Shown here piece after piece: positions 1-60,734 of a DNA stretch of 60,734 nt. The number at the start of each line of letters is the position of its first letter. Within the stretch, counting starts at the first letter, position 1. The translations under genes and the position numbers were made by a program. The stretch spans positions 1 through 60,734 of the forward strand of contig CAJXUQ010000022.1 in the NCBI GenBank assembly GCA_913061145.1, read 5' to 3'. The notes beneath the pieces are model-generated. The model saw only the letters and a list, made by a program, of their open reading frames with translations, made no database searches and was not told where the DNA came from. This DNA is from an uncultured Haliea sp. GTDB taxonomy: Bacteria > Pseudomonadota > Gammaproteobacteria > Pseudomonadales > Halieaceae.

Positions 1-47
1 CTACACGTAAGGAGTCGTCGGCAGCGTCAGATGTGTATAAGAGACAG
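1..47 (+). other. Illumina Nextera adapter (sequencing artefact)
   Basis: This is library adapter, not genome. Positions 1-6 (CTACAC) are the end of the P5 primer. Positions 7-14 (GTAAGGAG) match the i5 index usually labelled S505/N505. Positions 15-28 (TCGTCGGCAGCGTC) are the Read 1 primer and 29-47 (AGATGTGTATAAGAGACAG) are the Tn5 mosaic end. The genome starts at 48. Translating through it gives the well-known spurious peptides MCIRDS and MYKRQ on one strand and a LSLIHI tail on the other. Confidence 0.98.
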
Positions 48-740
48 CTCCAGCAGGCAGCGGAACATGGCGATCAGGTCACCCTGGCGAACCTGGTTGG
101 GTTTACAGGAGGAAAGCAGCAGTGGGCGCAGCCAGGTGGCTTCGACGGTGGTGGTGCCGCCGTCCCCGTCGTCCACCCGCAGGCGTGTCAGGTGCTGTCG
201 CTCAGCCAGGTGGTAGAGCTGGTGCAGGGTCTGCCACGCGCGGCTTTCGCCGGGCTGGTAGAGCAGGAAATGCTGGAAGATTTTACCCGCGGTGAGGTTG
301 ATGGCCCGCTGCAGGGCCTCACACATCAGGCGCGCCGGATTGACCCCGGCCATGGCGTCGCGGTCGCGGAGGGCGTGCACGGCCACCAGGGTATAGGCGG
401 TGCTGGACAAGCCCAGTAGCTGATCGGCTATTTCCGCCAGCTGGCGCGGCTCTTCCGGCATGACCAGTGGCTGGTTGATGACCTTGCGCGTGAGGCTGGC
501 AACGGCCACGTTCATATTCGGTCGGATGGCTTCGAGAATGGCGTAGCGCTCGGCTGCGGGGAGGGCAACCCGGTTCAGCTCCCCGAGAAGGGAGGCCAGT
601 GTCTGGGCGACTTCGCGGGCGCTGGTGACTGGCAGACCCGCGGCCCAATGCGCGGCATCCGCGCCGGTCAGCGGGAAATAGCTGAACGTGGTCAGGTCCT
701 GACGCGGAATACGCAGTTTTACGGGTGCCTTGTCACTCAT
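48..740 (-). CDS. Conserved hypothetical protein, C-terminus cut off by contig end
   Basis: An ATG at 740 opens a frame of 231 genuine residues that runs off the start of the assembled genome. The next six in-frame residues (LSLIHI) and the stop come from adapter. The visible part is mostly alpha-helical and soluble with no signal peptide. It has an aminoterminal half rich in Leu/Ala helices and a later segment HFLLYQPGESRAWQTLHQLY. This pattern reminds me of Pseudomonas proteins that carry a C-terminal PilZ (c-di-GMP) domain, but that domain is not visible here, so the function is left open. It is divergent from efp. Confidence 0.7.
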
Positions 741-889
741 GCCCCTGGCCTCCCATCACGCCCATCCTTGTTTGCTGGTAAACGTGTCCAAGAGTAGCCC
801 ATACGAGGCGTTAATCGCCACTGCAATATCGCCGTAGGCGGCCGGGTACGGTATGATTGTCGCCTGTTTTCAGTAGTGTGATACCTGTC

Positions 890-1459
890 ATGGCGAATTT
901 TTCTACCAACGAGTTCCGTCCCGGCCTGAAGGTCATGCTGGACGGCGATCCCTGCAGCATTCTCGAGAATGAGTTTGTGAAGCCGGGCAAGGGCCAGGCC
1001 TTCAACCGCGTGCGCATGCGCAACCTGAAGACCGGCCGCGTCTGGGAGCGCACCTTCAAATCCGGCGAAAGCCTGGAAGGCGCCGATGTCATGGACCGCA
1101 CCATGGAATACCTCTACACCGACGGCGAGTTCTGGTATTTCATGGAGCCAGACACCTTTGAGCAGCATCAGGCTGATGCCAAGGCCGTGGGCGATTCCTA
1201 CCTCTGGTTGAAGGAGCAGGACAGCTGCGAGGTCACGCTGTACAACGGTTCACCGCTGTCGGTTGCGCCGGCCAATTTTGTCGAGCTGGAGATCGTGGAA
1301 ACCGACCCCGGCCTCAAGGGTGATACCGCGCAGGGTGGCAGCAAGCCGGCCAAGCTCAGCACCGGCGCTGTGGTCAAGGTGCCGCTGTTCGTCACCACCG
1401 GTGAAGTGGTTCGCGTTGACACCCGTACCGGCGAATACCAGAACCGGGTCAGCAAGTAG
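890..1459 (+). CDS. efp: Translation elongation factor P
   Basis: EF-P binds ribosomes stalled on consecutive prolines between the P and E sites and restores peptide bond formation. The 189-residue protein matches the family length and has three beta-barrel domains. The loop PGKGQ puts a lysine at residue 34, the position that is beta-lysylated in E. coli. The C-terminal signature is intact (GDTA, then [11 protein letters not shown]). An in-frame ATG at 857 would add 11 residues, but the homologue-like start [12 protein letters not shown] at 890 fits the family. It lies 22 bp upstream of epmA, whose product modifies it, so co-expression is likely. Confidence 0.97.
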
Positions 1460-1481
1460 GCCCCGCTCGCGGCCGTAGCCC

Positions 1482-2441
1482 GTGAGTGACTGGCGTCCCG
1501 GGGCGACGCTGGCGCAGTTGCGGCAGCGCGCAGCGCTGCTGGCGACGATTCGCGACTTCTTTGCCGTCCGTGGTGTACTGGAAGTCGAGACACCACTGCT
1601 GTGTTCCCGGGGTGTTACCGACCCTGCGATTGAGCCCCTGGTCGTGCGTGACGGGCAGTCCCTGGCGGCGGGCTCGCGCTATCTGCAAACATCCCCCGAG
1701 TATGCGATGAAGCGTCTGCTGGCAGCGGGCAGCGGGCCGATCTACCAGATCTGCAAGGCATTTCGCGACGGCGAAGCCGGGCGCCGCCACAACCCTGAGT
1801 TTACCCTGCTGGAGTGGTACCGCCCGGGCATGGATCATCACGGCCTCATGGCCGAGGTGGCGGCGTTGGTGTGCAGCTGTCTGGGCGCGCGGCCGTGGCA
1901 GGCGTTCAGCTACCGCGAGGCCTTCCAGCGCAGCCTGCAGCTGGACCCGTTTACCGCTGAAATCGCCGAGCTGCAGCGCGCTGCGCGGCAGCTGACGGAC
2001 CCGGGCACCCTGACGGGTGGGCGCGATCTCTGGCTGGACCTGCTGTTGACCCACGGTGTCGAGCCCTGGCTGGCTGGGCAGGGTCTGTGCTTCCTTTACG
2101 ATTATCCGGCCAGCCAGGCGGCCCTGTCGCGGCTGGCGCAGCGCAACGGGCACAGCGTTGGTGAGCGTTTCGAGTTGTACATCGATGGGGTGGAAGTGGC
2201 GAACGGCTATCATGAACTGGCCGATGCCGCGGAGCAGCGCGCCCGCTTCGAGGCAGACAACCGACAGCGTGAGGCCTCTGGGCAGTCGCCGCGGGCGCTG
2301 GACGAGGCTCTGCTCGCGGCTCTGGCGCACGGCCTGCCCGCCGCCAGTGGCGTCGCGCTGGGGCTGGATCGCTTGCTGATGCTGGCCACCGGCGAGACGG
2401 ATATCCGGCGCCTACTGGCCTTTTCCTGGGAGCGCAGCTGA
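1482..2441 (+). CDS. epmA: EF-P--(R)-beta-lysine ligase EpmA
   Basis: EpmA (also PoxA/GenX) is a truncated class II lysyl-tRNA synthetase that activates (R)-beta-lysine with ATP and attaches it to the EF-P lysine. The 319-residue product is only the catalytic domain, with no anticodon-binding domain, as expected. Class II motif 2 lies at about residues 91-113 (FRDGE, then HNPEFTLLEW) and motif 3 at about 290-298 (GVALGLDRL). The start is GTG. The gene follows efp directly. The partner aminomutase gene epmB is not in this window. Its 3' end overlaps the convergent thioesterase by 30 bp. Confidence 0.94.
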   Translation: MSDWRPGATLAQLRQRAALLATIRDFFAVRGVLEVETPLLCSRGVTDPAIEPLVVRDGQSLAAGSRYLQTSPEYAMKRLLAAGSGPIYQICKAFRDGEAGRRHNPEFTLLEWYRPGMDHHGLMAEVAALVCSCLGARPWQAFSYREAFQRSLQLDPFTAEIAELQRAARQLTDPGTLTGGRDLWLDLLLTHGVEPWLAGQGLCFLYDYPASQAALSRLAQRNGHSVGERFELYIDGVEVANGYHELADAAEQRARFEADNRQREASGQSPRALDEALLAALAHGLPAASGVALGLDRLLMLATGETDIRRLLAFSWERS

Positions 2442-2885
2442 GGGCGGCGGGCAGACCGCCGGGCCGTAGCCAGCGATAAACTCGGGCGGCATGCGCCGCG
2501 GCCGCCCGGTGCTGATTTCGATGCAGGCAAAACGCATCATGCCGCGCAGGAGCGTGGCGCCGTCAGCCGGCCGTTGAATCTGGAAGCGGCGCTCCATGGT
2601 GAGCCGGCGGTCCCAGCCCACGATCCAGGTGCCGGCAATCAGCGCGTCACCTTCCCGGGAAGCCTGAAGGTAGTCGAATTCGCTGTGGGTAATGGCCATC
2701 GCCCGGTCCAGCCGGCGATAGCTGTCCAGGTCCAGCCCCAGGTGCACCGAATGGGCCCAGGCAACCTGCTCACACCATTTCACATACACGGTGTTGTTGG
2801 TGTGTTGCAGGCCATCGATGTCGGCCGCGCCCACCTTGGTCTCGAGCGTGAACGGCTGCGGATAGTCCCAGGTCAGCGCGGTCAT
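2412..2885 (-). CDS. Hot-dog fold acyl-CoA thioesterase (YbgC/FadM-like)
   Basis: This 157-residue protein of the 4-hydroxybenzoyl-CoA thioesterase type should hydrolyse an acyl-CoA to the acid and CoA in the cytoplasm. The family signature is near the N-terminus: an Asp (residue 22 or 24) followed by GLQHTNNTVYVKWCE, which carries the catalytic acid and the helix-start HxNN. The substrate cannot be read from sequence. It starts one base after the NhaC stop codon, so the two are probably one transcript. The last 30 bp overlap epmA on the other strand. Confidence 0.85.
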   Translation of the reverse strand: MTALTWDYPQPFTLETKVGAADIDGLQHTNNTVYVKWCEQVAWAHSVHLGLDLDSYRRLDRAMAITHSEFDYLQASREGDALIAGTWIVGWDRRLTMERRFQIQRPADGATLLRGMMRFACIEISTGRPRRMPPEFIAGYGPAVCPPPSAALPGKGQ

Positions 2886-2886
2886 G

Positions 2887-4365
2887 CTACACGGCCTGGC
2901 CGGGGCTGAGCGCTACGCCCGGCTCCAGCGGCTTCTGCGCGAAGTGGAAGAAGGCGTAGACGACGGCCAGCAGCGGGCAGAGCAGGTTGAAAAAGGCAAA
3001 GGGGGCGTAGCTCAGGGTGGCCACGCCCAGCGTAGCGGACATGTAGGCACCACAGGTATTCCAGGGAATCAGCGCTGAGGTCAGCGTGGCCGAGTCCTCC
3101 AGCGTGCGCGACAGATTGAGCCGCGACAGTCCGCGACGGGCATATTCATCGCGGAACATGCGCCCGGGCAGGGCAACGGATATGAACTGGTCTGCCGCCA
3201 GCACGTTGGTGGCGATGCAGGTGCCGACCGTGGCGCTTACCAGGCCCGCCGCGCTGTGTACCCGCTGCAGTATCTTGCGCAGCAGGTGGTCGAGGATGCC
3301 GGTGCGCTCCAACACGCCGCCGAACGCCAGCGCGCAGATAATCAGCCACACTGTATTGAGCATACTGCTCATGCCGCCCTTGCTCAGCAGATCGTCGAGA
3401 AAGCGGTTGCCGCTGTTGGCCACATAACCGTCGAACAGGCTGATCCACACCCCTTTCAGCAGCAAAGCGGCCTGGTGGAGCTCCCCCGCCTCCCCCGCGA
3501 GTTCGCGCACCGCCTGCGGCTGGAACAACACCGCGAAAACAGCGCCCACAAGGGCGCTGATCACGATGGCGGGAAACGCCGGAAAGCGTTTGTAAATCAG
3601 CCCCAGCATCAGGATCAGCGGCAGCAGCAGGTACCAGCCAATGTTGAATTCCTGCATCAGGCTCTGCTGCAGTGCGGCGATCTCTTCGGGGGTTGCGGCC
3701 TCGCCGCCGCCGATCAGCAGGAAGGCCAGCAGTGCCAGTGCAAACCCTGGCACGGTGGTCCACAGCATGTGGCGGATGTGGTCGAACAGGTCCACCCCGG
3801 TGGCCGCCGCCGCGAGATTGGTGGTGTCGGACATGGGGGACAGCTTGTCGCCGAAGTACGCGCCGGACACGATGGCGCCGGCCGTGATGGCCGGTGACAG
3901 GCCAAAGCTGCCGGCGATACCCATGAGTCCGATACCCAGGGTGCCCGCAACGGTCCAGGAGCTACCGATACTCACTGCCACGATGGCGCAGATGGCTGCA
4001 CTGGCGGCGTAAAACACCGATGGATTGAGTATCTCGACGCCATAGTAGATCATGGCGGGCACGGTGCCCGACAGAATCCAGGTGCCGATCAGCATGCCTA
4101 CCGACAGCAGGATAAGCGTAGGCCCCAGCCCCACGGAAATACCGTGGATAATACCTTCCTGTGTCGCGTGCCAGGTGAGCCCGATACGCCTGCCGACCAG
4201 CGCCGCCACGCAGGCCGCGAGCAGCAGCGCGATCTGGTTGGCGCCGTAGGAGGAGTCCGCGCCGAACAGATAGACGGAGGCCGCCAGCAACAGGGTCAGG
4301 AAGACCACTGGCGCCAGTGCGAGGCCGGTGGTCAACGGGCGATAGTCAGGGGGCTGGTCGCTCAA
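2887..4365 (-). CDS. nhaC: Na+/H+ antiporter, NhaC family
   Basis: This is a 492-residue polytopic inner-membrane protein with about 11-12 hydrophobic helices. It belongs to the NhaC family, which exchanges cytoplasmic Na+ for H+ (some members exchange malate/lactate). Family features include the region GSSWTVAGTLGIGLMGIA and the motif GAYFGDKLSPMSDTTNLA in the middle of the protein. A sodium exporter fits a marine lifestyle. It is the first gene of a two-gene unit with the thioesterase and is divergent from the EamA transporter, with a 124-bp gap. Confidence 0.9.
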   Translation of the reverse strand: MSDQPPDYRPLTTGLALAPVVFLTLLLAASVYLFGADSSYGANQIALLLAACVAALVGRRIGLTWHATQEGIIHGISVGLGPTLILLSVGMLIGTWILSGTVPAMIYYGVEILNPSVFYAASAAICAIVAVSIGSSWTVAGTLGIGLMGIAGSFGLSPAITAGAIVSGAYFGDKLSPMSDTTNLAAAATGVDLFDHIRHMLWTTVPGFALALLAFLLIGGGEAATPEEIAALQQSLMQEFNIGWYLLLPLILMLGLIYKRFPAFPAIVISALVGAVFAVLFQPQAVRELAGEAGELHQAALLLKGVWISLFDGYVANSGNRFLDDLLSKGGMSSMLNTVWLIICALAFGGVLERTGILDHLLRKILQRVHSAAGLVSATVGTCIATNVLAADQFISVALPGRMFRDEYARRGLSRLNLSRTLEDSATLTSALIPWNTCGAYMSATLGVATLSYAPFAFFNLLCPLLAVVYAFFHFAQKPLEPGVALSPGQAV

Positions 4366-4489
4366 GGGGGCTCTCGTGTTGCTGCGGCAGGCACTGATCG
4401 GGCGTCATCAGGGCTGAAGAATGCCTTAAACTAGAGCGCGGGTACAGTGCGGGCAACGGCGGCAGGGGGAATACGGCGATGGTAATACG

Positions 4490-5389
4490 GTGGTGAGTAA
4501 CGATCGCAAGGCGCTCTATCTGGGGCTGAGCGCGGTCCTGCTGTGGTCCACCGCGGCCACTGCCTTCAAACTCGCCCTGCGTGAGCTGGATGTGTTCCAA
4601 CTGGTCGCCTGGTCGGTGTCCGCCTCCGCACTGGCGCTGTTGGCGATCGTCTGCTGGCAGGGCCGGCAGCGGCAACTGTGGCGTTCGCTGCGCGAGCGCC
4701 CCGGCTATTTCCTGGTGCTGGCGGCCATCAACCCGCTGCTCTACTACCTGGTGCTGCTGCACGCCTATGCGCTGTTGCCGGCGCAGCAGGCACAGACCAT
4801 CAATTACACTTGGGCCATCACACTGGCCCTGCTGGCGGTGCCGCTGCTCGGGCAGCGTCTGGGACGCCGTGATCTACTCGCGGTGGCCCTGGGCTATAGC
4901 GGCGTGGTGATTATCGCCACCCAGGGCCAGCCCTTTACCCTGCAGTTCAGCAGCCTGCCCGGGGTGGGGCTGGCGCTGGGCAGTACCCTGGTCTGGGCGC
5001 TGTACTGGATCCTCAATACCCGCAACCAGGGCGACCCGCTGGTCAGCCTGTGCCTGAATTTCCTGCTGGCGACTCCGGCCGCATGGCTGGTGTGCGGCCT
5101 GTTTTCAACACTCTCGACGGGCGGTACCACCGGGCTGCTGGCCGCCCTGTATGTGGGCCTGTTCGAGATGGGAATCACCTTCGCGCTCTGGTCCAGCGCC
5201 CTGCGCCTGACCAGTTCGGTGGCGCGGATCGGCAACCTGATCTTCCTGTCGCCGCTGTTTTCGCTGGTCTTTATCGCGACAGTGCTCGACGAGACCATCC
5301 ACCCGGCGACACTGGTCGGGCTGGCCCTGATTATCCCCGGCGTGCTGCTGCAGCAGGCGGGCAGCACGACCGCGCCCAGCGAGGCCTAG
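4490..5389 (+). CDS. DMT-superfamily (EamA) transporter
   Basis: This is a 299-residue protein with two EamA repeats and about ten membrane helices (repeat 1 about residues 8-135, repeat 2 about 150-285). EamA proteins are usually metabolite or amino-acid exporters, and the substrate cannot be inferred here. The start is probably GTG at 4490; a second GTG follows at 4493 and the ATG at 4480 runs into a stop. A run of G/A at 4461-4470 lies too far upstream to be a good ribosome site, so the start is uncertain. It ends 6 bp before the FAN1 gene. Confidence 0.86.
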   Translation: MVSNDRKALYLGLSAVLLWSTAATAFKLALRELDVFQLVAWSVSASALALLAIVCWQGRQRQLWRSLRERPGYFLVLAAINPLLYYLVLLHAYALLPAQQAQTINYTWAITLALLAVPLLGQRLGRRDLLAVALGYSGVVIIATQGQPFTLQFSSLPGVGLALGSTLVWALYWILNTRNQGDPLVSLCLNFLLATPAAWLVCGLFSTLSTGGTTGLLAALYVGLFEMGITFALWSSALRLTSSVARIGNLIFLSPLFSLVFIATVLDETIHPATLVGLALIIPGVLLQQAGSTTAPSEA

Positions 5390-5395
5390 ATCGCA

Positions 5396-7081
5396 GTGGC
5401 CACGCCCGAGCCCCCGGTGTTGGCGCCCCGCTACTACCGCGACAATTTCCAGCACCTCTGCGATACAGTAGAAACGCTCTACGGCGATCTGTTGCAGCCC
5501 GAAGAGCACGCCTGGCTGGCACAGTGGCGTGCGGCTTCGGAACCGGCGCAGTGCCTGTACGTCAGGCTGGTTTCTCGCGTAGGGCCGTGGTTTCGCGTGA
5601 ACAGGCTGGATTATCCGGAAATCGGGGCTGTTGAGGCGCCGCTGGCGGAACTTCACGCACTCGACCTGCTGCTGTTGCCGCAGGAAGCCAGCGAGGAGTC
5701 GCTGCAGGTGCAGGACCTGGACCGCCTGTTCACACTGCCCGAGTGGCGCCGCGCCTTCCGGGATCGCTTGACTGCGGCGGCACAGCGCAGCAAGGCGCAG
5801 TGGGTGGCAGCGGTGGAGGGGCTGGCTGAGCCGGTGGCCAATGTGCTGCAGGCGCTATGCGCAGCAACCAGCGAGCGCCTGGTTGCCCCGCTGGGTGTGG
5901 ATACGGTCGGCCTGTTCCAGTTGCTGTTCTTCGGTAACCGGCGGCAAACGCTTACCGACTTCGTGCTCAGCGACCTGGGCATCAACCGCTATTATCCCTA
6001 CGTACTGACCCGCGCGCAGCGACGCTTCCCCTGCCGCGAAGCGGTGGACGAGTACCGGCAACTGGGCGAACTGGCAGACAGGCACTGGCTGCTGGAACAG
6101 GCCGGGGAGGCGGAGGACTTCACCGCACTGGCTGAGGCCTTGCTCGACACCCCACCGCGCCACGCCACCAGTGAGCGACGCTACTGGCTGCTGTGCAATC
6201 GGCTGGGGCGCAATCTGGAGCGCAGCGGCGACTGGACGCTGGCCGGGCGGCTCTACCAGCGCAGCCAGCTGCATCCGGCGCGTGAGCGCCATCTCCGTGT
6301 GCTGGAGCAGCGCGGATGCTGGCAGAAGGCGCAGGACGCGTGTACGGAGCTGTTGCAAAGCCCCTGGTGTGAAGAGGAACGCGATGCGGCCCGGCGCATT
6401 CTGCCGCGGCTGCAGCGCCAACTGGGTTTGCCCCCGACTCCGCGCAGGCGTCAGGCGGTGCCGGTGCTGGACCTGGCGTTGCCGCAGACAGAGACTCGGG
6501 TAGAGATCGCGGTGGCCGAGCACCTCGCCGATGGCGAGTGGGACTCGGTGCACTATGTGGAGAACAGCCTGTTCAACAGCCTGTTCGGGCTTGCCTTCTG
6601 GGAGCAGATTTTTGCGCCGGTGCCCGGCGCTTTCCACAACCCCTTCCAGGCCGTGCCCGCAGACATGTACCAGGCCGGGTTTCGCAGCCGCAGGGAGGTG
6701 GCGCTGGCGCGTCGCCTGCGCGAGCTGGCCACGGGTGATCTCGCTGCCGAGTTGCAGGCTGCGTTGCAGCGCTACGCGGGTTACCAGTGTCGCTGGGTCA
6801 GCTGGCCGTTGCTGCACGCCGATTTTCTGGCCCGGGTCACAGCCTGCATACCACGGGAGCACCTGCTCGCGGTATGGGAGCGTATCCTGTTCGACCCGGG
6901 TGAAAACCGACGCGGCTTCCCCGACCTCATCGCCCTCGGTGAGGGCCCGGGCGCCTATTGCCTGGTTGAGGTAAAGGGTCCGGGTGACCAGCTGCAGCAC
7001 AGTCAGCGGCGCTGGCTGCAGTTCTTCGGGGACCAGGGTATACCGGCGAAGGTGGCGCGGGTGGTGTGGACTGATGGCTGA
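5396..7081 (+). CDS. FAN1-type VRR-NUC structure-specific nuclease
   Basis: The 561-residue product resembles bacterial homologues of FAN1, a 5'-flap nuclease that acts in interstrand crosslink repair in eukaryotes. Length matches the Pseudomonas enzyme from memory. The C-terminal VRR-NUC domain has the PD-(D/E)xK core: PDL with D510, then E525-V-K527 in VEVKGPGDQL, followed by the conserved Q and W. The middle (about residues 60-400) is helical, consistent with the SAP and TPR-like parts of the family. The start is GTG at 5396, 7 bp after the transporter stop. It overlaps the next gene by 8 bp, which implies translational coupling. Confidence 0.9.
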   Translation: MATPEPPVLAPRYYRDNFQHLCDTVETLYGDLLQPEEHAWLAQWRAASEPAQCLYVRLVSRVGPWFRVNRLDYPEIGAVEAPLAELHALDLLLLPQEASEESLQVQDLDRLFTLPEWRRAFRDRLTAAAQRSKAQWVAAVEGLAEPVANVLQALCAATSERLVAPLGVDTVGLFQLLFFGNRRQTLTDFVLSDLGINRYYPYVLTRAQRRFPCREAVDEYRQLGELADRHWLLEQAGEAEDFTALAEALLDTPPRHATSERRYWLLCNRLGRNLERSGDWTLAGRLYQRSQLHPARERHLRVLEQRGCWQKAQDACTELLQSPWCEEERDAARRILPRLQRQLGLPPTPRRRQAVPVLDLALPQTETRVEIAVAEHLADGEWDSVHYVENSLFNSLFGLAFWEQIFAPVPGAFHNPFQAVPADMYQAGFRSRREVALARRLRELATGDLAAELQAALQRYAGYQCRWVSWPLLHADFLARVTACIPREHLLAVWERILFDPGENRRGFPDLIALGEGPGAYCLVEVKGPGDQLQHSQRRWLQFFGDQGIPAKVARVVWTDG

Positions 7082-9374
7082 GCACCGCGTCACCGTGCGT
7101 GAACTGGCGCTGTTCTGTCACCGCAGCGGTGACATAGACCACCGCTTCACGCCTTCACCCACGGGCCAGCAGGGGATTGAGGGGCACCAGCGCATCTACC
7201 GTCGCCGTCCAGCCAGCTACCGCGCGGAGTTTCCCGTGCAGCTCGCCTGGCAGGGGTCAGCAGAGCTGCCGGCGCTGTTGGTCTCCGGCCGTGCGGATGG
7301 TTACGACAGCGAGCAGGGGCTGGTGGAGGAAATCAAGACCTGCCGCATTGACCCGGCGCGCATCCCACCTGCGGTAACGCGCCTGCACCTGGCCCAGGGC
7401 AGGCTGTATGCGGCCTTGATTGCAGCCAGCGAGGATTTGCCCGGGCTGGCGGTACAGCTGACCTGGCTGCAGCTGGATACGGACGCGGAGCACTCGCTGC
7501 GGCAGGACTACAGTCGCGAAGAGCTGGATGACTTCCTGCAGGATACCCTCCTGCGCTACGGCCAGTGGCTGGCACAGGTGGCGCAGCGCCGCCAGCGGCG
7601 CGATGCCAGCCTCACGGCGCTGGCGTTCCCCCACGCGCAGTTCAGGGCTGGCCAGCGCGAGCTTTCCGAGCGTGTGTACAAGTGCATTCACCAGGCCGGT
7701 CAGCTATTGCTGGAGGCGCCCACTGGCATCGGCAAGACCGCCGCCGTGCTGTACCCCGCCCTGAAGGCCCTGGGCACAGGCCGCCATGACAGCGTCGTCT
7801 TTGCGACGACCCGTATCAGCGGGCGCCGCGCCGCGGAACAGGCCATGCAGCGCTTTGTGGCGGCGGGCTATGGCGGCAACGCGCTCAGCCTCACAGCCAG
7901 GGAGCAGGCCTGCCTGGCGCCGGGAAAAGCCTGCCACGGAGAGGATTGTCCCTACGCCAGCGGCTACTACGACCGTCTGCCCGCCGCCCTCGAGGAAGCG
8001 CTGCAGGCGCCGCTGTTGGGGCGCGAAGCGCTGGCCGGGATTGCCGGGCGCCACTCGGTATGCCCCTACCAGCTCAGCCTGGACCTGGTGCCCTGGGTGG
8101 ATGTCATTGTTGCCGATGTCCACCACGTGTTCAGCCCCACCGCGAACCTCGCCGAGCACCTGACAGCCAGCGGTGGACGTTGGACAGTACTGCTGGACGA
8201 GGCGCACGGCCTGCCCGACCGGGCGCGCGGCATGTACGGAGCCGAGCTGCCCAAGGCGCTGGTGATGGCGGCCCGTCGCGAGTCCTCCGGGGACCTGCGA
8301 CGGACGCTCGATCGGCTCAATCGCCAGTTGCTGGCGCTGTTGAAACTGCAGGGGTGGGTGTCCGCCAGCCATTGGCTGGTGGACGTGCCAGAGCCGCTCG
8401 GCAGGGCGTTGGCAGAGTGTGTGGAGGCGGTGAATGCAGCGCAGGCGCTGGATGCGTTTGTGTTGCAGGCCCGCCCTGCCCTGCGCGACCTGTATTTTGT
8501 CGCGCTGCAGTGGCAGCGCCTGCTGGAATGCTGGGGTGGCGAGTTCCGGCTGGAGCTTGAGCGGGGCGCTGGCCCCCAGGGCTTGTTACTGCGTGTGCAT
8601 TGCCTGGAGCCCTCGCGATTGCTGGCGCAGCGTCACCAGACGATGCATGCGCTGGTCGTGTTCTCCGCCACGCTCAGCCCGCAGCAGTGGGCACTGGATA
8701 CCCTGGGTCTGACGCCCGCGGCGGTGGCCTGGTGCGCGCCCTCCCCGTTCACCCGGGACCAGCTGCAGGTGCAGATCGCCTCGCATGTGGATACCCGCCT
8801 GCAGCAGCGTGCCGCAAGTTTGCCGGTGCTGGCCACCCTGCTGCGGCAATGGCTGGAGAGTGAGCCCGGGAACTGTTTGCTGTACTTCCCTTCGTACCGC
8901 TATCTGGAGGACTGCCTGCAGCAGATGCTGGAACAGGGTTGGCCGGCGGGCCGCCAGCGCTGGGTGCAGGGCCGGAGTGCGGCGGGTGGCCCGGACCTGT
9001 TGTCGTTGCTGCAGCAGGCGCGGGATGTGGCGGCGTTCTGTGTGCTCGGCGGTGCCTTCGGCGAGGGTATCGACCTGCCCGGGGATGAGTTGCACAGCGT
9101 GGTGATCGTGGGTGTTGGCCTGCCACAGGTGAGTGCCGGCAACGAACAGCTGCGGCAGCTGTTCGGCAGCCGCTACGGGAATGGCTTTGCCTACGCCTAC
9201 CAGTACCCGGCGGCGCAGAAGGTCAGCCAGGCGCTGGGCCGTGTGGTGCGCACCGGAAGCGACCGCGGCAAGGCACTGCTGGTCGATGCGCGTTATGCCG
9301 ACCCCGGCTGGCGGGCATTGCTGCCGCCCTGGTGGGACTACACGAGCTATCCGGTGACATCCAGCGGACGATAG
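7074..9374 (+). CDS. Fused Cas4/RecB-like nuclease and XPD/DinG-type Fe-S helicase
   Basis: This is a 766-residue fusion. The N-terminal about 200 residues carry a PD-(D/E)xK nuclease core: D75 in GRADGYD, then E86-I-K88 in VEEIKTC. The rest is a superfamily 2 helicase of the DinG/XPD class: Walker A at about 214-222 (EAPTGIGKT), four cysteines at 280, 287, 292 and 330 fitting the [4Fe-4S] domain, a DEAH box at 375-378, and motif VI QALGRVVR at 719-726. The start ATG at 7074 lies inside the FAN1 gene. In-frame ATG 6984 is rejected because it would overlap 98 bp more. The likely role is unwinding and processing of branched or crosslinked DNA with the upstream nuclease. Confidence 0.9.
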   Translation: MAEHRVTVRELALFCHRSGDIDHRFTPSPTGQQGIEGHQRIYRRRPASYRAEFPVQLAWQGSAELPALLVSGRADGYDSEQGLVEEIKTCRIDPARIPPAVTRLHLAQGRLYAALIAASEDLPGLAVQLTWLQLDTDAEHSLRQDYSREELDDFLQDTLLRYGQWLAQVAQRRQRRDASLTALAFPHAQFRAGQRELSERVYKCIHQAGQLLLEAPTGIGKTAAVLYPALKALGTGRHDSVVFATTRISGRRAAEQAMQRFVAAGYGGNALSLTAREQACLAPGKACHGEDCPYASGYYDRLPAALEEALQAPLLGREALAGIAGRHSVCPYQLSLDLVPWVDVIVADVHHVFSPTANLAEHLTASGGRWTVLLDEAHGLPDRARGMYGAELPKALVMAARRESSGDLRRTLDRLNRQLLALLKLQGWVSASHWLVDVPEPLGRALAECVEAVNAAQALDAFVLQARPALRDLYFVALQWQRLLECWGGEFRLELERGAGPQGLLLRVHCLEPSRLLAQRHQTMHALVVFSATLSPQQWALDTLGLTPAAVAWCAPSPFTRDQLQVQIASHVDTRLQQRAASLPVLATLLRQWLESEPGNCLLYFPSYRYLEDCLQQMLEQGWPAGRQRWVQGRSAAGGPDLLSLLQQARDVAAFCVLGGAFGEGIDLPGDELHSVVIVGVGLPQVSAGNEQLRQLFGSRYGNGFAYAYQYPAAQKVSQALGRVVRTGSDRGKALLVDARYADPGWRALLPPWWDYTSYPVTSSGR

Positions 9375-10618
9375 CCGGGCTTGGCGAAGGCGAGTTGCAC
9401 CGTGCCGATAATCCGTTCGCGGAAGCCGCCCTCGCAGTAGCAGAGGTAAAACTCCCACATGCGGATGAACTGGTCGTCAAAGCCCTGTCGGCGCACGGCG
9501 TCCAGCTGCGCGATAAAGCGCTCGCGCCAGGCGGCCAGGGTGCGTGCGTAGTCCAGGGTGATGTCGCGCAGGTGCACCATCTGCATGTCAGTGTCGCGGG
9601 CCAGGTGGTTGGCAATCACGGCCATGGACGGCAGGCAGCCTCCCGGGAAGATAAACCGCTTGATGAAGTCGACGGTATCCCGCGCCTGCTGGTAGCGCTG
9701 GTCGCTGATGGTGATCGCCTGTATGACCATTTTCCCGTGGGGTTTCAGCAGTTCGCTGCAGCGCGCAAAGTAGGTGCCGTAAAACTGGTGACCCACCGCT
9801 TCGATCATCTCGATGGACACCAGTTTGTCGTATTGTCCGGTGAGGTTGCGGTAGTCCTCGCAGAGCACCGTTACCCGATCACCCAGGTCCAGCTGGGCCA
9901 CGCGCTCGCAGGTGTAATTGAATTGCTCTCTGGAGATGGTCGTTGTGGTGACCCGGCAGCCATAGTGTTGCGCGGCGTGAATCGCCATGCCGCCCCAGCC
10001 AGTGCCGATTTCCAGCAGGTGATCGTCCGGGCTGAGTTCCAGCTGCCGGCAGATCTCGTCGAGTTTGGCCAGGGATGCTTCCTCCAGCGAGGTGTCGGCG
10101 CTGGAGAAGAGCGCGGAGGAGTACATCATGGTCGGGTCGAGAAACAGGCGGAAAAAATCGTTGCCCAGGTCGTAATGTGCGGCGATGTTCCGGCGTGAAC
10201 CGGAATGCGTGTTGCGGTTCATGCCGTGGGCGAGCTTCAGGCCCAGCCGCACCAGCCAGGACTGGCCGCGCTCCATGGCTTCCATGGTGAGCATGTTGGC
10301 GCTGAACAGGCGGGTGACCGTGGTCAGGTCGGGCGTCGACCAGTCGCCCTCGATGTAGGCCTCGCCTGAACCAATCGTGCCGCCGGAAAGCAGTTTGCCG
10401 TACACCGCGGGGTTGTGCACGGTCACCTCGGCATGGGGTTCGCCATCGCGTCGTGAGCTGCCGACACGGAACGTCTCGCCACCATCGTGCAGGGTGAGGC
10501 TGCCCACCGTAAAGTTGCCAAGTACCCGCAACAGCAGCTTGCGCGCCAGCTGATGGTTGGACCAGCGTTTACCGGCCTTGGTTTGCAGCCGCACCTGGCT
10601 GACACTCATGTCGTTCAT
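9347..10618 (-). CDS. cfa: Cyclopropane-fatty-acid synthase-like SAM methyltransferase
   Basis: The 423-residue protein belongs to the Cfa family, which transfers a methyl group from S-adenosylmethionine to double bonds of phospholipid acyl chains at the membrane surface. The SAM site is visible as LLEIGTGWGGMAIHAA. The segments YDLGNDFFRLFLDPTMMYS and SIEMIEAVGHQFY also match the family. It is the third gene of a sigma-E-linked operon and starts one base after DUF1365 ends. Related Cfa-like enzymes under sigma-E in Rhodobacter make methylated precursors of furan fatty acids, so the product may not be a cyclopropane. It overlaps the convergent helicase by 28 bp. Confidence 0.92.
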   Translation of the reverse strand: MNDMSVSQVRLQTKAGKRWSNHQLARKLLLRVLGNFTVGSLTLHDGGETFRVGSSRRDGEPHAEVTVHNPAVYGKLLSGGTIGSGEAYIEGDWSTPDLTTVTRLFSANMLTMEAMERGQSWLVRLGLKLAHGMNRNTHSGSRRNIAAHYDLGNDFFRLFLDPTMMYSSALFSSADTSLEEASLAKLDEICRQLELSPDDHLLEIGTGWGGMAIHAAQHYGCRVTTTTISREQFNYTCERVAQLDLGDRVTVLCEDYRNLTGQYDKLVSIEMIEAVGHQFYGTYFARCSELLKPHGKMVIQAITISDQRYQQARDTVDFIKRFIFPGGCLPSMAVIANHLARDTDMQMVHLRDITLDYARTLAAWRERFIAQLDAVRRQGFDDQFIRMWEFYLCYCEGGFRERIIGTVQLAFAKPGYRPLDVTG

Positions 10619-10619
10619 A

Positions 10620-11375
10620 TCACGCTCCAGAAGGTCTCGATCCGGGGTGGTTGTGCACCGGCACCCCTTTGATAAACAGGCGCAGTGCCTGCCAGTAAAT
10701 ACCCAGGGCCACCTTGAGTGTCATCAGTGGGTGACGCCAGAGAATGCGGTTCAGGTTGCGGCCGGTCATGGGTTGGGCGCGCAGGGTGAGATTGGCCTCG
10801 AAAATGCGCCCCTCGTCGGTGTCCGTCGCCAGGTAGATTGACAGGCGCTCGCCGGGGGTGTTGCTGCGCCACACGTAGTGCATGTCCATCGGGTTGAAGG
10901 GCGACACATGCATGGCCTTGTCGAAGGTATGTTGCAGCCAGCCGCCGCTCTCGGGGCCTCGCAGGACGTAGCTATGGCGCTCGTCCCAGGGTGTGTTGGT
11001 CACCTCTGCCACCAGGAACTCGAGGCGACTTTCGTCGTCATTGAAGCAGTAGTAACAGGCTATCGGGTTGATCTGGTAACCGAAGTAGCGCAGGTTGGCG
11101 AGCAGGTAGATGGGCCCGGTGTGCGCCTCACCGGTTTCTTCGCGGATGCGGCGCCGCACTTCGTCTGCAAGCGGTATTGAGGGATCACCGAGAAAGTCGC
11201 TGCGCAGGAAGCGTGCCGGCGCCCAGCGCGTGCTGGACCACAGCCAGCGTTTGGCAAACAGCTGGGGCAGTTCATCCAGGCATATCCAGGGCATGAAGAC
11301 GCGATAGCTGAAGGCGTGCTCACGGGGCAGGAAGCGGCGGTGGCGCAGCATGCCTTGGTATAGCCGGGACTTCAC
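10620..11375 (-). CDS. DUF1365 family protein
   Basis: This 251-residue member of DUF1365 starts MKSRLYQGMLRHRRFLP and contains the family stretch FGYQINPIACYYCF and a conserved WRHPLMTLKV segment. The biochemical function is unknown. The family is repeatedly found beside amine-oxidase-like flavoproteins and Cfa-like methyltransferases in sigma-E/ChrR regulons, as here. It overlaps the upstream flavoprotein gene by 4 bp and is followed after one base by cfa, so the three are almost certainly co-translated. A role in lipid modification is inferred from context only. Confidence 0.88.
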   Translation of the reverse strand: MKSRLYQGMLRHRRFLPREHAFSYRVFMPWICLDELPQLFAKRWLWSSTRWAPARFLRSDFLGDPSIPLADEVRRRIREETGEAHTGPIYLLANLRYFGYQINPIACYYCFNDDESRLEFLVAEVTNTPWDERHSYVLRGPESGGWLQHTFDKAMHVSPFNPMDMHYVWRSNTPGERLSIYLATDTDEGRIFEANLTLRAQPMTGRNLNRILWRHPLMTLKVALGIYWQALRLFIKGVPVHNHPGSRPSGA

Positions 11376-12631
11376 GCGGCGGCCTTGGCCGCCTGGTTGA
11401 TGCCGTCCGCCACACGCATGGCGCTGACGACACCATCTTCATGGAAGCCGTTGTGCCAGTAGGCGCCGCAGTACCAGGTATTGCGTGTGCCGTTGATCTC
11501 CTGCCAGCGCTGCTGGGCCTTGATGCCCGCCAGCGAAAACACCGGGTGGGCATAGTTGAACGTGCCGAGGATGCGGTTCGGGTTGATGGAGGCAGTGTCG
11601 TTCAGCGTCACGCAAAAGGTCTCCGGTGCATTGAGTCCCTGCAGGATATTCATATTGTAGGTTACCACGGCTCGCCCGGAATCCACGCCCAGGCGGTAAT
11701 TCCAGCTCGACCAGGTTTTGCGGTTCTGCGGCAGCAGGCGGACGTCGGTGTGCAGCACCACCTCGTTGTTCTGGTAGGGCAGTGCACCGAGGATGGCCTT
11801 TTCCTCCTCCGATGGGTCGGCAAGCATGCGCAGGGCCTGGTCGGAGTGTGCCGCCACCACCACCTGATCGAAGCGGAAGCTGCGGCCATCGCGCAGGGCG
11901 AGGTCAACGCCGTTGGGATTCCGGTTGATGTGGGTGACCTCGCTGGAGGTGTGTATACGGTCTTCGAAGCGCTGGCAGAGCGGCCGCAGGTATTCCCGCG
12001 AACCGCCTTCCACGACCCGCCACTGGGGTCGGTTGTTGACCGAAAGCAGGCCGTGATTGCGGAAGAATCGCAAAAAGAATTCCAGTGGGAAATCGCTCAC
12101 GCTGGCGCAGTCTGCAGACCAGATTGCGGAGGCCATGGGCACCAGGTAATGACTGCTGAAGGCATCGCCGTAGCGTTTGCGCTGCAGGTAGTGGCCCAGC
12201 GTTTCCCCGGGCTCCAGCAGTCCGGACTCCAGGTCGGCGACGGATTCACGGTTGAAGCGCAGGATGTCGCGCACCATGCCCAGGAAGCGGGGCGATGCCA
12301 GATTGCGTCGCTGCGCGAAGAGGGTATTGATGCTGCTGCCCGAGTATTCGAGGCCGCTGTCGAGATCGCTGACGCTGAAGCCCATGTCCGTCGGTTTGCT
12401 GCTGACGCCCAGTTCCTGCAACAGGGCGATGAAATTGGGATAGGTCCAGTCGTTGTAGACGATGAAGCCCGTGTCCACGGCGTAGCGCCGGGTGCCCAGC
12501 TTGACATCGACGGTGGCCGTGTGGCCCCCGATCTGCGTCCCTGCCTCGAACACAGTCACGCGGTGCGCGCGGCTGAGATAGTGGGCACAGGACAGGCCGG
12601 AAATACCTGAACCGATGACTGCGATATCCAA
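11372..12631 (-). CDS. FAD-dependent amine-oxidase-like protein (COG2907)
   Basis: This 419-residue flavoprotein has an N-terminal dinucleotide-binding motif (GSGISGLSCAHYL, residues 7-19) followed by VFEAGTQIGGHTATV. It belongs to the amine oxidase/phytoene desaturase superfamily. COG2907-type proteins are annotated only as predicted NAD/FAD-binding oxidoreductases. First gene of the flavoprotein-DUF1365-cfa operon, divergent from the sigma factor gene. A sigma-E-type promoter lies about 85 bp upstream. In Rhodobacter, genes of this sigma-E class take part in furan fatty acid formation. An oxidation or desaturation of a methylated acyl chain would fit, but it is inference. Confidence 0.88.
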   Translation of the reverse strand: MDIAVIGSGISGLSCAHYLSRAHRVTVFEAGTQIGGHTATVDVKLGTRRYAVDTGFIVYNDWTYPNFIALLQELGVSSKPTDMGFSVSDLDSGLEYSGSSINTLFAQRRNLASPRFLGMVRDILRFNRESVADLESGLLEPGETLGHYLQRKRYGDAFSSHYLVPMASAIWSADCASVSDFPLEFFLRFFRNHGLLSVNNRPQWRVVEGGSREYLRPLCQRFEDRIHTSSEVTHINRNPNGVDLALRDGRSFRFDQVVVAAHSDQALRMLADPSEEEKAILGALPYQNNEVVLHTDVRLLPQNRKTWSSWNYRLGVDSGRAVVTYNMNILQGLNAPETFCVTLNDTASINPNRILGTFNYAHPVFSLAGIKAQQRWQEINGTRNTWYCGAYWHNGFHEDGVVSAMRVADGINQAAKAAA

Positions 12632-12715
12632 ACCTGTGACTCCTCCCGGCCTTCAGGCGGCACCGCGCTGCGTCGCGGTCGAAACCCGTGCCTCAAACGA
12701 TAGTTCAATGGCCAG

Positions 12716-12743
12716 ATTACGCCCTCCCGCTGCCGCTGGATCA
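12716..12743 (-). promoter_or_regulatory. Sigma-E (ChrR-type, ECF11) promoter of the lipid operon
   Basis: On the minus strand TGATCC (12743-12738) is followed after exactly 16 bases by CGTAAT (12721-12716). This matches the TGATCC -35 reported for the ChrR-controlled RpoE of Rhodobacter and has the same layout as the promoter on the opposite strand. The predicted start is near 12710, giving a leader of about 80 nt before the flavoprotein ATG. Confidence 0.82.
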
Positions 12744-12767
12744 TTCTGCTTATTTATAGAAACGATT

Positions 12768-12795
12768 TGATCCGGCTGCCTCGCCGGGGCGTATA
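12768..12795 (+). promoter_or_regulatory. Sigma-E (ChrR-type, ECF11) autoregulatory promoter of rpoE-chrR
   Basis: TGATCC at 12768-12773, a 16-base spacer, then CGTATA at 12790-12795. It mirrors the divergent promoter, with 24 AT-rich bases between the two -35 boxes. It should make rpoE-chrR self-activating. The ATG at 12810 lies only about 8-10 bases downstream of the expected start point, leaving almost no leader. Confidence 0.84.
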
Positions 12796-12809
12796 CTGGC
12801 CTGAACACG

Positions 12810-13430
12810 ATGAAGAACGCGGGTGCGACGGTGGAAGAAAAGATCGACAGTGCGTCGAACGGCTGGCAGGGCCCCACAGGGCGCCGTACCGACGAGTGGA
12901 GCGAATGCCTCACACAAATTGCAGCGACCGGCGATCGCGCGGCGTTTACGCGCTTCTTCCGCCACTTTGCGCCGCTGATCAAGGCCTTCGCCCTGTCCGG
13001 CTCCAGTCTGTCCGCGGCACATGCAGACGAACTGGTTCAGGAAGTGATGTTGAAGGCCTGGCAGAAGGCCTCCGCGTTCAACCCGGAGAAGGCAGCCGCC
13101 AGCACTTGGGTCTACACGATAGCGCGCAACTGCCGCACGGACATGTTTCGTCGTTTGCAGAAGTTCGATACGCCGCTCGCGGCGGACGATTTCATGCCGG
13201 ATCAGGAACCCAGCGAGCCCTTTGCCATGTTGCAGAGTCGCCGCAGCCGGGACACGATCCACGAATTGATGGGTACCTTGCCGCCAGACCAGACGCAGAT
13301 ACTCGCCAAGGTATACATGGAAGGCAAGTCGCACGCGGAAGCGGCGGCTGAGTTGGATCTCCCGCTGGGCACCGTCAAGTCACGGGTCCGGCTGGCAATC
13401 CAGAAATTGCAAATTCAGATAGACAGGTAA
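12810..13430 (+). CDS. rpoE: ECF sigma factor RpoE, ECF11/ChrR-controlled type
   Basis: The 206-residue group IV sigma factor has region 2 at about residues 40-110 (AFTRFFRHFAPLIKAF, then ELVQEVMLKAWQKA and WVYTIARNCRTDMFRR) and region 4 at about 150-205 (LPPDQTQILAKVYMEG, then LPLGTVKSRVRLAIQKLQ). It is followed 13 bp later by its anti-sigma gene chrR. In Rhodobacter this pair senses singlet oxygen. The chosen ATG gives about 20 residues more at the N-terminus than the Rhodobacter protein. A GTG at 12831 is an alternative start. Release from ChrR would activate both divergent promoters. Confidence 0.94.
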   Translation: MKNAGATVEEKIDSASNGWQGPTGRRTDEWSECLTQIAATGDRAAFTRFFRHFAPLIKAFALSGSSLSAAHADELVQEVMLKAWQKASAFNPEKAAASTWVYTIARNCRTDMFRRLQKFDTPLAADDFMPDQEPSEPFAMLQSRRSRDTIHELMGTLPPDQTQILAKVYMEGKSHAEAAAELDLPLGTVKSRVRLAIQKLQIQIDR

Positions 13431-13443
13431 GCAGCAGAATATC

Positions 13444-14100
13444 ATGGCCAAGTTTCATCCCAGCGTTGATTTATTGACCGAGTACGTGGCGGGTATCCTG
13501 CCGCTCGCGCAGTCCGCCTGCATCTCGGCACACCTCAATTACTGCCCGCAGTGCCAGCAGCAAAGTGCCCGCTTGCAGGACCTGGGTGCCGTGTTGTTCG
13601 AGAGCCTGACACCGGTGCCGGTGGGCGACGCGCTGCTCAACACCGTGCTGGCGCGGTTGGACGAGGAGCCGCCCCTCAGCTATCGGCGTGCCCAGGACCC
13701 TGCAGTAGGCCGGCTCCCGGCGTTGTTGCAGCGGCTGATGAAGGGCGATTTCTCCGAGCTGTCCTGGAACAAGATTACGTCCTCCCTGAGCATCAGCTAC
13801 CTGAAAACGGGCGATACCGCCTACGAGTTTGCGCTCTATCACATCAAGGCGGGCGGCAGGATTCCCGAACACACCCACCGCGGCTCTGAAATGACGCTGG
13901 TGCTGCAGGGTGGCTTCTCTGACGCCGCAGGCAGCTACCACGAGGGTGATTTCCTGTTCCGCGAAGCCAGTGACACCCATGCGCCCACTGCCTTGCAGTC
14001 AGAGGATTGCATCTGTCTCGCCGTGCTGGACGCGCCCCTTCGCTTCACCGGCTGGAAGTATCGCTGGATGAACCCATTCCTGCAATTGCGCGCAGGCTGA
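13444..14100 (+). CDS. chrR: Zinc-dependent anti-sigma factor ChrR
   Basis: This 218-residue cytoplasmic anti-sigma factor has two parts. The N-terminal zinc anti-sigma domain has the ligands H5, H30, C34 and C37 (HLNYCPQC), and the C-terminal cupin has H143, H145, E149 and H179. These correspond one for one with the zinc ligands known in Rhodobacter ChrR (H6/H31/C35/C38 and H141/H143/E147/H177 from memory). The Cys pair near its 187/189 is also present (C189, C191). Singlet oxygen should therefore trigger release of RpoE. It is the last gene of the unit and is closed by a strong terminator. Confidence 0.93.
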   Translation: MAKFHPSVDLLTEYVAGILPLAQSACISAHLNYCPQCQQQSARLQDLGAVLFESLTPVPVGDALLNTVLARLDEEPPLSYRRAQDPAVGRLPALLQRLMKGDFSELSWNKITSSLSISYLKTGDTAYEFALYHIKAGGRIPEHTHRGSEMTLVLQGGFSDAAGSYHEGDFLFREASDTHAPTALQSEDCICLAVLDAPLRFTGWKYRWMNPFLQLRAG

Positions 14101-14107
14101 TTCGATC

Positions 14108-14131
14108 GCCCCCTCCCGGGGGCTTTTTTTT
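14108..14131 (+). terminator. Rho-independent terminator after chrR
   Basis: A perfect 6-bp GC stem (GCCCCC 14108-14113 with GGGGGC 14118-14123), a 4-base loop and a run of eight T. It lies 8 bp after the chrR stop codon. Confidence 0.93.
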
Positions 14132-14409
14132 GTCTCCCTTCACCTGTTTGCGGGATAGTGGCAACTGCAGGCCATGGGACGATAAAGTATTGAATCGGCC
14201 AATGCCGGGCCTGCAATTATTTGCCATGTGAATATTAGGCATAATTCCTTGACGGGGGTCTGTGTGCTACAGTCCCGTGCCGAAAAACAGGGAGAGCCGG
14301 GATCAGGGGTTACCAAACGTTACAGAATAAGGTGCCAGACCCTGCTACCACGGCCACAACAACGACAGCAATCTCAACCGACACGCTTGAAAACGGGGTA
14401 GGAAGAACT
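14132..14409 (+). other. Intergenic region upstream of the transhydrogenase operon
   Basis: This is 278 bp without a convincing gene. The middle (about 14180-14250) is AT-rich compared with its surroundings and probably holds the pnt promoter. No pair of boxes has good spacing: TTGACG (14249) and TACAGT (14268) are only 13 bases apart. A ribosome site, GGAAGA, sits just before the ATG at 14410. Confidence 0.5.
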
Positions 14410-15552
14410 ATGCGCATCGCAATTCCGAGGGAGACGCATCCGGGCGAAAACCGGGTGCCGGTCACACCGGAGACAGCCAAGAAGCTGTGTCGCCTGGGTG
14501 CTGACCTGGTCATTGAAAATGGGATGGGCCTCGGGTCCGGGTTCACGGATGAGGAATACGCTGCAGCCGGTGCCACGCTGACGACCGATCGCGAAGGTCT
14601 GTTCCGTGACGCCGACATGCTGTTGCGCCTGCGCAAGCCCGAGAAGGCCGATATCGCGCTGATGAAAAAGGGCTGCATCCACATCAGCTACCTGGACCCG
14701 TTCAATGAGCACGACCTGGTGCGCAGCCTGCAGCAGCACGGTGTGACCGCCATCAGCATGGAAATGATTCCGCGCACCACCCGCAGCCAGAAAATGGACG
14801 CCCTGAGCTCCCAGGCCAACCTGGCGGGCTATGTCATGGTGCTGCAGGCCGCTACGCACCTGCCGCGCATCTTCCCGATGATGATGACACCGGCGGGCAC
14901 GCTGAAACCGGCCAAGGTGTTCATTATCGGTGCTGGTGTCGCCGGCCTGCAGGCGATTGCGACCGCCAAGCGTCTCGGTGCACGGGTGACGGCCTTCGAT
15001 ACCCGCCCGGTGGTGGCGGAGCAGGTGCGCTCGCTGGGCGCCACCTTCCTTGAGATCGACCTGGGGCAAACCGGTGAGACGGCCGGTGGCTACGCCACGG
15101 AGCTGACGCCTGAGCAGATCCAGAAACAGCGCGAAGCGCAGAAAGACACCATTGCCGACTCCGACGTGGTGATCACCACCGCCCAGGTGTTTGGCCGCAA
15201 GCCCCCGGTGATCGTTACCCGGGACATGGTGGAAGGCATGAAGCCGGGTTCCGTGATCGTGGACATGGCGGCTGAAACCGGTGGCAATGTGGAGGGCTCG
15301 GTGCCGAATGAAGTGGTCACCGTCAACGGCGTGACCATCATCGGCAAGGGTAACCTGCCCAACGAAGTCTGCCGCGACGCCAGCCACATGTATGCCAGCA
15401 ACCTCTTCAACCTGGTGGACGATGCCTGGGACAAGGAGAGCAACGCCTTCAAGATCGACTTTGAACACGACATCCTGCCCGGCTGCATCATTACGCACGG
15501 TGGTGAAGTGACAAACGAAACCATCAAGAAAATCCTGGAGGGGGGCAACTGA
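14410..15552 (+). CDS. pntAA: NAD(P) transhydrogenase subunit alpha part 1 (NAD-binding)
   Basis: The 380-residue soluble domain I of the proton-translocating transhydrogenase binds NAD(H). Visible features are the N-terminal MRIAIPRETHPGENRV, the loop RTTRSQKMDALSSQAN (the RQD-loop region) and the Rossmann motif IIGAGVAGLQAIATAKRLGA. The domain stands alone, the split arrangement of Rhodospirillum and Pseudomonas, not the fused E. coli PntA. The ATG at 14410 follows a GGAAGA ribosome site. An in-frame upstream start at 14332 would add 26 non-homologous residues and is rejected. One base separates it from pntAB. Confidence 0.95.
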   Translation: MRIAIPRETHPGENRVPVTPETAKKLCRLGADLVIENGMGLGSGFTDEEYAAAGATLTTDREGLFRDADMLLRLRKPEKADIALMKKGCIHISYLDPFNEHDLVRSLQQHGVTAISMEMIPRTTRSQKMDALSSQANLAGYVMVLQAATHLPRIFPMMMTPAGTLKPAKVFIIGAGVAGLQAIATAKRLGARVTAFDTRPVVAEQVRSLGATFLEIDLGQTGETAGGYATELTPEQIQKQREAQKDTIADSDVVITTAQVFGRKPPVIVTRDMVEGMKPGSVIVDMAAETGGNVEGSVPNEVVTVNGVTIIGKGNLPNEVCRDASHMYASNLFNLVDDAWDKESNAFKIDFEHDILPGCIITHGGEVTNETIKKILEGGN

Positions 15553-15553
15553 T

Positions 15554-15835
15554 ATGGAAGCCGTATTCCTGACCTTTATATTGATGTTGTCCATTTTCCT
15601 GGGCTTCGAACTGATCAACAAAGTACCGGCAACGCTGCACACGCCGCTGATGTCCGGTGCCAACGCGATTTCCGGCATCACTGTGGTCGGTGCCATCAGC
15701 CTTGCCGGCACTGGCCAGCACGATGTGGCCCAGTGGCTGGGTGCTGCGGCTGTCGCCCTGGCGACGATCAACGTGGTGGGTGGTTACATGGTGACCGACC
15801 GCATGCTGGCGATGTTCAAGAAGAGGGGTAAATAA
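15554..15835 (+). CDS. pntAB: NAD(P) transhydrogenase subunit alpha part 2 (membrane)
   Basis: A 93-residue membrane subunit with three hydrophobic helices (about residues 1-18, 32-52 and 60-84). It forms part of the proton channel of the transhydrogenase with PntB. The stretch PLMSGANAISGITVVGAI is characteristic of the family. It lies between pntAA and pntB with gaps of 1 and 2 bp, so the three subunits are made together. Confidence 0.94.
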   Translation: MEAVFLTFILMLSIFLGFELINKVPATLHTPLMSGANAISGITVVGAISLAGTGQHDVAQWLGAAAVALATINVVGGYMVTDRMLAMFKKRGK

Positions 15836-15837
15836 TC

Positions 15838-17202
15838 ATGGGTGCAACCGGATTGGCCATTCAATTGGCGTTTGTTATCGCGGCGGCCCTGTTTATTTTC
15901 GGCCTCAAGCTGCTGGGTTCCGCCGCCACGGCACGCAAGGGTAACCTGCTGTCCGCGGTGGGCATGCTGCTGGCGATTGTCGCCGCGCTGCTTGACCAGG
16001 GCATCGTCGAGTTCCAGTGGGTACTGGCGGGGATGGTGGTTGGCGGTGTCATCGGCGCTGGCGCCGCACGCCTGGTGCAGATGACCTCCATGCCCGAGAT
16101 GGTGGCGCTGTTCAACGGCTTTGGCGGTATGGCCAGCCTGCTGGTCGGTGCTGCGGCGCTGGGTGCCGGCGACAGCAACACCTTCATCCTGGTGACCATC
16201 GTGCTGTCCATTCTCATCGGCGGCCTGACCTTCACCGGCTCCCTGGTGGCCTACGGCAAGCTGAGCGAGAAGATCGGCAGTGGCGCCGTCACCTTCAGTG
16301 GCCAGCAGATCGTCAACAGCCTGCTGGTGCTGGCGATTCTTGCCAGCGCCGTGATGTTCTGCCTGCAGCCCGAGAACAGCCAGTGGCTGTACGCCATCAT
16401 CGCGCTGTCCCTGCTGTTCGGCATCATGGCAGTGATCCCCATTGGCGGCGCCGACATGCCGGTGGTCATCTCGCTGCTGAACTCCTACTCAGGCCTCGCG
16501 GCCTGTGCGGCGGGTTTCGCCATCAATAACAACATCCTCATTGTCGCCGGCTCCCTGGTGGGCGCCTCGGGCATCATCCTCACGCAGATCATGTGCAAGG
16601 CGATGAACCGCTCCCTGAGCAACGTCCTGTTCAGCGGCTTTGGCAGCGTCAGCAGCGCCGAGGCGGTGGTAGAGGGTGAAATCAAGCCGATTTCCGTGGA
16701 AGACGCCTTTTACGTACTGGAGGCCGCAAGCAGCGTGGTGATCGTGCCGGGCTACGGCATGGCCGTTGCGCAGGCGCAGCACGTGGTCAAGGAGCTGTGC
16801 GAACTGCTGGAAGAGAACGGCTGCGAAGTCAACTTCGGTATTCACCCGGTGGCGGGCCGCATGCCAGGGCACATGAACGTGCTGCTGGCGGAAGCGGATG
16901 TGCCCTATGACCAGCTGCTGGAAATGGACGAAGTGAACCCGCGCATGGAAACCGTGGACGTGGCGATTGTGATCGGCGCCAACGACGTGGTGAACCCTGC
17001 TGCGCGGGAGGTGGAGTCCAGCCCCATCTACGGCATGCCGGTGATCAACGTCGACAAGGCACGCACCGTGTTCGTACTCAAGCGGTCCATGGCGTCGGGC
17101 TTTGCCGGCATCGAAAACCCGCTGTTCTACAAGGAAAACACCCGCATGCTGTTCGGCGATGCGAAAGAAAGCATCGGCGGCCTGATCCGCGAGTTCAGCT
17201 AA
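15838..17202 (+). CDS. pntB: NAD(P) transhydrogenase subunit beta
   Basis: This 454-residue inner-membrane subunit has about nine helices in the first 260 residues, followed by the soluble NADP(H)-binding domain III (VIVPGYGMAVAQAQHVV, then GRMPGHMNVLLAEA and VIGANDVVNPAAR). With PntAA and PntAB it uses the proton gradient to reduce NADP+ with NADH, supplying NADPH for biosynthesis and oxidative defence. It is the last gene of the operon, with an inverted repeat just downstream. Confidence 0.96.
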   Translation: MGATGLAIQLAFVIAAALFIFGLKLLGSAATARKGNLLSAVGMLLAIVAALLDQGIVEFQWVLAGMVVGGVIGAGAARLVQMTSMPEMVALFNGFGGMASLLVGAAALGAGDSNTFILVTIVLSILIGGLTFTGSLVAYGKLSEKIGSGAVTFSGQQIVNSLLVLAILASAVMFCLQPENSQWLYAIIALSLLFGIMAVIPIGGADMPVVISLLNSYSGLAACAAGFAINNNILIVAGSLVGASGIILTQIMCKAMNRSLSNVLFSGFGSVSSAEAVVEGEIKPISVEDAFYVLEAASSVVIVPGYGMAVAQAQHVVKELCELLEENGCEVNFGIHPVAGRMPGHMNVLLAEADVPYDQLLEMDEVNPRMETVDVAIVIGANDVVNPAAREVESSPIYGMPVINVDKARTVFVLKRSMASGFAGIENPLFYKENTRMLFGDAKESIGGLIREFS

Positions 17203-17212
17203 GTCCTTCTCG

Positions 17213-17239
17213 CCCTGCGGGTGCAGTGCATCCGCGGGG
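17213..17239. other. Long inverted repeat between pntB and the ABC exporter
   Basis: About 11 consecutive pairs (two of them G-T) can form between the arms starting CCCTGCGGG and ending CCGCGGGG around a small GCAGTG-type loop. It lies 10 bp after pntB. There is no T-run, so it is not a standard terminator; it may protect or end the converging transcripts. Confidence 0.5.
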
Positions 17240-17293
17240 TGTGATCCCTTCCGACTAGCAAGCGAGATGTTCTCTTAACGCAGGGCTGGGAAG

Positions 17294-19069
17294 TTACTGC
17301 GGTGGAAGGGCGTCTGCCTCCACAACCTCCCGGAACTGCAGACTCGCCAGCCGCGCATACAGCGGTGAATCCCGCAGCAGGGTCTCGTGCGTGCCCGTGG
17401 CCACCAGCTGCCCCTTGTCCAGCACCGCAATGCGGTCCGCGTGGCGTATGGTGGACAGGCGGTGGGCGATGATCACCGTGGTGCGGTTGCGCATCAGTTC
17501 CTCAAGCGCGAGTTGCACCTGGTGCTCGCTTTCGCTGTCCAGAGCGCTGGTGGCCTCATCCAGCAACAGCACGCGGGGGTTCGCCAGTATGGCACGGGCC
17601 AGGGCGATGCGCTGGCGCTGGCCGCCGGACAGGCGTACGCCCTGCTCCCCCAACTCGCTGTCGTAGCCCTTCGGCAGGCGCTGGATGAACTCATCGGCGT
17701 GAGCTGCCCTGGCAGCCGCCATCACCTCTTCCGTGCTGGCGGCGGGCATGCCGTAGGCAATGTTGTAGCGCACGGTGCCGGTGAACAGCGCCGGCTGTTG
17801 CGGCACCAGGGCCATTTGCTGGCGCAGGGTTTCCAGGCGCATCTCGCGCAGGTCCACACCGTCAAACAGCACCGCGCCGTCCTGCGGGTCGTAGAAGCGC
17901 AACAGCAGCTGGAACAGGGTTGATTTGCCGCCGCCGGAAGGGCCGACCAGGGCCAGGCTCTTGCCTTCTTCGATGACCAGTGACAGGCCCTTCAGTGCGG
18001 GGTCAGCCGGGCGCGCCGGGTAGGCGAAGGTGACGTTGCGCAGGCTCAGGCCGGCCCGGCGGGGTACCGCACGGCTGGTGCCGTCAATAATTTCGCTGCG
18101 GGTATGCAGCAGTTCCAGCAGGCGCTCGGAGGCACCCGCCGCACGCTGCAGTTCGCCCCACACTTCCGAAATGGTGGCGAACCCGGAGCCCACCATCAGC
18201 GCATAGAACACGAACGCGCCCAACTCACCGCCGCTCATTTCGCCGCTGATGACCGACTGCCCGCCACTCCAGAGCATGGCCGCCATGCCGCCGAAGAGCA
18301 GCAGGATGGCGACCCCCACCAACAGGGCGCGCTGGCGAATGCGCCGCCGGGCGATGGCAAAGGCACGCTCAACTTCCCGGCCGAAGGCAGCGCTTTCGCG
18401 GCTTTCGCTGGTATAGCTCTGCACGGTGCGGATGTGCTGGATAATCTCGCCGGCGTAGCTGCCGACGTTGGCGATGCTGTCCTGGCTCTGGGTGGACAGC
18501 CGCCGCACGCGCCGCCCGAAGAACAGGATGGGCAGCAGCACCAGCGGCACTGCCACCGTAATGATCAGGCTCAGCTGGATGTTGGTGATGAACATCAGCA
18601 CCAGGCCGCCGAGCAGGGTCAGCCCGCTGCGCAGCGCCATGCTCAGGGAGGAGCCGATGATGGTCTGTAGCAGCGTGGTGTCGGTGGTGAGGCGCGACAT
18701 GATTTCGCCGCTGCGGTTGGTCTCGAAATACCCGGGATCCAGATGGATGATGTTGTCGAACACCGCGTTGCGGATGTCGGCGCTGACCCGCTCGCCCAGC
18801 CAGGAGACAAAATAGAAGCGGGCAAACGTGCCCACGGCCATGGCGGCGGCGATGACCAGAATGACGCCGATGGCATTGGCCAGGTCGGCGCGGGTGCCGC
18901 CGCTGAAGCCCTCGTCGATAAGCACCTGGATACCCCGGCCGAGAAACAGCGTGGCCCCCGCGGTAAATACCAGCGCGGCGCCGGCGGCCAGCAGGCGAGC
19001 CCGGTAGGGCAGCAGGAAGCGCAATATGGCCAGCAGCGGTGACAGGCTGCGACCGGGCTTTGCCGCCAT
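17294..19069 (-). CDS. ABC transporter, fused permease and ATPase (MsbA/ABCB-like exporter)
   Basis: This is a 591-residue half-transporter. Six membrane helices in the first about 320 residues are followed by a nucleotide-binding domain with Walker A GPSGGGKST, signature LSGGQRQRIALARAIL and Walker B VLLLDEATSALD. The family includes lipid flippases and drug exporters, and the substrate cannot be inferred. The start chosen is ATG 19069, which shares its A with the tatC stop (TAATG), giving a coupled start. An upstream in-frame start at 19147 would overlap tatC by 79 bp and is rejected. Confidence 0.9.
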   Translation of the reverse strand: MAAKPGRSLSPLLAILRFLLPYRARLLAAGAALVFTAGATLFLGRGIQVLIDEGFSGGTRADLANAIGVILVIAAAMAVGTFARFYFVSWLGERVSADIRNAVFDNIIHLDPGYFETNRSGEIMSRLTTDTTLLQTIIGSSLSMALRSGLTLLGGLVLMFITNIQLSLIITVAVPLVLLPILFFGRRVRRLSTQSQDSIANVGSYAGEIIQHIRTVQSYTSESRESAAFGREVERAFAIARRRIRQRALLVGVAILLLFGGMAAMLWSGGQSVISGEMSGGELGAFVFYALMVGSGFATISEVWGELQRAAGASERLLELLHTRSEIIDGTSRAVPRRAGLSLRNVTFAYPARPADPALKGLSLVIEEGKSLALVGPSGGGKSTLFQLLLRFYDPQDGAVLFDGVDLREMRLETLRQQMALVPQQPALFTGTVRYNIAYGMPAASTEEVMAAARAAHADEFIQRLPKGYDSELGEQGVRLSGGQRQRIALARAILANPRVLLLDEATSALDSESEHQVQLALEELMRNRTTVIIAHRLSTIRHADRIAVLDKGQLVATGTHETLLRDSPLYARLASLQFREVVEADALPPQ

Positions 19070-19821
19070 TACTCCGCGTCTGCCGGGGCTGCGCCGCGCC
19101 GTTTGATCAGGCGCCCGAACACAATGCCCAGTTCGAACAGACACCACATGGGTACCGCCAGCAGCGCCTGCGAGATCACATCGGGCGGGGTGAGCAGCAT
19201 GCCGAAGACGAAGCAGCCGACGATGACGTAGGGCCTTTTACGCGCGAGATCCTCGGGTGTGGTGATCCCGGCGGCGATCATGATTACCACCGCGATGGGG
19301 ATCTCAAAGGAGATACCGAAGGCGAAGAACAGCTTCAGCACAAAGTTCAGGTAGCTGTTGATATCGGTCATGATGGCGATATCTTCCGGGCCCACGCTGG
19401 TAAAGAACCCGAACACCAGCGGAAACACCACGTAGTAGGCGAAGGCTGCGCCGGCGTAGAACAGCACCACGCTGGAGGCCAGCAGGGGTATGGCGAGGCG
19501 CTTTTCATGCCGGTACATCCCGGGTGCGATAAAGCTCCAGGCCTGGTAGAGCACATAGGGAATGGCGATGAACACCGCGGCGACCAGGGTGAGCTTGAAC
19601 GGCGTCAGGAACGGCGAGGCGACATCCGTGGCGATCATCGACGCGCCCGCTGGCAGCAGCGCGCGCAGCGGCTCGGAGACGAAGCTGTAGATCTCGTTGG
19701 CGAAGGGAAACAGGCCGATGAACACGATCAACACGGCGAGCAGCGCGCGCAGGAGCCGGTCGCGCAGCTCGGTGAGGTGTGCCACCAGGGGCAGGGGCTG
19801 GTCTTCGCTGTCGTCGCTCAT
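19069..19821 (-). CDS. tatC: Sec-independent (Tat) translocase subunit TatC
   Basis: The 250-residue, six-helix inner-membrane receptor binds twin-arginine signal peptides together with TatB. It starts with the conserved cytoplasmic segment HLTELRDRLLRALLAVL and has the typical periplasmic loop and AFGISFEIPIAVVIM. The gene overlaps tatB by 4 bp and the downstream ABC gene by 1 bp. Order tatA-tatB-tatC is the standard one. Confidence 0.97.
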   Translation of the reverse strand: MSDDSEDQPLPLVAHLTELRDRLLRALLAVLIVFIGLFPFANEIYSFVSEPLRALLPAGASMIATDVASPFLTPFKLTLVAAVFIAIPYVLYQAWSFIAPGMYRHEKRLAIPLLASSVVLFYAGAAFAYYVVFPLVFGFFTSVGPEDIAIMTDINSYLNFVLKLFFAFGISFEIPIAVVIMIAAGITTPEDLARKRPYVIVGCFVFGMLLTPPDVISQALLAVPMWCLFELGIVFGRLIKRRGAAPADAE

Positions 19822-20192
19822 TGCCCCGAAGGCTCCTTGTCGGGGCTGACCTGCCCGGGGCTGACCTGCCCGGGGCGTCCAGGGTTCGCTGCACTGGAAT
19901 CCTCGGTGGACGCGGACGCCGCTGCGCTGTCGTTCCCGCCGGCCGCCTTCAGGGCATCGCCGGCCTGCTGTGCATCGCGCTTCAGGTCGCTACCGGTTTT
20001 GCGCAGCTCCTGCATGATGGCGTCGTTGTGCAGTTCCTGCTCTACCTCGCTGCGGATCTGATTGAAGCCGCGGCGGATCTGCGCCAGCCAGGCGCTCACG
20101 GTACGGATTGTCGAGGGCAGCCGCTCGGGCCCGATGACCAACAGCCCGACCACTCCGATAAGCAGTAGCTCGGCAAACCCGATATCAAACAT
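19818..20192 (-). CDS. tatB: Sec-independent (Tat) translocase subunit TatB
   Basis: This 124-residue protein has one N-terminal membrane helix (MFDIGFAELLLIGVVGLLVIGPERLP) with the Glu-Pro-containing start of TatB, followed by an amphipathic helix and a flexible tail. The tail includes a twice-repeated GQVSP encoded by a 15-bp direct repeat (19841-19876). TatB works with TatC in signal-peptide recognition. It lies 9 bp after tatA. Confidence 0.94.
   Translation of the reverse strand: MFDIGFAELLLIGVVGLLVIGPERLPSTIRTVSAWLAQIRRGFNQIRSEVEQELHNDAIMQELRKTGSDLKRDAQQAGDALKAAGGNDSAAASASTEDSSAANPGRPGQVSPGQVSPDKEPSGQ
19841..19876. repeat. 15-bp direct repeat inside tatB
   Basis: CGGGGCTGACCTGCC occurs twice in tandem (19841-19855 and 19856-19870) with a 6-base partial third copy. 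It encodes the duplicated GQVSP in the disordered TatB tail, a likely slip-strand length variation. Confidence 0.85.
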
Positions 20193-20201
20193 GGCGGCGT
20201 G

Positions 20202-20426
20202 TCACGACTTGCTGTTGTCGCTCCGTGCTTCGCCGCTGGTGTCGTCCTTGGTTTCCGCTTCCGCCTCCGCCTTGCTGCTCTCATCATCCTGGATGCTTTT
20301 GCGGAAGCCCTTCACGGCGCTGCCGAGGTCGCTGCCCAGGGTGCGCAGGCGCTTGGTGCCGAACAACATGATGACAATGGCGAGAATGATCAACAATTGC
20401 CAGATACTGATGCCACCGATACCCAT
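20202..20426 (-). CDS. tatA: Sec-independent (Tat) translocase subunit TatA
   Basis: This 74-residue protein forms the pore-like oligomer of the Tat system. A short membrane helix ([19 protein letters not shown]) is followed by an amphipathic helix with the Phe-Gly hinge and by an acidic, Lys/Ser-rich tail. It is the first of tatABC, 33 bp after hisE, in the same order as in Pseudomonas. Confidence 0.95.
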
Positions 20427-20459
20427 GTGTGTCTCCGTTGTGTAGTGGTGATCCCGCGG

Positions 20460-20780
20460 TCAGCCGCGAGAGGCCTTTTCGTCCAGCCCGGACACGCCGA
20501 AGCGCTCTGCCAGGCAATCCAGCACCGCGCTGGAGTCCAGCTCCAGGTGGGAGAGCATGACCAGGGTGTGAAACCAGAGGTCAGCCACTTCCCCCACCAG
20601 CTCCGCGCGGTTCTCCCCCGCATCCTTGGCAGCAATAATGACCTCGGTCGCTTCCTCCCCGACCTTCTCCAGAATCTTGTTCAGACCCCGGTGATGCAGG
20701 CTGGCCACGTAGGAACTCTCCGGGCTTGCTGTGCGGCGCGCGGCGAGTATCGCGTCCAATTGTTGCAGAACATCGTTCAC
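20460..20780 (-). CDS. hisE: Phosphoribosyl-ATP pyrophosphatase
   Basis: This 106-residue all-alpha NTP pyrophosphohydrolase carries out the second step of histidine synthesis (PR-ATP to PR-AMP). The metal-binding helix pattern is visible in [21 protein letters not shown] and [17 protein letters not shown]. It overlaps hisI by 4 bp, so HisI and HisE are separate polypeptides here rather than the fused enterobacterial HisIE. Confidence 0.95.
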
Positions 20781-21193
20781 GGTGTCTTTCCGTACATGGA
20801 TTCCGGTGATTTCAGCACAGGGTCGGTGGTGTTCCAGTCGTCACCGGTCCAGCGCTGGTAAAAACAGTGGCGACGCCCGGTGTGGCAGGCGACGCCACCC
20901 ACCTGTTCCACGCGCAGCAGCACGGTGTCGCCATCGCAGTCCAGGCGCAGCTCGTGCAGCAGCTGTACGTTGCCTGAGCTCTCGCCCTTGCGCCACAGCG
21001 CCTGGCGCGAGCGCGACCAGTACACGGCGTGCCCGGATTCCACCGTGCGCTGCAGCGCCTCGGCGTTCATCCAGGCCAGCATCAGCACATCCCCGCTGGC
21101 GGCGTCCTGGGCGATCGCGGGCACCAAGCCCTGGTCGTTCCAGTGCACGGCCTGTAGCAGGGCTGCGGTGTTGTCAGGGGTTACGGTATCCAT
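20777..21193 (-). CDS. hisI: Phosphoribosyl-AMP cyclohydrolase
   Basis: This 138-residue enzyme opens the purine ring of PR-AMP, the third step of histidine synthesis. The zinc and magnesium sites are visible: [41 protein letters not shown] and a C-terminal [10 protein letters not shown] cysteine. It is the first of hisI-hisE and lies 34 bp downstream of ubiB. Confidence 0.95.
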
Positions 21194-21227
21194 AGCGGGG
21201 CATTATGGCACAAGGGCATGACCCCGC

Positions 21228-22895
21228 CTATTCGTCCGCGCTGCGTCCTGGCCAGAGCAGCAGCAGGGCTCCCGAGAGCAGTAGCCAGCTGGCGGCCGGT
21301 ACCGTACTGAGGAACGCCCATCCCCCGGGCAGCGCCAGTACCAGCCCGCTGCCGGCGAGTGCCGCGGCCGCGACGTGGCGCCGCGACCTCCGGCGCTGTT
21401 GTGCGCGCTGCAGGGCCATCTGGCGTTGCTGTTGCTGGCGCTGCTGGCGTGAAAGATCGGGGGCGCCGGGCCTGCGTTGCAGGTTGTCGAGCACGGCATC
21501 CGGCACCTGCGGCAGCTGCTCCAGCCAGGACGGGAAGTGTCGCTGCAGGCGCCGCAGCATGGACTGCGGCGAATAACGCTCCTGCACCCAGCGCTCGAGG
21601 AAGGGCTGCGCGGTGTCCCATAAATTGAGCTGCGGGTAGAGCTGGCGACCCAGGCCCTCGATGTTGAGGAGGGTCTTCTGCAGCAGAACCAGCGCAGGCT
21701 GCACTTCCATGTCGAAGCGGCGCGCCGTGCTGAACAGGTAAATCAGCAGCTGGCCGAAGGAAATGTCGCTGATGGGCCGTTCGAAAACGGGTTCGCAGAC
21801 CGCGCGCATGGCGGACTCGAAATCCTGCACGCGGGTGTCCGGGGGTATCCAGCCACACTCCACGTGCAGTTCGGCGACCGCGCGGTAGTCGCGCTGGAAC
21901 ACCGCCAGCAGGTTGCGTGCCAGGTAATACTGGTCAGCGTCGCTGAGGCTGCCCACGATCGCGCAATCCACGGCGATGTAGCGCGGGTTGGCGGGGTCGG
22001 TGGCGTTGACGAAGATATTGCCCGGGTGCATGTCGGCGTGGAAAAAGTTGTCGCGGAATACCTGCGTAAAGAAGATTTCCACACCGCGTTCGGCGAGCAG
22101 CTTGAGGTCGGTGCCGCGTGCCTCGAGCGCGGCCATATCGGTCACCGGAATACCGCTGATACGCTCCGCCACCATCACGTTGCTGCGCGTGTAGTCCCAA
22201 TGCACCTGGGGTACGTAGACCAGGTCGCTGCCCTCGAAGTTGCGCCGCAGCTGGGAGGCGTTGGCCGCCTCGCGGCGCAAATCCAGCTCGTCGAGAATGG
22301 TCAGCTCGTAGTCCGCCACCACCTCCACCGGGCGCAGCCTGCGACCATCGGGCAGGTAGCGCTGCACCAGCCGCGCGAGGGTATAGAGCAGTGCGAGGTC
22401 CTGGCGTATTACCGGCTCAATGTCCGGGCGCAGCACCTTGACCACGACCTCTTCCCCGCTGTGCAGCTTTGCACCGTGCACCTGCGCTACCGAGGCCGAG
22501 GCAATGGGTATGGACTCGAATCGCGCAAACAGGGTGCTCACCGGCTCCCCGAGGGCAGACTCGATAATCCCCGCTGCCAGGGTCTCGTCGAAGGGGGGCA
22601 CCTTGTCCTGCAGCCGCGCGAGCTCGTCGGCGATGTCGGCGGGCAGCAGGTCGCGTCGCGTCGACAGGAGTTGACCGAACTTGATGAAGACCGGACCCAA
22701 CGCCTCCAGCGCCCGGCGCAGCCGCTCTCCCCGGCTCATGCCGGGCTGGCTGTTGCGCCAGGGCGACAGGCGCAGCAGTAACCGCAGGGCCGCGGGCAGC
22801 GCTTCGGGCGCGACAAACTCCTGCAGCCGGTAGCGCCCGGCCACGCGCAGGATCAGCAGCAGCCGCCGACTGCGGGAAAACAGCCCGGCGCTCAC
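21228..22895 (-). CDS. ubiB: Ubiquinone biosynthesis regulatory protein kinase-like UbiB
   Basis: This 555-residue ABC1/ADCK-family ATPase is needed for ubiquinone synthesis. It has the KxGQ motif ([16 protein letters not shown], about residues 80-95), the catalytic-loop [10 protein letters not shown] and a metal-binding DCAIVG. Two C-terminal hydrophobic helices (about 500-550) anchor it in the membrane. It overlaps ubiJ by 4 bp, in the usual ubiE-ubiJ-ubiB order. Confidence 0.95.
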
Positions 22896-23536
22896 TGCCC
22901 GGCGCTCCGGATGCGCTTGCGCAGCCGTTCCAGCCGCGACTGCAACCGCTCCACGCGTTGCTGCAGGGCTTGCACGTCGCCGTAGAAGTCCTCAACTTCC
23001 AGCCGGGGCGGTGTCAGGCGTGCCTCCTCATGGATGAACTCCTCGAGCTGCCGCAGCAGGCTGCTCGACGCGGCCGTCCCGGCACTGAAACCCGCGCGCA
23101 GGAACTGAGCAAGCTGATGGCCAGCGACGTCCCCGAGCACGTTCACCAGCGGCGCTTCCCAGTCCAGGTCCAGGCGCCCGATGATGCCCTGCAGTTCGAT
23201 CAGCGGCGCGCTGTCGCCCTGCAGCACCAGATTGCCGTTGATCAGTGTGGCTGCCGGGTCGCTGGCACCCGCCAGCTCGGCAAAATCGGAGGCGCTGCCG
23301 CGCACGCGCGTGGTCACCGGGCCATCGTAATAGCCGAGCAGCCGGGTGCGTTCTGCGCCCGGTTGCAGGTACACGTGAACAACGGGCGAGGTGCACTCAA
23401 TGGCGAAGGTGCGTCCAGCCAGCCCGGCCAGGTGCCGCTGGCCAGCCGGGTCCAGCGCCAGGGCGCGATTGAGTGCCGCCTCCAGCGCGGCCAGGGCCGC
23501 TGTAGTCAGTGTCGGGTCGAGGCCGGCGGCCGCCAT
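22892..23536 (-). CDS. ubiJ: Ubiquinone biosynthesis accessory factor UbiJ
   Basis: This 214-residue protein has an N-terminal SCP2 lipid-binding domain (about residues 10-120) and a C-terminal coiled coil (about 165-210, [18 protein letters not shown]). UbiJ binds lipid and organises the soluble Ubi complex with UbiK. The start ATG at 23536 overlaps the ubiE stop (23538-23540) with only one base between. A much longer upstream frame exists but is antisense-like and overlaps ubiE. Confidence 0.9.
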
Positions 23537-23537
23537 G

Positions 23538-24287
23538 TCAGGCCTTGAAGCCCCGATGCAGGGCGACAACACCGCCGGTGAGGTTGTGGTATTCGCAGTT
23601 GACGAAGCCTGCATCCTCCAGCATGCCCAGCAACGTGTCCTGATCGGGGTGCATGCGGATGGATTCTGCCAGGTACTGGTAGCTGTCGCTGTCCCCCGCG
23701 ACCAGCCTGCCCATGAACGGCAGCACGCGGAAGGAGTAGCTGTCGTAGGCTTTTTCCAACAGCGGATTGACCGGCTTGGAGAATTCCAGCACCAGCAGCC
23801 GCCCCCCGGGCTTGAGCACACGCAGCATGGAGCGGAGTGCGAGGGCCTTGTCGGTGACGTTGCGCAGGCCGAAGGCGATACTGACGCAGTCAAAGCTGTC
23901 GTCGGGGAAAGGCAGGTACTGCGCATCGGCCTGTACGAACTCGAGATTGCCCTGGTAGCCGTGGTCCAGCAGTTTGTCGCGGCCCACGTTGAGCATGGAT
24001 TCGTTGATATCTGCCAGTACCACGCGGCCCGTGGGTCCGACGATGTCAGCGAATTTTGCCGCCAGGTCACCCGTGCCGCCGGCAATGTCCAGCACCGACT
24101 GGCCCGCGCGCACGGCACTGAGTTCGATGGTGAAGCGCTTCCAGATCCGGTGTATGCCGCCGGACATGAGGTCATTCATCAGGTCATAGCGCCCCGCCAC
24201 CGAATGAAAGACATTGGCCACGAGGCCGGCCTTGGCGTCCTCATCGACTTCCCGGTAACCGAAATGGGTGGTGCGTTTATCGCTCAT
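23538..24287 (-). CDS. ubiE: Ubiquinone/menaquinone C-methyltransferase UbiE
   Basis: This 249-residue SAM-dependent enzyme methylates the ring carbon of the ubiquinone precursor. Motifs include [20 protein letters not shown], the SAM site [15 protein letters not shown] and [18 protein letters not shown]. The start [14 protein letters not shown] at 24287 fits homologues; the in-frame ATG at 24308 adds seven extra residues. It is the first of ubiE-ubiJ-ubiB. Confidence 0.96.
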
Positions 24288-24344
24288 GCGGCCTCCGCCG
24301 TCCTGCAACAGGGCAGCTATTGTAGCGCGATGTGGCTCCCGCGG

Positions 24345-24737
24345 TCAGGGCTGGAACTGGATGACCTGCACCTGGGGGTCGCGCGTGGCACCGGCCGCCG
24401 ACATGCGGTCGAGGTAGTCCTGCCAGAGCGCTTCCCGCTGCGTGCACAGCTGGTAGAGGTAATCCCAGGCGTAGAGCCCGGTGTCGTGACCGTCATCGAA
24501 TACCAGTTGCAGTGCATAGTGCCCCACGGGCCGGATGTCGGTGATGGCGACGTGCATCTTGCCGGTTTGCAGCACTTCCTGCCCCGGGCCGTGGCCCTTC
24601 ACCTCCGCCGAGGGGGAGTAGACGCGCAGGTACTCACAGGGCAGACGGTAGCTTTCTCCACCGGCATATGCCAGCTCGAGCTCCCGCGAGGCGCGGTGCA
24701 GGTGTATGTCGATGGGGCGCGGGGCTCGTTCGGTCAT
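24345..24737 (-). CDS. DUF971 (GBBH-like N-terminal) protein
   Basis: A 130-residue protein with the DUF971 fold, related to the small N-terminal domain of gamma-butyrobetaine hydroxylase. The conserved pieces are LPCEYLRVYSPSAEV and GLYAWDYLYQLC. Free-standing DUF971 proteins have been linked to Fe-S cluster handling, but the function here is unproven. It follows hslU after 15 bp and precedes ubiE, as in Pseudomonas. Confidence 0.88.
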   Translation of the reverse strand: MTERAPRPIDIHLHRASRELELAYAGGESYRLPCEYLRVYSPSAEVKGHGPGQEVLQTGKMHVAITDIRPVGHYALQLVFDDGHDTGLYAWDYLYQLCTQREALWQDYLDRMSAAGATRDPQVQVIQFQP

Positions 24738-24752
24738 GGTGTGACTCTCAAC

Positions 24753-26075
24753 TCACAGAATGAAGCGCGACAGGTCTTCGTCTTCGCTCAGGGCCTGCAG
24801 CTGGCTGTTGACGTAGTCGGCGTCGATGGTCAGCGGCTGTTGCTGCAGCCCGGCATCCGCGGCGCCGAAGGAGGCCTGCTCCAGCAGGCGCTCCATGACG
24901 GTATGCAGGCGTCGCGCCCCGATGTTTTCGGTTTTCTCGTTGACCTGCCAGGCGGTCTCCGCAATGCGTCGCAAGCCATCGGCGGTGAACTCCACCTGCA
25001 GGCCTTCCGTGGCCAGCAGGGCCTGGTACTGTTCGGTGAGTGAAGCGTCAGGCTCGGTGAGAATGCGTTCGAAGTCGCTGGCGGTCAGTGACTCCAGTTC
25101 CACCCGGATCGGCAGGCGGCCCTGCAATTCAGGAATCAGGTCGGAGGGCTTGGCCAGGTGGAACGCGCCCGAGGCAATGAACAGGATATGGTCGGTCTTG
25201 ATCGTGCCGTGCTTGGTGGTGACGGTAGAGCCCTCGATCAGCGGCAGAAGATCGCGCTGCACGCCCTCCCGCGAGACATCGGCCCCGGCCGTCTCGCCAC
25301 GCTTCGCCACCTTGTCCAGTTCGTCGATGAAGACGATACCATTCTGCTCGGCTTCGCGAATGGCCCGCTGCTTCAGCTCCTCTTCGTTGACCAGCTTGGC
25401 CGCCTCTTCGTCGCACAGGGCCTTCAACGCCGCCTTGACCGGCATGCGGCGGGTCTTGCTCTGCTGGCGCGAGAGGTTGGAGAACATGCTTTGCAGCTGG
25501 TTGGTCATCTCCTCCATGCCGGGGGGTGCCATGATCTCCATGCCAAGCCCGCTGGCGGCCAGGTTGACCTCCACTTCCTTGTCATCGAGCTCGCCTTCAC
25601 GGAGCTTTTTCCGCAGCAGCTGCCGGGTGCCGGCGCCGGTGTTGGCGCTGTCTCCGCGCGCCGGTGGCAGCAGGATGTCCAGCAGCCGCTCCTCTGCTGC
25701 CTCTTCGGCGCGGAACCGCACCCTCTGCATCTCCTGCTCGCGATACAGCTTCACGGCGACGTCCGCGAGGTCGCGGATGATCGATTCCACATCGCGGCCG
25801 ACATAGCCCACCTCGGTGAACTTGGTGGCTTCGACCTTGACGAACGGTGCGTTTGCCAGCTTCGCCAGGCGACGCGCGATTTCGGTCTTGCCCACGCCGG
25901 TGGGGCCGATCATGAGAATGTTCTTCGGGGTGATTTCGGCGCGCAGCGCATCCGGCAGCTGCATGCGTCGCCAGCGATTGCGCAGGGCGATCGCCACAGC
26001 GCGCTTGGCGTCCTGCTGGCCGATGATGTGCTTGTCCAGTTCGTGGACAATCTCGCGGGGCGTCATGTTGGACAT
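24753..26075 (-). CDS. hslU: ATP-dependent protease ATPase subunit HslU
   Basis: The 440-residue AAA+ unfoldase of the HslUV protease feeds substrates to HslV. Walker A is GPTGVGKT at 57-64 and Walker B is [11 protein letters not shown]. The I-domain lies between, and the C-terminal tail SRFIL is the conserved activator of HslV. It lies 9 bp after hslV in a heat-shock unit driven by the RpoH-type promoter upstream of hslV. Confidence 0.97.
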
Positions 26076-26084
26076 GCGGGGAGC

Positions 26085-26624
26085 CTAATAGTCGAGTTGT
26101 TCGATGGTTTGGTTGTGATTGGTGTAGATGCAGATATCGCCGGCGATGTTCAGGCCCTTCTCCACGATACTGCGGGCGTCGAGTTCGGTATTGTCCAGCA
26201 GTGCGCGGGCGGCGGATTGTGCGAAGGGGCCACCGGAGCCGATGGCGATGAGGTTGTCTTCGGGCTCGATCACATCGCCGTTGCCGGTGATCACCAGGGA
26301 GGTCTCTTTGTCGGCGACCGCCAGCAACGCTTCCAGCCGGCGCAGGGCGCGTTCGGTGCGCCAGGCCTTGGCCAGCTCCACGGCGGCCCGCACCAGATGC
26401 CCCTGGTGCTTGTCCAGCTGCGCCTCAAACAGCTCGAACAGGGTGAAGGCATCCGCGGTGCCGCCAGCAAAGCCCGCCAGCACCTTGTTCTTGTGCAGGC
26501 GGCGCACTTTGCGCGCGTTGCCCTTCATGACGGTATTACCCATCGATACCTGTCCGTCGCCGCCAATGACAACGCTGTTGCCACGACGCACTGAGAGGAT
26601 GGTCGTGCCTCGATATTGTTCCAC
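26085..26624 (-). CDS. hslV: ATP-dependent protease proteolytic subunit HslV
   Basis: This 179-residue N-terminal-threonine peptidase forms a double hexamer with HslU. E. coli HslV starts M-TTI, but this protein starts [14 protein letters not shown], so a 6-residue propeptide must be removed to expose the catalytic Thr7. The start is GTG at 26624 with a strong AGGAG site 5 bases upstream, so the extension is real. The later signature [14 protein letters not shown] and [11 protein letters not shown] is intact. First gene of hslVU. Confidence 0.95.
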
Positions 26625-26646
26625 GATAAGTCTCCTGTTGCTCCAG

Positions 26647-26674
26647 ATATGGGGAGCCGTGGCGGGAATTCAAG
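26647..26674 (-). promoter_or_regulatory. RpoH (sigma-32) heat-shock promoter of hslVU
   Basis: CTTGAA (26674-26669), a 14-base spacer and CCCCATAT (26654-26647) on the minus strand. This is close to the E. coli sigma-32 consensus (CTTGAAA, then CCCCATNT). It lies 23 bp upstream of the hslV GTG and its AGGAG ribosome site. Confidence 0.9.
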
Positions 26675-26700
26675 CGCGGCGCCGCGGGGCGGCACCGGTA

Positions 26701-27261
26701 CTAGGGACGCCCCCGCTTCAACAGCAGGGTGTCGATATTCTGTGCAGCCGTTAAGCCACGTGCGCGGCTCATCTGTGCGTGGGTGGTGTAGGGCCCGAGA
26801 TAAACCCGGAACCAGCGACCGTTGTCTCCCGTGGATTCCTCCACGCTGGGTTCCAGACCGAGCAGCAGCAACTCCGCCCGCCGCCGGTCGGCGTCCTCGC
26901 GCTGGCGGAAGGAGCCCGCCTGCAGCACATAGCTCTCTGCGGGCGGCGGGGCCACGTTGGGCTGTTGCGCCACCTCTGTCGGTTCAACTTCCACGTCGAT
27001 GGTTTGCTCCGGCAACATGGTGTAGAAGTCGAAGCGGGGTTTTGGGGGCGCCTCTGCCGCGGCGGTTTCCGGTGTTTCTCCCGCGGGCTGTGTGCCCGGT
27101 GGCAGCGTGCCCAGGTAGAGCAGCAGGCTGAGGAACACGCCTGTGCCCACGCCGGCAGCGAACCAGCGCCAGGGGCTTGCGCCACCGTTATTGCGGCTGG
27201 CCGCCTGGGGTTTGCGGCGCGCTCCGCTGCGTCCGCCCCGGCCGCCGCTGTCGCGCGCCAT
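26701..27261 (-). CDS. ftsN: FtsN-like cell division protein with SPOR domain
   Basis: This 186-residue bitopic protein has a basic cytoplasmic head (residues 1-30), one membrane helix (about 31-53), a proline-rich periplasmic linker and a C-terminal SPOR domain (about 110-180, YVLQAGSFRQREDADRRRAE). SPOR domains bind denuded septal peptidoglycan. It sits directly after argS with no gap and ahead of hslVU, as FtsN does in Pseudomonas. The short linker makes it smaller than E. coli FtsN (319 residues). Confidence 0.85.
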   Translation of the reverse strand: MARDSGGRGGRSGARRKPQAASRNNGGASPWRWFAAGVGTGVFLSLLLYLGTLPPGTQPAGETPETAAAEAPPKPRFDFYTMLPEQTIDVEVEPTEVAQQPNVAPPPAESYVLQAGSFRQREDADRRRAELLLLGLEPSVEESTGDNGRWFRVYLGPYTTHAQMSRARGLTAAQNIDTLLLKRGRP

Positions 27262-28947
27262 TTACATGGCCTCCGGTGCGTTCACGCCCAGCAGCCACAG
27301 GCCGTTGGCCACCACCTGGCGCACGGCTTCGCTCAGCGCGATGCGGGCGTCGCGCAGTTCGCCGTCATCCACCAGCATTTTATGCGCGTTGTAATAGCTG
27401 TGGAACTCGGCAGCGAGCTCCCGCAGGTAGTTGGCTACCGTGTGGGGTTCGCTGGCCAGCGCCGCGCCTGCCACCACCTCGGGGTACTGGTCGAGCCGCT
27501 TGATCAGGGCTTTCTCCTGCTCCTCCTCCAGCCGTGGCAGCGCCGCAATGCCGCGCTCCTGTTCCCAGTCCCAGCCCTGCTCGGCCAGTTTTGCGCGCAC
27601 CGAGCAGGCGCGGGCGTGAGCGTACTGAATGTAATACACCGGGTTGTCGTTGCTCTGCGACAGCGCCAGGTCGATATCGAAGGTAAGCTGCGAGCTGGGC
27701 GCCCGCGCCACCAGGAAATAGCGTGTGGCGTCACAGCCGACTTCATCGATCAGGTCGCGCAGGGTGACGTAGCTGCCCGCTCGCTTGGACAGCTTCACCT
27801 CGCTGCCGTCGCGCATCACCGTCACCATCTGGTGCAGCACATAGTCAGGCCAGCCTTGCGGAATGTCGGCCTGCAGGGCCTGCAGGCCGGCACGCACGCG
27901 AGTCACGGTGCTGTGGTGGTCCGCACCCTGTTCGTTGATCACACGCTCAAAGCCGCGTTGCCATTTGTTGAAGTGGTAGGCCACGTCCGGGAGGAAATAG
28001 GTGTACCCACCTTCCCGCTTGCGCATCACCCGGTCCTTGTCGTCGCCGAACGCCGTGGTGCGCAGCCAGAGTGCACCGTCCTGCTCGTAGGTATGGCCAT
28101 TGGCGACCAGCCTGGCCACCGTCGCTTCGACCTCGCCGGACTCATAGAGCGAGGACTCGAGGAAGTAGCGATCGAAATGCACTGCGAAGGCTTTCAGATC
28201 CAGGTCCTGCTCGCGGCGCAGGTAGGCAACGGCGAAATCGCGGATGGCGTCGAGGTCGTCCGGGTCCGCCTTGCCGGCAACATGGCGGTCCGTGGCGTCG
28301 ATTTTTTCACCGGCCAGATAGGCTGCGGCAACATCGGCGATGTAGTCGCCGCGATAGCCGTCTTCCGGCCATTGCGGATCGTCGGGCCCCAGGCCGCGGC
28401 AGCGCGCCTGTACCGAGAGGGCCAGATTGCTGATCTGGGCCCCGGCATCGTTGTAGTAGAACTCGCTGGCCACCGACCAGCCGGTGGCGCTGAGCAGCCG
28501 GCAGATGCTGTCTCCCACGGCAGCCCCGCGGCCGTGGCCCACGTGCAGGGGACCGGTGGGGTTGGCGGACACGAACTCAACCTGCACCCGGCGGCCGGCG
28601 CCGGCGTCGCTGCGGCCGAACTGCTCGCCTTCGGTGAGCACGCGCTGTACCACGGCGCGGCTGCTGTCGCCGGACAGGAAGAAATTGATGAAGCCCGGCC
28701 CGGCGACCTCCGCGCGGCTGACCAGCGGTGAGGCGGGCAGCGCGTCACAGATCATGCCCGCCAGGTCGCGGGGCTTGTAGCCCGCCGCCTTGGCCAGGGT
28801 CAGGGCCACGTTGCTGGCCAGATCGCCATGGCTGGCGTCCCGTGTGCGCTCGATGGCGATGGTCGGTTGCGTGGCCTCGGGGAGTCGACCGTCGGCGGCC
28901 AGCGCGTCGAGGGCCTGCTGGATCAGCTGTGACAATTGTTCCTTCAT
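27262..28947 (-). CDS. argS: Arginyl-tRNA synthetase
   Basis: This 561-residue class I synthetase charges tRNA-Arg. HIGH is HVGH (about residues 135-138 in [13 protein letters not shown]) and KMSK is replaced by KLSK in [12 protein letters not shown]. The DALR anticodon domain is C-terminal. The ATG at 28947 ([13 protein letters not shown]) fits homologues. An in-frame GTG at 28962 would add five residues, and neither start has a clear ribosome site. ftsN begins with no gap after the stop. Confidence 0.95.
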
Positions 28948-29059
28948 TTCCGGGGGGGACACCTGCGTTTTCTGGGGTGAATTGGCTGCTCGCCTGCCGT
29001 GCAGGGCAGCGTCGCATTATCGCCGTAAATGGCTGCTCATGGCCAGCGCGGGCCGGCGA

Positions 29060-31258
29060 TCAACCCAGATCCAGTGGGTCGACATCGATGGACCAGTTGA
29101 GCCCCTGGCGGCTGGGCAGTTGCTCGGCGCAGTGCACCAGAAGGCGCGCCAGCCGCTGGGCCCGGCGCACGTCCGGCGCCATCGCCAGTAGCTGGTTGCG
29201 GAATTTACCCGCCCGCCGTTGCAGGGGGGACGGCAGCGGCCCGATCAAACGGCAACCCTGCGGCAGTGCCGGGTCGGCCTGTTGCCTGAGGGCCGCCAGG
29301 AAGCGTTCCCCGGTGTCCGTGGCCGGGCTGTCGGTGCGCAGTAGAATCAGTCGCCCATGTGGCGGCATGCCCTGTTCCTCACGGGCCTGCAGCAGGCGCC
29401 GCGCCTGGTCGGCGTAGCGCTCGGTAAGCATCGCCTGCATCAGGGGGTGATCGGGGTAGTGGGTCTGCACCAGCACCTGCCCGGCGTCCCCCGTGCGCCC
29501 CGCGCGCCCCGCGACCTGGGTCAGCAGCTGCGCCATGCGCTCCTCACCGCGGAAGTCAGCGCTGAACAGCAGCGCATCCGCGTCAATGACGGCGACCAGG
29601 TTGACCCCGGGAAAGTGGTGCCCCTTGGTCAGCATTTGCGTGCCCAGGAGAATGCACGGCGCGCCGTTCTGTACCTCGGACACCAGTGTCTGCATGGCGC
29701 CTTTGCCCTGCATGGAGTCGCTGTCGACGCGATGGATGGGCCACTCGCCAAACGTATTGCGCAACACCTCTTCGGTTTGCTCGGTGCCCAGACCATTGGT
29801 GAGCAGGCGCGCGCTGTGGCAGCTGGGACAGGCCTGCGGCAGCCGCAGGTTGGCGGAACAGTGGTGACAGCGCAGCCTGCGCTGGCGGCGGTGCACCGTC
29901 ATGCGGGTGTCGCAGGCACTGCACTGGGCAATCCAGCCGCAGTCGTGGCATTGCAGCGCCGGTGCGTAGCCGCGGCGGTTCAGAAACAGCAGCACCTGCT
30001 GTCCGCCCCTCAGGGCGCCATGGATGGCCTCGCGCAGCGCCCGCGACAGTCCGCCCTGCAGGGTCTCCCGGCGCACATCAATAGCCCGCAGGGTGGGCAG
30101 TTCACCCTGACCTGCGCGCTGTGTCAGGCGGTAGTGACCATAGCGGCCCTGCAGGGCGTTGTGCAGGGTTTCCAGTGCCGGGGTGGCGCTGCCCAGCACT
30201 ACAGTTGCGCCCTCGATCTGCCCTCGTTTAACGGCGATATCCCGCGCGGAATAGCGGAATCCATCCTGTTGCTTGAAGGACGCATCGTGCTCTTCATCGA
30301 CAATGATCAACCCCGGTCGCCGCAGGCTGCTGAAGATCGCCGAGCGTGTGCCCATGACAATGGATGCCGCGCCGGTGCGCGCCGCCTCCCAGGCAGCGTA
30401 GCGCTCGGTGTCGTTAAGGCCCGAGTGCAGCACTGCAATGCCGCTGCCGAAGCGTTCTGTGAAGCGCGCCAGGGTCTGTGGGGTCAGGCCGATCTCGGGT
30501 ATCAGTACGAGTGCCTGTTGGCCCTGGGCCAGGCAGTGGGCAATCAACTGCAGGTAGACCTCGGTCTTGCCGCTCCCGGTGATGCCCTCCAGGAGGCTGC
30601 AGTGGAAGGCGCCGTAGTGTGCCAGGATGCCCTCCAGCGCCGCGGCCTGCTCGCCGTTCAGCGGCAGCCCCGGCTGCGCCGCGGCCAGGGCTCGGCCGGG
30701 CGCCAGCACGCAGCGTTCGGCGAGGCCTTTCTGCTCCAGCTGGCGCAGGATGCCGGCGCTGACGCCCCGCTCGCGCAGGCTGCTGGTGGCAAGCTCGGCG
30801 CTGTCCTGCAGCAGCGCCAGGGCCTCCGCCTGGCGCGGCGACCGCCGCAGGGCTCCTGCGGGCAGCCCTTTGCCACGCTGGCTGAGGCGCCAGCCGGGCT
30901 GCCCCGGTGGCTGGTGTGGTTGGGCGTTCCTGAGTCCGGGAGGAACGGCGACATCGAACACCTCCCCCGGGGGATGTTGGTAATAGTCTGCCGCCCACAG
31001 GCACAGCTGCAGCACCCCGGGCGACAACAGCGGGGCCGAATCGACGACAGCCTGCGCCGCCCGCAGCGATGCCGGGGGCAGCGCAGATTCCGCAGCGACC
31101 TCGATGAGCCAGCCCTGCAGCTGGCGCCGCCCGAAGTCGACCTTCACTCGCACACCGGGCTGCAGGTCCGACAGGGCCTGCGGCCCCAACCCTGCCGGAG
31201 GCAGGTAGTCGAACAGTGAGCGCAGCGGGCAGGAAACGGCCAGGCGAAGAACGGGCAT
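29060..31258 (-). CDS. priA: Primosomal replication restart helicase PriA
   Basis: This 732-residue superfamily 2 helicase loads the replisome at stalled forks. It has Walker [12 protein letters not shown], the DEEH box [14 protein letters not shown], and a zinc-binding region with [21 protein letters not shown] and CPSC, which supplies the paired cysteines. The C-terminal helicase motif QVAGRAGR is present. The start [20 protein letters not shown] at 31258 fits homologues. In-frame ATG 31309 lies within the tandem-repeat region and is rejected. Confidence 0.95.
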
Positions 31259-31311
31259 CGTGCCTCTCAGCGTGTCATGGGTGTGGAACGGTGGCGGATA
31301 ATAGCGCAACC

Positions 31312-31380
31312 GCGGGGCTGCCTACAGCGGGGCTGCCATCAGCGGGGCTGCCATCAGCGGGGCTGCCATCAGCGGGGCTT
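31312..31380. repeat. 15-bp tandem repeat array between priA and rpmE
   Basis: Four units of GCGGGGCTGCCATCA, starting at 31312, 31327, 31342 and 31357, plus a partial fifth unit (31372-31380). The first unit differs at two bases (CCTACA for CCATCA). The last partial unit runs straight into the rpmE -35 box. No coding potential is assigned, although the frames read as Cys/His-rich or Ala-Gly-Leu-Pro repeats. Confidence 0.9.
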
Positions 31381-31406
31381 GCGCTGGCCGCTGTGTCTGG
31401 TACTAT
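31379..31406 (+). promoter_or_regulatory. Sigma-70 promoter of rpmE
   Basis: TTGCGC (31379-31384), a 16-base spacer and TACTAT (31401-31406). It begins inside the last partial repeat unit. The rpmE ATG lies 89 bp after the -10 and is preceded by AGGAG at 31483-31487. Confidence 0.7.
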
Positions 31407-31494
31407 GCGCGCCTATTTTTTCGCGTTACCTCCACAAGTCCGGTGCGGTGCCCGACAGGATCGGGTGGCGGCACCAATTCACAGGAGCAACACC

Positions 31495-31710
31495 ATGAAA
31501 GCAGAAATTCATCCCAAGTACGAGGCGGTCACCGCAACGTGCAGCTGTGGCAACGTGGTTGCCACGCGCTCCACGCGCTGCGAAGATTTCCACATCGACG
31601 TGTGCTCGCAGTGCCACCCGTTCTTTACGGGCAAGCAGAAAGTACTCGACAGCGGCGGCCGCGTTGACCGCTTCAAGAAGCGTTTTGGCGCGCGCGGCGC
31701 ATCGCGTTAA
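31495..31710 (+). CDS. rpmE: 50S ribosomal protein L31, zinc-binding type
   Basis: This 71-residue protein of the large ribosomal subunit is the zinc-binding (C+) form: C16, C18, C37 and C40 (TCSCGN and [12 protein letters not shown]). C29 is extra. The start ATG at 31495 has an AGGAG site 7 bases upstream. An in-frame start upstream would add 93 residues through the tandem repeats and promoter and is rejected. No C- paralogue is in the window. Confidence 0.96.
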
Positions 31711-31719
31711 GCTGCTTCA

Positions 31720-31742
31720 GGCGGCTGCCTTGTGCAGCCGCC
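31720..31742. other. Perfect hairpin after rpmE
   Basis: A 9-bp GC stem (GGCGGCTGC 31720-31728 with GCAGCCGCC 31734-31742) with the loop CTTGT, 9 bp after the rpmE stop. It has no T-run and may work with the second hairpin just downstream or stabilise the mRNA end. Confidence 0.7.
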
Positions 31743-31751
31743 AAACAAAAG

Positions 31752-31780
31752 CCGGGCGCCGTGGGGTTCCCGGTTTTTTT
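31752..31780 (+). terminator. Rho-independent terminator after rpmE
   Basis: CCGGG (31752-31756) pairs with CCCGG (31769-31773) across a 12-base loop and is followed by seven T. It separates rpmE from the malic enzyme gene, 41 bp after the rpmE stop. Confidence 0.8.
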
Positions 31781-31885
31781 GTGTCTGGTACAAGCCCTTG
31801 AAGTGCCTGCGCTTGTGGCTGCGAGTGCTTTTCTATATTCTCGTGCGTCCCTCCCGCAAGCGCAGTCACCAGCGGATTTCTGACT

Positions 31886-33139
31886 ATGAGCAAAGATTTC
31901 AGACAGGCGGCCCTCGACTATCACGCGAAGCCGGTTCCCGGAAAAATCAGCATGGAGCTGACCAAGCCTGCGGAAACCCAGGCCGAGCTGGCGCTGGCCT
32001 ACAGCCCCGGTGTTGCCGAGCCCTGTCGTGAAATTGCCGCCGATGTCGATGCCGCGTATTTATACACCGGCAAGGGCAATCTGGTTGCGGTGATCAGCAA
32101 CGGCACTGCCGTGCTCGGGCTCGGCAATCTGGGTTCGCTGGCGAGCAAGCCCGTCATGGAGGGCAAGGCACTGCTGTTCAAACGCTTCGCCGGCATCAAC
32201 TCGGTGGACATCGAAGTCAACACCGAAGACAGCGCCAGCTTTATCGACACCGTGGCCAACATCGCCGACACGTTTGGCGGCATCAACCTTGAGGATATCA
32301 AGGCACCCGAGTGTTTTGAAATTGAAGCAGAACTGGCCCGGCGTTGCTCCATCCCCATCTTTCACGATGACCAGCATGGCACCGCCATTGTCACTGCGGC
32401 GGGCATGATCAATGCGTTGGAGATCCAGGGCAAGCGCCTTGAGGATGCCGTGATTACCTGCCTCGGCGCCGGCGCCGCGGCGATTGCCTGCATGCGTTTG
32501 CTGGTGAGTATGGGTGCTCGCCAGGAAAACATCTTCATGCTCGACCGTCGCGGTGTGATTTACGCCGGGCGCGAGGGCGTGAACAGCTACAAGCAGGAGT
32601 TCGTCAACAATACCGACAAGCGCAGCCTCAGCGATGCCGTACGCGGCGCCGATGTGTTTGTGGGGCTGTCGGGGGCCGATCTGCTCAGCGCTGACATGCT
32701 GTTGTCCATGGCGGACCGCCCCATCGTCTTCGCCTGCTCCAATCCCGACCCGGAGATTCGCCCGGAACTGGCGCACAGCGTGCGCGATGACCTGATCATG
32801 GCCACCGGCCGTTCGGATTATCCGAACCAGGTGAACAACGTACTGGGCTTTCCGTTCATTTTCCGCGGCGCGCTTGATGTCCGTGCCAGCGCGATCAATG
32901 AAGCGATGAAGATCGCGGCGGTGAAGGCGCTCAGCGAACTGGCTCGCGAGCCGGTACCGGAGTCGGTGCTCAGGGCCTGTGGCGAAACCGAGCTGAGCTT
33001 CGGCCCGCGCTACATCATTCCCAAGCCGGTTGACCCCCGACTGCTGCAGCACATTGCGCCGGCGGTGGCGCTTGCTGCCGTGGACAGCGGTGTTGCCCGA
33101 GTGCCCTACCCCGACAATTACGCACCGGGTCGCGGTTAA
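31886..33139 (+). CDS. maeB: Malic enzyme, short form
   Basis: This 417-residue oxidative decarboxylase converts malate to pyruvate and CO2 with NAD(P)H. The malic domain (about 15-165) has YSPGVAEPC and [11 protein letters not shown], and the NAD(P) domain (about 165-400) has [15 protein letters not shown]. It lacks the C-terminal phosphotransacetylase-like domain of E. coli MaeB, like the short Pseudomonas enzyme. Cofactor preference (probably NADP+) is inference. It is convergent with mrcA, 3 bp apart. Confidence 0.94.
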
Positions 33140-33142
33140 CGA

Positions 33143-35593
33143 CTAGAAGATATCCCGCACCAGGTCTTCCGTGGTGCCGCGCAGGCCGCTGTCGCCTGTT
33201 CCACCGCTCGCCGCCGGCACCTGGTCCTCCCGGAAATACTCGAAAATGGCGTTCTGTTGCCCCGGGCGTGCCAACAGGCCGGTGTCGGGGTCGATGCGTA
33301 CGTGCACCACGCCCGGAGGCAGGGGCGGCTGTACGTCCGGGCTGTCGCGCAGGGCGCCGCGCATGTAGTCAATCCAGATGGGCAGTGCCGCTGTGCCGCC
33401 GAATTCCCGGCGCCCCAGGGGCGTGTAATTGTCGAAGCCGACCCAGGCCGTGGTCACCACGTCGCGGTTGTAACCGGAAAACCAGGCGTCCATGGGCCCG
33501 TTGGTGGTCCCTGTCTTGCCGGCGAGGTCGTTGCGCCCCAGGGTCAGGGCGCGGCGCCCCGTGCCCCGTTTGATCACATCCTGCAGGATGCTGGTGAGGA
33601 TGAAGTTGCTGCGCTCGTCCATGACCCGCTCGGCGCGTGGGCGCTGGGGCGTCGCAGCCGCACCGGCACCGGCAAGGATTTCCTCCATGCGCAGCTCACG
33701 CTCCGGGTCGGCTTCGACGGGCGCTTCGACGGGCGAACAGTCGCGGCACACGGTCGCGGGTGCGGCCTCGAAAATAACCTGCCCGTCGATGTCCTCGATG
33801 CGCTCAATCAGGTACGGCTTCACCGCGTAGCCGCCGTTGGCGAGCACCGCATAGGCGGTGGCGAGCTCCAGCGGCGACATCACATGGGTGCCCAGCGCCA
33901 GGGACAGGTCCGGCGCAAACTTGCTGGTGTCGAAGCCGAAGCGCGCGACGTGGCGGATGAGCTCCGGGACACCAATCTGCTGCAGCAGGCGGATGGAAAC
34001 GAGGTTGCGCGACTGGGTGAGCGCCCAGCGCAGTCGCGTGGGCCCGTAGAAGCGTCCGCCATCGTTTTCCGGTCGCCAGATATCCTCCAGTGAGGCATCT
34101 TCGAGTACCACGGGGGCGTCGTTGATGATGCTGGCAGCGGTAAAGCCTGCCTCCAGCGCCGCGCTGTAGACGAAAGGCTTGAAGCTTGAGCCTGGCTGGC
34201 GGCGGGCCTGGGTGGCGCGGTTGAACTTGCTGTTCTCGAAGCCCAGCCCGCCCACGATGCTGATGATGGCGCCGTTGTCCGGGTCCAGGGACACCAGCGC
34301 CGCCTGCGCCGCCGGCACCTGGCTGAGGTGCCAGCGCCCATCTTCCTGGCGTCGTACCCGGATGAGATCCCCGGCCGCCACGACATCGGCAATGCTGGCT
34401 GGCGCGCGGCCTACGGAGTTCTCGGTAAGGTAGGGGCTGGCCTGGCGCAGGCCGTCGTCCCACAGCAACTCCCCGGTGCTGCCATCGTTGAACAGCAGGT
34501 CGACGCGGTCTTCACGCAGGCGGGTCACAATCGCTGGGCTGAGCCCGGCGACCACCGGGGTGTCGGCGAGGGCCTCCAGCCAGCGGGTGGTGGCGTCGGC
34601 GGCCACATCGTCAGCGTCCGGCGGCAATTGGCGCTCCGGACCGCGATAGCCGTGCCGCCTGTCGTAGGTCATCAGGCCGTGCACCACGGTTTCCTGCGCC
34701 AGCTGCTGCAGCTCGCTGCTGATGGTGGTGTACACGTGGTAGCCATCGGTATAGGCCGCCATGCCGTAGCGATCAAGCATTTCCTGGCGGGCCATTTCCG
34801 CCGCGTAATGTGCGGCGAAGCTCAGCTGCGCCCCATGGTGCTGCGCGCTGGCCGGCTCGGCAAGCGCCTCCGCCCAGCTGTCCCGGTCGATGTAGCCCAG
34901 CGACAGCATGCGCCCCAGAATCCAGTCGCGGCGCTCCTTGCTGGCCTGCGGCCCGCTGATGGGGTTGTTGCGCGATGGCGCTTTCGGAATGCCGGCGAGC
35001 ATGGCGTGCTGCGCCAGTGTCAGGTCCTTGATGCCGCTGCCGTAGTACACCTGTGCGGCGGCTTCAAAACCGTAGGCACGATGGCCCAGAAACACGCGGT
35101 TGAAATACAGCTCAAAGATTTCTTCCTTGTCCAACGCGCGCTCAATCTTGATCGCCAGCAGGATCTCGTTAAATTTGCGTGTGAACGTGCGCTCCAGGCT
35201 GAGGAAATAGTTGCGCGCCACCTGCATGGTCAATGTGCTGCCGCCGGAGCCCTTTTCACCCGTCAGCGCGAGCTCCGACACGGCGCGCATCAGGCCGGCG
35301 AGGTCAACGCCGCGGTGGGCGAAGAAACGGTCGTCTTCAGCGGCCAGCAGGGCCTGCACAAACTGCGGCGGAATGTCCTCGAAACGCAGTGGATTGCGCT
35401 TCTGTTCGCCGAACTGGCCGATCAGGTCGCCGTCCCGGGTATACACCTGCATTGGGGTCTGTAGTCTGACGTCGCGGAGGGTTTCCACGTCGGGCAATCC
35501 GGGGTCAAGGTATAAATAGACGCCCGCAAGCAGCCAGCCCAGGCCCAGCAGGGCGAGCACGGAAGAACGCAATAAAAAGCGGAGGAAACCCAT
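33143..35593 (-). CDS. mrcA: Penicillin-binding protein 1A (bifunctional)
   Basis: This 816-residue class A PBP polymerises and crosslinks peptidoglycan. An N-terminal membrane helix is followed by the GT51 transglycosylase domain (about 55-230, with the catalytic Glu in AAEDDRFFAHRG and the second motif GGSTLTMQVARNYF). The transpeptidase domain has the active Ser469 in GSSFKPF, the SRN motif and KTGTTNGPMDAWF. It is divergent from pilM across an AT-rich gap, as ponA is in Pseudomonas. Confidence 0.97.
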   Translation of the reverse strand: MGFLRFLLRSSVLALLGLGWLLAGVYLYLDPGLPDVETLRDVRLQTPMQVYTRDGDLIGQFGEQKRNPLRFEDIPPQFVQALLAAEDDRFFAHRGVDLAGLMRAVSELALTGEKGSGGSTLTMQVARNYFLSLERTFTRKFNEILLAIKIERALDKEEIFELYFNRVFLGHRAYGFEAAAQVYYGSGIKDLTLAQHAMLAGIPKAPSRNNPISGPQASKERRDWILGRMLSLGYIDRDSWAEALAEPASAQHHGAQLSFAAHYAAEMARQEMLDRYGMAAYTDGYHVYTTISSELQQLAQETVVHGLMTYDRRHGYRGPERQLPPDADDVAADATTRWLEALADTPVVAGLSPAIVTRLREDRVDLLFNDGSTGELLWDDGLRQASPYLTENSVGRAPASIADVVAAGDLIRVRRQEDGRWHLSQVPAAQAALVSLDPDNGAIISIVGGLGFENSKFNRATQARRQPGSSFKPFVYSAALEAGFTAASIINDAPVVLEDASLEDIWRPENDGGRFYGPTRLRWALTQSRNLVSIRLLQQIGVPELIRHVARFGFDTSKFAPDLSLALGTHVMSPLELATAYAVLANGGYAVKPYLIERIEDIDGQVIFEAAPATVCRDCSPVEAPVEADPERELRMEEILAGAGAAATPQRPRAERVMDERSNFILTSILQDVIKRGTGRRALTLGRNDLAGKTGTTNGPMDAWFSGYNRDVVTTAWVGFDNYTPLGRREFGGTAALPIWIDYMRGALRDSPDVQPPLPPGVVHVRIDPDTGLLARPGQQNAIFEYFREDQVPAASGGTGDSGLRGTTEDLVRDIF

Positions 35594-36833
<1,240 letters not shown>

Positions 36834-36834
<1 letters not shown>

Positions 36835-37400
36835 TGGCACAAATCAACCTGCTTCCCTGGCGTGAGGAACGCCGGGCCGAACGGAAGAAAGAGTTCCTCG
36901 CCCTATTGGGTATGGTTGCGCTTATCGGCATCGGGCTGGTGATTCTCGGCGACCGCATCGTCAACGGCCAGATCGACCACCAGAAGGCGCGCAACGAGTA
37001 CCTGACGGAAAATATCCGCGTGCTGGATCGCCAGGTGGAAGAGATCCGCGAGCTGGAGCGTCGCCGCAACCAGCTGATCGACCGCATGCGCGTCATCCAG
37101 GAGCTGCAGGGCAACCGGCCGATTATCGTCCGCGTGATGGACCAGTTGGTGCGCACCCTGCCCGACGGCGTGTTCTACACCAGCCTGCAAAGCAGCAACA
37201 ACGAGATCGTTCTGATCGGGGTGGCGGAGTCCAACAACCGCGTCTCCAGCCTCATGCGGCGCCTGGATTCCTCCGACTGGCTGCAGCAGCCAAACCTGGA
37301 TTCCGTGCGTGCTGCTACCCAGTATGGTGATCAGGCGGCTACGTTCAATCTCAAGGTGAAGGTGCAGTTGCCCGAATCCGATAGCGGCGCGGGAGGTTAA
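36834..37400 (+). CDS. pilN: Type IV pilus assembly protein PilN
   Basis: This 188-residue inner-membrane protein starts with the PilM-binding sequence AQINLLPWREERR, followed by a membrane helix (about 22-44), a coiled coil (about 45-90) and a ferredoxin-like periplasmic domain. It forms a heterodimer with PilO. It shares one base with the pilM stop and lies 3 bp before pilO. Confidence 0.95.
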
Positions 37401-37403
37401 GGC

Positions 37404-38018
37404 ATGGCACTCGAAGATACCCTGCGCAGTCTCCGGGAGTTCGATGTCAACGATATCGACTTCGACAATATCGGGTCCTGGCCGACCGCGGTCAAGGCGG
37501 TGCTCTGTGTACTGCTGTTGGTGCTGGTTGTTGCGGGCGGATACTACTACCACATCAAGGATCTGCAGCTCACGCTGGGCAACGTGCAGGCCGAAGAAGA
37601 GCGCCTGCGCAGCGATTATGAGAAAAAGGCCTTTCAGGCGGCCAACCTTGAAGCCTACAAGGTACAGATGGTGGAAATGGAAGAGTCATTCGGTGCCCTG
37701 GTCAGTCAGTTGCCCAGCGACACCGAGGTCCCGGGCCTGCTGGAGGACATTACCAACAAGGGCCTGATGAATGGCCTGGAAATCAACAGTATCGCCTTGC
37801 AGCCGGAGCAGGCGCGCGAGTTTTACGTTGAGCTGCCGATTGCGATCACGGCGACGGGTTCCTACCATGACCTGGGGGCGTTCATCAGCGGTATGGCCGG
37901 CCTGCCGCGTATCGTCACGCTGCACGATTTTTCAATTACGGCGCCGTCGGGCAACAGCAACGCGCTCAACATGAGCATTACTGCCAAGACCTATCGCTAC
38001 AAGGATGGAGAGGGCTAG
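37404..38018 (+). CDS. pilO: Type IV pilus assembly protein PilO
   Basis: This 204-residue inner-membrane protein has one helix (about 30-52), then a coiled coil (55-90) and a periplasmic domain. It pairs with PilN and binds PilP, joining the inner-membrane platform to the secretin. The gene is separated by one base from pilP. Confidence 0.94.
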   Translation: MALEDTLRSLREFDVNDIDFDNIGSWPTAVKAVLCVLLLVLVVAGGYYYHIKDLQLTLGNVQAEEERLRSDYEKKAFQAANLEAYKVQMVEMEESFGALVSQLPSDTEVPGLLEDITNKGLMNGLEINSIALQPEQAREFYVELPIAITATGSYHDLGAFISGMAGLPRIVTLHDFSITAPSGNSNALNMSITAKTYRYKDGEG

Positions 38019-38019
38019 C

Positions 38020-38553
38020 ATGAGCATGGAGTGGCGACTGACCGCAGTTGCGGTGTCTGCAGCCCTGCTGCTGACAGCCTGCGGGTCGGACAATTTCAGC
38101 GATCTGGACGCTTTTATGGCGGAGAAGCGTGCGCGGCCGGGCGGCATCATTGCGCCGATCCCGACTTTTCAGGCCTACGAGGCCTTTGCCTACAGTGCCA
38201 CCGCCTTGCGCAGTCCCTTTGATCGCCCGGTACAGGTGCGTGATATCACGCAGATGCAGGCTATCAGCGCAATCAAGCCAGACGAAAAGCGGGCTCGCGA
38301 GTTCCTCGAGCAATACACCTTCGATTCGCTGACGATGGTGGGCTCGCTGGAGCGCGGTGGAACCCAGTGGTCCCTGATTCGGGACCCGGATGGAGGGGTG
38401 CACCGTGTGCGCCTGGGGAATTACCTGGGTCGCAACCACGGCCGGATCGTCGAGATGACGGATTCCTATGTGGCGGTGGTGGAGATCGTCAGTGACGGTA
38501 CCGCGGACGGTTGGGTGGAACGTCCGCGGAGAATCGATCTAAGCGGCATCTGA
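38020..38553 (+). CDS. pilP: Type IV pilus lipoprotein PilP
   Basis: This 177-residue lipoprotein has a signal peptide with lipobox LTAC near residue 20, an unstructured linker, and a C-terminal beta domain that docks on the secretin PilQ. ATG 38020 is chosen because it lies one base after pilO; the upstream start at 38005 would overlap it. It is followed by pilQ 23 bp later. Confidence 0.92.
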   Translation: MSMEWRLTAVAVSAALLLTACGSDNFSDLDAFMAEKRARPGGIIAPIPTFQAYEAFAYSATALRSPFDRPVQVRDITQMQAISAIKPDEKRAREFLEQYTFDSLTMVGSLERGGTQWSLIRDPDGGVHRVRLGNYLGRNHGRIVEMTDSYVAVVEIVSDGTADGWVERPRRIDLSGI

Positions 38554-38576
38554 CGCAGGGGCCATTGGTGACAGCC

Positions 38577-40736
38577 ATGTTGAAAAAAACAGCAAATTTG
38601 GGGATTAGTGCCGTGAAAGAGGGATCTTGCAGACGGAGTGGTACACTGCAACGTCTGGCAGCAATGCTGGTTTTCAGCCTCTTGGGCCAGGCCGTGCAGG
38701 CGGCACCGACAGTGACGGATATCGAATTTGCCTCGCGCCCGGGCAGCAAGATCGAGGTGCGACTGGATTTCGATGAAACGCCACCTCCGATGGAGGCCTA
38801 CACCATCGAGAAGCCGGCGCGGATTGCCATTGATTTCCCGGGCACACGCAGCGCGCTGCCGCAAAAAAGCTACACCCTGCCCTATGGCAACGCTACCGGT
38901 GTGGTCGTGCTCGAGTCGGGTGACCGCACGCGCCTGGTGCTGAACCTGGTGAAACTGGTGCCCTACGAAACCCGGGTTGAAGGCAACAGCCTGTTCCTGG
39001 TGGTGGGCCAGGGCAGCAGCGGCGACTACGTCAAGCCGGCCAGCGACCCCAATGCGCTCACGGCGCGTGTCGAACAGGTTGCCCGCGAGCGCTCATCCAT
39101 CAACGACCTGCAATTCCAGCGCGCAGGCAGCGGTGAGGCACGCCTGACCCTGGAGCTGAGCAATCCCTCGGTCGATGTGAACGTTTTCAGCGAGCGCGGT
39201 GATATCCGCGTGCAGTTCCTCGATACCAGTGTGCCCGAGCACCTGATGCGGCGTTTCGACGTTACCGATTTCGCCACGCCGGTGACCAGCGTGGACGTCA
39301 ACAGTGCCGAGCGCGGTGCAACCCTGACCCTGAAGACCGTGGGTGAATTCGATTACCTGGCGTACCAGACGGACAACCAGTATGTGATTGCGGTCAAGCC
39401 GCTGTCCAAGAAAGAACTGGAAGAGCGCCGCGACGAGTTCACCTATGTCGGTGAGCGCATCTCGCTGAACTTCCAGGACATCGAAGTGCGCGCCGTGCTG
39501 CAGCTGATTGCCGACTTTACCGAGCTCAACCTGGTGGCGAGCGATACCGTGTCCGGGCGCATCACCCTGCGCCTGCAAAACGTGCCGTGGGACCAGGCAC
39601 TGGAACTGGTGCTGCGCACCAAGGGCCTGGACAAGCGCCAGGTCGGTAACGTGCTGATGGTGGCGCCCGCGGCGGAAATCGCCGAGCGTGAGCGCCAGCA
39701 GATCGAAGCGAACAAACAGATTGCCGAACTGGCACCCCTGCAGAGCGAGTTTATCCGCATCCGTTATGCCAGTGCCGCGAGCGTGGTAAGCCTGTTCGAA
39801 GCGGGCTCGGAGGATGGTGGTACGCTGATTTCACCGCGCGGCTCGGTGATCGTGGAGCCCCGCACCAACTCCCTGATCGTGACCGAAACTGCGTCCAAGC
39901 TGGCCGAAATCCGCGACCTGATCGACCTCGTGGATATTCCGATCCGCCAGGTGATGATCGAGGCGCGTATCGTGATCGCCCAGTCTGACCTGGAGCAGGA
40001 GCTGGGTATTGAATGGGGCGGCGGTTTTGTCGACTCTGATGTGAACGGCAATGCCCTGTCCGTCTCCGGCGATACGGCAAACGTGGCGGCGATCAACCAG
40101 TCGGTGATCGATGGCACCGCCAGCGGCGTGAACTTCCCGGGCGCGCTGATGGTCGACCTCGGTGTCGCGTCCAAGGCCGGTGGCTTTGCCGTCGGATTCA
40201 CCAGTGAAGACCTGTTCCTGACCGCCGAGCTGTCGGCGCTGGAAGCGGCGGGCAATGGCGAGGTGGTGTCGCAGCCCAAGGTGATTACCGGCGACAAGCA
40301 GAAGGCGATCATCAAGTCGGGTTCTGAGATTCCCTATCAGGAAGGCTCGCTGAGCGGCCAGAACACCACGTCCTTCAAGGAAGCCGTGCTGCAACTGGAC
40401 GTCACGCCCAATATCACGCCGGACGACCGCATCCTGCTGGACCTGGTGATTACCCAGGACTCGCTGGGCGACCTGGTGCCGAGTGGCCAGGGTGGCTTCA
40501 TCCCGTCCATCGATACCACCGAGTTGACTACGCAGGTGCTGGTGGGTAACGGTGAAACGGTCGTGCTTGGCGGTGTGTTCCGCACCGAGGACATCGAGTC
40601 CGTGACCAAGGTGCCGTTCTTTGGCGACATTCCGTATATCGGCCGCCTGTTCCGCAATGAGTCCAATTCCAAGACCAAAACGGAAACGCTGATCTTTATC
40701 ACGCCGCGTATTCTTGCCGACAGTCTGCTGGACTAG
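38577..40736 (+). CDS. pilQ: Type IV pilus secretin PilQ
   Basis: This 719-residue outer-membrane secretin has a signal peptide at about 1-45 ending AVQA, two AMIN domains, an N-domain (ISLNFQDIEVRAVLQLIAD) and a secretin core at about 480-715 (VPFFGDIPYIGRLFRN). It forms the pilus exit gate. The start ATG at 38577 is chosen because it starts the signal peptide; a GTG at 38568 and a longer upstream start overlap pilP. Followed by aroK after 18 bp. Confidence 0.95.
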   Translation: MLKKTANLGISAVKEGSCRRSGTLQRLAAMLVFSLLGQAVQAAPTVTDIEFASRPGSKIEVRLDFDETPPPMEAYTIEKPARIAIDFPGTRSALPQKSYTLPYGNATGVVVLESGDRTRLVLNLVKLVPYETRVEGNSLFLVVGQGSSGDYVKPASDPNALTARVEQVARERSSINDLQFQRAGSGEARLTLELSNPSVDVNVFSERGDIRVQFLDTSVPEHLMRRFDVTDFATPVTSVDVNSAERGATLTLKTVGEFDYLAYQTDNQYVIAVKPLSKKELEERRDEFTYVGERISLNFQDIEVRAVLQLIADFTELNLVASDTVSGRITLRLQNVPWDQALELVLRTKGLDKRQVGNVLMVAPAAEIAERERQQIEANKQIAELAPLQSEFIRIRYASAASVVSLFEAGSEDGGTLISPRGSVIVEPRTNSLIVTETASKLAEIRDLIDLVDIPIRQVMIEARIVIAQSDLEQELGIEWGGGFVDSDVNGNALSVSGDTANVAAINQSVIDGTASGVNFPGALMVDLGVASKAGGFAVGFTSEDLFLTAELSALEAAGNGEVVSQPKVITGDKQKAIIKSGSEIPYQEGSLSGQNTTSFKEAVLQLDVTPNITPDDRILLDLVITQDSLGDLVPSGQGGFIPSIDTTELTTQVLVGNGETVVLGGVFRTEDIESVTKVPFFGDIPYIGRLFRNESNSKTKTETLIFITPRILADSLLD

Positions 40737-40754
40737 GGCGTGTCCTGACGTCAC

Positions 40755-41276
40755 ATGCCGGATCTGCATCGCGTCTTTCTGGTCGGCCCCATGGGGGCCG
40801 GCAAGAGCACCATTGGCAAGTACCTTGCGCGCCAGCTCGGCCTGGCCTTCGCGGATACCGATACCGAGATTGAGCATCGCACGGGCGCTGATATCCCCTG
40901 GATATTCGATGTTGAGGGCGAGTCGGGTTTCCGCGACCGGGAACAGCAGGTGGTGGAGGAAATGACGCAGATGGACGACATCGTCCTCGCCACTGGTGGC
41001 GGCGTGATCATGCGCGCCGAGAACCGCGCGGCCCTGGGAAGCCGCGGCTTCGTCATCTACCTGCACGCAACGGTGGACGAGCAGGTGCGTCGCACCCGCA
41101 ACGACCGCAAGCGACCGCTGCTGCAGTCAGGGAACCCGGCGACGGTCCTGCGCGATCTGTTCAAGGTGCGTGACCCGCTGTACCGGGAAATTGCCGATTA
41201 TATCATCGACACGGACGGCTGCAGCCCGCGCACGGTCGCCCAGCGCCTGATGGAGGCGCTCACCGCCGAGCGCTGA
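40755..41276 (+). CDS. aroK: Shikimate kinase
   Basis: This 173-residue enzyme phosphorylates shikimate with ATP in aromatic amino-acid synthesis. Walker A is GPMGAGKSTIGKYLA (about 11-25). Substrate residues are in DTDTEIEHRTGADIPWIF and the central GGGVIMRAENR. It lies 18 bp after pilQ and 66 bp before aroB, the order found in Pseudomonas. Confidence 0.97.
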   Translation: MPDLHRVFLVGPMGAGKSTIGKYLARQLGLAFADTDTEIEHRTGADIPWIFDVEGESGFRDREQQVVEEMTQMDDIVLATGGGVIMRAENRAALGSRGFVIYLHATVDEQVRRTRNDRKRPLLQSGNPATVLRDLFKVRDPLYREIADYIIDTDGCSPRTVAQRLMEALTAER

Positions 41277-41342
41277 AGACAGAGGGGGATCGCGGGGCTA
41301 GAATAGCAGTCTTTTACCGTGGGGTGCCCTGTGTCCGTCATT

Positions 41343-42443
41343 ATGCATACCGTTCATGTCGATCTGGCAGAGCGCAGTTATCCGGTCTACATCGGCCGCG
41401 ACCTGTTCTCCGACCCGCAGCTGCTGCGCCAGCACGTTCGCGGCCGCGAGGTGGCCATTGTCAGTAACGTGACGGTAGCGCCCCTCTACGTGCCCCGGCT
41501 GCGCGCCGCCCTGGGCGACGGAGGCCGGGTCACCGAGATCATCCTGCCCGACGGCGAACAACACAAGACACTGGCCAGCTTCGAACACATCCTTGAGCGC
41601 CTGCTGGCCGATCGCCACAGTCGCAGCACAACCCTGATTGCGGTCGGTGGCGGGGTGGTTGGCGATATCACCGGCTTCGCCGCCGCCTGCTACCAGCGCG
41701 GGGTCGAGTTCATTCAGGTACCAACAACCTTGCTCGCCCAGGTGGACTCCTCCGTGGGCGGCAAGACCGCAGTCAACCACGCCCTTGGCAAGAACATGAT
41801 TGGCGCGTTCCATCAGCCGCGGGCCGTGTTCATTGACACCAACAGCCTGCACACGCTGCCGGCGCGTGAGCTGTCTGCCGGCCTCGCCGAGGTTATCAAG
41901 TACGGCCTGATCTGTGACGCCGACTTTTATGCCTGGCTGCTTGAGGCCATGCCGCGCCTGCTGGGCCGCGACGACAGCGCCCTTGCCGAGGCCATCGAGC
42001 GCAGTTGTGCACTGAAGGCCCAGGTGGTGGCGGCGGATGAGCGGGAGGGTGGCGTGCGTGCGATCCTCAACCTGGGGCATACCTTCGGCCACGCCATTGA
42101 GACCGCCCAGGGTTACGGCAGCTGGTTGCACGGTGAGGCGGTTGCGGTCGGTATGCTGCTTGCGCTGCGCCTGTCGGTCGCCCGGGGCTGGATAGCTGAG
42201 GACGAAGTGTCGCGGCTTGCAGCATTGCTGCGTGAGGCGCGCCTGCCGCTGGATATTCCCGCCGGTATGACGCCAGCGATGTTCATTGACCTCATGGGGC
42301 GCGACAAGAAGGTGGTGGATGGCCGTATGCGGCTGGTGTTGTTGCGCGAGATAGGCGACGCCTGCATTGTCGACGACGTGACCGGAGAAGAACTCGAGGG
42401 CTTGCTGGGCGCGGCCCAGGCACGTGCGGCCAGCCCCTGTTGA
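41343..42443 (+). CDS. aroB: 3-dehydroquinate synthase
   Basis: This 366-residue NAD+- and zinc-dependent enzyme makes 3-dehydroquinate from DAHP. Motifs include LPDGEQHKTL, AVGGGVVGDITGFAAA, PTTLLAQVDSSVGGKTAVN and NLGHTFGHAIE (zinc ligands). Starts considered were ATG 41343, GTG 41331 and GTG 41319; the ATG fits homologues. The Pseudomonas-type damX-like gene that would normally follow is missing, and gltB comes next. Confidence 0.95.
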   Translation: MHTVHVDLAERSYPVYIGRDLFSDPQLLRQHVRGREVAIVSNVTVAPLYVPRLRAALGDGGRVTEIILPDGEQHKTLASFEHILERLLADRHSRSTTLIAVGGGVVGDITGFAAACYQRGVEFIQVPTTLLAQVDSSVGGKTAVNHALGKNMIGAFHQPRAVFIDTNSLHTLPARELSAGLAEVIKYGLICDADFYAWLLEAMPRLLGRDDSALAEAIERSCALKAQVVAADEREGGVRAILNLGHTFGHAIETAQGYGSWLHGEAVAVGMLLALRLSVARGWIAEDEVSRLAALLREARLPLDIPAGMTPAMFIDLMGRDKKVVDGRMRLVLLREIGDACIVDDVTGEELEGLLGAAQARAASPC

Positions 42444-42449
42444 GGTGGT

Positions 42450-42478
42450 TTGTTCCACACTGCGCAACTGTGTAAAAT
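42450..42478 (+). promoter_or_regulatory. Sigma-70 promoter of gltBD
   Basis: TTGTTC (42450-42455), a 17-base spacer and TAAAAT (42473-42478) at the end of the aroB gene region. The gltB ATG lies 86 bp downstream of the -10. Confidence 0.75.
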
Positions 42479-42563
42479 GACCTCCCCCTTTCGCCCGAGT
42501 GCTGCCGAGGTACGGGGCGTGTCGGTGTAACCGTTTGTTTTTATTACCTATTCTGGACACAGT

Positions 42564-45500
42564 ATGAGTGCAGGCTTGTTTAGCCCTGAAGAATTCCGCG
42601 ACAACTGTGGCTTCGGCCTGATCGTCCACAGTGCGGGCGATGCCAGCCACCGGTTGCTGCAGACCGCCATTGAGTCGCTGACATGCATGACGCACCGGGG
42701 CGGTATCGCGGCGGATGGCAAGACCGGTGACGGCTGCGGCCTGCTCTTGCAGATGCCCGTTCCCTTCATGCGCACGTTGGCGCGTGAGGCTTTCGGCGCC
42801 GAACTGGAGGAACCTTTCGGCGTCGGGCAGATTTTCCTGAACCAGGATGAGGGTCGCGCAGCGGCCGCGCGTGCGGGGATGGAGAAGGCGCTCACCGACC
42901 AGGGGCTGATCGTTGTGGGCTGGCGGGAAGTCCCGACCGACAGCAGTGTCTGCGGCGAAATTGCTCTCGCGACACTGCCGCGTATCGAGCAGGTGTTCTT
43001 CAGTGCTCCGGGCCTCAGTGCCGATGAGCTTTCCACCAAGTTGTTCGTGGCGCGCCGCAAGGCGGAGATCGCCAACGAAAGCGACCCGGATTTCTACATC
43101 TGCAGCCTGTCGGGCCGCGTGATTGCCTACAAGGGCCTGGTAATGCCGGTAGACCTGCCGCGCTTCTACCACGACCTGGACGACGAGCGCCTGGAGACCG
43201 CAATCTGCGTGTTCCACCAGCGCTTCTCCACCAACACCATGCCGCGCTGGCCGCTGGCGCAGCCGTTCCGGCTGCTGGCGCACAATGGCGAGATCAACAC
43301 CATTGATGGCAACCGCAACTGGGCCGAGGCGCGCACGGCGCTGTTCCAGTCAGACCGTCTGCCCAACATCAGCGACATCGCGCCGCTGGTGAATCGCACC
43401 GGTTCGGATTCTTCCAGCCTCGACAACATGCTGGATGTACTGCTGACCGGGGGTGTGGACATGCCCCGCGCGCTGCGCATGCTGATTCCCCCGGCGTGGC
43501 AGAACATGGAGGACATGGACCCCGACCTGCGGGCCTTCTATGAATATCACTCCATGCACATGGAGCCCTGGGACGGCCCCGCCGGCATCGTGCTGACGGA
43601 TGGGCGCTATGCGGTGTGTCTGCTGGACCGGAATGGCCTGCGTCCCGCGCGCTGGGTGAAAACCAAGGACGGCTTCATCACGCTGGCATCGGAAGTGGGT
43701 ACCCACGGCTACCGCAGTGAAGACGTGATCGCCAAGGGCCGTGTCGGCCCCGGGCAGATCCTCATGGTCGACACCCAGACCGGCGAGATGCTGCACACGG
43801 CGGATATCGACAACCGCCTGAAGAGCCGCCACCCCTACAAGCGCTGGTTGAAGGAGAACTCCTACCACGTTGAGGGCACCTTCGGTGGTGAGCAGGCGCC
43901 GGGCATCGAGCCCGATATGCTCAAGCCCTACCAGAAGATGTTCCAGGTGACCTTCGAGGAGCGCGACCAGGTACTGCGTCCGCTGGCGGAGTCGGGTAAC
44001 GAGGCGGTGGGTTCAATGGGTGACGATACGCCCATGGCAGTCCTGTCGCGGCAGGAGCGCCCCCTTTATGACTTCTTCCGGCAGAAATTCGCTCAGGTGA
44101 CGAACCCCGCGATCGACCCCCTGCGGGAGGCGATCGTGATGTCCCTGGAGACCGACCTAGGCGCCGAGAAAAACGTATTCCACGAGGGGCCGGAGCACGC
44201 TGACCGGATCATCCTCAGTTCGCCGGTGCTGTCCCAGGGCAAGTTCAATACGCTGCTGTCGCTGAATCGCCCGGGCTTTGATGTCTGCGATATCGACGGC
44301 ACCTACGACCCGGCCGAGATGAACCTGCAGCAGGCGGTGGCGAAGCTGGTGGATACTGCGGAGCAGGCGGTGCGCAATGGCGCGACCATCCTGATCATTT
44401 CCGACCGCTCCATCGCCCCGACGCGCCTGCCGATTCACAGCCTGATCGCCACGGGCGCGGTGCACCATCACCTCATCCGCCAGGGCCTGCGCTGCGATGC
44501 CAATCTGGTCATCGAGACGGCGAGTGCCCGCGATTCCCACCAGGTGGCCTGCCTGCTGGGGTTCGGGGCAACGGCGATCTACCCCTATCTCGCCTACAGT
44601 GTGCTGGAGGACCTGATACGCGATGGCGAATTGCTCGGTGAACCGAGCACCTGCTACAAAAACTATCGCAAGGGCATCAACAAGGGCCTGCTCAAGATCA
44701 TGTCCAAGATGGGCATCTCCGCGGTGAGCTCCTACCGCGGCGCGCAGCTGTTCGAGGCAGTGGGTCTGGCGCGCGAGGTGGTGGATACCGCATTCTGCGG
44801 CGTGGCTTCGCGGATCGAGGGTGCCGGTTTTGCCGAACTGGAACAGGACCAGCGGCACCTGGCCAAGCTGGCCTGGAACCCGCGCAAGCCGCTGCAGCAG
44901 GGCGGCCTGTTGAAATACGTGCACGGGCAGGAATACCACGCCTTCAACCCCGACGTGGTGACCACGCTGCAGCTGGCTGTCGCCACCGGGGACTATGCGA
45001 CCTATCAACGCTACGCCGAGCTGGTCAACACCCGCCCGGTGGCAACGATTCGCGACCTGCTGCAACCCGTGCTGGCGGAGAAGCCGCTGGACCTCGATGA
45101 GGTTGAACCGATCAGCGCCATTCTGCCGCGTTTCGATTCCGCGGGGATGTCGCTGGGCGCACTCAGCCCCGAAGCGCACGAGGCGCTGGCAGCCGCCATG
45201 AACCGGCTGGGTGCGCGCTCCAACTCCGGTGAGGGTGGCGAGGATCCCGCACGCTACGGTACCGAGCGCAGTTCCAAGATCAAGCAGATCGCCTCCGGCC
45301 GCTTCGGTGTCACGCCGCATTATCTGGTCAATGCCGAAGTGCTGCAGATCAAGGTGGCGCAGGGTGCCAAGCCCGGTGAAGGTGGCCAGCTGCCGGGCGG
45401 CAAGGTGAATGAACTGATTGCGCGCCTGCGCTACTCGGTGCCTGGCGTAACGCTCATTTCACCGCCGCCGCACCATGACATCTATTCCATTGAGGACCTG

Positions 45501-47006
45501 GCGCAGCTGATCTTCGACCTGAAGCAGGTGAACCCGAAGGCGCTGGTGTCGGTCAAGCTGGTGTCGGAACCGGGCGTGGGTACCATCGCCGCGGGCGTTG
45601 CCAAGGCCTATGCCGACCTGATTACCATCAGCGGCTATGACGGCGGCACCGCCGCCAGCCCGCTGACCTCCATCCGCTATGCCGGCTCCCCCTGGGAACT
45701 GGGCCTGGCTGAGGTGCAGCAAACCCTGCGCGGCAACGGCCTGCGCGGTGCCATTCGCCTGCAGACCGACGGCGGCCTGAAGACCGGTCTGGATGTCGTC
45801 AAAGCGGCCATTCTGGGCGCGGAGAGCTTTGGGTTTGGCACCGGGCCCATGGTGGCGCTGGGCTGCAAGTATCTGCGCATCTGTCACCTCAACAACTGCG
45901 CTACCGGTGTCGCCACGCAGAACGAAAAACTGCGGCAGGATCACTTCAATGGCACGATCGAGATGGTGACGCATTTCTTCACCTTCATCGCCATGGAAAC
46001 ACGCGAGTGGCTGGCGCGTCTGGGCGTGCCGTCGCTGGAGGCCCTGATCGGCCGCACCGACCTTCTGGAACGGCTGCCCGGCACGACGCCAAAGCAGTCG
46101 CGACTCAACCTGGCGCCCATTCTGCACAAGGACGCGAGCTCGGCAGGCCAGCCCGAGTATTGCCAGGTGGTGGCCAACTATCCTTTCGATCGCGCGGAAA
46201 AGGCCGAAGCCATGGTGGCTGCGGCGCTGCCCGCCATCGAATCGCGCAGCGGTGGCGAGTACGCATTTGCCCTGACCAACTGCGACCGTTCCATCGGTGC
46301 ACGGCTGTCGGGCGAAATCGCGCAGCGCTACGGCAATAACGGCATGGAAGACGCACCCATCGTGCTGCGCCTGACGGGCACGGCCGGGCAGAGCTTTGGC
46401 GTGTGGAATGCGGGCGGCCTGCACATGTACCTCGAAGGCGACTGCAACGACTATGTCGGCAAGGGCATGGCGGGCGGGAAACTGGTGGTATTCCCCGCGC
46501 GTGATGCCAACTTCCGCTCTCAGGATACGGTGATTATCGGCAACACCTGTCTTTACGGTGCCACCGGTGGGCGCCTCTATGCGGCGGGTATCGCCGGCGA
46601 GCGTTTTGCGGTGCGTAACAGTGGCGCGCAGGCGGTCGTTGAAGGTGCGGGCGACCACTGCTGCGAGTACATGACCGGCGGCACGGTGACGGTGCTCGGG
46701 CCTACGGGCGTGAACTTCGGCGCGGGCATGACCGGCGGCTTCGCCTATGTGCTGGACCAGGACCGTTCCTTCATCGACAAGTACAACAGCGAGCTTGTGG
46801 ACATCCACCGGGTCAACTCCGAGTACATGGAGCCCTACCGCAACCACCTGCGCACCACGATACGCGAGTTTGCGCAGGAGACCGGTTCGGCCTGGGGTCT
46901 GGAATTGCTGGATAACTTTGAGGACTACGTGGGCAAGTTCTGGCTGGTCAAGCCGAAAGCGGCGGACTTCAACCAGCTGCTGTCACGTCTGCGTAACACC
47001 GACTAG
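42564..47006 (+). CDS. gltB: Glutamate synthase large subunit
   Basis: This 1480-residue NADPH-type GOGAT alpha subunit makes two glutamates from glutamine and 2-oxoglutarate. The glutaminase nucleophile is Cys15 in [10 protein letters not shown], exposed by removal of the first 14 residues. The FMN-binding synthase domain is in the middle to C-terminal part, with the [3Fe-4S] cysteines in [15 protein letters not shown]. The C-terminal beta-helix (about 1230-1480) closes the enzyme. Followed 21 bp later by gltD. Confidence 0.97.
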
Positions 47007-48449
<1,443 letters not shown>

Positions 48450-48485
48450 GCCGGCCGTATCCGCCAAACTGCACACGGAGATTCT

Positions 48486-49556
48486 GTGACCGAACTGAAA
48501 AACGACCGTTTCCTGCGCGCCCTGCAACGCCAGCCCGTTGACCGCACCCCGGTGTGGATGATGCGACAGGCCGGGCGCTATCTCCCCGAATACCGTGCCA
48601 CCCGCGAACAGGCGGGCTCATTTCTCGACCTGTGCAAGAATGCCGAGCTGGCCTGTGAGGTGACGCTGCAGCCGCTGCGCCGTTACCCCATGGATGCAGC
48701 GATCCTGTTCAGTGACATTCTCACCGTGCCCGATGCCCTGGGGCTGGGCCTGTACTTCGAAGAAGGTGAGGGGCCGAAATTCCGCAAAACCGTGCGCAGT
48801 GAAGCTGACCTGGCCGGGCTTAACGCCATTACGGCGGCGGACGACCTGGGATACGTCATGAATGCCGTGCGTACCATTCGCCGTGAGCTGAATGGCAGCG
48901 TGCCGTTGATCGGTTTTTCCGGCAGCCCCTGGACGCTGGCCACCTATATGGTCGAGGGTGGCGCTTCCAAGGACTTCTCCCAGGTGAAGCGCATGGCCTA
49001 CGACCAGCCCGAGCTGATGCACCAGCTGCTCGCCCTGCTCGCCGATGCGGTAGCCGATTACCTGGCCGAACAGGTCAAGGCGGGGGCCCAGGCGCTGCAG
49101 ATCTTCGACACCTGGGGCGGCGCACTGAGCGCCGCGGCCTACAAGGAGTTCTCGCTGAAATACATGCAGCGGGTCATCAGCCGACTGCCCACCGAGGCGG
49201 ACGGACGCAAGGTGCCGGTCATTCTCTTCACCAAGGGCGGCGGTCAGTGGCTGCCCGCCATTGCCGATGCGGGTGCCCAGGCCGTGGGCATCGACTGGAC
49301 CACGGACATCGGTGCGGCGCGTGCACAGGTGGGTGATCGGGTAGCGTTGCAGGGCAACATGGATCCTTCGATGCTGTATGCCTCGCCGGCGCGGATTCGT
49401 GAGGAAGTGGGCAGCATACTGGCGGGGTACGGCCACGGCCCAGGCCACGTGTTCAACCTGGGGCACGGCATCACACCGGGGGTGAATCCCGATCACGTCA
49501 CCGCGTTTGTGGAGGCGGTGCAGGAGCTGTCGCCCCAGTACCACCACAACGACTGA
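48486..49556 (+). CDS. hemE: Uroporphyrinogen decarboxylase
   Basis: This 356-residue enzyme removes four carboxyl groups from uroporphyrinogen III in heme synthesis. The signature [16 protein letters not shown] is near the N-terminus and [17 protein letters not shown] is in the middle. The start is GTG at 48486. It is convergent with cysE, 10 bp apart. Confidence 0.97.
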
Positions 49557-49566
49557 CGGCCTGCTG

Positions 49567-50409
49567 TCAGCGTCGGCGTTGCGCCTGCGCGGCATCCTCG
49601 CAGGCCAGCTCCTGCTCGGGGTCGCAGCAGAAGCTGTGGTCCATCTCCAGCGCCGGGGATTGCGACGTGGGCTTGCCCACCACCTTGGCCGGCACGCCAG
49701 CCACGGTTGTGTGCGGAGGCACCTCGTCCAGCACCACGCTGCCGGCACCCACCTTGGCACCATCGCCCACCCGGATATTCCCGAGGATTTTGGCCCCGGC
49801 GCTGATCAGCACGCCGTTGCCGATCTTGGGATGACGGTCACCGTGTTCCTTGCCGGTGCCGCCCAGCGTGACCGATTGCAGGATCGAGACGTTGTCACCG
49901 ACCACGGCGGTTTCGCCGATCACCAGGCCGGTGGCGTGGTCCAGCATGATGCCGCTGCCGAGGCGCGCCGCCGGGTGAATGTCCACGGCAAATTCCACGG
50001 CAACCCGGTTCTGGAAGAACAGTGCCAGTGAGTGGCGGCCGCGTTGCCAGAGCCAGTGTGCCACGCGGTGGGTCTGCAGCGCGTGAAAGCCCTTGAAGTA
50101 GAGGAAGGGAATGTAGATTTCCTGACAGGCTGAGTCGCGCTCCTCGACCGCCAGCAGGTCGGCGCGAATGGCCTTGCGCAGGGCGGCATCGTCCTTCAGC
50201 GCCTCGAGGATGACCTCGCGCAGCAGCAGGGAGGATACGGTCGGGCTGTCCAGCTGGGTGGCGAGGTGAAAGCTCAGCGCGCACTCCAGGTTGTTGTGAT
50301 TGAGAATAGTGGCGTGCAGATAACTGGCGAGGATCGGTTCCTCCGCCGCATGTTGCTGCGTCTCCTGTACTATCCGGTCCCAGACCGGGTCGGCTTTCCT
50401 GGTGGCCAT
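49567..50409 (-). CDS. cysE: Serine O-acetyltransferase
   Basis: This 280-residue enzyme makes O-acetylserine for cysteine synthesis. The helical N-terminal domain is followed by a left-handed beta-helix (about 145-235) with catalytic His in DIHPAARLGSGIMLDHATG and the hexapeptide repeats. The tail is a low-complexity Cys/Gln/Arg stretch. The ATG at 50409 (MATRKADPVWDRI) is preferred to the upstream in-frame ATG at 50436. Confidence 0.95.
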   Translation of the reverse strand: MATRKADPVWDRIVQETQQHAAEEPILASYLHATILNHNNLECALSFHLATQLDSPTVSSLLLREVILEALKDDAALRKAIRADLLAVEERDSACQEIYIPFLYFKGFHALQTHRVAHWLWQRGRHSLALFFQNRVAVEFAVDIHPAARLGSGIMLDHATGLVIGETAVVGDNVSILQSVTLGGTGKEHGDRHPKIGNGVLISAGAKILGNIRVGDGAKVGAGSVVLDEVPPHTTVAGVPAKVVGKPTSQSPALEMDHSFCCDPEQELACEDAAQAQRRR

Positions 50410-50437
50410 GTCAGTTCCTCGTTTCCGGGCGAACACT

Positions 50438-51154
50438 TTAGCGTATACGAGCCCGGTATCGCCACAGCGCGTGACCGCTGGCCCTGTACTTGGCTTCGAA
50501 GCGGGTCAGGGACGGGCCATCGGGCAGCCGCTGCACAACCCCGTGCACGCCGGCGATGTGCATGGCCACGCCGAACTCCTCGACGTACAGCTGCCAGTTG
50601 GAGCGCAGTTCCACCCTGCCGCCCAGGGCCAGGAGGTCGGCAAAACCCGGGTGGCCATGAATCCGGCGCTGCAGATGGCGCGCCTTGGGCCAGGGGTTGG
50701 GATACAGCAGGTAGTGGTAGTCCACGCCGCGGCCGGCGCCCGCCAATGCACGCCAGAGGGGCTCGCACTCGGCCTGCAGCAGCAGATACGGCGGATGCTC
50801 GTCGTGCTGGTGCAGCGCCAGCCGGTGCGCTGAGCGGTCTATGCCAACCACCAGATGCCCGGGGTGGGCGGCGGCGAGCCGCGCCGTGCTCATGCCGGTG
50901 CCGCAGAAGGAATCCAGCACCAGCGGTCGCGAGTCCTCCGCCAGCCGCTGCGCGAGCCTGCGCCAGGCGTCCGCATTGTGCGCCGCCAGCGGCGCCTGGG
51001 AGGCGTGCTCAAGGTGCCGGCGCACAGTGTGCACCAGGCGCGGGTGCAGCCCCTGCTGGTTGCTGGTCACCGGGCGGGAGGAAGCTTGCACGCGGGGTCG
51101 GCTCCTGTAACAGTGCAGCCAGCGCTTGAGTTGCGCCAGCGGGATTGCCATCAT
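50438..51154 (-). CDS. TrmB-like SAM-dependent methyltransferase
   Basis: This 238-residue protein resembles tRNA (guanine-N7) methyltransferases: the SAM motif is DSFCGTGMSTARLAAAHPG and the family substrate loop appears as YPNPWPKARHLQRRIHGHP. The usual TrmB start EIGFGMGE and SDPWPKKRHHKRR are clearly modified, so it is probably a paralogue with another substrate. Starts are ATG 51154 or 51151. It is divergent from the hexapeptide acyltransferase gene. Confidence 0.8.
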   Translation of the reverse strand: MMAIPLAQLKRWLHCYRSRPRVQASSRPVTSNQQGLHPRLVHTVRRHLEHASQAPLAAHNADAWRRLAQRLAEDSRPLVLDSFCGTGMSTARLAAAHPGHLVVGIDRSAHRLALHQHDEHPPYLLLQAECEPLWRALAGAGRGVDYHYLLYPNPWPKARHLQRRIHGHPGFADLLALGGRVELRSNWQLYVEEFGVAMHIAGVHGVVQRLPDGPSLTRFEAKYRASGHALWRYRARIR

Positions 51155-51193
51155 AAATCGCGCCGCCACCACGACCAACCAGGGAATTGTGCC

Positions 51194-51922
51194 ATGCACC
51201 AGGATCTGCGCCCGTACTGGCTGAAGCAAATCTACCTGCGCTACCGGCGCTGGTATGCCGACTACTTCCTGCGCCCCCGCTGCACGTCTCTGGGGCCGCA
51301 TCACACCATCATGAAGCCGTGGTATGTGCACATTTCCGGGGCCAACATCCACATCGGGCGCTGCTTCACCGCCATTGGCGAACCCATGCATCGGGTGCAG
51401 ATTGGGGTGTGGGGGCGCGAGGCGGGGCAGGGACGCATTCAGATCGGTGACTGTGTGCTCATGAGCCCCGGCGCCCGCCTGAGTGCCAGCGATGAAATCG
51501 TGCTCGGTGACGGCGTGATGATGGCCAACGGCTCCTACGTCACAGACTCTGACTGGCACACCCTGTATGACCGCACGGCCCGCGCCCCCGAGCCCACACC
51601 GGTGCACATCGGAGACAACGTGTGGCTGGGTGACCACGCGACCGTGCTGAAAGGCGTGACCATCGGCGAAAACAGCGTGGTGGCGGCACAGGCGGTGGTC
51701 ACCCGGGACGTGCCGGCCAACGTGGTGGTGGCGGGCAATCCCGCGCGCGTGGTGAAAGAGCTGGACCCGGAGCGCGGTTTCACCACCCGCATGGATCTGT
51801 TTGCGGACCCGGAGGGCGCCGAGGCGTTTTTCGATGCGGTGGACCGCGAGGTGCTGCGTGGCAACTCACTGCTGCGCTGGCTGTGGTCGGTGCTGTATCC
51901 CGCGGGAGCACCCCGGGGCTAG
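51194..51922 (+). CDS. Hexapeptide-repeat acyltransferase
   Basis: This 242-residue protein has a left-handed beta-helix of hexapeptide repeats (about 75-190), typical of acetyl or acyl transferases, and ends VAAQAVVTRDVPANVVVAGNPARVVKEL. A helical N-terminus (KQIYLRYRRWYADYFLRP) and a short helical tail are specific to this subfamily. The substrate is unknown. The start ATG at 51194 has an AGGGA site upstream. Confidence 0.82.
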   Translation: MHQDLRPYWLKQIYLRYRRWYADYFLRPRCTSLGPHHTIMKPWYVHISGANIHIGRCFTAIGEPMHRVQIGVWGREAGQGRIQIGDCVLMSPGARLSASDEIVLGDGVMMANGSYVTDSDWHTLYDRTARAPEPTPVHIGDNVWLGDHATVLKGVTIGENSVVAAQAVVTRDVPANVVVAGNPARVVKELDPERGFTTRMDLFADPEGAEAFFDAVDREVLRGNSLLRWLWSVLYPAGAPRG

Positions 51923-51932
51923 ACCCCGGGGC

Positions 51933-52919
51933 CTACAACAGGCGCAGCGGTTCCTCCTGCAGCGCCGAGAGCTGCTCACGCAGCTCCAGGATGTGGTTGG
52001 CCCAGTAGCGCTCGGTGTTGAACCAGGTGAAGCTGCGCGGAAAGGCCGGGTCAGTCCAGCGGCGCGCCAGCCAGGCGGCGTAGTTCACCAGGCGCAACGT
52101 GCGCAGTGCCTCTATCCAGCGCAGCTGGCGCGGTGCAAAGTCACAGAATTCGCTGTAGCCCTCAATGAGTTCGGCCAGTTGCAGCTCGCGCTCGTGGCGC
52201 TCACCGCTCAGGCACATCCACAGATCCTGCACGGCGGGTGCCATGCAGCAGTCATCCAGGTCGACAAAATGCGCGCAGTCATCGCGCCAGAGAATGTTGC
52301 CGACGTGGCAATCGCCGTGCACACGGATCAGATCCCGCTCCTGTACCTCCCCGTAGAGCTGAATCACGGCCGCCAGCAGGTCCCGGGTGAGGCTGTCGTA
52401 GGCGGGCTGCAGATCGCGGGGAATGAAGTGTTCCAGCAGATAGTCACGGTTGTGCGTGAGCATGCCGTCAATGCTGAGGGTGGGCCTGTGCCGGAAGCGC
52501 GCACTGGCGCCCACCGCGTGGATGCGCCCCAGCGTGCGCCCCAGTACCAGCAGGCTGCCCATATTGTCGAGCTCTGGCGGGTAGCCGCCGCGGCGCGGGA
52601 ACAGGGCGAAACGAAAGCCGTCATGACGGTGCAGGCTGTTGCCGGATGCGTCGACCAGTGGGGCCACCACCGAGATCTCGGCGTCCTGCAGTTCCAGACT
52701 GAAGGCATGCTCCTCCAGAATCTGCGCGTCGTCCCAGCGCCCCGGGCGATAGAATTTGGCGATCAGCGGCTGCCCATCCTCAATGCCGACCTGGTAAACG
52801 CGGTTTTCGTAGCTGTTCAGGGCCAGCAGTCGCGCATCGCAGAGGTAGCCTGCGGACTCGACCGCGTCGATGACACAGTCCGGCGACAGGCGATCATAGG
52901 GATGTTGGGCTTCGCTCAT
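51933..52919 (-). CDS. srkA: Stress response Ser/Thr protein kinase SrkA (YihE)
   Basis: This 328-residue aminoglycoside-phosphotransferase-fold kinase is homologous to E. coli SrkA/RdoA, which limits stress-induced cell death. Conserved residues appear in SYENRVYQVG, IAKFYRPGRW, the catalytic loop VHGDCHVGNILW and the metal-binding VDLDDCCMAPAVQDLWM. It is convergent with the acyltransferase gene, 10 bp apart. Confidence 0.92.
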   Translation of the reverse strand: MSEAQHPYDRLSPDCVIDAVESAGYLCDARLLALNSYENRVYQVGIEDGQPLIAKFYRPGRWDDAQILEEHAFSLELQDAEISVVAPLVDASGNSLHRHDGFRFALFPRRGGYPPELDNMGSLLVLGRTLGRIHAVGASARFRHRPTLSIDGMLTHNRDYLLEHFIPRDLQPAYDSLTRDLLAAVIQLYGEVQERDLIRVHGDCHVGNILWRDDCAHFVDLDDCCMAPAVQDLWMCLSGERHERELQLAELIEGYSEFCDFAPRQLRWIEALRTLRLVNYAAWLARRWTDPAFPRSFTWFNTERYWANHILELREQLSALQEEPLRLL

Positions 52920-52970
52920 TGACGCACTCCAGGCAGCGACCGCGACGGGCGGTGCCAGGGGAGCAGTGTA

Positions 52971-53702
52971 TCAGGTCGCCGGTGGTGGAGTCCGGGCGAT
53001 GCACCAGAGTTGCACATCGGCGGCGCCCGCGTCCTTGAGCAGGCGGGCGATGGTCTCGGCGGTGGCGCCGGTGGTCATGACGTCGTCGACCAGTGCGATG
53101 CGGCGTCCCTGCACCGGAGCGCGCAGGCTAAACGCATCGCGCAGGTTGTGCAGGCGCTGCTGTGCCGTGAGGGTCGACTGTGCAGGGACCGCGCGCGGGC
53201 GGCGCAGCGTGCGCTCCGCCACTGGCAGCCGCTGCAGGGCGGAGTCGCAGTGCTGCAGCGCCCTGGCCAGCAACGTTGCCTGGTTGAAACCCCGCTGCAG
53301 CAGGCGCCGCCAGTGCATGGGCACGGGCAGCAGGAGGTCGCGGTCTTGCGGTGGGTCTACTGCGGCAAGCCAGAGTTCTGCGAGCAGGCCGCTCAGATGT
53401 CGCTGGCGCTGGAATTTCCATTGCCCGATGAGGTAGCCCAGGCAGGGCTCGTACACATAGGGCGCGAGCACCCTGTCCAGCGCCGGCGGGCGCTGCGTGC
53501 AGGCACTGCACAGGCCGCCGCCGGGGGTAGCCAGCGGCAGGGCGCAACACGGGCAGCAGGGGTGATTGGGCACCAGCTGTGCCGCGCAACAGCCGCACAG
53601 CGGCAGGTGGCTGGCGCTGGGCAGCCGACACAGCAGGCACTGCTGCGGGAAGAGGGTATCCGCGAGCAGGCGCGCCCACCTGTTAACCAAGGTGTGTGCC
53701 AC
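52971..53702 (-). CDS. comF: ComF family amidophosphoribosyltransferase-like protein
   Basis: This 243-residue protein has an N-terminal zinc-binding double-zinc-ribbon region ([18 protein letters not shown] and [20 protein letters not shown]) and a C-terminal phosphoribosyltransferase fold with [10 protein letters not shown]. ComF proteins take part in DNA uptake in competent bacteria. The start is probably GTG at 53702, with the N-terminal codons inside the BirA site of the divergent bio operon. It starts 66 bp from bioB. Confidence 0.88.
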
Positions 53703-53712
53703 AGGTTGACAG
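53680..53712. promoter_or_regulatory. BirA operator
   Basis: An inverted repeat CTGTTAACC (53680-53688), 15 bases, GGTTGACAG (53704-53712). It matches the gammaproteobacterial biotin operator (TTGTAAACC, spacer, GGTTTACAA). The right half covers the -35 of the bioB promoter, so biotinyl-AMP-bound BirA would block bioB. The left half lies in the first codons of comF. Confidence 0.82.
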
Positions 53713-53733
53713 CGACGGGGTGCGGCTTATCAT
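53706..53733 (+). promoter_or_regulatory. bioB promoter
   Basis: TTGACA (53706-53711), a 16-base spacer and TATCAT (53728-53733). The -35 is a perfect sigma-70 box inside the right half of the BirA operator. The ATG follows 35 bp after the -10. Confidence 0.8.
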
Positions 53734-53767
53734 GTTGGCTTGCCCACTGTCTCTCTGGATACCTGTC

Positions 53768-54799
53768 ATGAATGCTCCCGCCTCCGCTCCTGCCTCGCTC
53801 CGCCACGACTGGAGCCGCGGCGAAATCGAAGCCCTGCTGGCGCTGCCCTTCAACGACCTGCTGTTCAGGGCGCACAGTGTGCACCGCGCCTATTTTGACC
53901 CAAACGAGGTGCAGGTCAGCACACTGCTTTCCATCAAAACCGGCGCCTGTCCGGAAGACTGCGCATACTGTCCGCAAAGCAATCGCTATGACACGGGGCT
54001 GGAAGCGGAAAAGCTGATGGAAGTGGAAAAGGTGCTGGCGCAGGCACAGGCGGCCAAGGCCAGCGGCGCCACCCGCTTCTGCATGGGTGCAGCCTGGCGT
54101 TCACCCAAGGCCCGCGACATGCCCTACGTGGTGGCCATGGTCAAGGGCGTGCGCGAACTGGGTCTGGAAAGCTGCATGACCCTGGGCATGCTGACCGAGG
54201 CGCAGGCGAAGGAGCTGGCCGAGGCCGGGCTTGACTACTACAACCACAACCTTGACACCTCGCCCGAATACTACGGCGAGATCATCACCACGCGTACCTA
54301 CAAGGACCGGCTGGACACACTCTCCCATGTGCGCGAGGCCGGCATGAAAGTGTGCAGCGGTGGCATCGTCGGCATGGGCGAGTCCCAGCGCGACCGCGCC
54401 GGGCTGCTGCAGCAGCTGGCCAATCTGCCCGAGCACCCCGAAAGTGTTCCCATCAACATGCTGGTGCGGGTCGAGGGCACGCCGCTGGCCGATGAGGCTG
54501 ACCTGGACCCTTTCGACTTTATCCGCACCATCGCTGTGGCGCGCATCCTGATGCCCGCCTCCCATGTGCGCCTGTCTGCCGGGCGTGAATCCATGAGTGA
54601 AGAGATGCATGCGCTGGCGTACTTCGCGGGCGCCAACTCCATCTTCTACGGCGAGAAACTGCTCACCACGCCCAACCCGCAGGCCAATGCCGACATGGCC
54701 CTGTTCCAGCGTCTGGGTATTCGTCCGGAGCAGCGTGAGGTGGCGAGCGCTCCGCAGGTGCCCACGCCGCAGTTCTACGACGCAGCGGCGGCGCACTAG
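53768..54799 (+). CDS. bioB: Biotin synthase
   Basis: This 343-residue radical-SAM enzyme inserts sulfur into dethiobiotin. The [4Fe-4S] cysteines are C61, C65 and C68 in [14 protein letters not shown]. The sulfur-cluster region includes [19 protein letters not shown] and the later [13 protein letters not shown]. It is the first gene of bioB-bioF-bioHC-bioD. bioA is absent from the window. Confidence 0.97.
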
Positions 54800-54810
54800 C
54801 CGCCAGCGCC

Positions 54811-55980
54811 ATGAAGGAGGCCTTCCCGCAGCGTCTCCGGGCGGTGCTGGAAGAGCGCCGTGCCGCCGGTCTGTATCGCCAGTGCCTGACCCTGGAGTCC
54901 GCCCAGGGGCCAGTGGTGCGGCTGGCGGGCCGCGACTACCTGAATTTCTGCAGCAACGACTACCTCGGCCTCGCCGCACACCCCAAGGTCATCGCTAGCC
55001 TGCGCGATGCCGCGACGCGCTGGGGCGTGGGCAGCGGCGCATCCCATCTTGTGTGCGGCCACAGTGCCGCGCACCGCGAACTGGAGGAGGCGCTCGCTGC
55101 CTTCACCGGCAGACCCCGGGCGCTGTTGTTTTCCAGCGGTTACGCCGCCAACACCGGCATTCTGCAGGCCCTGCTGCGGCCCGGCGACACCGTATTGCAG
55201 GATCGTCTCAACCACGCATCGCTGCTTGACGGTGGCCTGCACAGTGGCGCACGGCTGCGCCGCTTTGCCCACAACGACTGTGCCGACCTGGCGCGCAAAC
55301 TCGACGCTGCTGCCGGGCCCACGCTGGTCGCTGTCGACGGCGTGTTCAGCATGGACGGCGACACGGCGCCGCTGGCCGAGCTGTCCGCCACCTGCGCCAG
55401 TCGCGACGCCTGGTTGATGGTGGATGATGCCCACGGCTTCGGTGTGCACGGGGAGGCAGGTGCCGGCAGCGTGCAGGCAGCCGGGCTGGGCGAGGCGGAA
55501 GTGCCGGTGCTGATGGCGACCCTCGGCAAGGCCCTGGGTACCTCCGGCGCCTTTCTGGCGGGCAGCGAACTGCTGATCGAAGCGCTGATCCAGTCCACAC
55601 GCAACTATATCTATACCACGGCCATGCCCCCGGCGCTGGCGGCGGCCAGCCTCACCGCCCTGCGACTGCTGCATGAGGAGTCCTGGCGGCGCGAGCAGCT
55701 CGCTGAGCACATTGCCCGGTTTCGGCGCGGTGCCCTGCAGTGCGAGCTACCCCTGCTGGACTCCCATAGTGCCATTCAGCCCTTGCTGGTGGGCGATGCC
55801 GGGCGCGCCGTGCGCCTCAGCGAGCGGTTGCGTGAGTGCGGCCTGTTGATCAGCGCCATTCGTCCGCCAACTGTGCCGGCGGGAACCTCCCGGCTGCGCA
55901 TCACCCTGAGCGCAGCGCATACGCCGCAGCAGGTGGCCACACTGCTGGCGGCACTGGCGGAGTGCTGGCCCGATGCCTGA
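54811..55980 (+). CDS. bioF: 8-amino-7-oxononanoate synthase
   Basis: This 389-residue pyridoxal phosphate enzyme joins pimeloyl-ACP (or CoA) to alanine. PLP-binding features are [14 protein letters not shown] and [15 protein letters not shown], with the lysine in TLGKALG. It overlaps bioHC by 8 bp, so translational coupling is likely. Confidence 0.96.
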
Positions 55981-57550
55981 GCTGTTGGCCAGAGCCGAAT
56001 ACCTGCCCGCCGCGCAACAGGCCAGAGCAGACCTGGTGCTGCTGCACGGCTGGGCCGGCAGCAGCGAGTGCTGGCGGCCGCTGCTGGCCGCGCTGCGACG
56101 CTGGGCCAACGTTACCCTGATTGACTGGCGGCCCGGCGCCGACCTGGCGGATGTTGTGGCGGAGGTGTTGGCGGTGGCGCCGGCCAGCGCGGTGTATGTC
56201 GGCTGGTCCCTCGGCGGGCAGCTGGCCACTGCCGTGGCGTCGCGAGCGCCGCAGCGCGTCGCCGGGCTGGTCACTGTGGCCAGTAACCCACGCTTTCTCG
56301 CCGAGGGGAGCTGGCCCGGTGTGGCAGCGGCGCAGCTGGCCGGTTTCCAGGCAGGTCTGGCGGCGGATGCTGGCGGTACACTGCGCCGCTTTTCCGCCCT
56401 GCAGTCCCGCGGCTGCGCTGCTGAGCGCGCCCTGGCGCGGCAGCTGGTGGCGCAAAGCCGGGGCTGGGACGCCGTCGCGCTCACCGCCGGCCTGCAATGG
56501 CTGGCGGAACTGGACACGCGTAGCCTGCTTCCGGCGTTGGCCTGCCCGCAACAGCACCTGCTGGCGGAAGCTGACGCTCTGGTGCCGGGCGCTGTCCATG
56601 AAGCCCTGTGCGGATGGCTGGCGGGCGTCGCCGAGGCCTCCGTGTCGGTGATACCGGGTGCCGGTCACGCGCTGCCCTGCGCCGCATCGGGGGCTCTGGC
56701 AGAGGCGCTGTACCGCTTCGCCGTGGACACAGCGGCGGTGTGTGAAGCGGCTGAGGCCGCTCCCGCGGCACCGGTGAGCAAGCAGGCGATTGCGCTCTCC
56801 TTCAGCCGCGCGGCGCCTCGCTATGACAGCGTGGCGGCGTTACAGCGCGACGTTGGTGAGCGTTTGCTTACTTCAATAGACAATGAAGGCAAGGGCTCGA
56901 TCACCCTGCTGGACCTCGGCTGTGGCACGGGGTATTTTCATCCGGCGTTGCTGGAGCGCTATCCGGGGGCCGCTTATGTCGGGCTGGATCTTGCGCAGGG
57001 CATGCTCTCCTGGGCGCGTGACCGGCACACAGAGCACGCCGTCTGGGTCGCCGGTGACGCCGAGGCACTGCCCCTTGCCAGCGGTTCGGTGGACGTCATC
57101 TTCAGTAGCCTCGCCTTTCAGTGGTGCTACCGCCCCGATCTGCTGTTTGCCGAACTGGGCCGGGTGCTGGCGCCGGGTGGTCGCTGCTTCTTCAGCTCCC
57201 TGGGCCCGGCAACCCTGCAGGAGCTGCGCCAGTCCTGGGCGGCAGCGGATGGCAGCCAGCATGTGAATGATTTCCTGCCGGCCGAAACCCTGCAGGCGGC
57301 AGCAGACATCACAGCGGGGGTACGACTCACCCTGCGCAGTGAGCGTATTGTGCTGCGCTACAACAAGGCGACCGAACTCCTGCACGAACTGAAAACGCTG
57401 GGCGCACACAACATGAACAGCAAGCGCCCCGCCGGATTGACCGGACGCCAGCGCCTTGCTGCCATGGTGCAGGCCTACGAGGCATGGCGCGAACCCGCCG
57501 GGTTGCCAGCCACCTACGACGTCATTTACGGGCATCTGGAGAAACTATGA
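55973..57550 (+). CDS. bioHC: Fused BioH pimeloyl-ACP esterase and BioC methyltransferase
   Basis: This 525-residue fusion joins two steps of pimelate formation. Residues 1-about 255 are a BioH alpha/beta hydrolase: nucleophile S79 in YVGWSLGG, D201 and H232 (GAGHALP). Residues about 268-525 are BioC, the O-methyltransferase that starts the pathway, with SAM motif [16 protein letters not shown]. The order BioH then BioC means a single protein methylates malonyl-ACP and later removes the methyl ester. Similar fusions are known in some marine gammaproteobacteria. It overlaps bioD (ATGA). Confidence 0.93.
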
Positions 57551-58218
57551 GCCGCAGGTATTTTGTCACCGGTACCGATACCGAAGTGGGTAAGACCGCC
57601 GTCAGCTGCGCGTTGCTGCACGCCGCAGGTGCGCTGGGGCTGCGCACGGCAGCTGTCAAACCGGTGGCGGCCGGCTGTGACGCACAGGGCCGCAACGAGG
57701 ACGCACTGGCTCTGCAGGCGGCGATGAACATGCCCTTGCCCTACGAGCAGATCAACCCGGTGGCCCTGCAACCGGCGATCGCCCCGCACATTGCCGCAGC
57801 GCAGGCGGGCAAGCGCCTGCAGGTGGAGCGGCTGGCCGGCCTGTGCCGCGGCGTGTTCGCCAGCGGCGCTGATCTGGTGCTGGTCGAAGGGGCCGGGGGC
57901 TGGCGCGTACCACTGGGTCCTCGGGAAACCCTGGCGGACCTCGCGATCGCACTGGGCAGCGATGTTATCCTGGTAGTGGGTATGCGGCTGGGCTGTATCA
58001 ATCACGCCCTGCTCACCGCCGAGGCCATCCGCGCCGATGGGCTGCAGCTGGCCGGCTGGGTGGCCAACCAGGTGGGTGAGCGCATGGCCTGCCATGAAGA
58101 AAATGTGGACACTTTGCGTCAGCTCCTGCCTGCCCCACTGTTGGGTGAGCTGCCACACCTGGTCCCTTTCGATCCGGAAAAAGCTGCGCAATACATTGAT
58201 ATAAAAGCACTTTTATAG
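57547..58218 (+). CDS. bioD: Dethiobiotin synthetase
   Basis: This 223-residue enzyme closes the ureido ring of dethiobiotin with ATP and CO2. The P-loop is FVTGTDTEVGKTAVS (about 6-20), followed by AVKPVAAGC and VEGAGGWRVPL. The ATG at 57547 overlaps the bioHC stop by 4 bases. It is the last gene of the bio operon and is followed by a hairpin. Confidence 0.96.
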   Translation: MSRRYFVTGTDTEVGKTAVSCALLHAAGALGLRTAAVKPVAAGCDAQGRNEDALALQAAMNMPLPYEQINPVALQPAIAPHIAAAQAGKRLQVERLAGLCRGVFASGADLVLVEGAGGWRVPLGPRETLADLAIALGSDVILVVGMRLGCINHALLTAEAIRADGLQLAGWVANQVGERMACHEENVDTLRQLLPAPLLGELPHLVPFDPEKAAQYIDIKALL

Positions 58219-58224
58219 GTTTTT

Positions 58225-58245
58225 CGGGGTGCAGCCAGCACCCCG
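58225..58245. terminator. Hairpin after bioD
   Basis: An 8-bp stem CGGGGTGC (58225-58232) and GCACCCCG (58238-58245), loop AGCCA. It is preceded by five T rather than followed by them, so it is probably a Rho-dependent or processing hairpin, not a standard terminator. Confidence 0.55.
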
Positions 58246-58305
58246 GAACGCGTTGCCACCCGCCTCGCCGCCTGTGCGGTACCCAGCAATTTTCGCAAAA
58301 GTTAT

Positions 58306-58333
58306 TTGACTTCGGTTGTAATTCGCGCAGAAT
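58306..58333 (+). promoter_or_regulatory. Promoter of the acyl-CoA dehydrogenase gene
   Basis: TTGACT (58306-58311), a 16-base spacer and CAGAAT (58328-58333). The gene starts 46 bp later. Confidence 0.7.
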
Positions 58334-58378
58334 GTGTGCGATGAAAACATAGGTTCAACCGCATTGCGAGGTAACAGC

Positions 58379-60178
58379 ATGCCGCAGTACAAAGCACCGC
58401 TCCGTGATATCCGGTTTGTGATGAATGAGCTACTGGAGTCCGAGGCCCTGTATCAGCGCCTGCCGGGTTATGAAGAGGCGACCCAGGAACTGATGGACGC
58501 CATCGTTGAAGAGGGCGCCAAGTTTGCCGAGAACGTCCTGTCGCCGCTCAACGAGCCGGGCGATGACGAGGGTTGCACCTGGAAGGATGGTGTTGTCACC
58601 ACGCCCAAGGGTTTTCCAGAGGCCTACCAGCAGTTCGTGGCCAACGGCTGGCCAGCACTCGCTGCCGATACCGCCTACGGTGGCCAGGGCATGCCCGACC
58701 TGCTGGGTATCATCGCCAACGAACTGGCAGGTACCGCCAACTGGTCCTGGCTGATGTACCCCGGGCTTAGCCATGGCGCAATCAAAACCATCGAAGCGCA
58801 CGGCGATGAAGCGCAGAAGCAGAAATACCTGACGCGCCTGGTGGAAGGTGGCTGGACCGGTACCATGTGCCTGACCGAGGCCCACTGCGGCAGCGATCTG
58901 GGCCTGCTGCGCACCAAGGCGGAACCGCGCGCCGACGGCAGTTATGCCATCTCCGGCACCAAGATCTTCATCAGCGCCGGCGAACACGACATGGCCGAGA
59001 ATATCGTCCATATCGTGCTGGCGCGCCTGCCAGATGCGCCCGAGGGTACCAAGGGTATCTCGCTGTTTATTGTGCCCAAGTTCAACGTGAACGATGACGG
59101 CAGCCTGGGTGAGCGCAACGGCGTGCACTGTGCTTCCATCGAGAAGAAAATGGGGATCAAGGCCTCGGCCACCTGTGTGCTCAATTTCGACGGCGCCACC
59201 GGCTACCTGATCGGGCCACCCAACCGCGGCCTGAACGCCATGTTTACCTTCATGAATACCGCGCGTATCGGCACCGCCATCCAGGGGTTGGCCCACGGTG
59301 AACTGTCCTACCAGGGCGCCCTGGCCTACGCCCGCGATCGACTGGCGATGCGCAGCCTCACGGGCCCCAAGAACCCGAACGGCCCGGCGGACCCGATTAT
59401 CGTGCACCCCGATGTGCGCCGCATGTTGCTGACACAGAAAGCGTTTGTAGAGGGCAGCCGCGCGCTGCTGTACTTCCTGTCACAGCAGGGTGACATCGTG
59501 CATCGTGGCACCGAGGAAGAAGCAAAAGCAGCGGATGACCTCCTGGCGCTGCTCACGCCGATTGCCAAGGCGTTTGTGACCGAAACCGGCTTCGAAGCAG
59601 CCAACCTGGGCGTACAGGTCTATGGCGGTCACGGGTTTATCAAGGAATGGGGTATGGAGCAGATCGTGCGTGACGCGCGCATCGCGATGCTCTACGAAGG
59701 CACGACCGGCATCCAGGCACTGGACCTGATTGGTCGCAAGGTGCTGGGCTCCGGCGGCAAGTTGCTGATGGGCTTCACCGAAATGATGGGTGCCTTCTGC
59801 GACGCCAATACTGACGAGGCCGATGCGCCGTTCATCAACACGCTCAAGTGCTACAAGGACGACTGGCTGGAACTTTCGCTGAAAATTGGCGAGAAAGCGA
59901 TGCAGAACCCCGACGAAGCGGGCGCAGCTGCCGTCGATTACCTGATGTACAGCGGCTACGTCACACTCGCCTATTTCTGGGCGCGCATGGCGGTGCTGGC
60001 ACGTCACAAGATCGCGGCGGCCGAGGGCGATACCGCCTTCTACGAAGCCAAGGTGCTGACCGCGCGGTTCTATTTCGACCGCCTGCTGCCGCGCACCCTG
60101 GCCCACAAGCAGGCGCTGCTTTCCGGTGCGGAAAACCTGATGGATATGCCGGAAGCCCTGTTCGACGTCGCAGGCTGA
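58379..60178 (+). CDS. Acyl-CoA dehydrogenase, long (DmdC/FadE-like) type
   Basis: This 599-residue FAD enzyme of the long acyl-CoA dehydrogenase family oxidises acyl-CoA thioesters in beta-oxidation (some relatives act on 3-methylmercaptopropionyl-CoA). FAD-site residues are in MCLTEAHCGSDLG and the substrate loop in SGTKIFISAGEHD. The catalytic Glu lies in AMLYEGTTGIQALDLIGRKV. The start MPQYKAPLRDIRFVMNE fits homologues; in-frame 58334 adds 15 residues. A promoter and a 3' hairpin flank it, so it is probably monocistronic. Confidence 0.9.
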   Translation: MPQYKAPLRDIRFVMNELLESEALYQRLPGYEEATQELMDAIVEEGAKFAENVLSPLNEPGDDEGCTWKDGVVTTPKGFPEAYQQFVANGWPALAADTAYGGQGMPDLLGIIANELAGTANWSWLMYPGLSHGAIKTIEAHGDEAQKQKYLTRLVEGGWTGTMCLTEAHCGSDLGLLRTKAEPRADGSYAISGTKIFISAGEHDMAENIVHIVLARLPDAPEGTKGISLFIVPKFNVNDDGSLGERNGVHCASIEKKMGIKASATCVLNFDGATGYLIGPPNRGLNAMFTFMNTARIGTAIQGLAHGELSYQGALAYARDRLAMRSLTGPKNPNGPADPIIVHPDVRRMLLTQKAFVEGSRALLYFLSQQGDIVHRGTEEEAKAADDLLALLTPIAKAFVTETGFEAANLGVQVYGGHGFIKEWGMEQIVRDARIAMLYEGTTGIQALDLIGRKVLGSGGKLLMGFTEMMGAFCDANTDEADAPFINTLKCYKDDWLELSLKIGEKAMQNPDEAGAAAVDYLMYSGYVTLAYFWARMAVLARHKIAAAEGDTAFYEAKVLTARFYFDRLLPRTLAHKQALLSGAENLMDMPEALFDVAG

Positions 60179-60186
60179 TCGACCTC

Positions 60187-60213
60187 GGCGGCCCGCTGCC
60201 CCCGCGGGCCGCC
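60187..60213. terminator. Hairpin after the acyl-CoA dehydrogenase gene
   Basis: A perfect 10-bp GC stem (GGCGGCCCGC 60187-60196 with GCGGGCCGCC 60204-60213) and a 7-base loop, 8 bp after the stop. There is no T-run. Confidence 0.65.
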
Positions 60214-60303
60214 GCTTGCTCGAAGCTGGGCGAGACTACGGCAGGCAGGTGACTTTTCGGTGGCCAGCGGGGAAAATAAGGCTGCAGTTCCCGGGAGGAT
60301 GTG

Positions 60304-60510
60304 ATGTCGGATCAAAACGAACAAGCAGATGGCCAGCCCCGCCTGTACCCAGAGGATCAGGCCAAGGTGGATGCGTTTATCACCAGTGGCGTCAACTCGG
60401 TTGAGCGCAAACCGTTCAAACCCATACGTTTGCTGGTGTTGCTCATGGTGGTGGTGATCGGCTTCAGCGTGATGAGCCAGCTTATCGCCAAGTGGGCGGG
60501 AATTTACTGA
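60304..60510 (+). CDS. DUF3094-like small membrane protein
   Basis: This 68-residue protein has a charged N-terminus (about 1-40, with YPEDQAKVDAFITSGVNSVE) and one C-terminal membrane helix (about 41-63). This resembles the gammaproteobacterial DUF3094 family; no function is known. A GTG precedes the ATG (GTGATG) and the region GGGAGG at 60293-60298 is a good ribosome site for it. Confidence 0.8.
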   Translation: MSDQNEQADGQPRLYPEDQAKVDAFITSGVNSVERKPFKPIRLLVLLMVVVIGFSVMSQLIAKWAGIY

Positions 60511-60546
60511 GGTTCCCAACGGGACCCTGGCGTAGCCCACAGGCTC

Positions 60547-60575
60547 TTGGTTCCCGCCCGAGCCTCTGGTATATT
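60547..60575 (+). promoter_or_regulatory. tRNA-Pro promoter
   Basis: TTGGTT (60547-60552), a 17-base spacer and TATATT (60570-60575), followed by a GC-rich discriminator (TGCGCTCC) such as those of stringently controlled stable RNA genes. The tRNA starts 17 bp later. Confidence 0.75.
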
Positions 60576-60592
60576 TGCGCTCCTCAAAAAAT

Positions 60593-60669
60593 CGGTGTGT
60601 AGCGCAGCCTGGTAGCGCACTTCCTTCGGGAGGAAGGGGTCGGAGGTTCGAATCCTCTCACACCGACCA
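60593..60669 (+). tRNA. tRNA-Pro (CGG)
   Basis: This is a complete 77-nt cloverleaf with encoded CCA end. The anticodon arm is CTTCC-TTCGGGA-GGAAG with anticodon CGG at 60627-60629, and the T-arm contains GGTTCGAATCC. It is nearly identical to E. coli tRNA-Pro(CGG). It lies just before the terminal repeats. Confidence 0.97.
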
Positions 60670-60684
60670 TATACCCCTCGGTGC

Positions 60685-60734
60685 ATTCCGGTCACATAGG
60701 TTGCACTTTATTCCGAGGACATGGGTAACACTTT
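60685..60734. mobile_element. Probable insertion-sequence end: two 25-bp direct repeats
   Basis: Two adjacent 25-bp units (60685-60709 and 60710-60734) match at 19 positions: both start ATTCCG and share ACAT, GGT and CACTTT. They begin 16 bp after the tRNA and run to the last base of the window. Multiple terminal repeats of this kind are usual for transposase-binding ends of IS21- or IS481-like elements. The transposase itself is not in the window, so the family is uncertain. Confidence 0.5.

Follow-up and report, generated by a model that had tools for sequence, protein, structure and literature searches.

Several bacteria are known to pair an ECF sigma factor, RpoE, with the anti-sigma factor ChrR. 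In Rhodobacter sphaeroides, responding to singlet oxygen or organic peroxide depends on residues E147 and H177 of ChrR, and furan lipids are needed for the turnover of ChrR under singlet oxygen (PMC6852236). In this bacterium, cis-vaccenate becomes a methylated furan fatty acid through the action of UfaM, UfaD (RSP1091) and UfaO (RSP1090) (PMC7380195), and in Halomonas, where the three ufa genes are consecutive, a strain expressing UfaM yields 11-methyl-12-octadecenoate, the methylated intermediate (PMC12089945). The consensus TGATCC-N16-CGTA comes from ChIP-seq in Pseudomonas syringae, where the best matches of RSP1091, RSP1090 and RSP2144 (ufaM) are PSPTO_1118, PSPTO_1117 and PSPTO_1116, respectively (PMC5507510, Table 2 for the matches). 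Transcription starts for this sigma group have been mapped in Shewanella (PMC4336711), and in Vibrio cholerae the motif has been written TGATC-N18-CGTAT (PMC5241685), a form that is one base longer than N16 implies with a five-letter box. In Stenotrophomonas maltophilia, the operon rpoEc-chrR-chrA is divergent from smlt2375-smlt2367, a nine-gene FAD oxidoreductase/CMAS lipid cluster that includes a desaturase gene and has CMAS in two copies; a putative sigma box precedes each unit, and the eight cluster genes seen in the published table are up 165- to 507-fold in a chrR mutant, an effect that is reversed by loss of rpoE (PMC11832516).

The locus described here belongs to an uncultured Haliea sp. 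and lies in a stretch of 60,734 nucleotides (the window), one contig of a 3.52-Mb genome that is 97.8% complete. The closest named relative found (among the best 80 of 585 UfaM-like relatives) is Haliea salexigens DSM 19537 (family Halieaceae, Gammaproteobacteria), with 94% identity in the UfaM-like protein, 97% in the sigma factor and 97% in ChrR; an open-access literature search found no paper on ChrR in Haliea. The arrangement is already known, and the locus (Table 1) is a new example of it, in which a known regulon has been rearranged. The S. maltophilia locus resembles it in that rpoE-chrR is divergent from lipid genes that include FAD oxidoreductase and CMAS genes, with a putative sigma box before each unit; both sides are sigma-dependent there, as is predicted here, and the nine-gene cluster and three-gene rpoE operon of that bacterium (PMC11832516) compare with three and two genes, respectively, in the window. 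With R. sphaeroides (PMC6852236, PMC7380195), the locus shares the sigma/anti-sigma pair, the eight zinc ligands and the UfaD-, UfaO- and UfaM-type genes (RSP1091-1087 for the R. sphaeroides region); there, however, ufaM lies far from ufaD and ufaO (PMC12089945), whereas here all three form one operon that faces rpoE. The likeness to P. syringae (PSPTO_1043-1042 and the phrB-cfa operon) consists of the consensus and the three lipid genes, which in that species occupy a locus separate from rpoE (PMC5507510), whereas here they stand directly opposite rpoE. In P. syringae pv. cilantro (locus L203), the FAD, DUF1365 and CMAS genes, in the same order as in the window and with 61, 38 and 55% identity to their counterparts, follow MerR-like and photolyase genes (ORFs named by eye); the lipid operon of the window comes without a photolyase gene.

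Table 1. Features of the locus in the window, and exact TGATCC-N16-CGTA sites elsewhere in the genome (G000)
Feature	Position	Strand	Details
CMAS-family methyltransferase, UfaM-like	9347-10618	-	PF02353, 290.9 bits
DUF1365 protein, UfaO/RSP1090-like	10620-11375	-	PF07103, 268.7 bits; assigned via the P. syringae genes (PMC5507510, Table 2) and PMC7380195
FAD-dependent amine-oxidase-like protein, UfaD/RSP1091-like	11372-12631	-	PF01593; TTG start; assigned via the P. syringae genes (PMC5507510, Table 2) and PMC7380195
Lipid-operon promoter, ECF11-type, predicted	12743-12718	-	-35 TGATCC 12743-12738, N16, -10 CGTA 12721-12718
Gap between the -35 boxes	12744-12767	.	24 bp, 75% AT
rpoE-chrR promoter, ECF11-type, predicted	12768-12793	+	-35 TGATCC 12768-12773, N16, -10 CGTA 12790-12793
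ECF sigma factor, RpoE of RpoE-ChrR	12810-13430	+	ORF start ATG 12810
ChrR anti-sigma factor	13444-14100	+	zinc anti-sigma domain and cupin domain
Exact N16 site before DUF3833-DUF3429-alcohol dehydrogenase	G000:C3:24592-24567		kept in H. salexigens
Exact N16 site before DUF2878-chalcone-isomerase-like genes	G000:C6:105341-105366		kept in H. salexigens
Fifth exact N16 site	G000:C6:34913-34938		only short ORFs nearby

The earlier note had reported TGATCC-N16-CGTA once on each strand, with outer ends at 12716 and 12795. Pattern matching recovers both occurrences, but the true outer ends are 12718 and 12793, the former ones being two bases too far because 6+16+4 makes 26, not 28. The 24 AT-rich bases that it placed between the -35 boxes are there, with an A+T content of 75% compared with 38% in the flanks. 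Both facing promoters accordingly fit within one 76-bp stretch (12718-12793), and transcription is predicted to start at about 12711 (-) for the lipid operon and at about 12799-12801 (+) for rpoE-chrR. The motif pair is not a chance occurrence: when the window was shuffled 100 times with its dinucleotides preserved, no shuffle contained two matches (mean, 0.06 matches), and, at the rate with which other spacer classes occur in the genome, a match on a given strand within 170 bp has a probability of about 8e-5, and matches on both strands about 6e-9. The argument that identical spacing on the two strands is unlikely by chance holds inasmuch as the pair is non-random, but the identity provides no additional evidence for a special pair because any two promoters of one sigma factor share their spacing.

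Among 17 solved relatives of the sigma factor, 2q1z_A, the RpoE chain in the structure of RpoE-ChrR, ranks first (E 2e-32), and the next is at E 4e-15. The ATG at 12810 is absent in H. salexigens, whereas an in-frame GTG at 12831 is common to both genomes and, because the ATG is missing in the relative, is the likelier start of the sigma factor; the leader from the predicted transcription start site to this GTG is about 30 nt. The chrR product matches TIGR02451 with 171 bits (cut-off 124.5), is the sole ChrR above the cut-off in the genome and has the solved relative 2z2s_B (E 3e-32). As the earlier note stated, it keeps the zinc ligands of the Rhodobacter protein, all eight of them (H5, H30, C34 and C37; H143, H145, E149 and H179; ligand numbering of the R. 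sphaeroides protein from PMC6852236). In an alignment of 32 ChrR sequences, drawn from 32 of the 58 loci surveyed below and leaving out L086, L091 and L120 (in-frame stop), seven of the eight ligand columns are invariant and H5 is nearly so. With an ECF sigma factor akin to RpoE of R. sphaeroides, a ChrR with the full ligand set and its own TGATCC-N16-CGTA promoter, the locus is a member of the known RpoE-ChrR (ECF11) system. Just 3' of chrR, at 14107-14132, an inverted repeat rich in G+C, with a T run behind it (read by eye), resembles an intrinsic terminator.

The search of the whole genome for TGATCC-N16-CGTA that had been proposed earlier, with the downstream genes listed, returned five exact sites, four of them before recognisable genes. 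When spacers of 15 to 19 bases were admitted, 18 matches were obtained (6, 5, 1, 0 and 6 for N15, N16, N17, N18 and N19, respectively), so N16 is no commoner genome-wide than N15 or N19 (5 compared with 6 each); the difference is one of placement, 11 of the 13 non-N16 sites lying inside ORFs of at least 400 aa compared with none of the five N16 sites. The 4.3-Mb genome of H. salexigens contains four exact N16 sites in the same four places, namely the facing pair and the sites before the DUF3833-DUF3429 and DUF2878-chalcone-isomerase-like genes, and the reversed pattern, used as a control, has no site in either genome. The DUF3833-DUF3429 and DUF2878-chalcone-isomerase-like units are thus probable further targets of the sigma factor. 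The fifth exact site, which is absent from the four H. salexigens sites and close to which no family was detected in the three nearby same-strand ORFs scanned, is probably a chance match rather than a member of the regulon. Sites with at most one mismatch and an N16 spacer number 136 genome-wide compared with 54 for the reversed-pattern control, an excess that composition may explain.

The members of the core sigmaE-ChrR regulon that lie under the motif in this genome are the FAD oxidoreductase, DUF1365, CMAS and rpoE-chrR genes. Photolyase belongs to the core regulon elsewhere; here, among the matches listed, which appear complete for the three contigs concerned, no site with at most one mismatch lies near the start of any of the three PF03441 genes. 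Opposite rpoE there is the lipid part alone, and DUF2878 and DUF3833 are in separate units; of the 80 named ufaM-like loci (those of the best 80 of 585 relatives), 51 contain DUF2878, 13 DUF3833 and 10 a chalcone-isomerase-like gene.

Alignment of the facing promoters with those of H. salexigens (counted by eye) gave 20 identical bases out of 20 in the boxes and 20 out of 32 in the spacers. Within the gap, which is 23 bp long in H. salexigens, the two genomes share an unchanged 11-bp core, CTTATTTATAG; it is missing from the 62-bp gap of the third aligned family genome. This core, retained in H. salexigens despite the changes in the promoter spacers, could be an upstream element common to both promoters.

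To place the pair in a broader context, 145 genomes of the order were searched, 72 of which had a ChrR match; the survey covers the loci of 58 of these 72 (the 14 lowest-scoring left out), that is, 57 fetched sigma-chrR loci plus the window, with motifs counted from 450 bp upstream to 120 bp downstream of the sigma start and spacers of 10 to 22 bases. Out of 67 exact motifs, 65 have an N16 spacer and two an N17 spacer, the remaining eleven spacer classes being empty, so that N16 is a fixed rule of the sigma factor itself. The exact N16 motif points toward the sigma gene in 40 of the 58 loci (missing in 18), occupies the opposite strand in 25 (missing in 33) and is present on both in 18; with at most one mismatch per site the respective counts are 47, 36 and 29, leaving 29 loci where the facing pair is missing even at this threshold. 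First-order Markov shuffles yielded a sigma-side motif in 0.03 loci per replicate. A FAD gene is divergent within 6.5 kb in 36 of the 58 loci, and 15 of these 36 have the exact pair (25 with at most one mismatch).

The description of the locus as compact is true of the window, with its 24-bp gap, but does not extend to the relatives: a conserved compact geometry was ruled out since the distance between the -35 boxes in the 18 exact-pair loci spans 0-121 bp (0, 2, 2, 13, 14, 15, 24, 24, 26, 40, 42, 62, 64, 64, 71, 102, 119 and 121 bp). The gap is richer in AT than its flanks in five of the 15 loci where it measures at least 13 bp (the three gaps of 0-2 bp left out). Helical phasing of the gap is not claimed: the Rayleigh p is 0.014 at a period of 10.0 bp (0.007 when four named loci were added, L167 and L215 excluded), 0.28 at 10.5 bp and 0.48 at 11 bp, values that are uncorrected and involve related loci.

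Within the family, seven genomes contain 44 exact sites compared with 13 for the reversed control; given that this control is not empty, single sites in relatives can be due to chance. An exact facing pair within 100 bp occurs in three of the six other family genomes (G040, G149 and G146) and was confirmed at rpoE in G040 and G149. Among the best 80 of 585 UfaM-like named loci, 17 have ChrR in the fetched flank, and six of these 17 have the exact facing pair (L167, L172, L178, L183, L215 and L245; L215 and L124, the latter from the order survey, seem to be one contig). The P. syringae genome has eight exact sites, one of them upstream of rpoE-chrR (L287).

Taken with the published consensus, the 18 exact pairs among 58 loci and the S. 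maltophilia layout, this comparison supports the earlier proposal that one sigma factor serves both units and activates its own gene: from the facing promoters, the stress sigma factor very probably activates the neighbouring lipid operon along with its own gene. It is most improbable that the rpoE-facing site is the sole working sigma promoter, with the lipid-facing copy a weak or relic site and the operon driven from another promoter. The exact lipid-side motif is indeed missing in more than half of the order loci, and the TTG start is preceded by a leader of about 80 nt, long enough to accommodate another promoter. Against this, the lipid-side boxes are identical in H. salexigens despite the changed spacer, the exact lipid-side motif recurs in 25 of the 58 loci, the only exact site at rpoE in L256 and L269 (genomes G145 and G148) is the one on the lipid side, and the facing cluster of S. 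maltophilia is raised by hundreds of fold via the sigma factor (PMC11832516).

With both promoters under one sigma factor, the following mechanism can be envisaged. In unstressed cells, ChrR, with its zinc anti-sigma and cupin domains, would hold the sigma factor; an oxidant would inactivate ChrR and free it. The free sigma factor would then fire rpoE-chrR, which would amplify the response and, as the inhibitor ChrR is remade, later shut it off, and would fire, back to back, the three-gene ufaD-ufaO-ufaM-like operon. The products of this operon very likely methylate, desaturate and oxidise membrane fatty acids to give furan fatty acids, which would scavenge oxidants. Furan fatty acids are needed for ChrR turnover in Rhodobacter, so the lipid arm would add another positive loop. 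The analysis itself establishes the motifs, the gene content, their conservation and the ligand and active-site residues; from these we infer where transcription starts, the dependence on sigma, the furan product, the feedback and the signal oxidant. The full explanation, comprising facing ECF11 promoters, ChrR release, self-amplification, a furan-lipid operon and the other units, appears highly likely. A further idea, which we consider a long shot, is that the promoter pair works as an allocator: a single scarce sigma factor would have to choose between two -35 boxes, which in three relatives are 0, 2 and 2 bp apart, so binding on one side may exclude the other and split the output between self-amplification and the lipid that feeds back on ChrR. 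The relatives with gaps of 0-121 bp provide a natural series for this idea.

The three lipid genes are closely packed, the FAD and DUF1365 genes overlapping by 4 bp and the DUF1365 and CMAS genes lying one base apart. At its 3' end, the CMAS gene overlaps a converging helicase gene by 28 bp (9347-9374); the region 5396-9374 (+) encodes, in adjacent, overlapping genes, a VRR-NUC nuclease with a FAN1-type HTH and a Rad3/DinG-like helicase.

The CMAS annotation would make cyclopropane fatty acids the product of the operon. The best curated matches of the UfaM-like protein are cyclopropane synthases, as is its best solved relative, 6bqc_A, which we take to be the E. coli enzyme. Cyclic fatty acids were also seen in the Halomonas strain that expresses UfaM; however, the UfaM of that bacterium, encoded among consecutive ufa genes, gives 11-methyl-12-octadecenoate (PMC12089945). 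The UfaM-like protein is below the cut-off of all four cyclopropane-type models that it matched (best, 288 compared with 400 bits) and is encoded together with DUF1365 and FAD oxidoreductase genes, that is, with the UfaO/UfaD pair. The bicarbonate pocket of E. coli Cfa consists of C139, E239, H266, I268 and Y317, letters that agree with the E. coli K-12 cfa sequence. At these positions the UfaM-like protein reads S, E, Q, I and Y and, with C139 and H266 replaced by Ser and Gln, lacks the Cfa signature.

The same replacement separates the homologues in the order. Among 53 distinct proteins, position 266 is Gln in 38 of the 38 scorable linked ones (the truncated CMAS of L080 being unscorable at this position) and His in 14 of the 14 unlinked ones; position 139 is Ala in 12 and Ser in 26 linked proteins and Cys in all 14 unlinked ones. 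Unlinked CMAS here are those with no FAD or DUF1365 match within about 1.5 kb, taken from 30 loci out of 78 CMAS matches, and the UfaM alignment comprises 23 of the 33 available sequences. Gln266 also occurs in each of the best 80 of 585 relatives, which were picked by likeness to the window protein and include P. syringae L203. An open-access literature search on UfaM and bicarbonate returned no paper title on the enzyme. The residue split supports the existence of two CMAS groups, and the Q group would be the makers of the furan intermediate, as suggested by gene company and by the work on Halomonas and Rhodobacter. On this evidence a furan fatty acid is more likely the lipid product than a cyclopropane one, and cyclopropane fatty acids as the product of the operon seem unlikely.

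The singlet-oxygen role proposed in the earlier note rests on homology. It is a real possibility, if a somewhat less than even one, that the signal is superoxide or an organic peroxide rather than singlet oxygen. S. maltophilia mutants in the same layout are altered in superoxide tolerance and almost wild-type in singlet-oxygen tolerance (PMC11832516), and phototrophy was rejected as a source of singlet oxygen after the Haliea genome (97.8% complete) gave no Photo_RC match, one control genome being positive. On the other side, the equivalents of R. sphaeroides E147 and H177 are kept (E149 and H179), and P. syringae promoters of this sigma group are induced in singlet-oxygen and t-BOOH assays (PMC5507510, Table 3). 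A search for rhodopsin is uninformative, as no control was positive.

The locus offers a small, clean case of an RpoE-ChrR regulon, in which this genome and that of Haliea salexigens share four exact sites, each at matching genes. It also speaks for a furan-pathway methyltransferase as the product of a regulon gene that is routinely annotated as cyclopropane synthase. In the sampled order, the residue at E. coli Cfa position 266, His or Gln, splits two groups and may serve as an annotation aid if the link to the product is confirmed.
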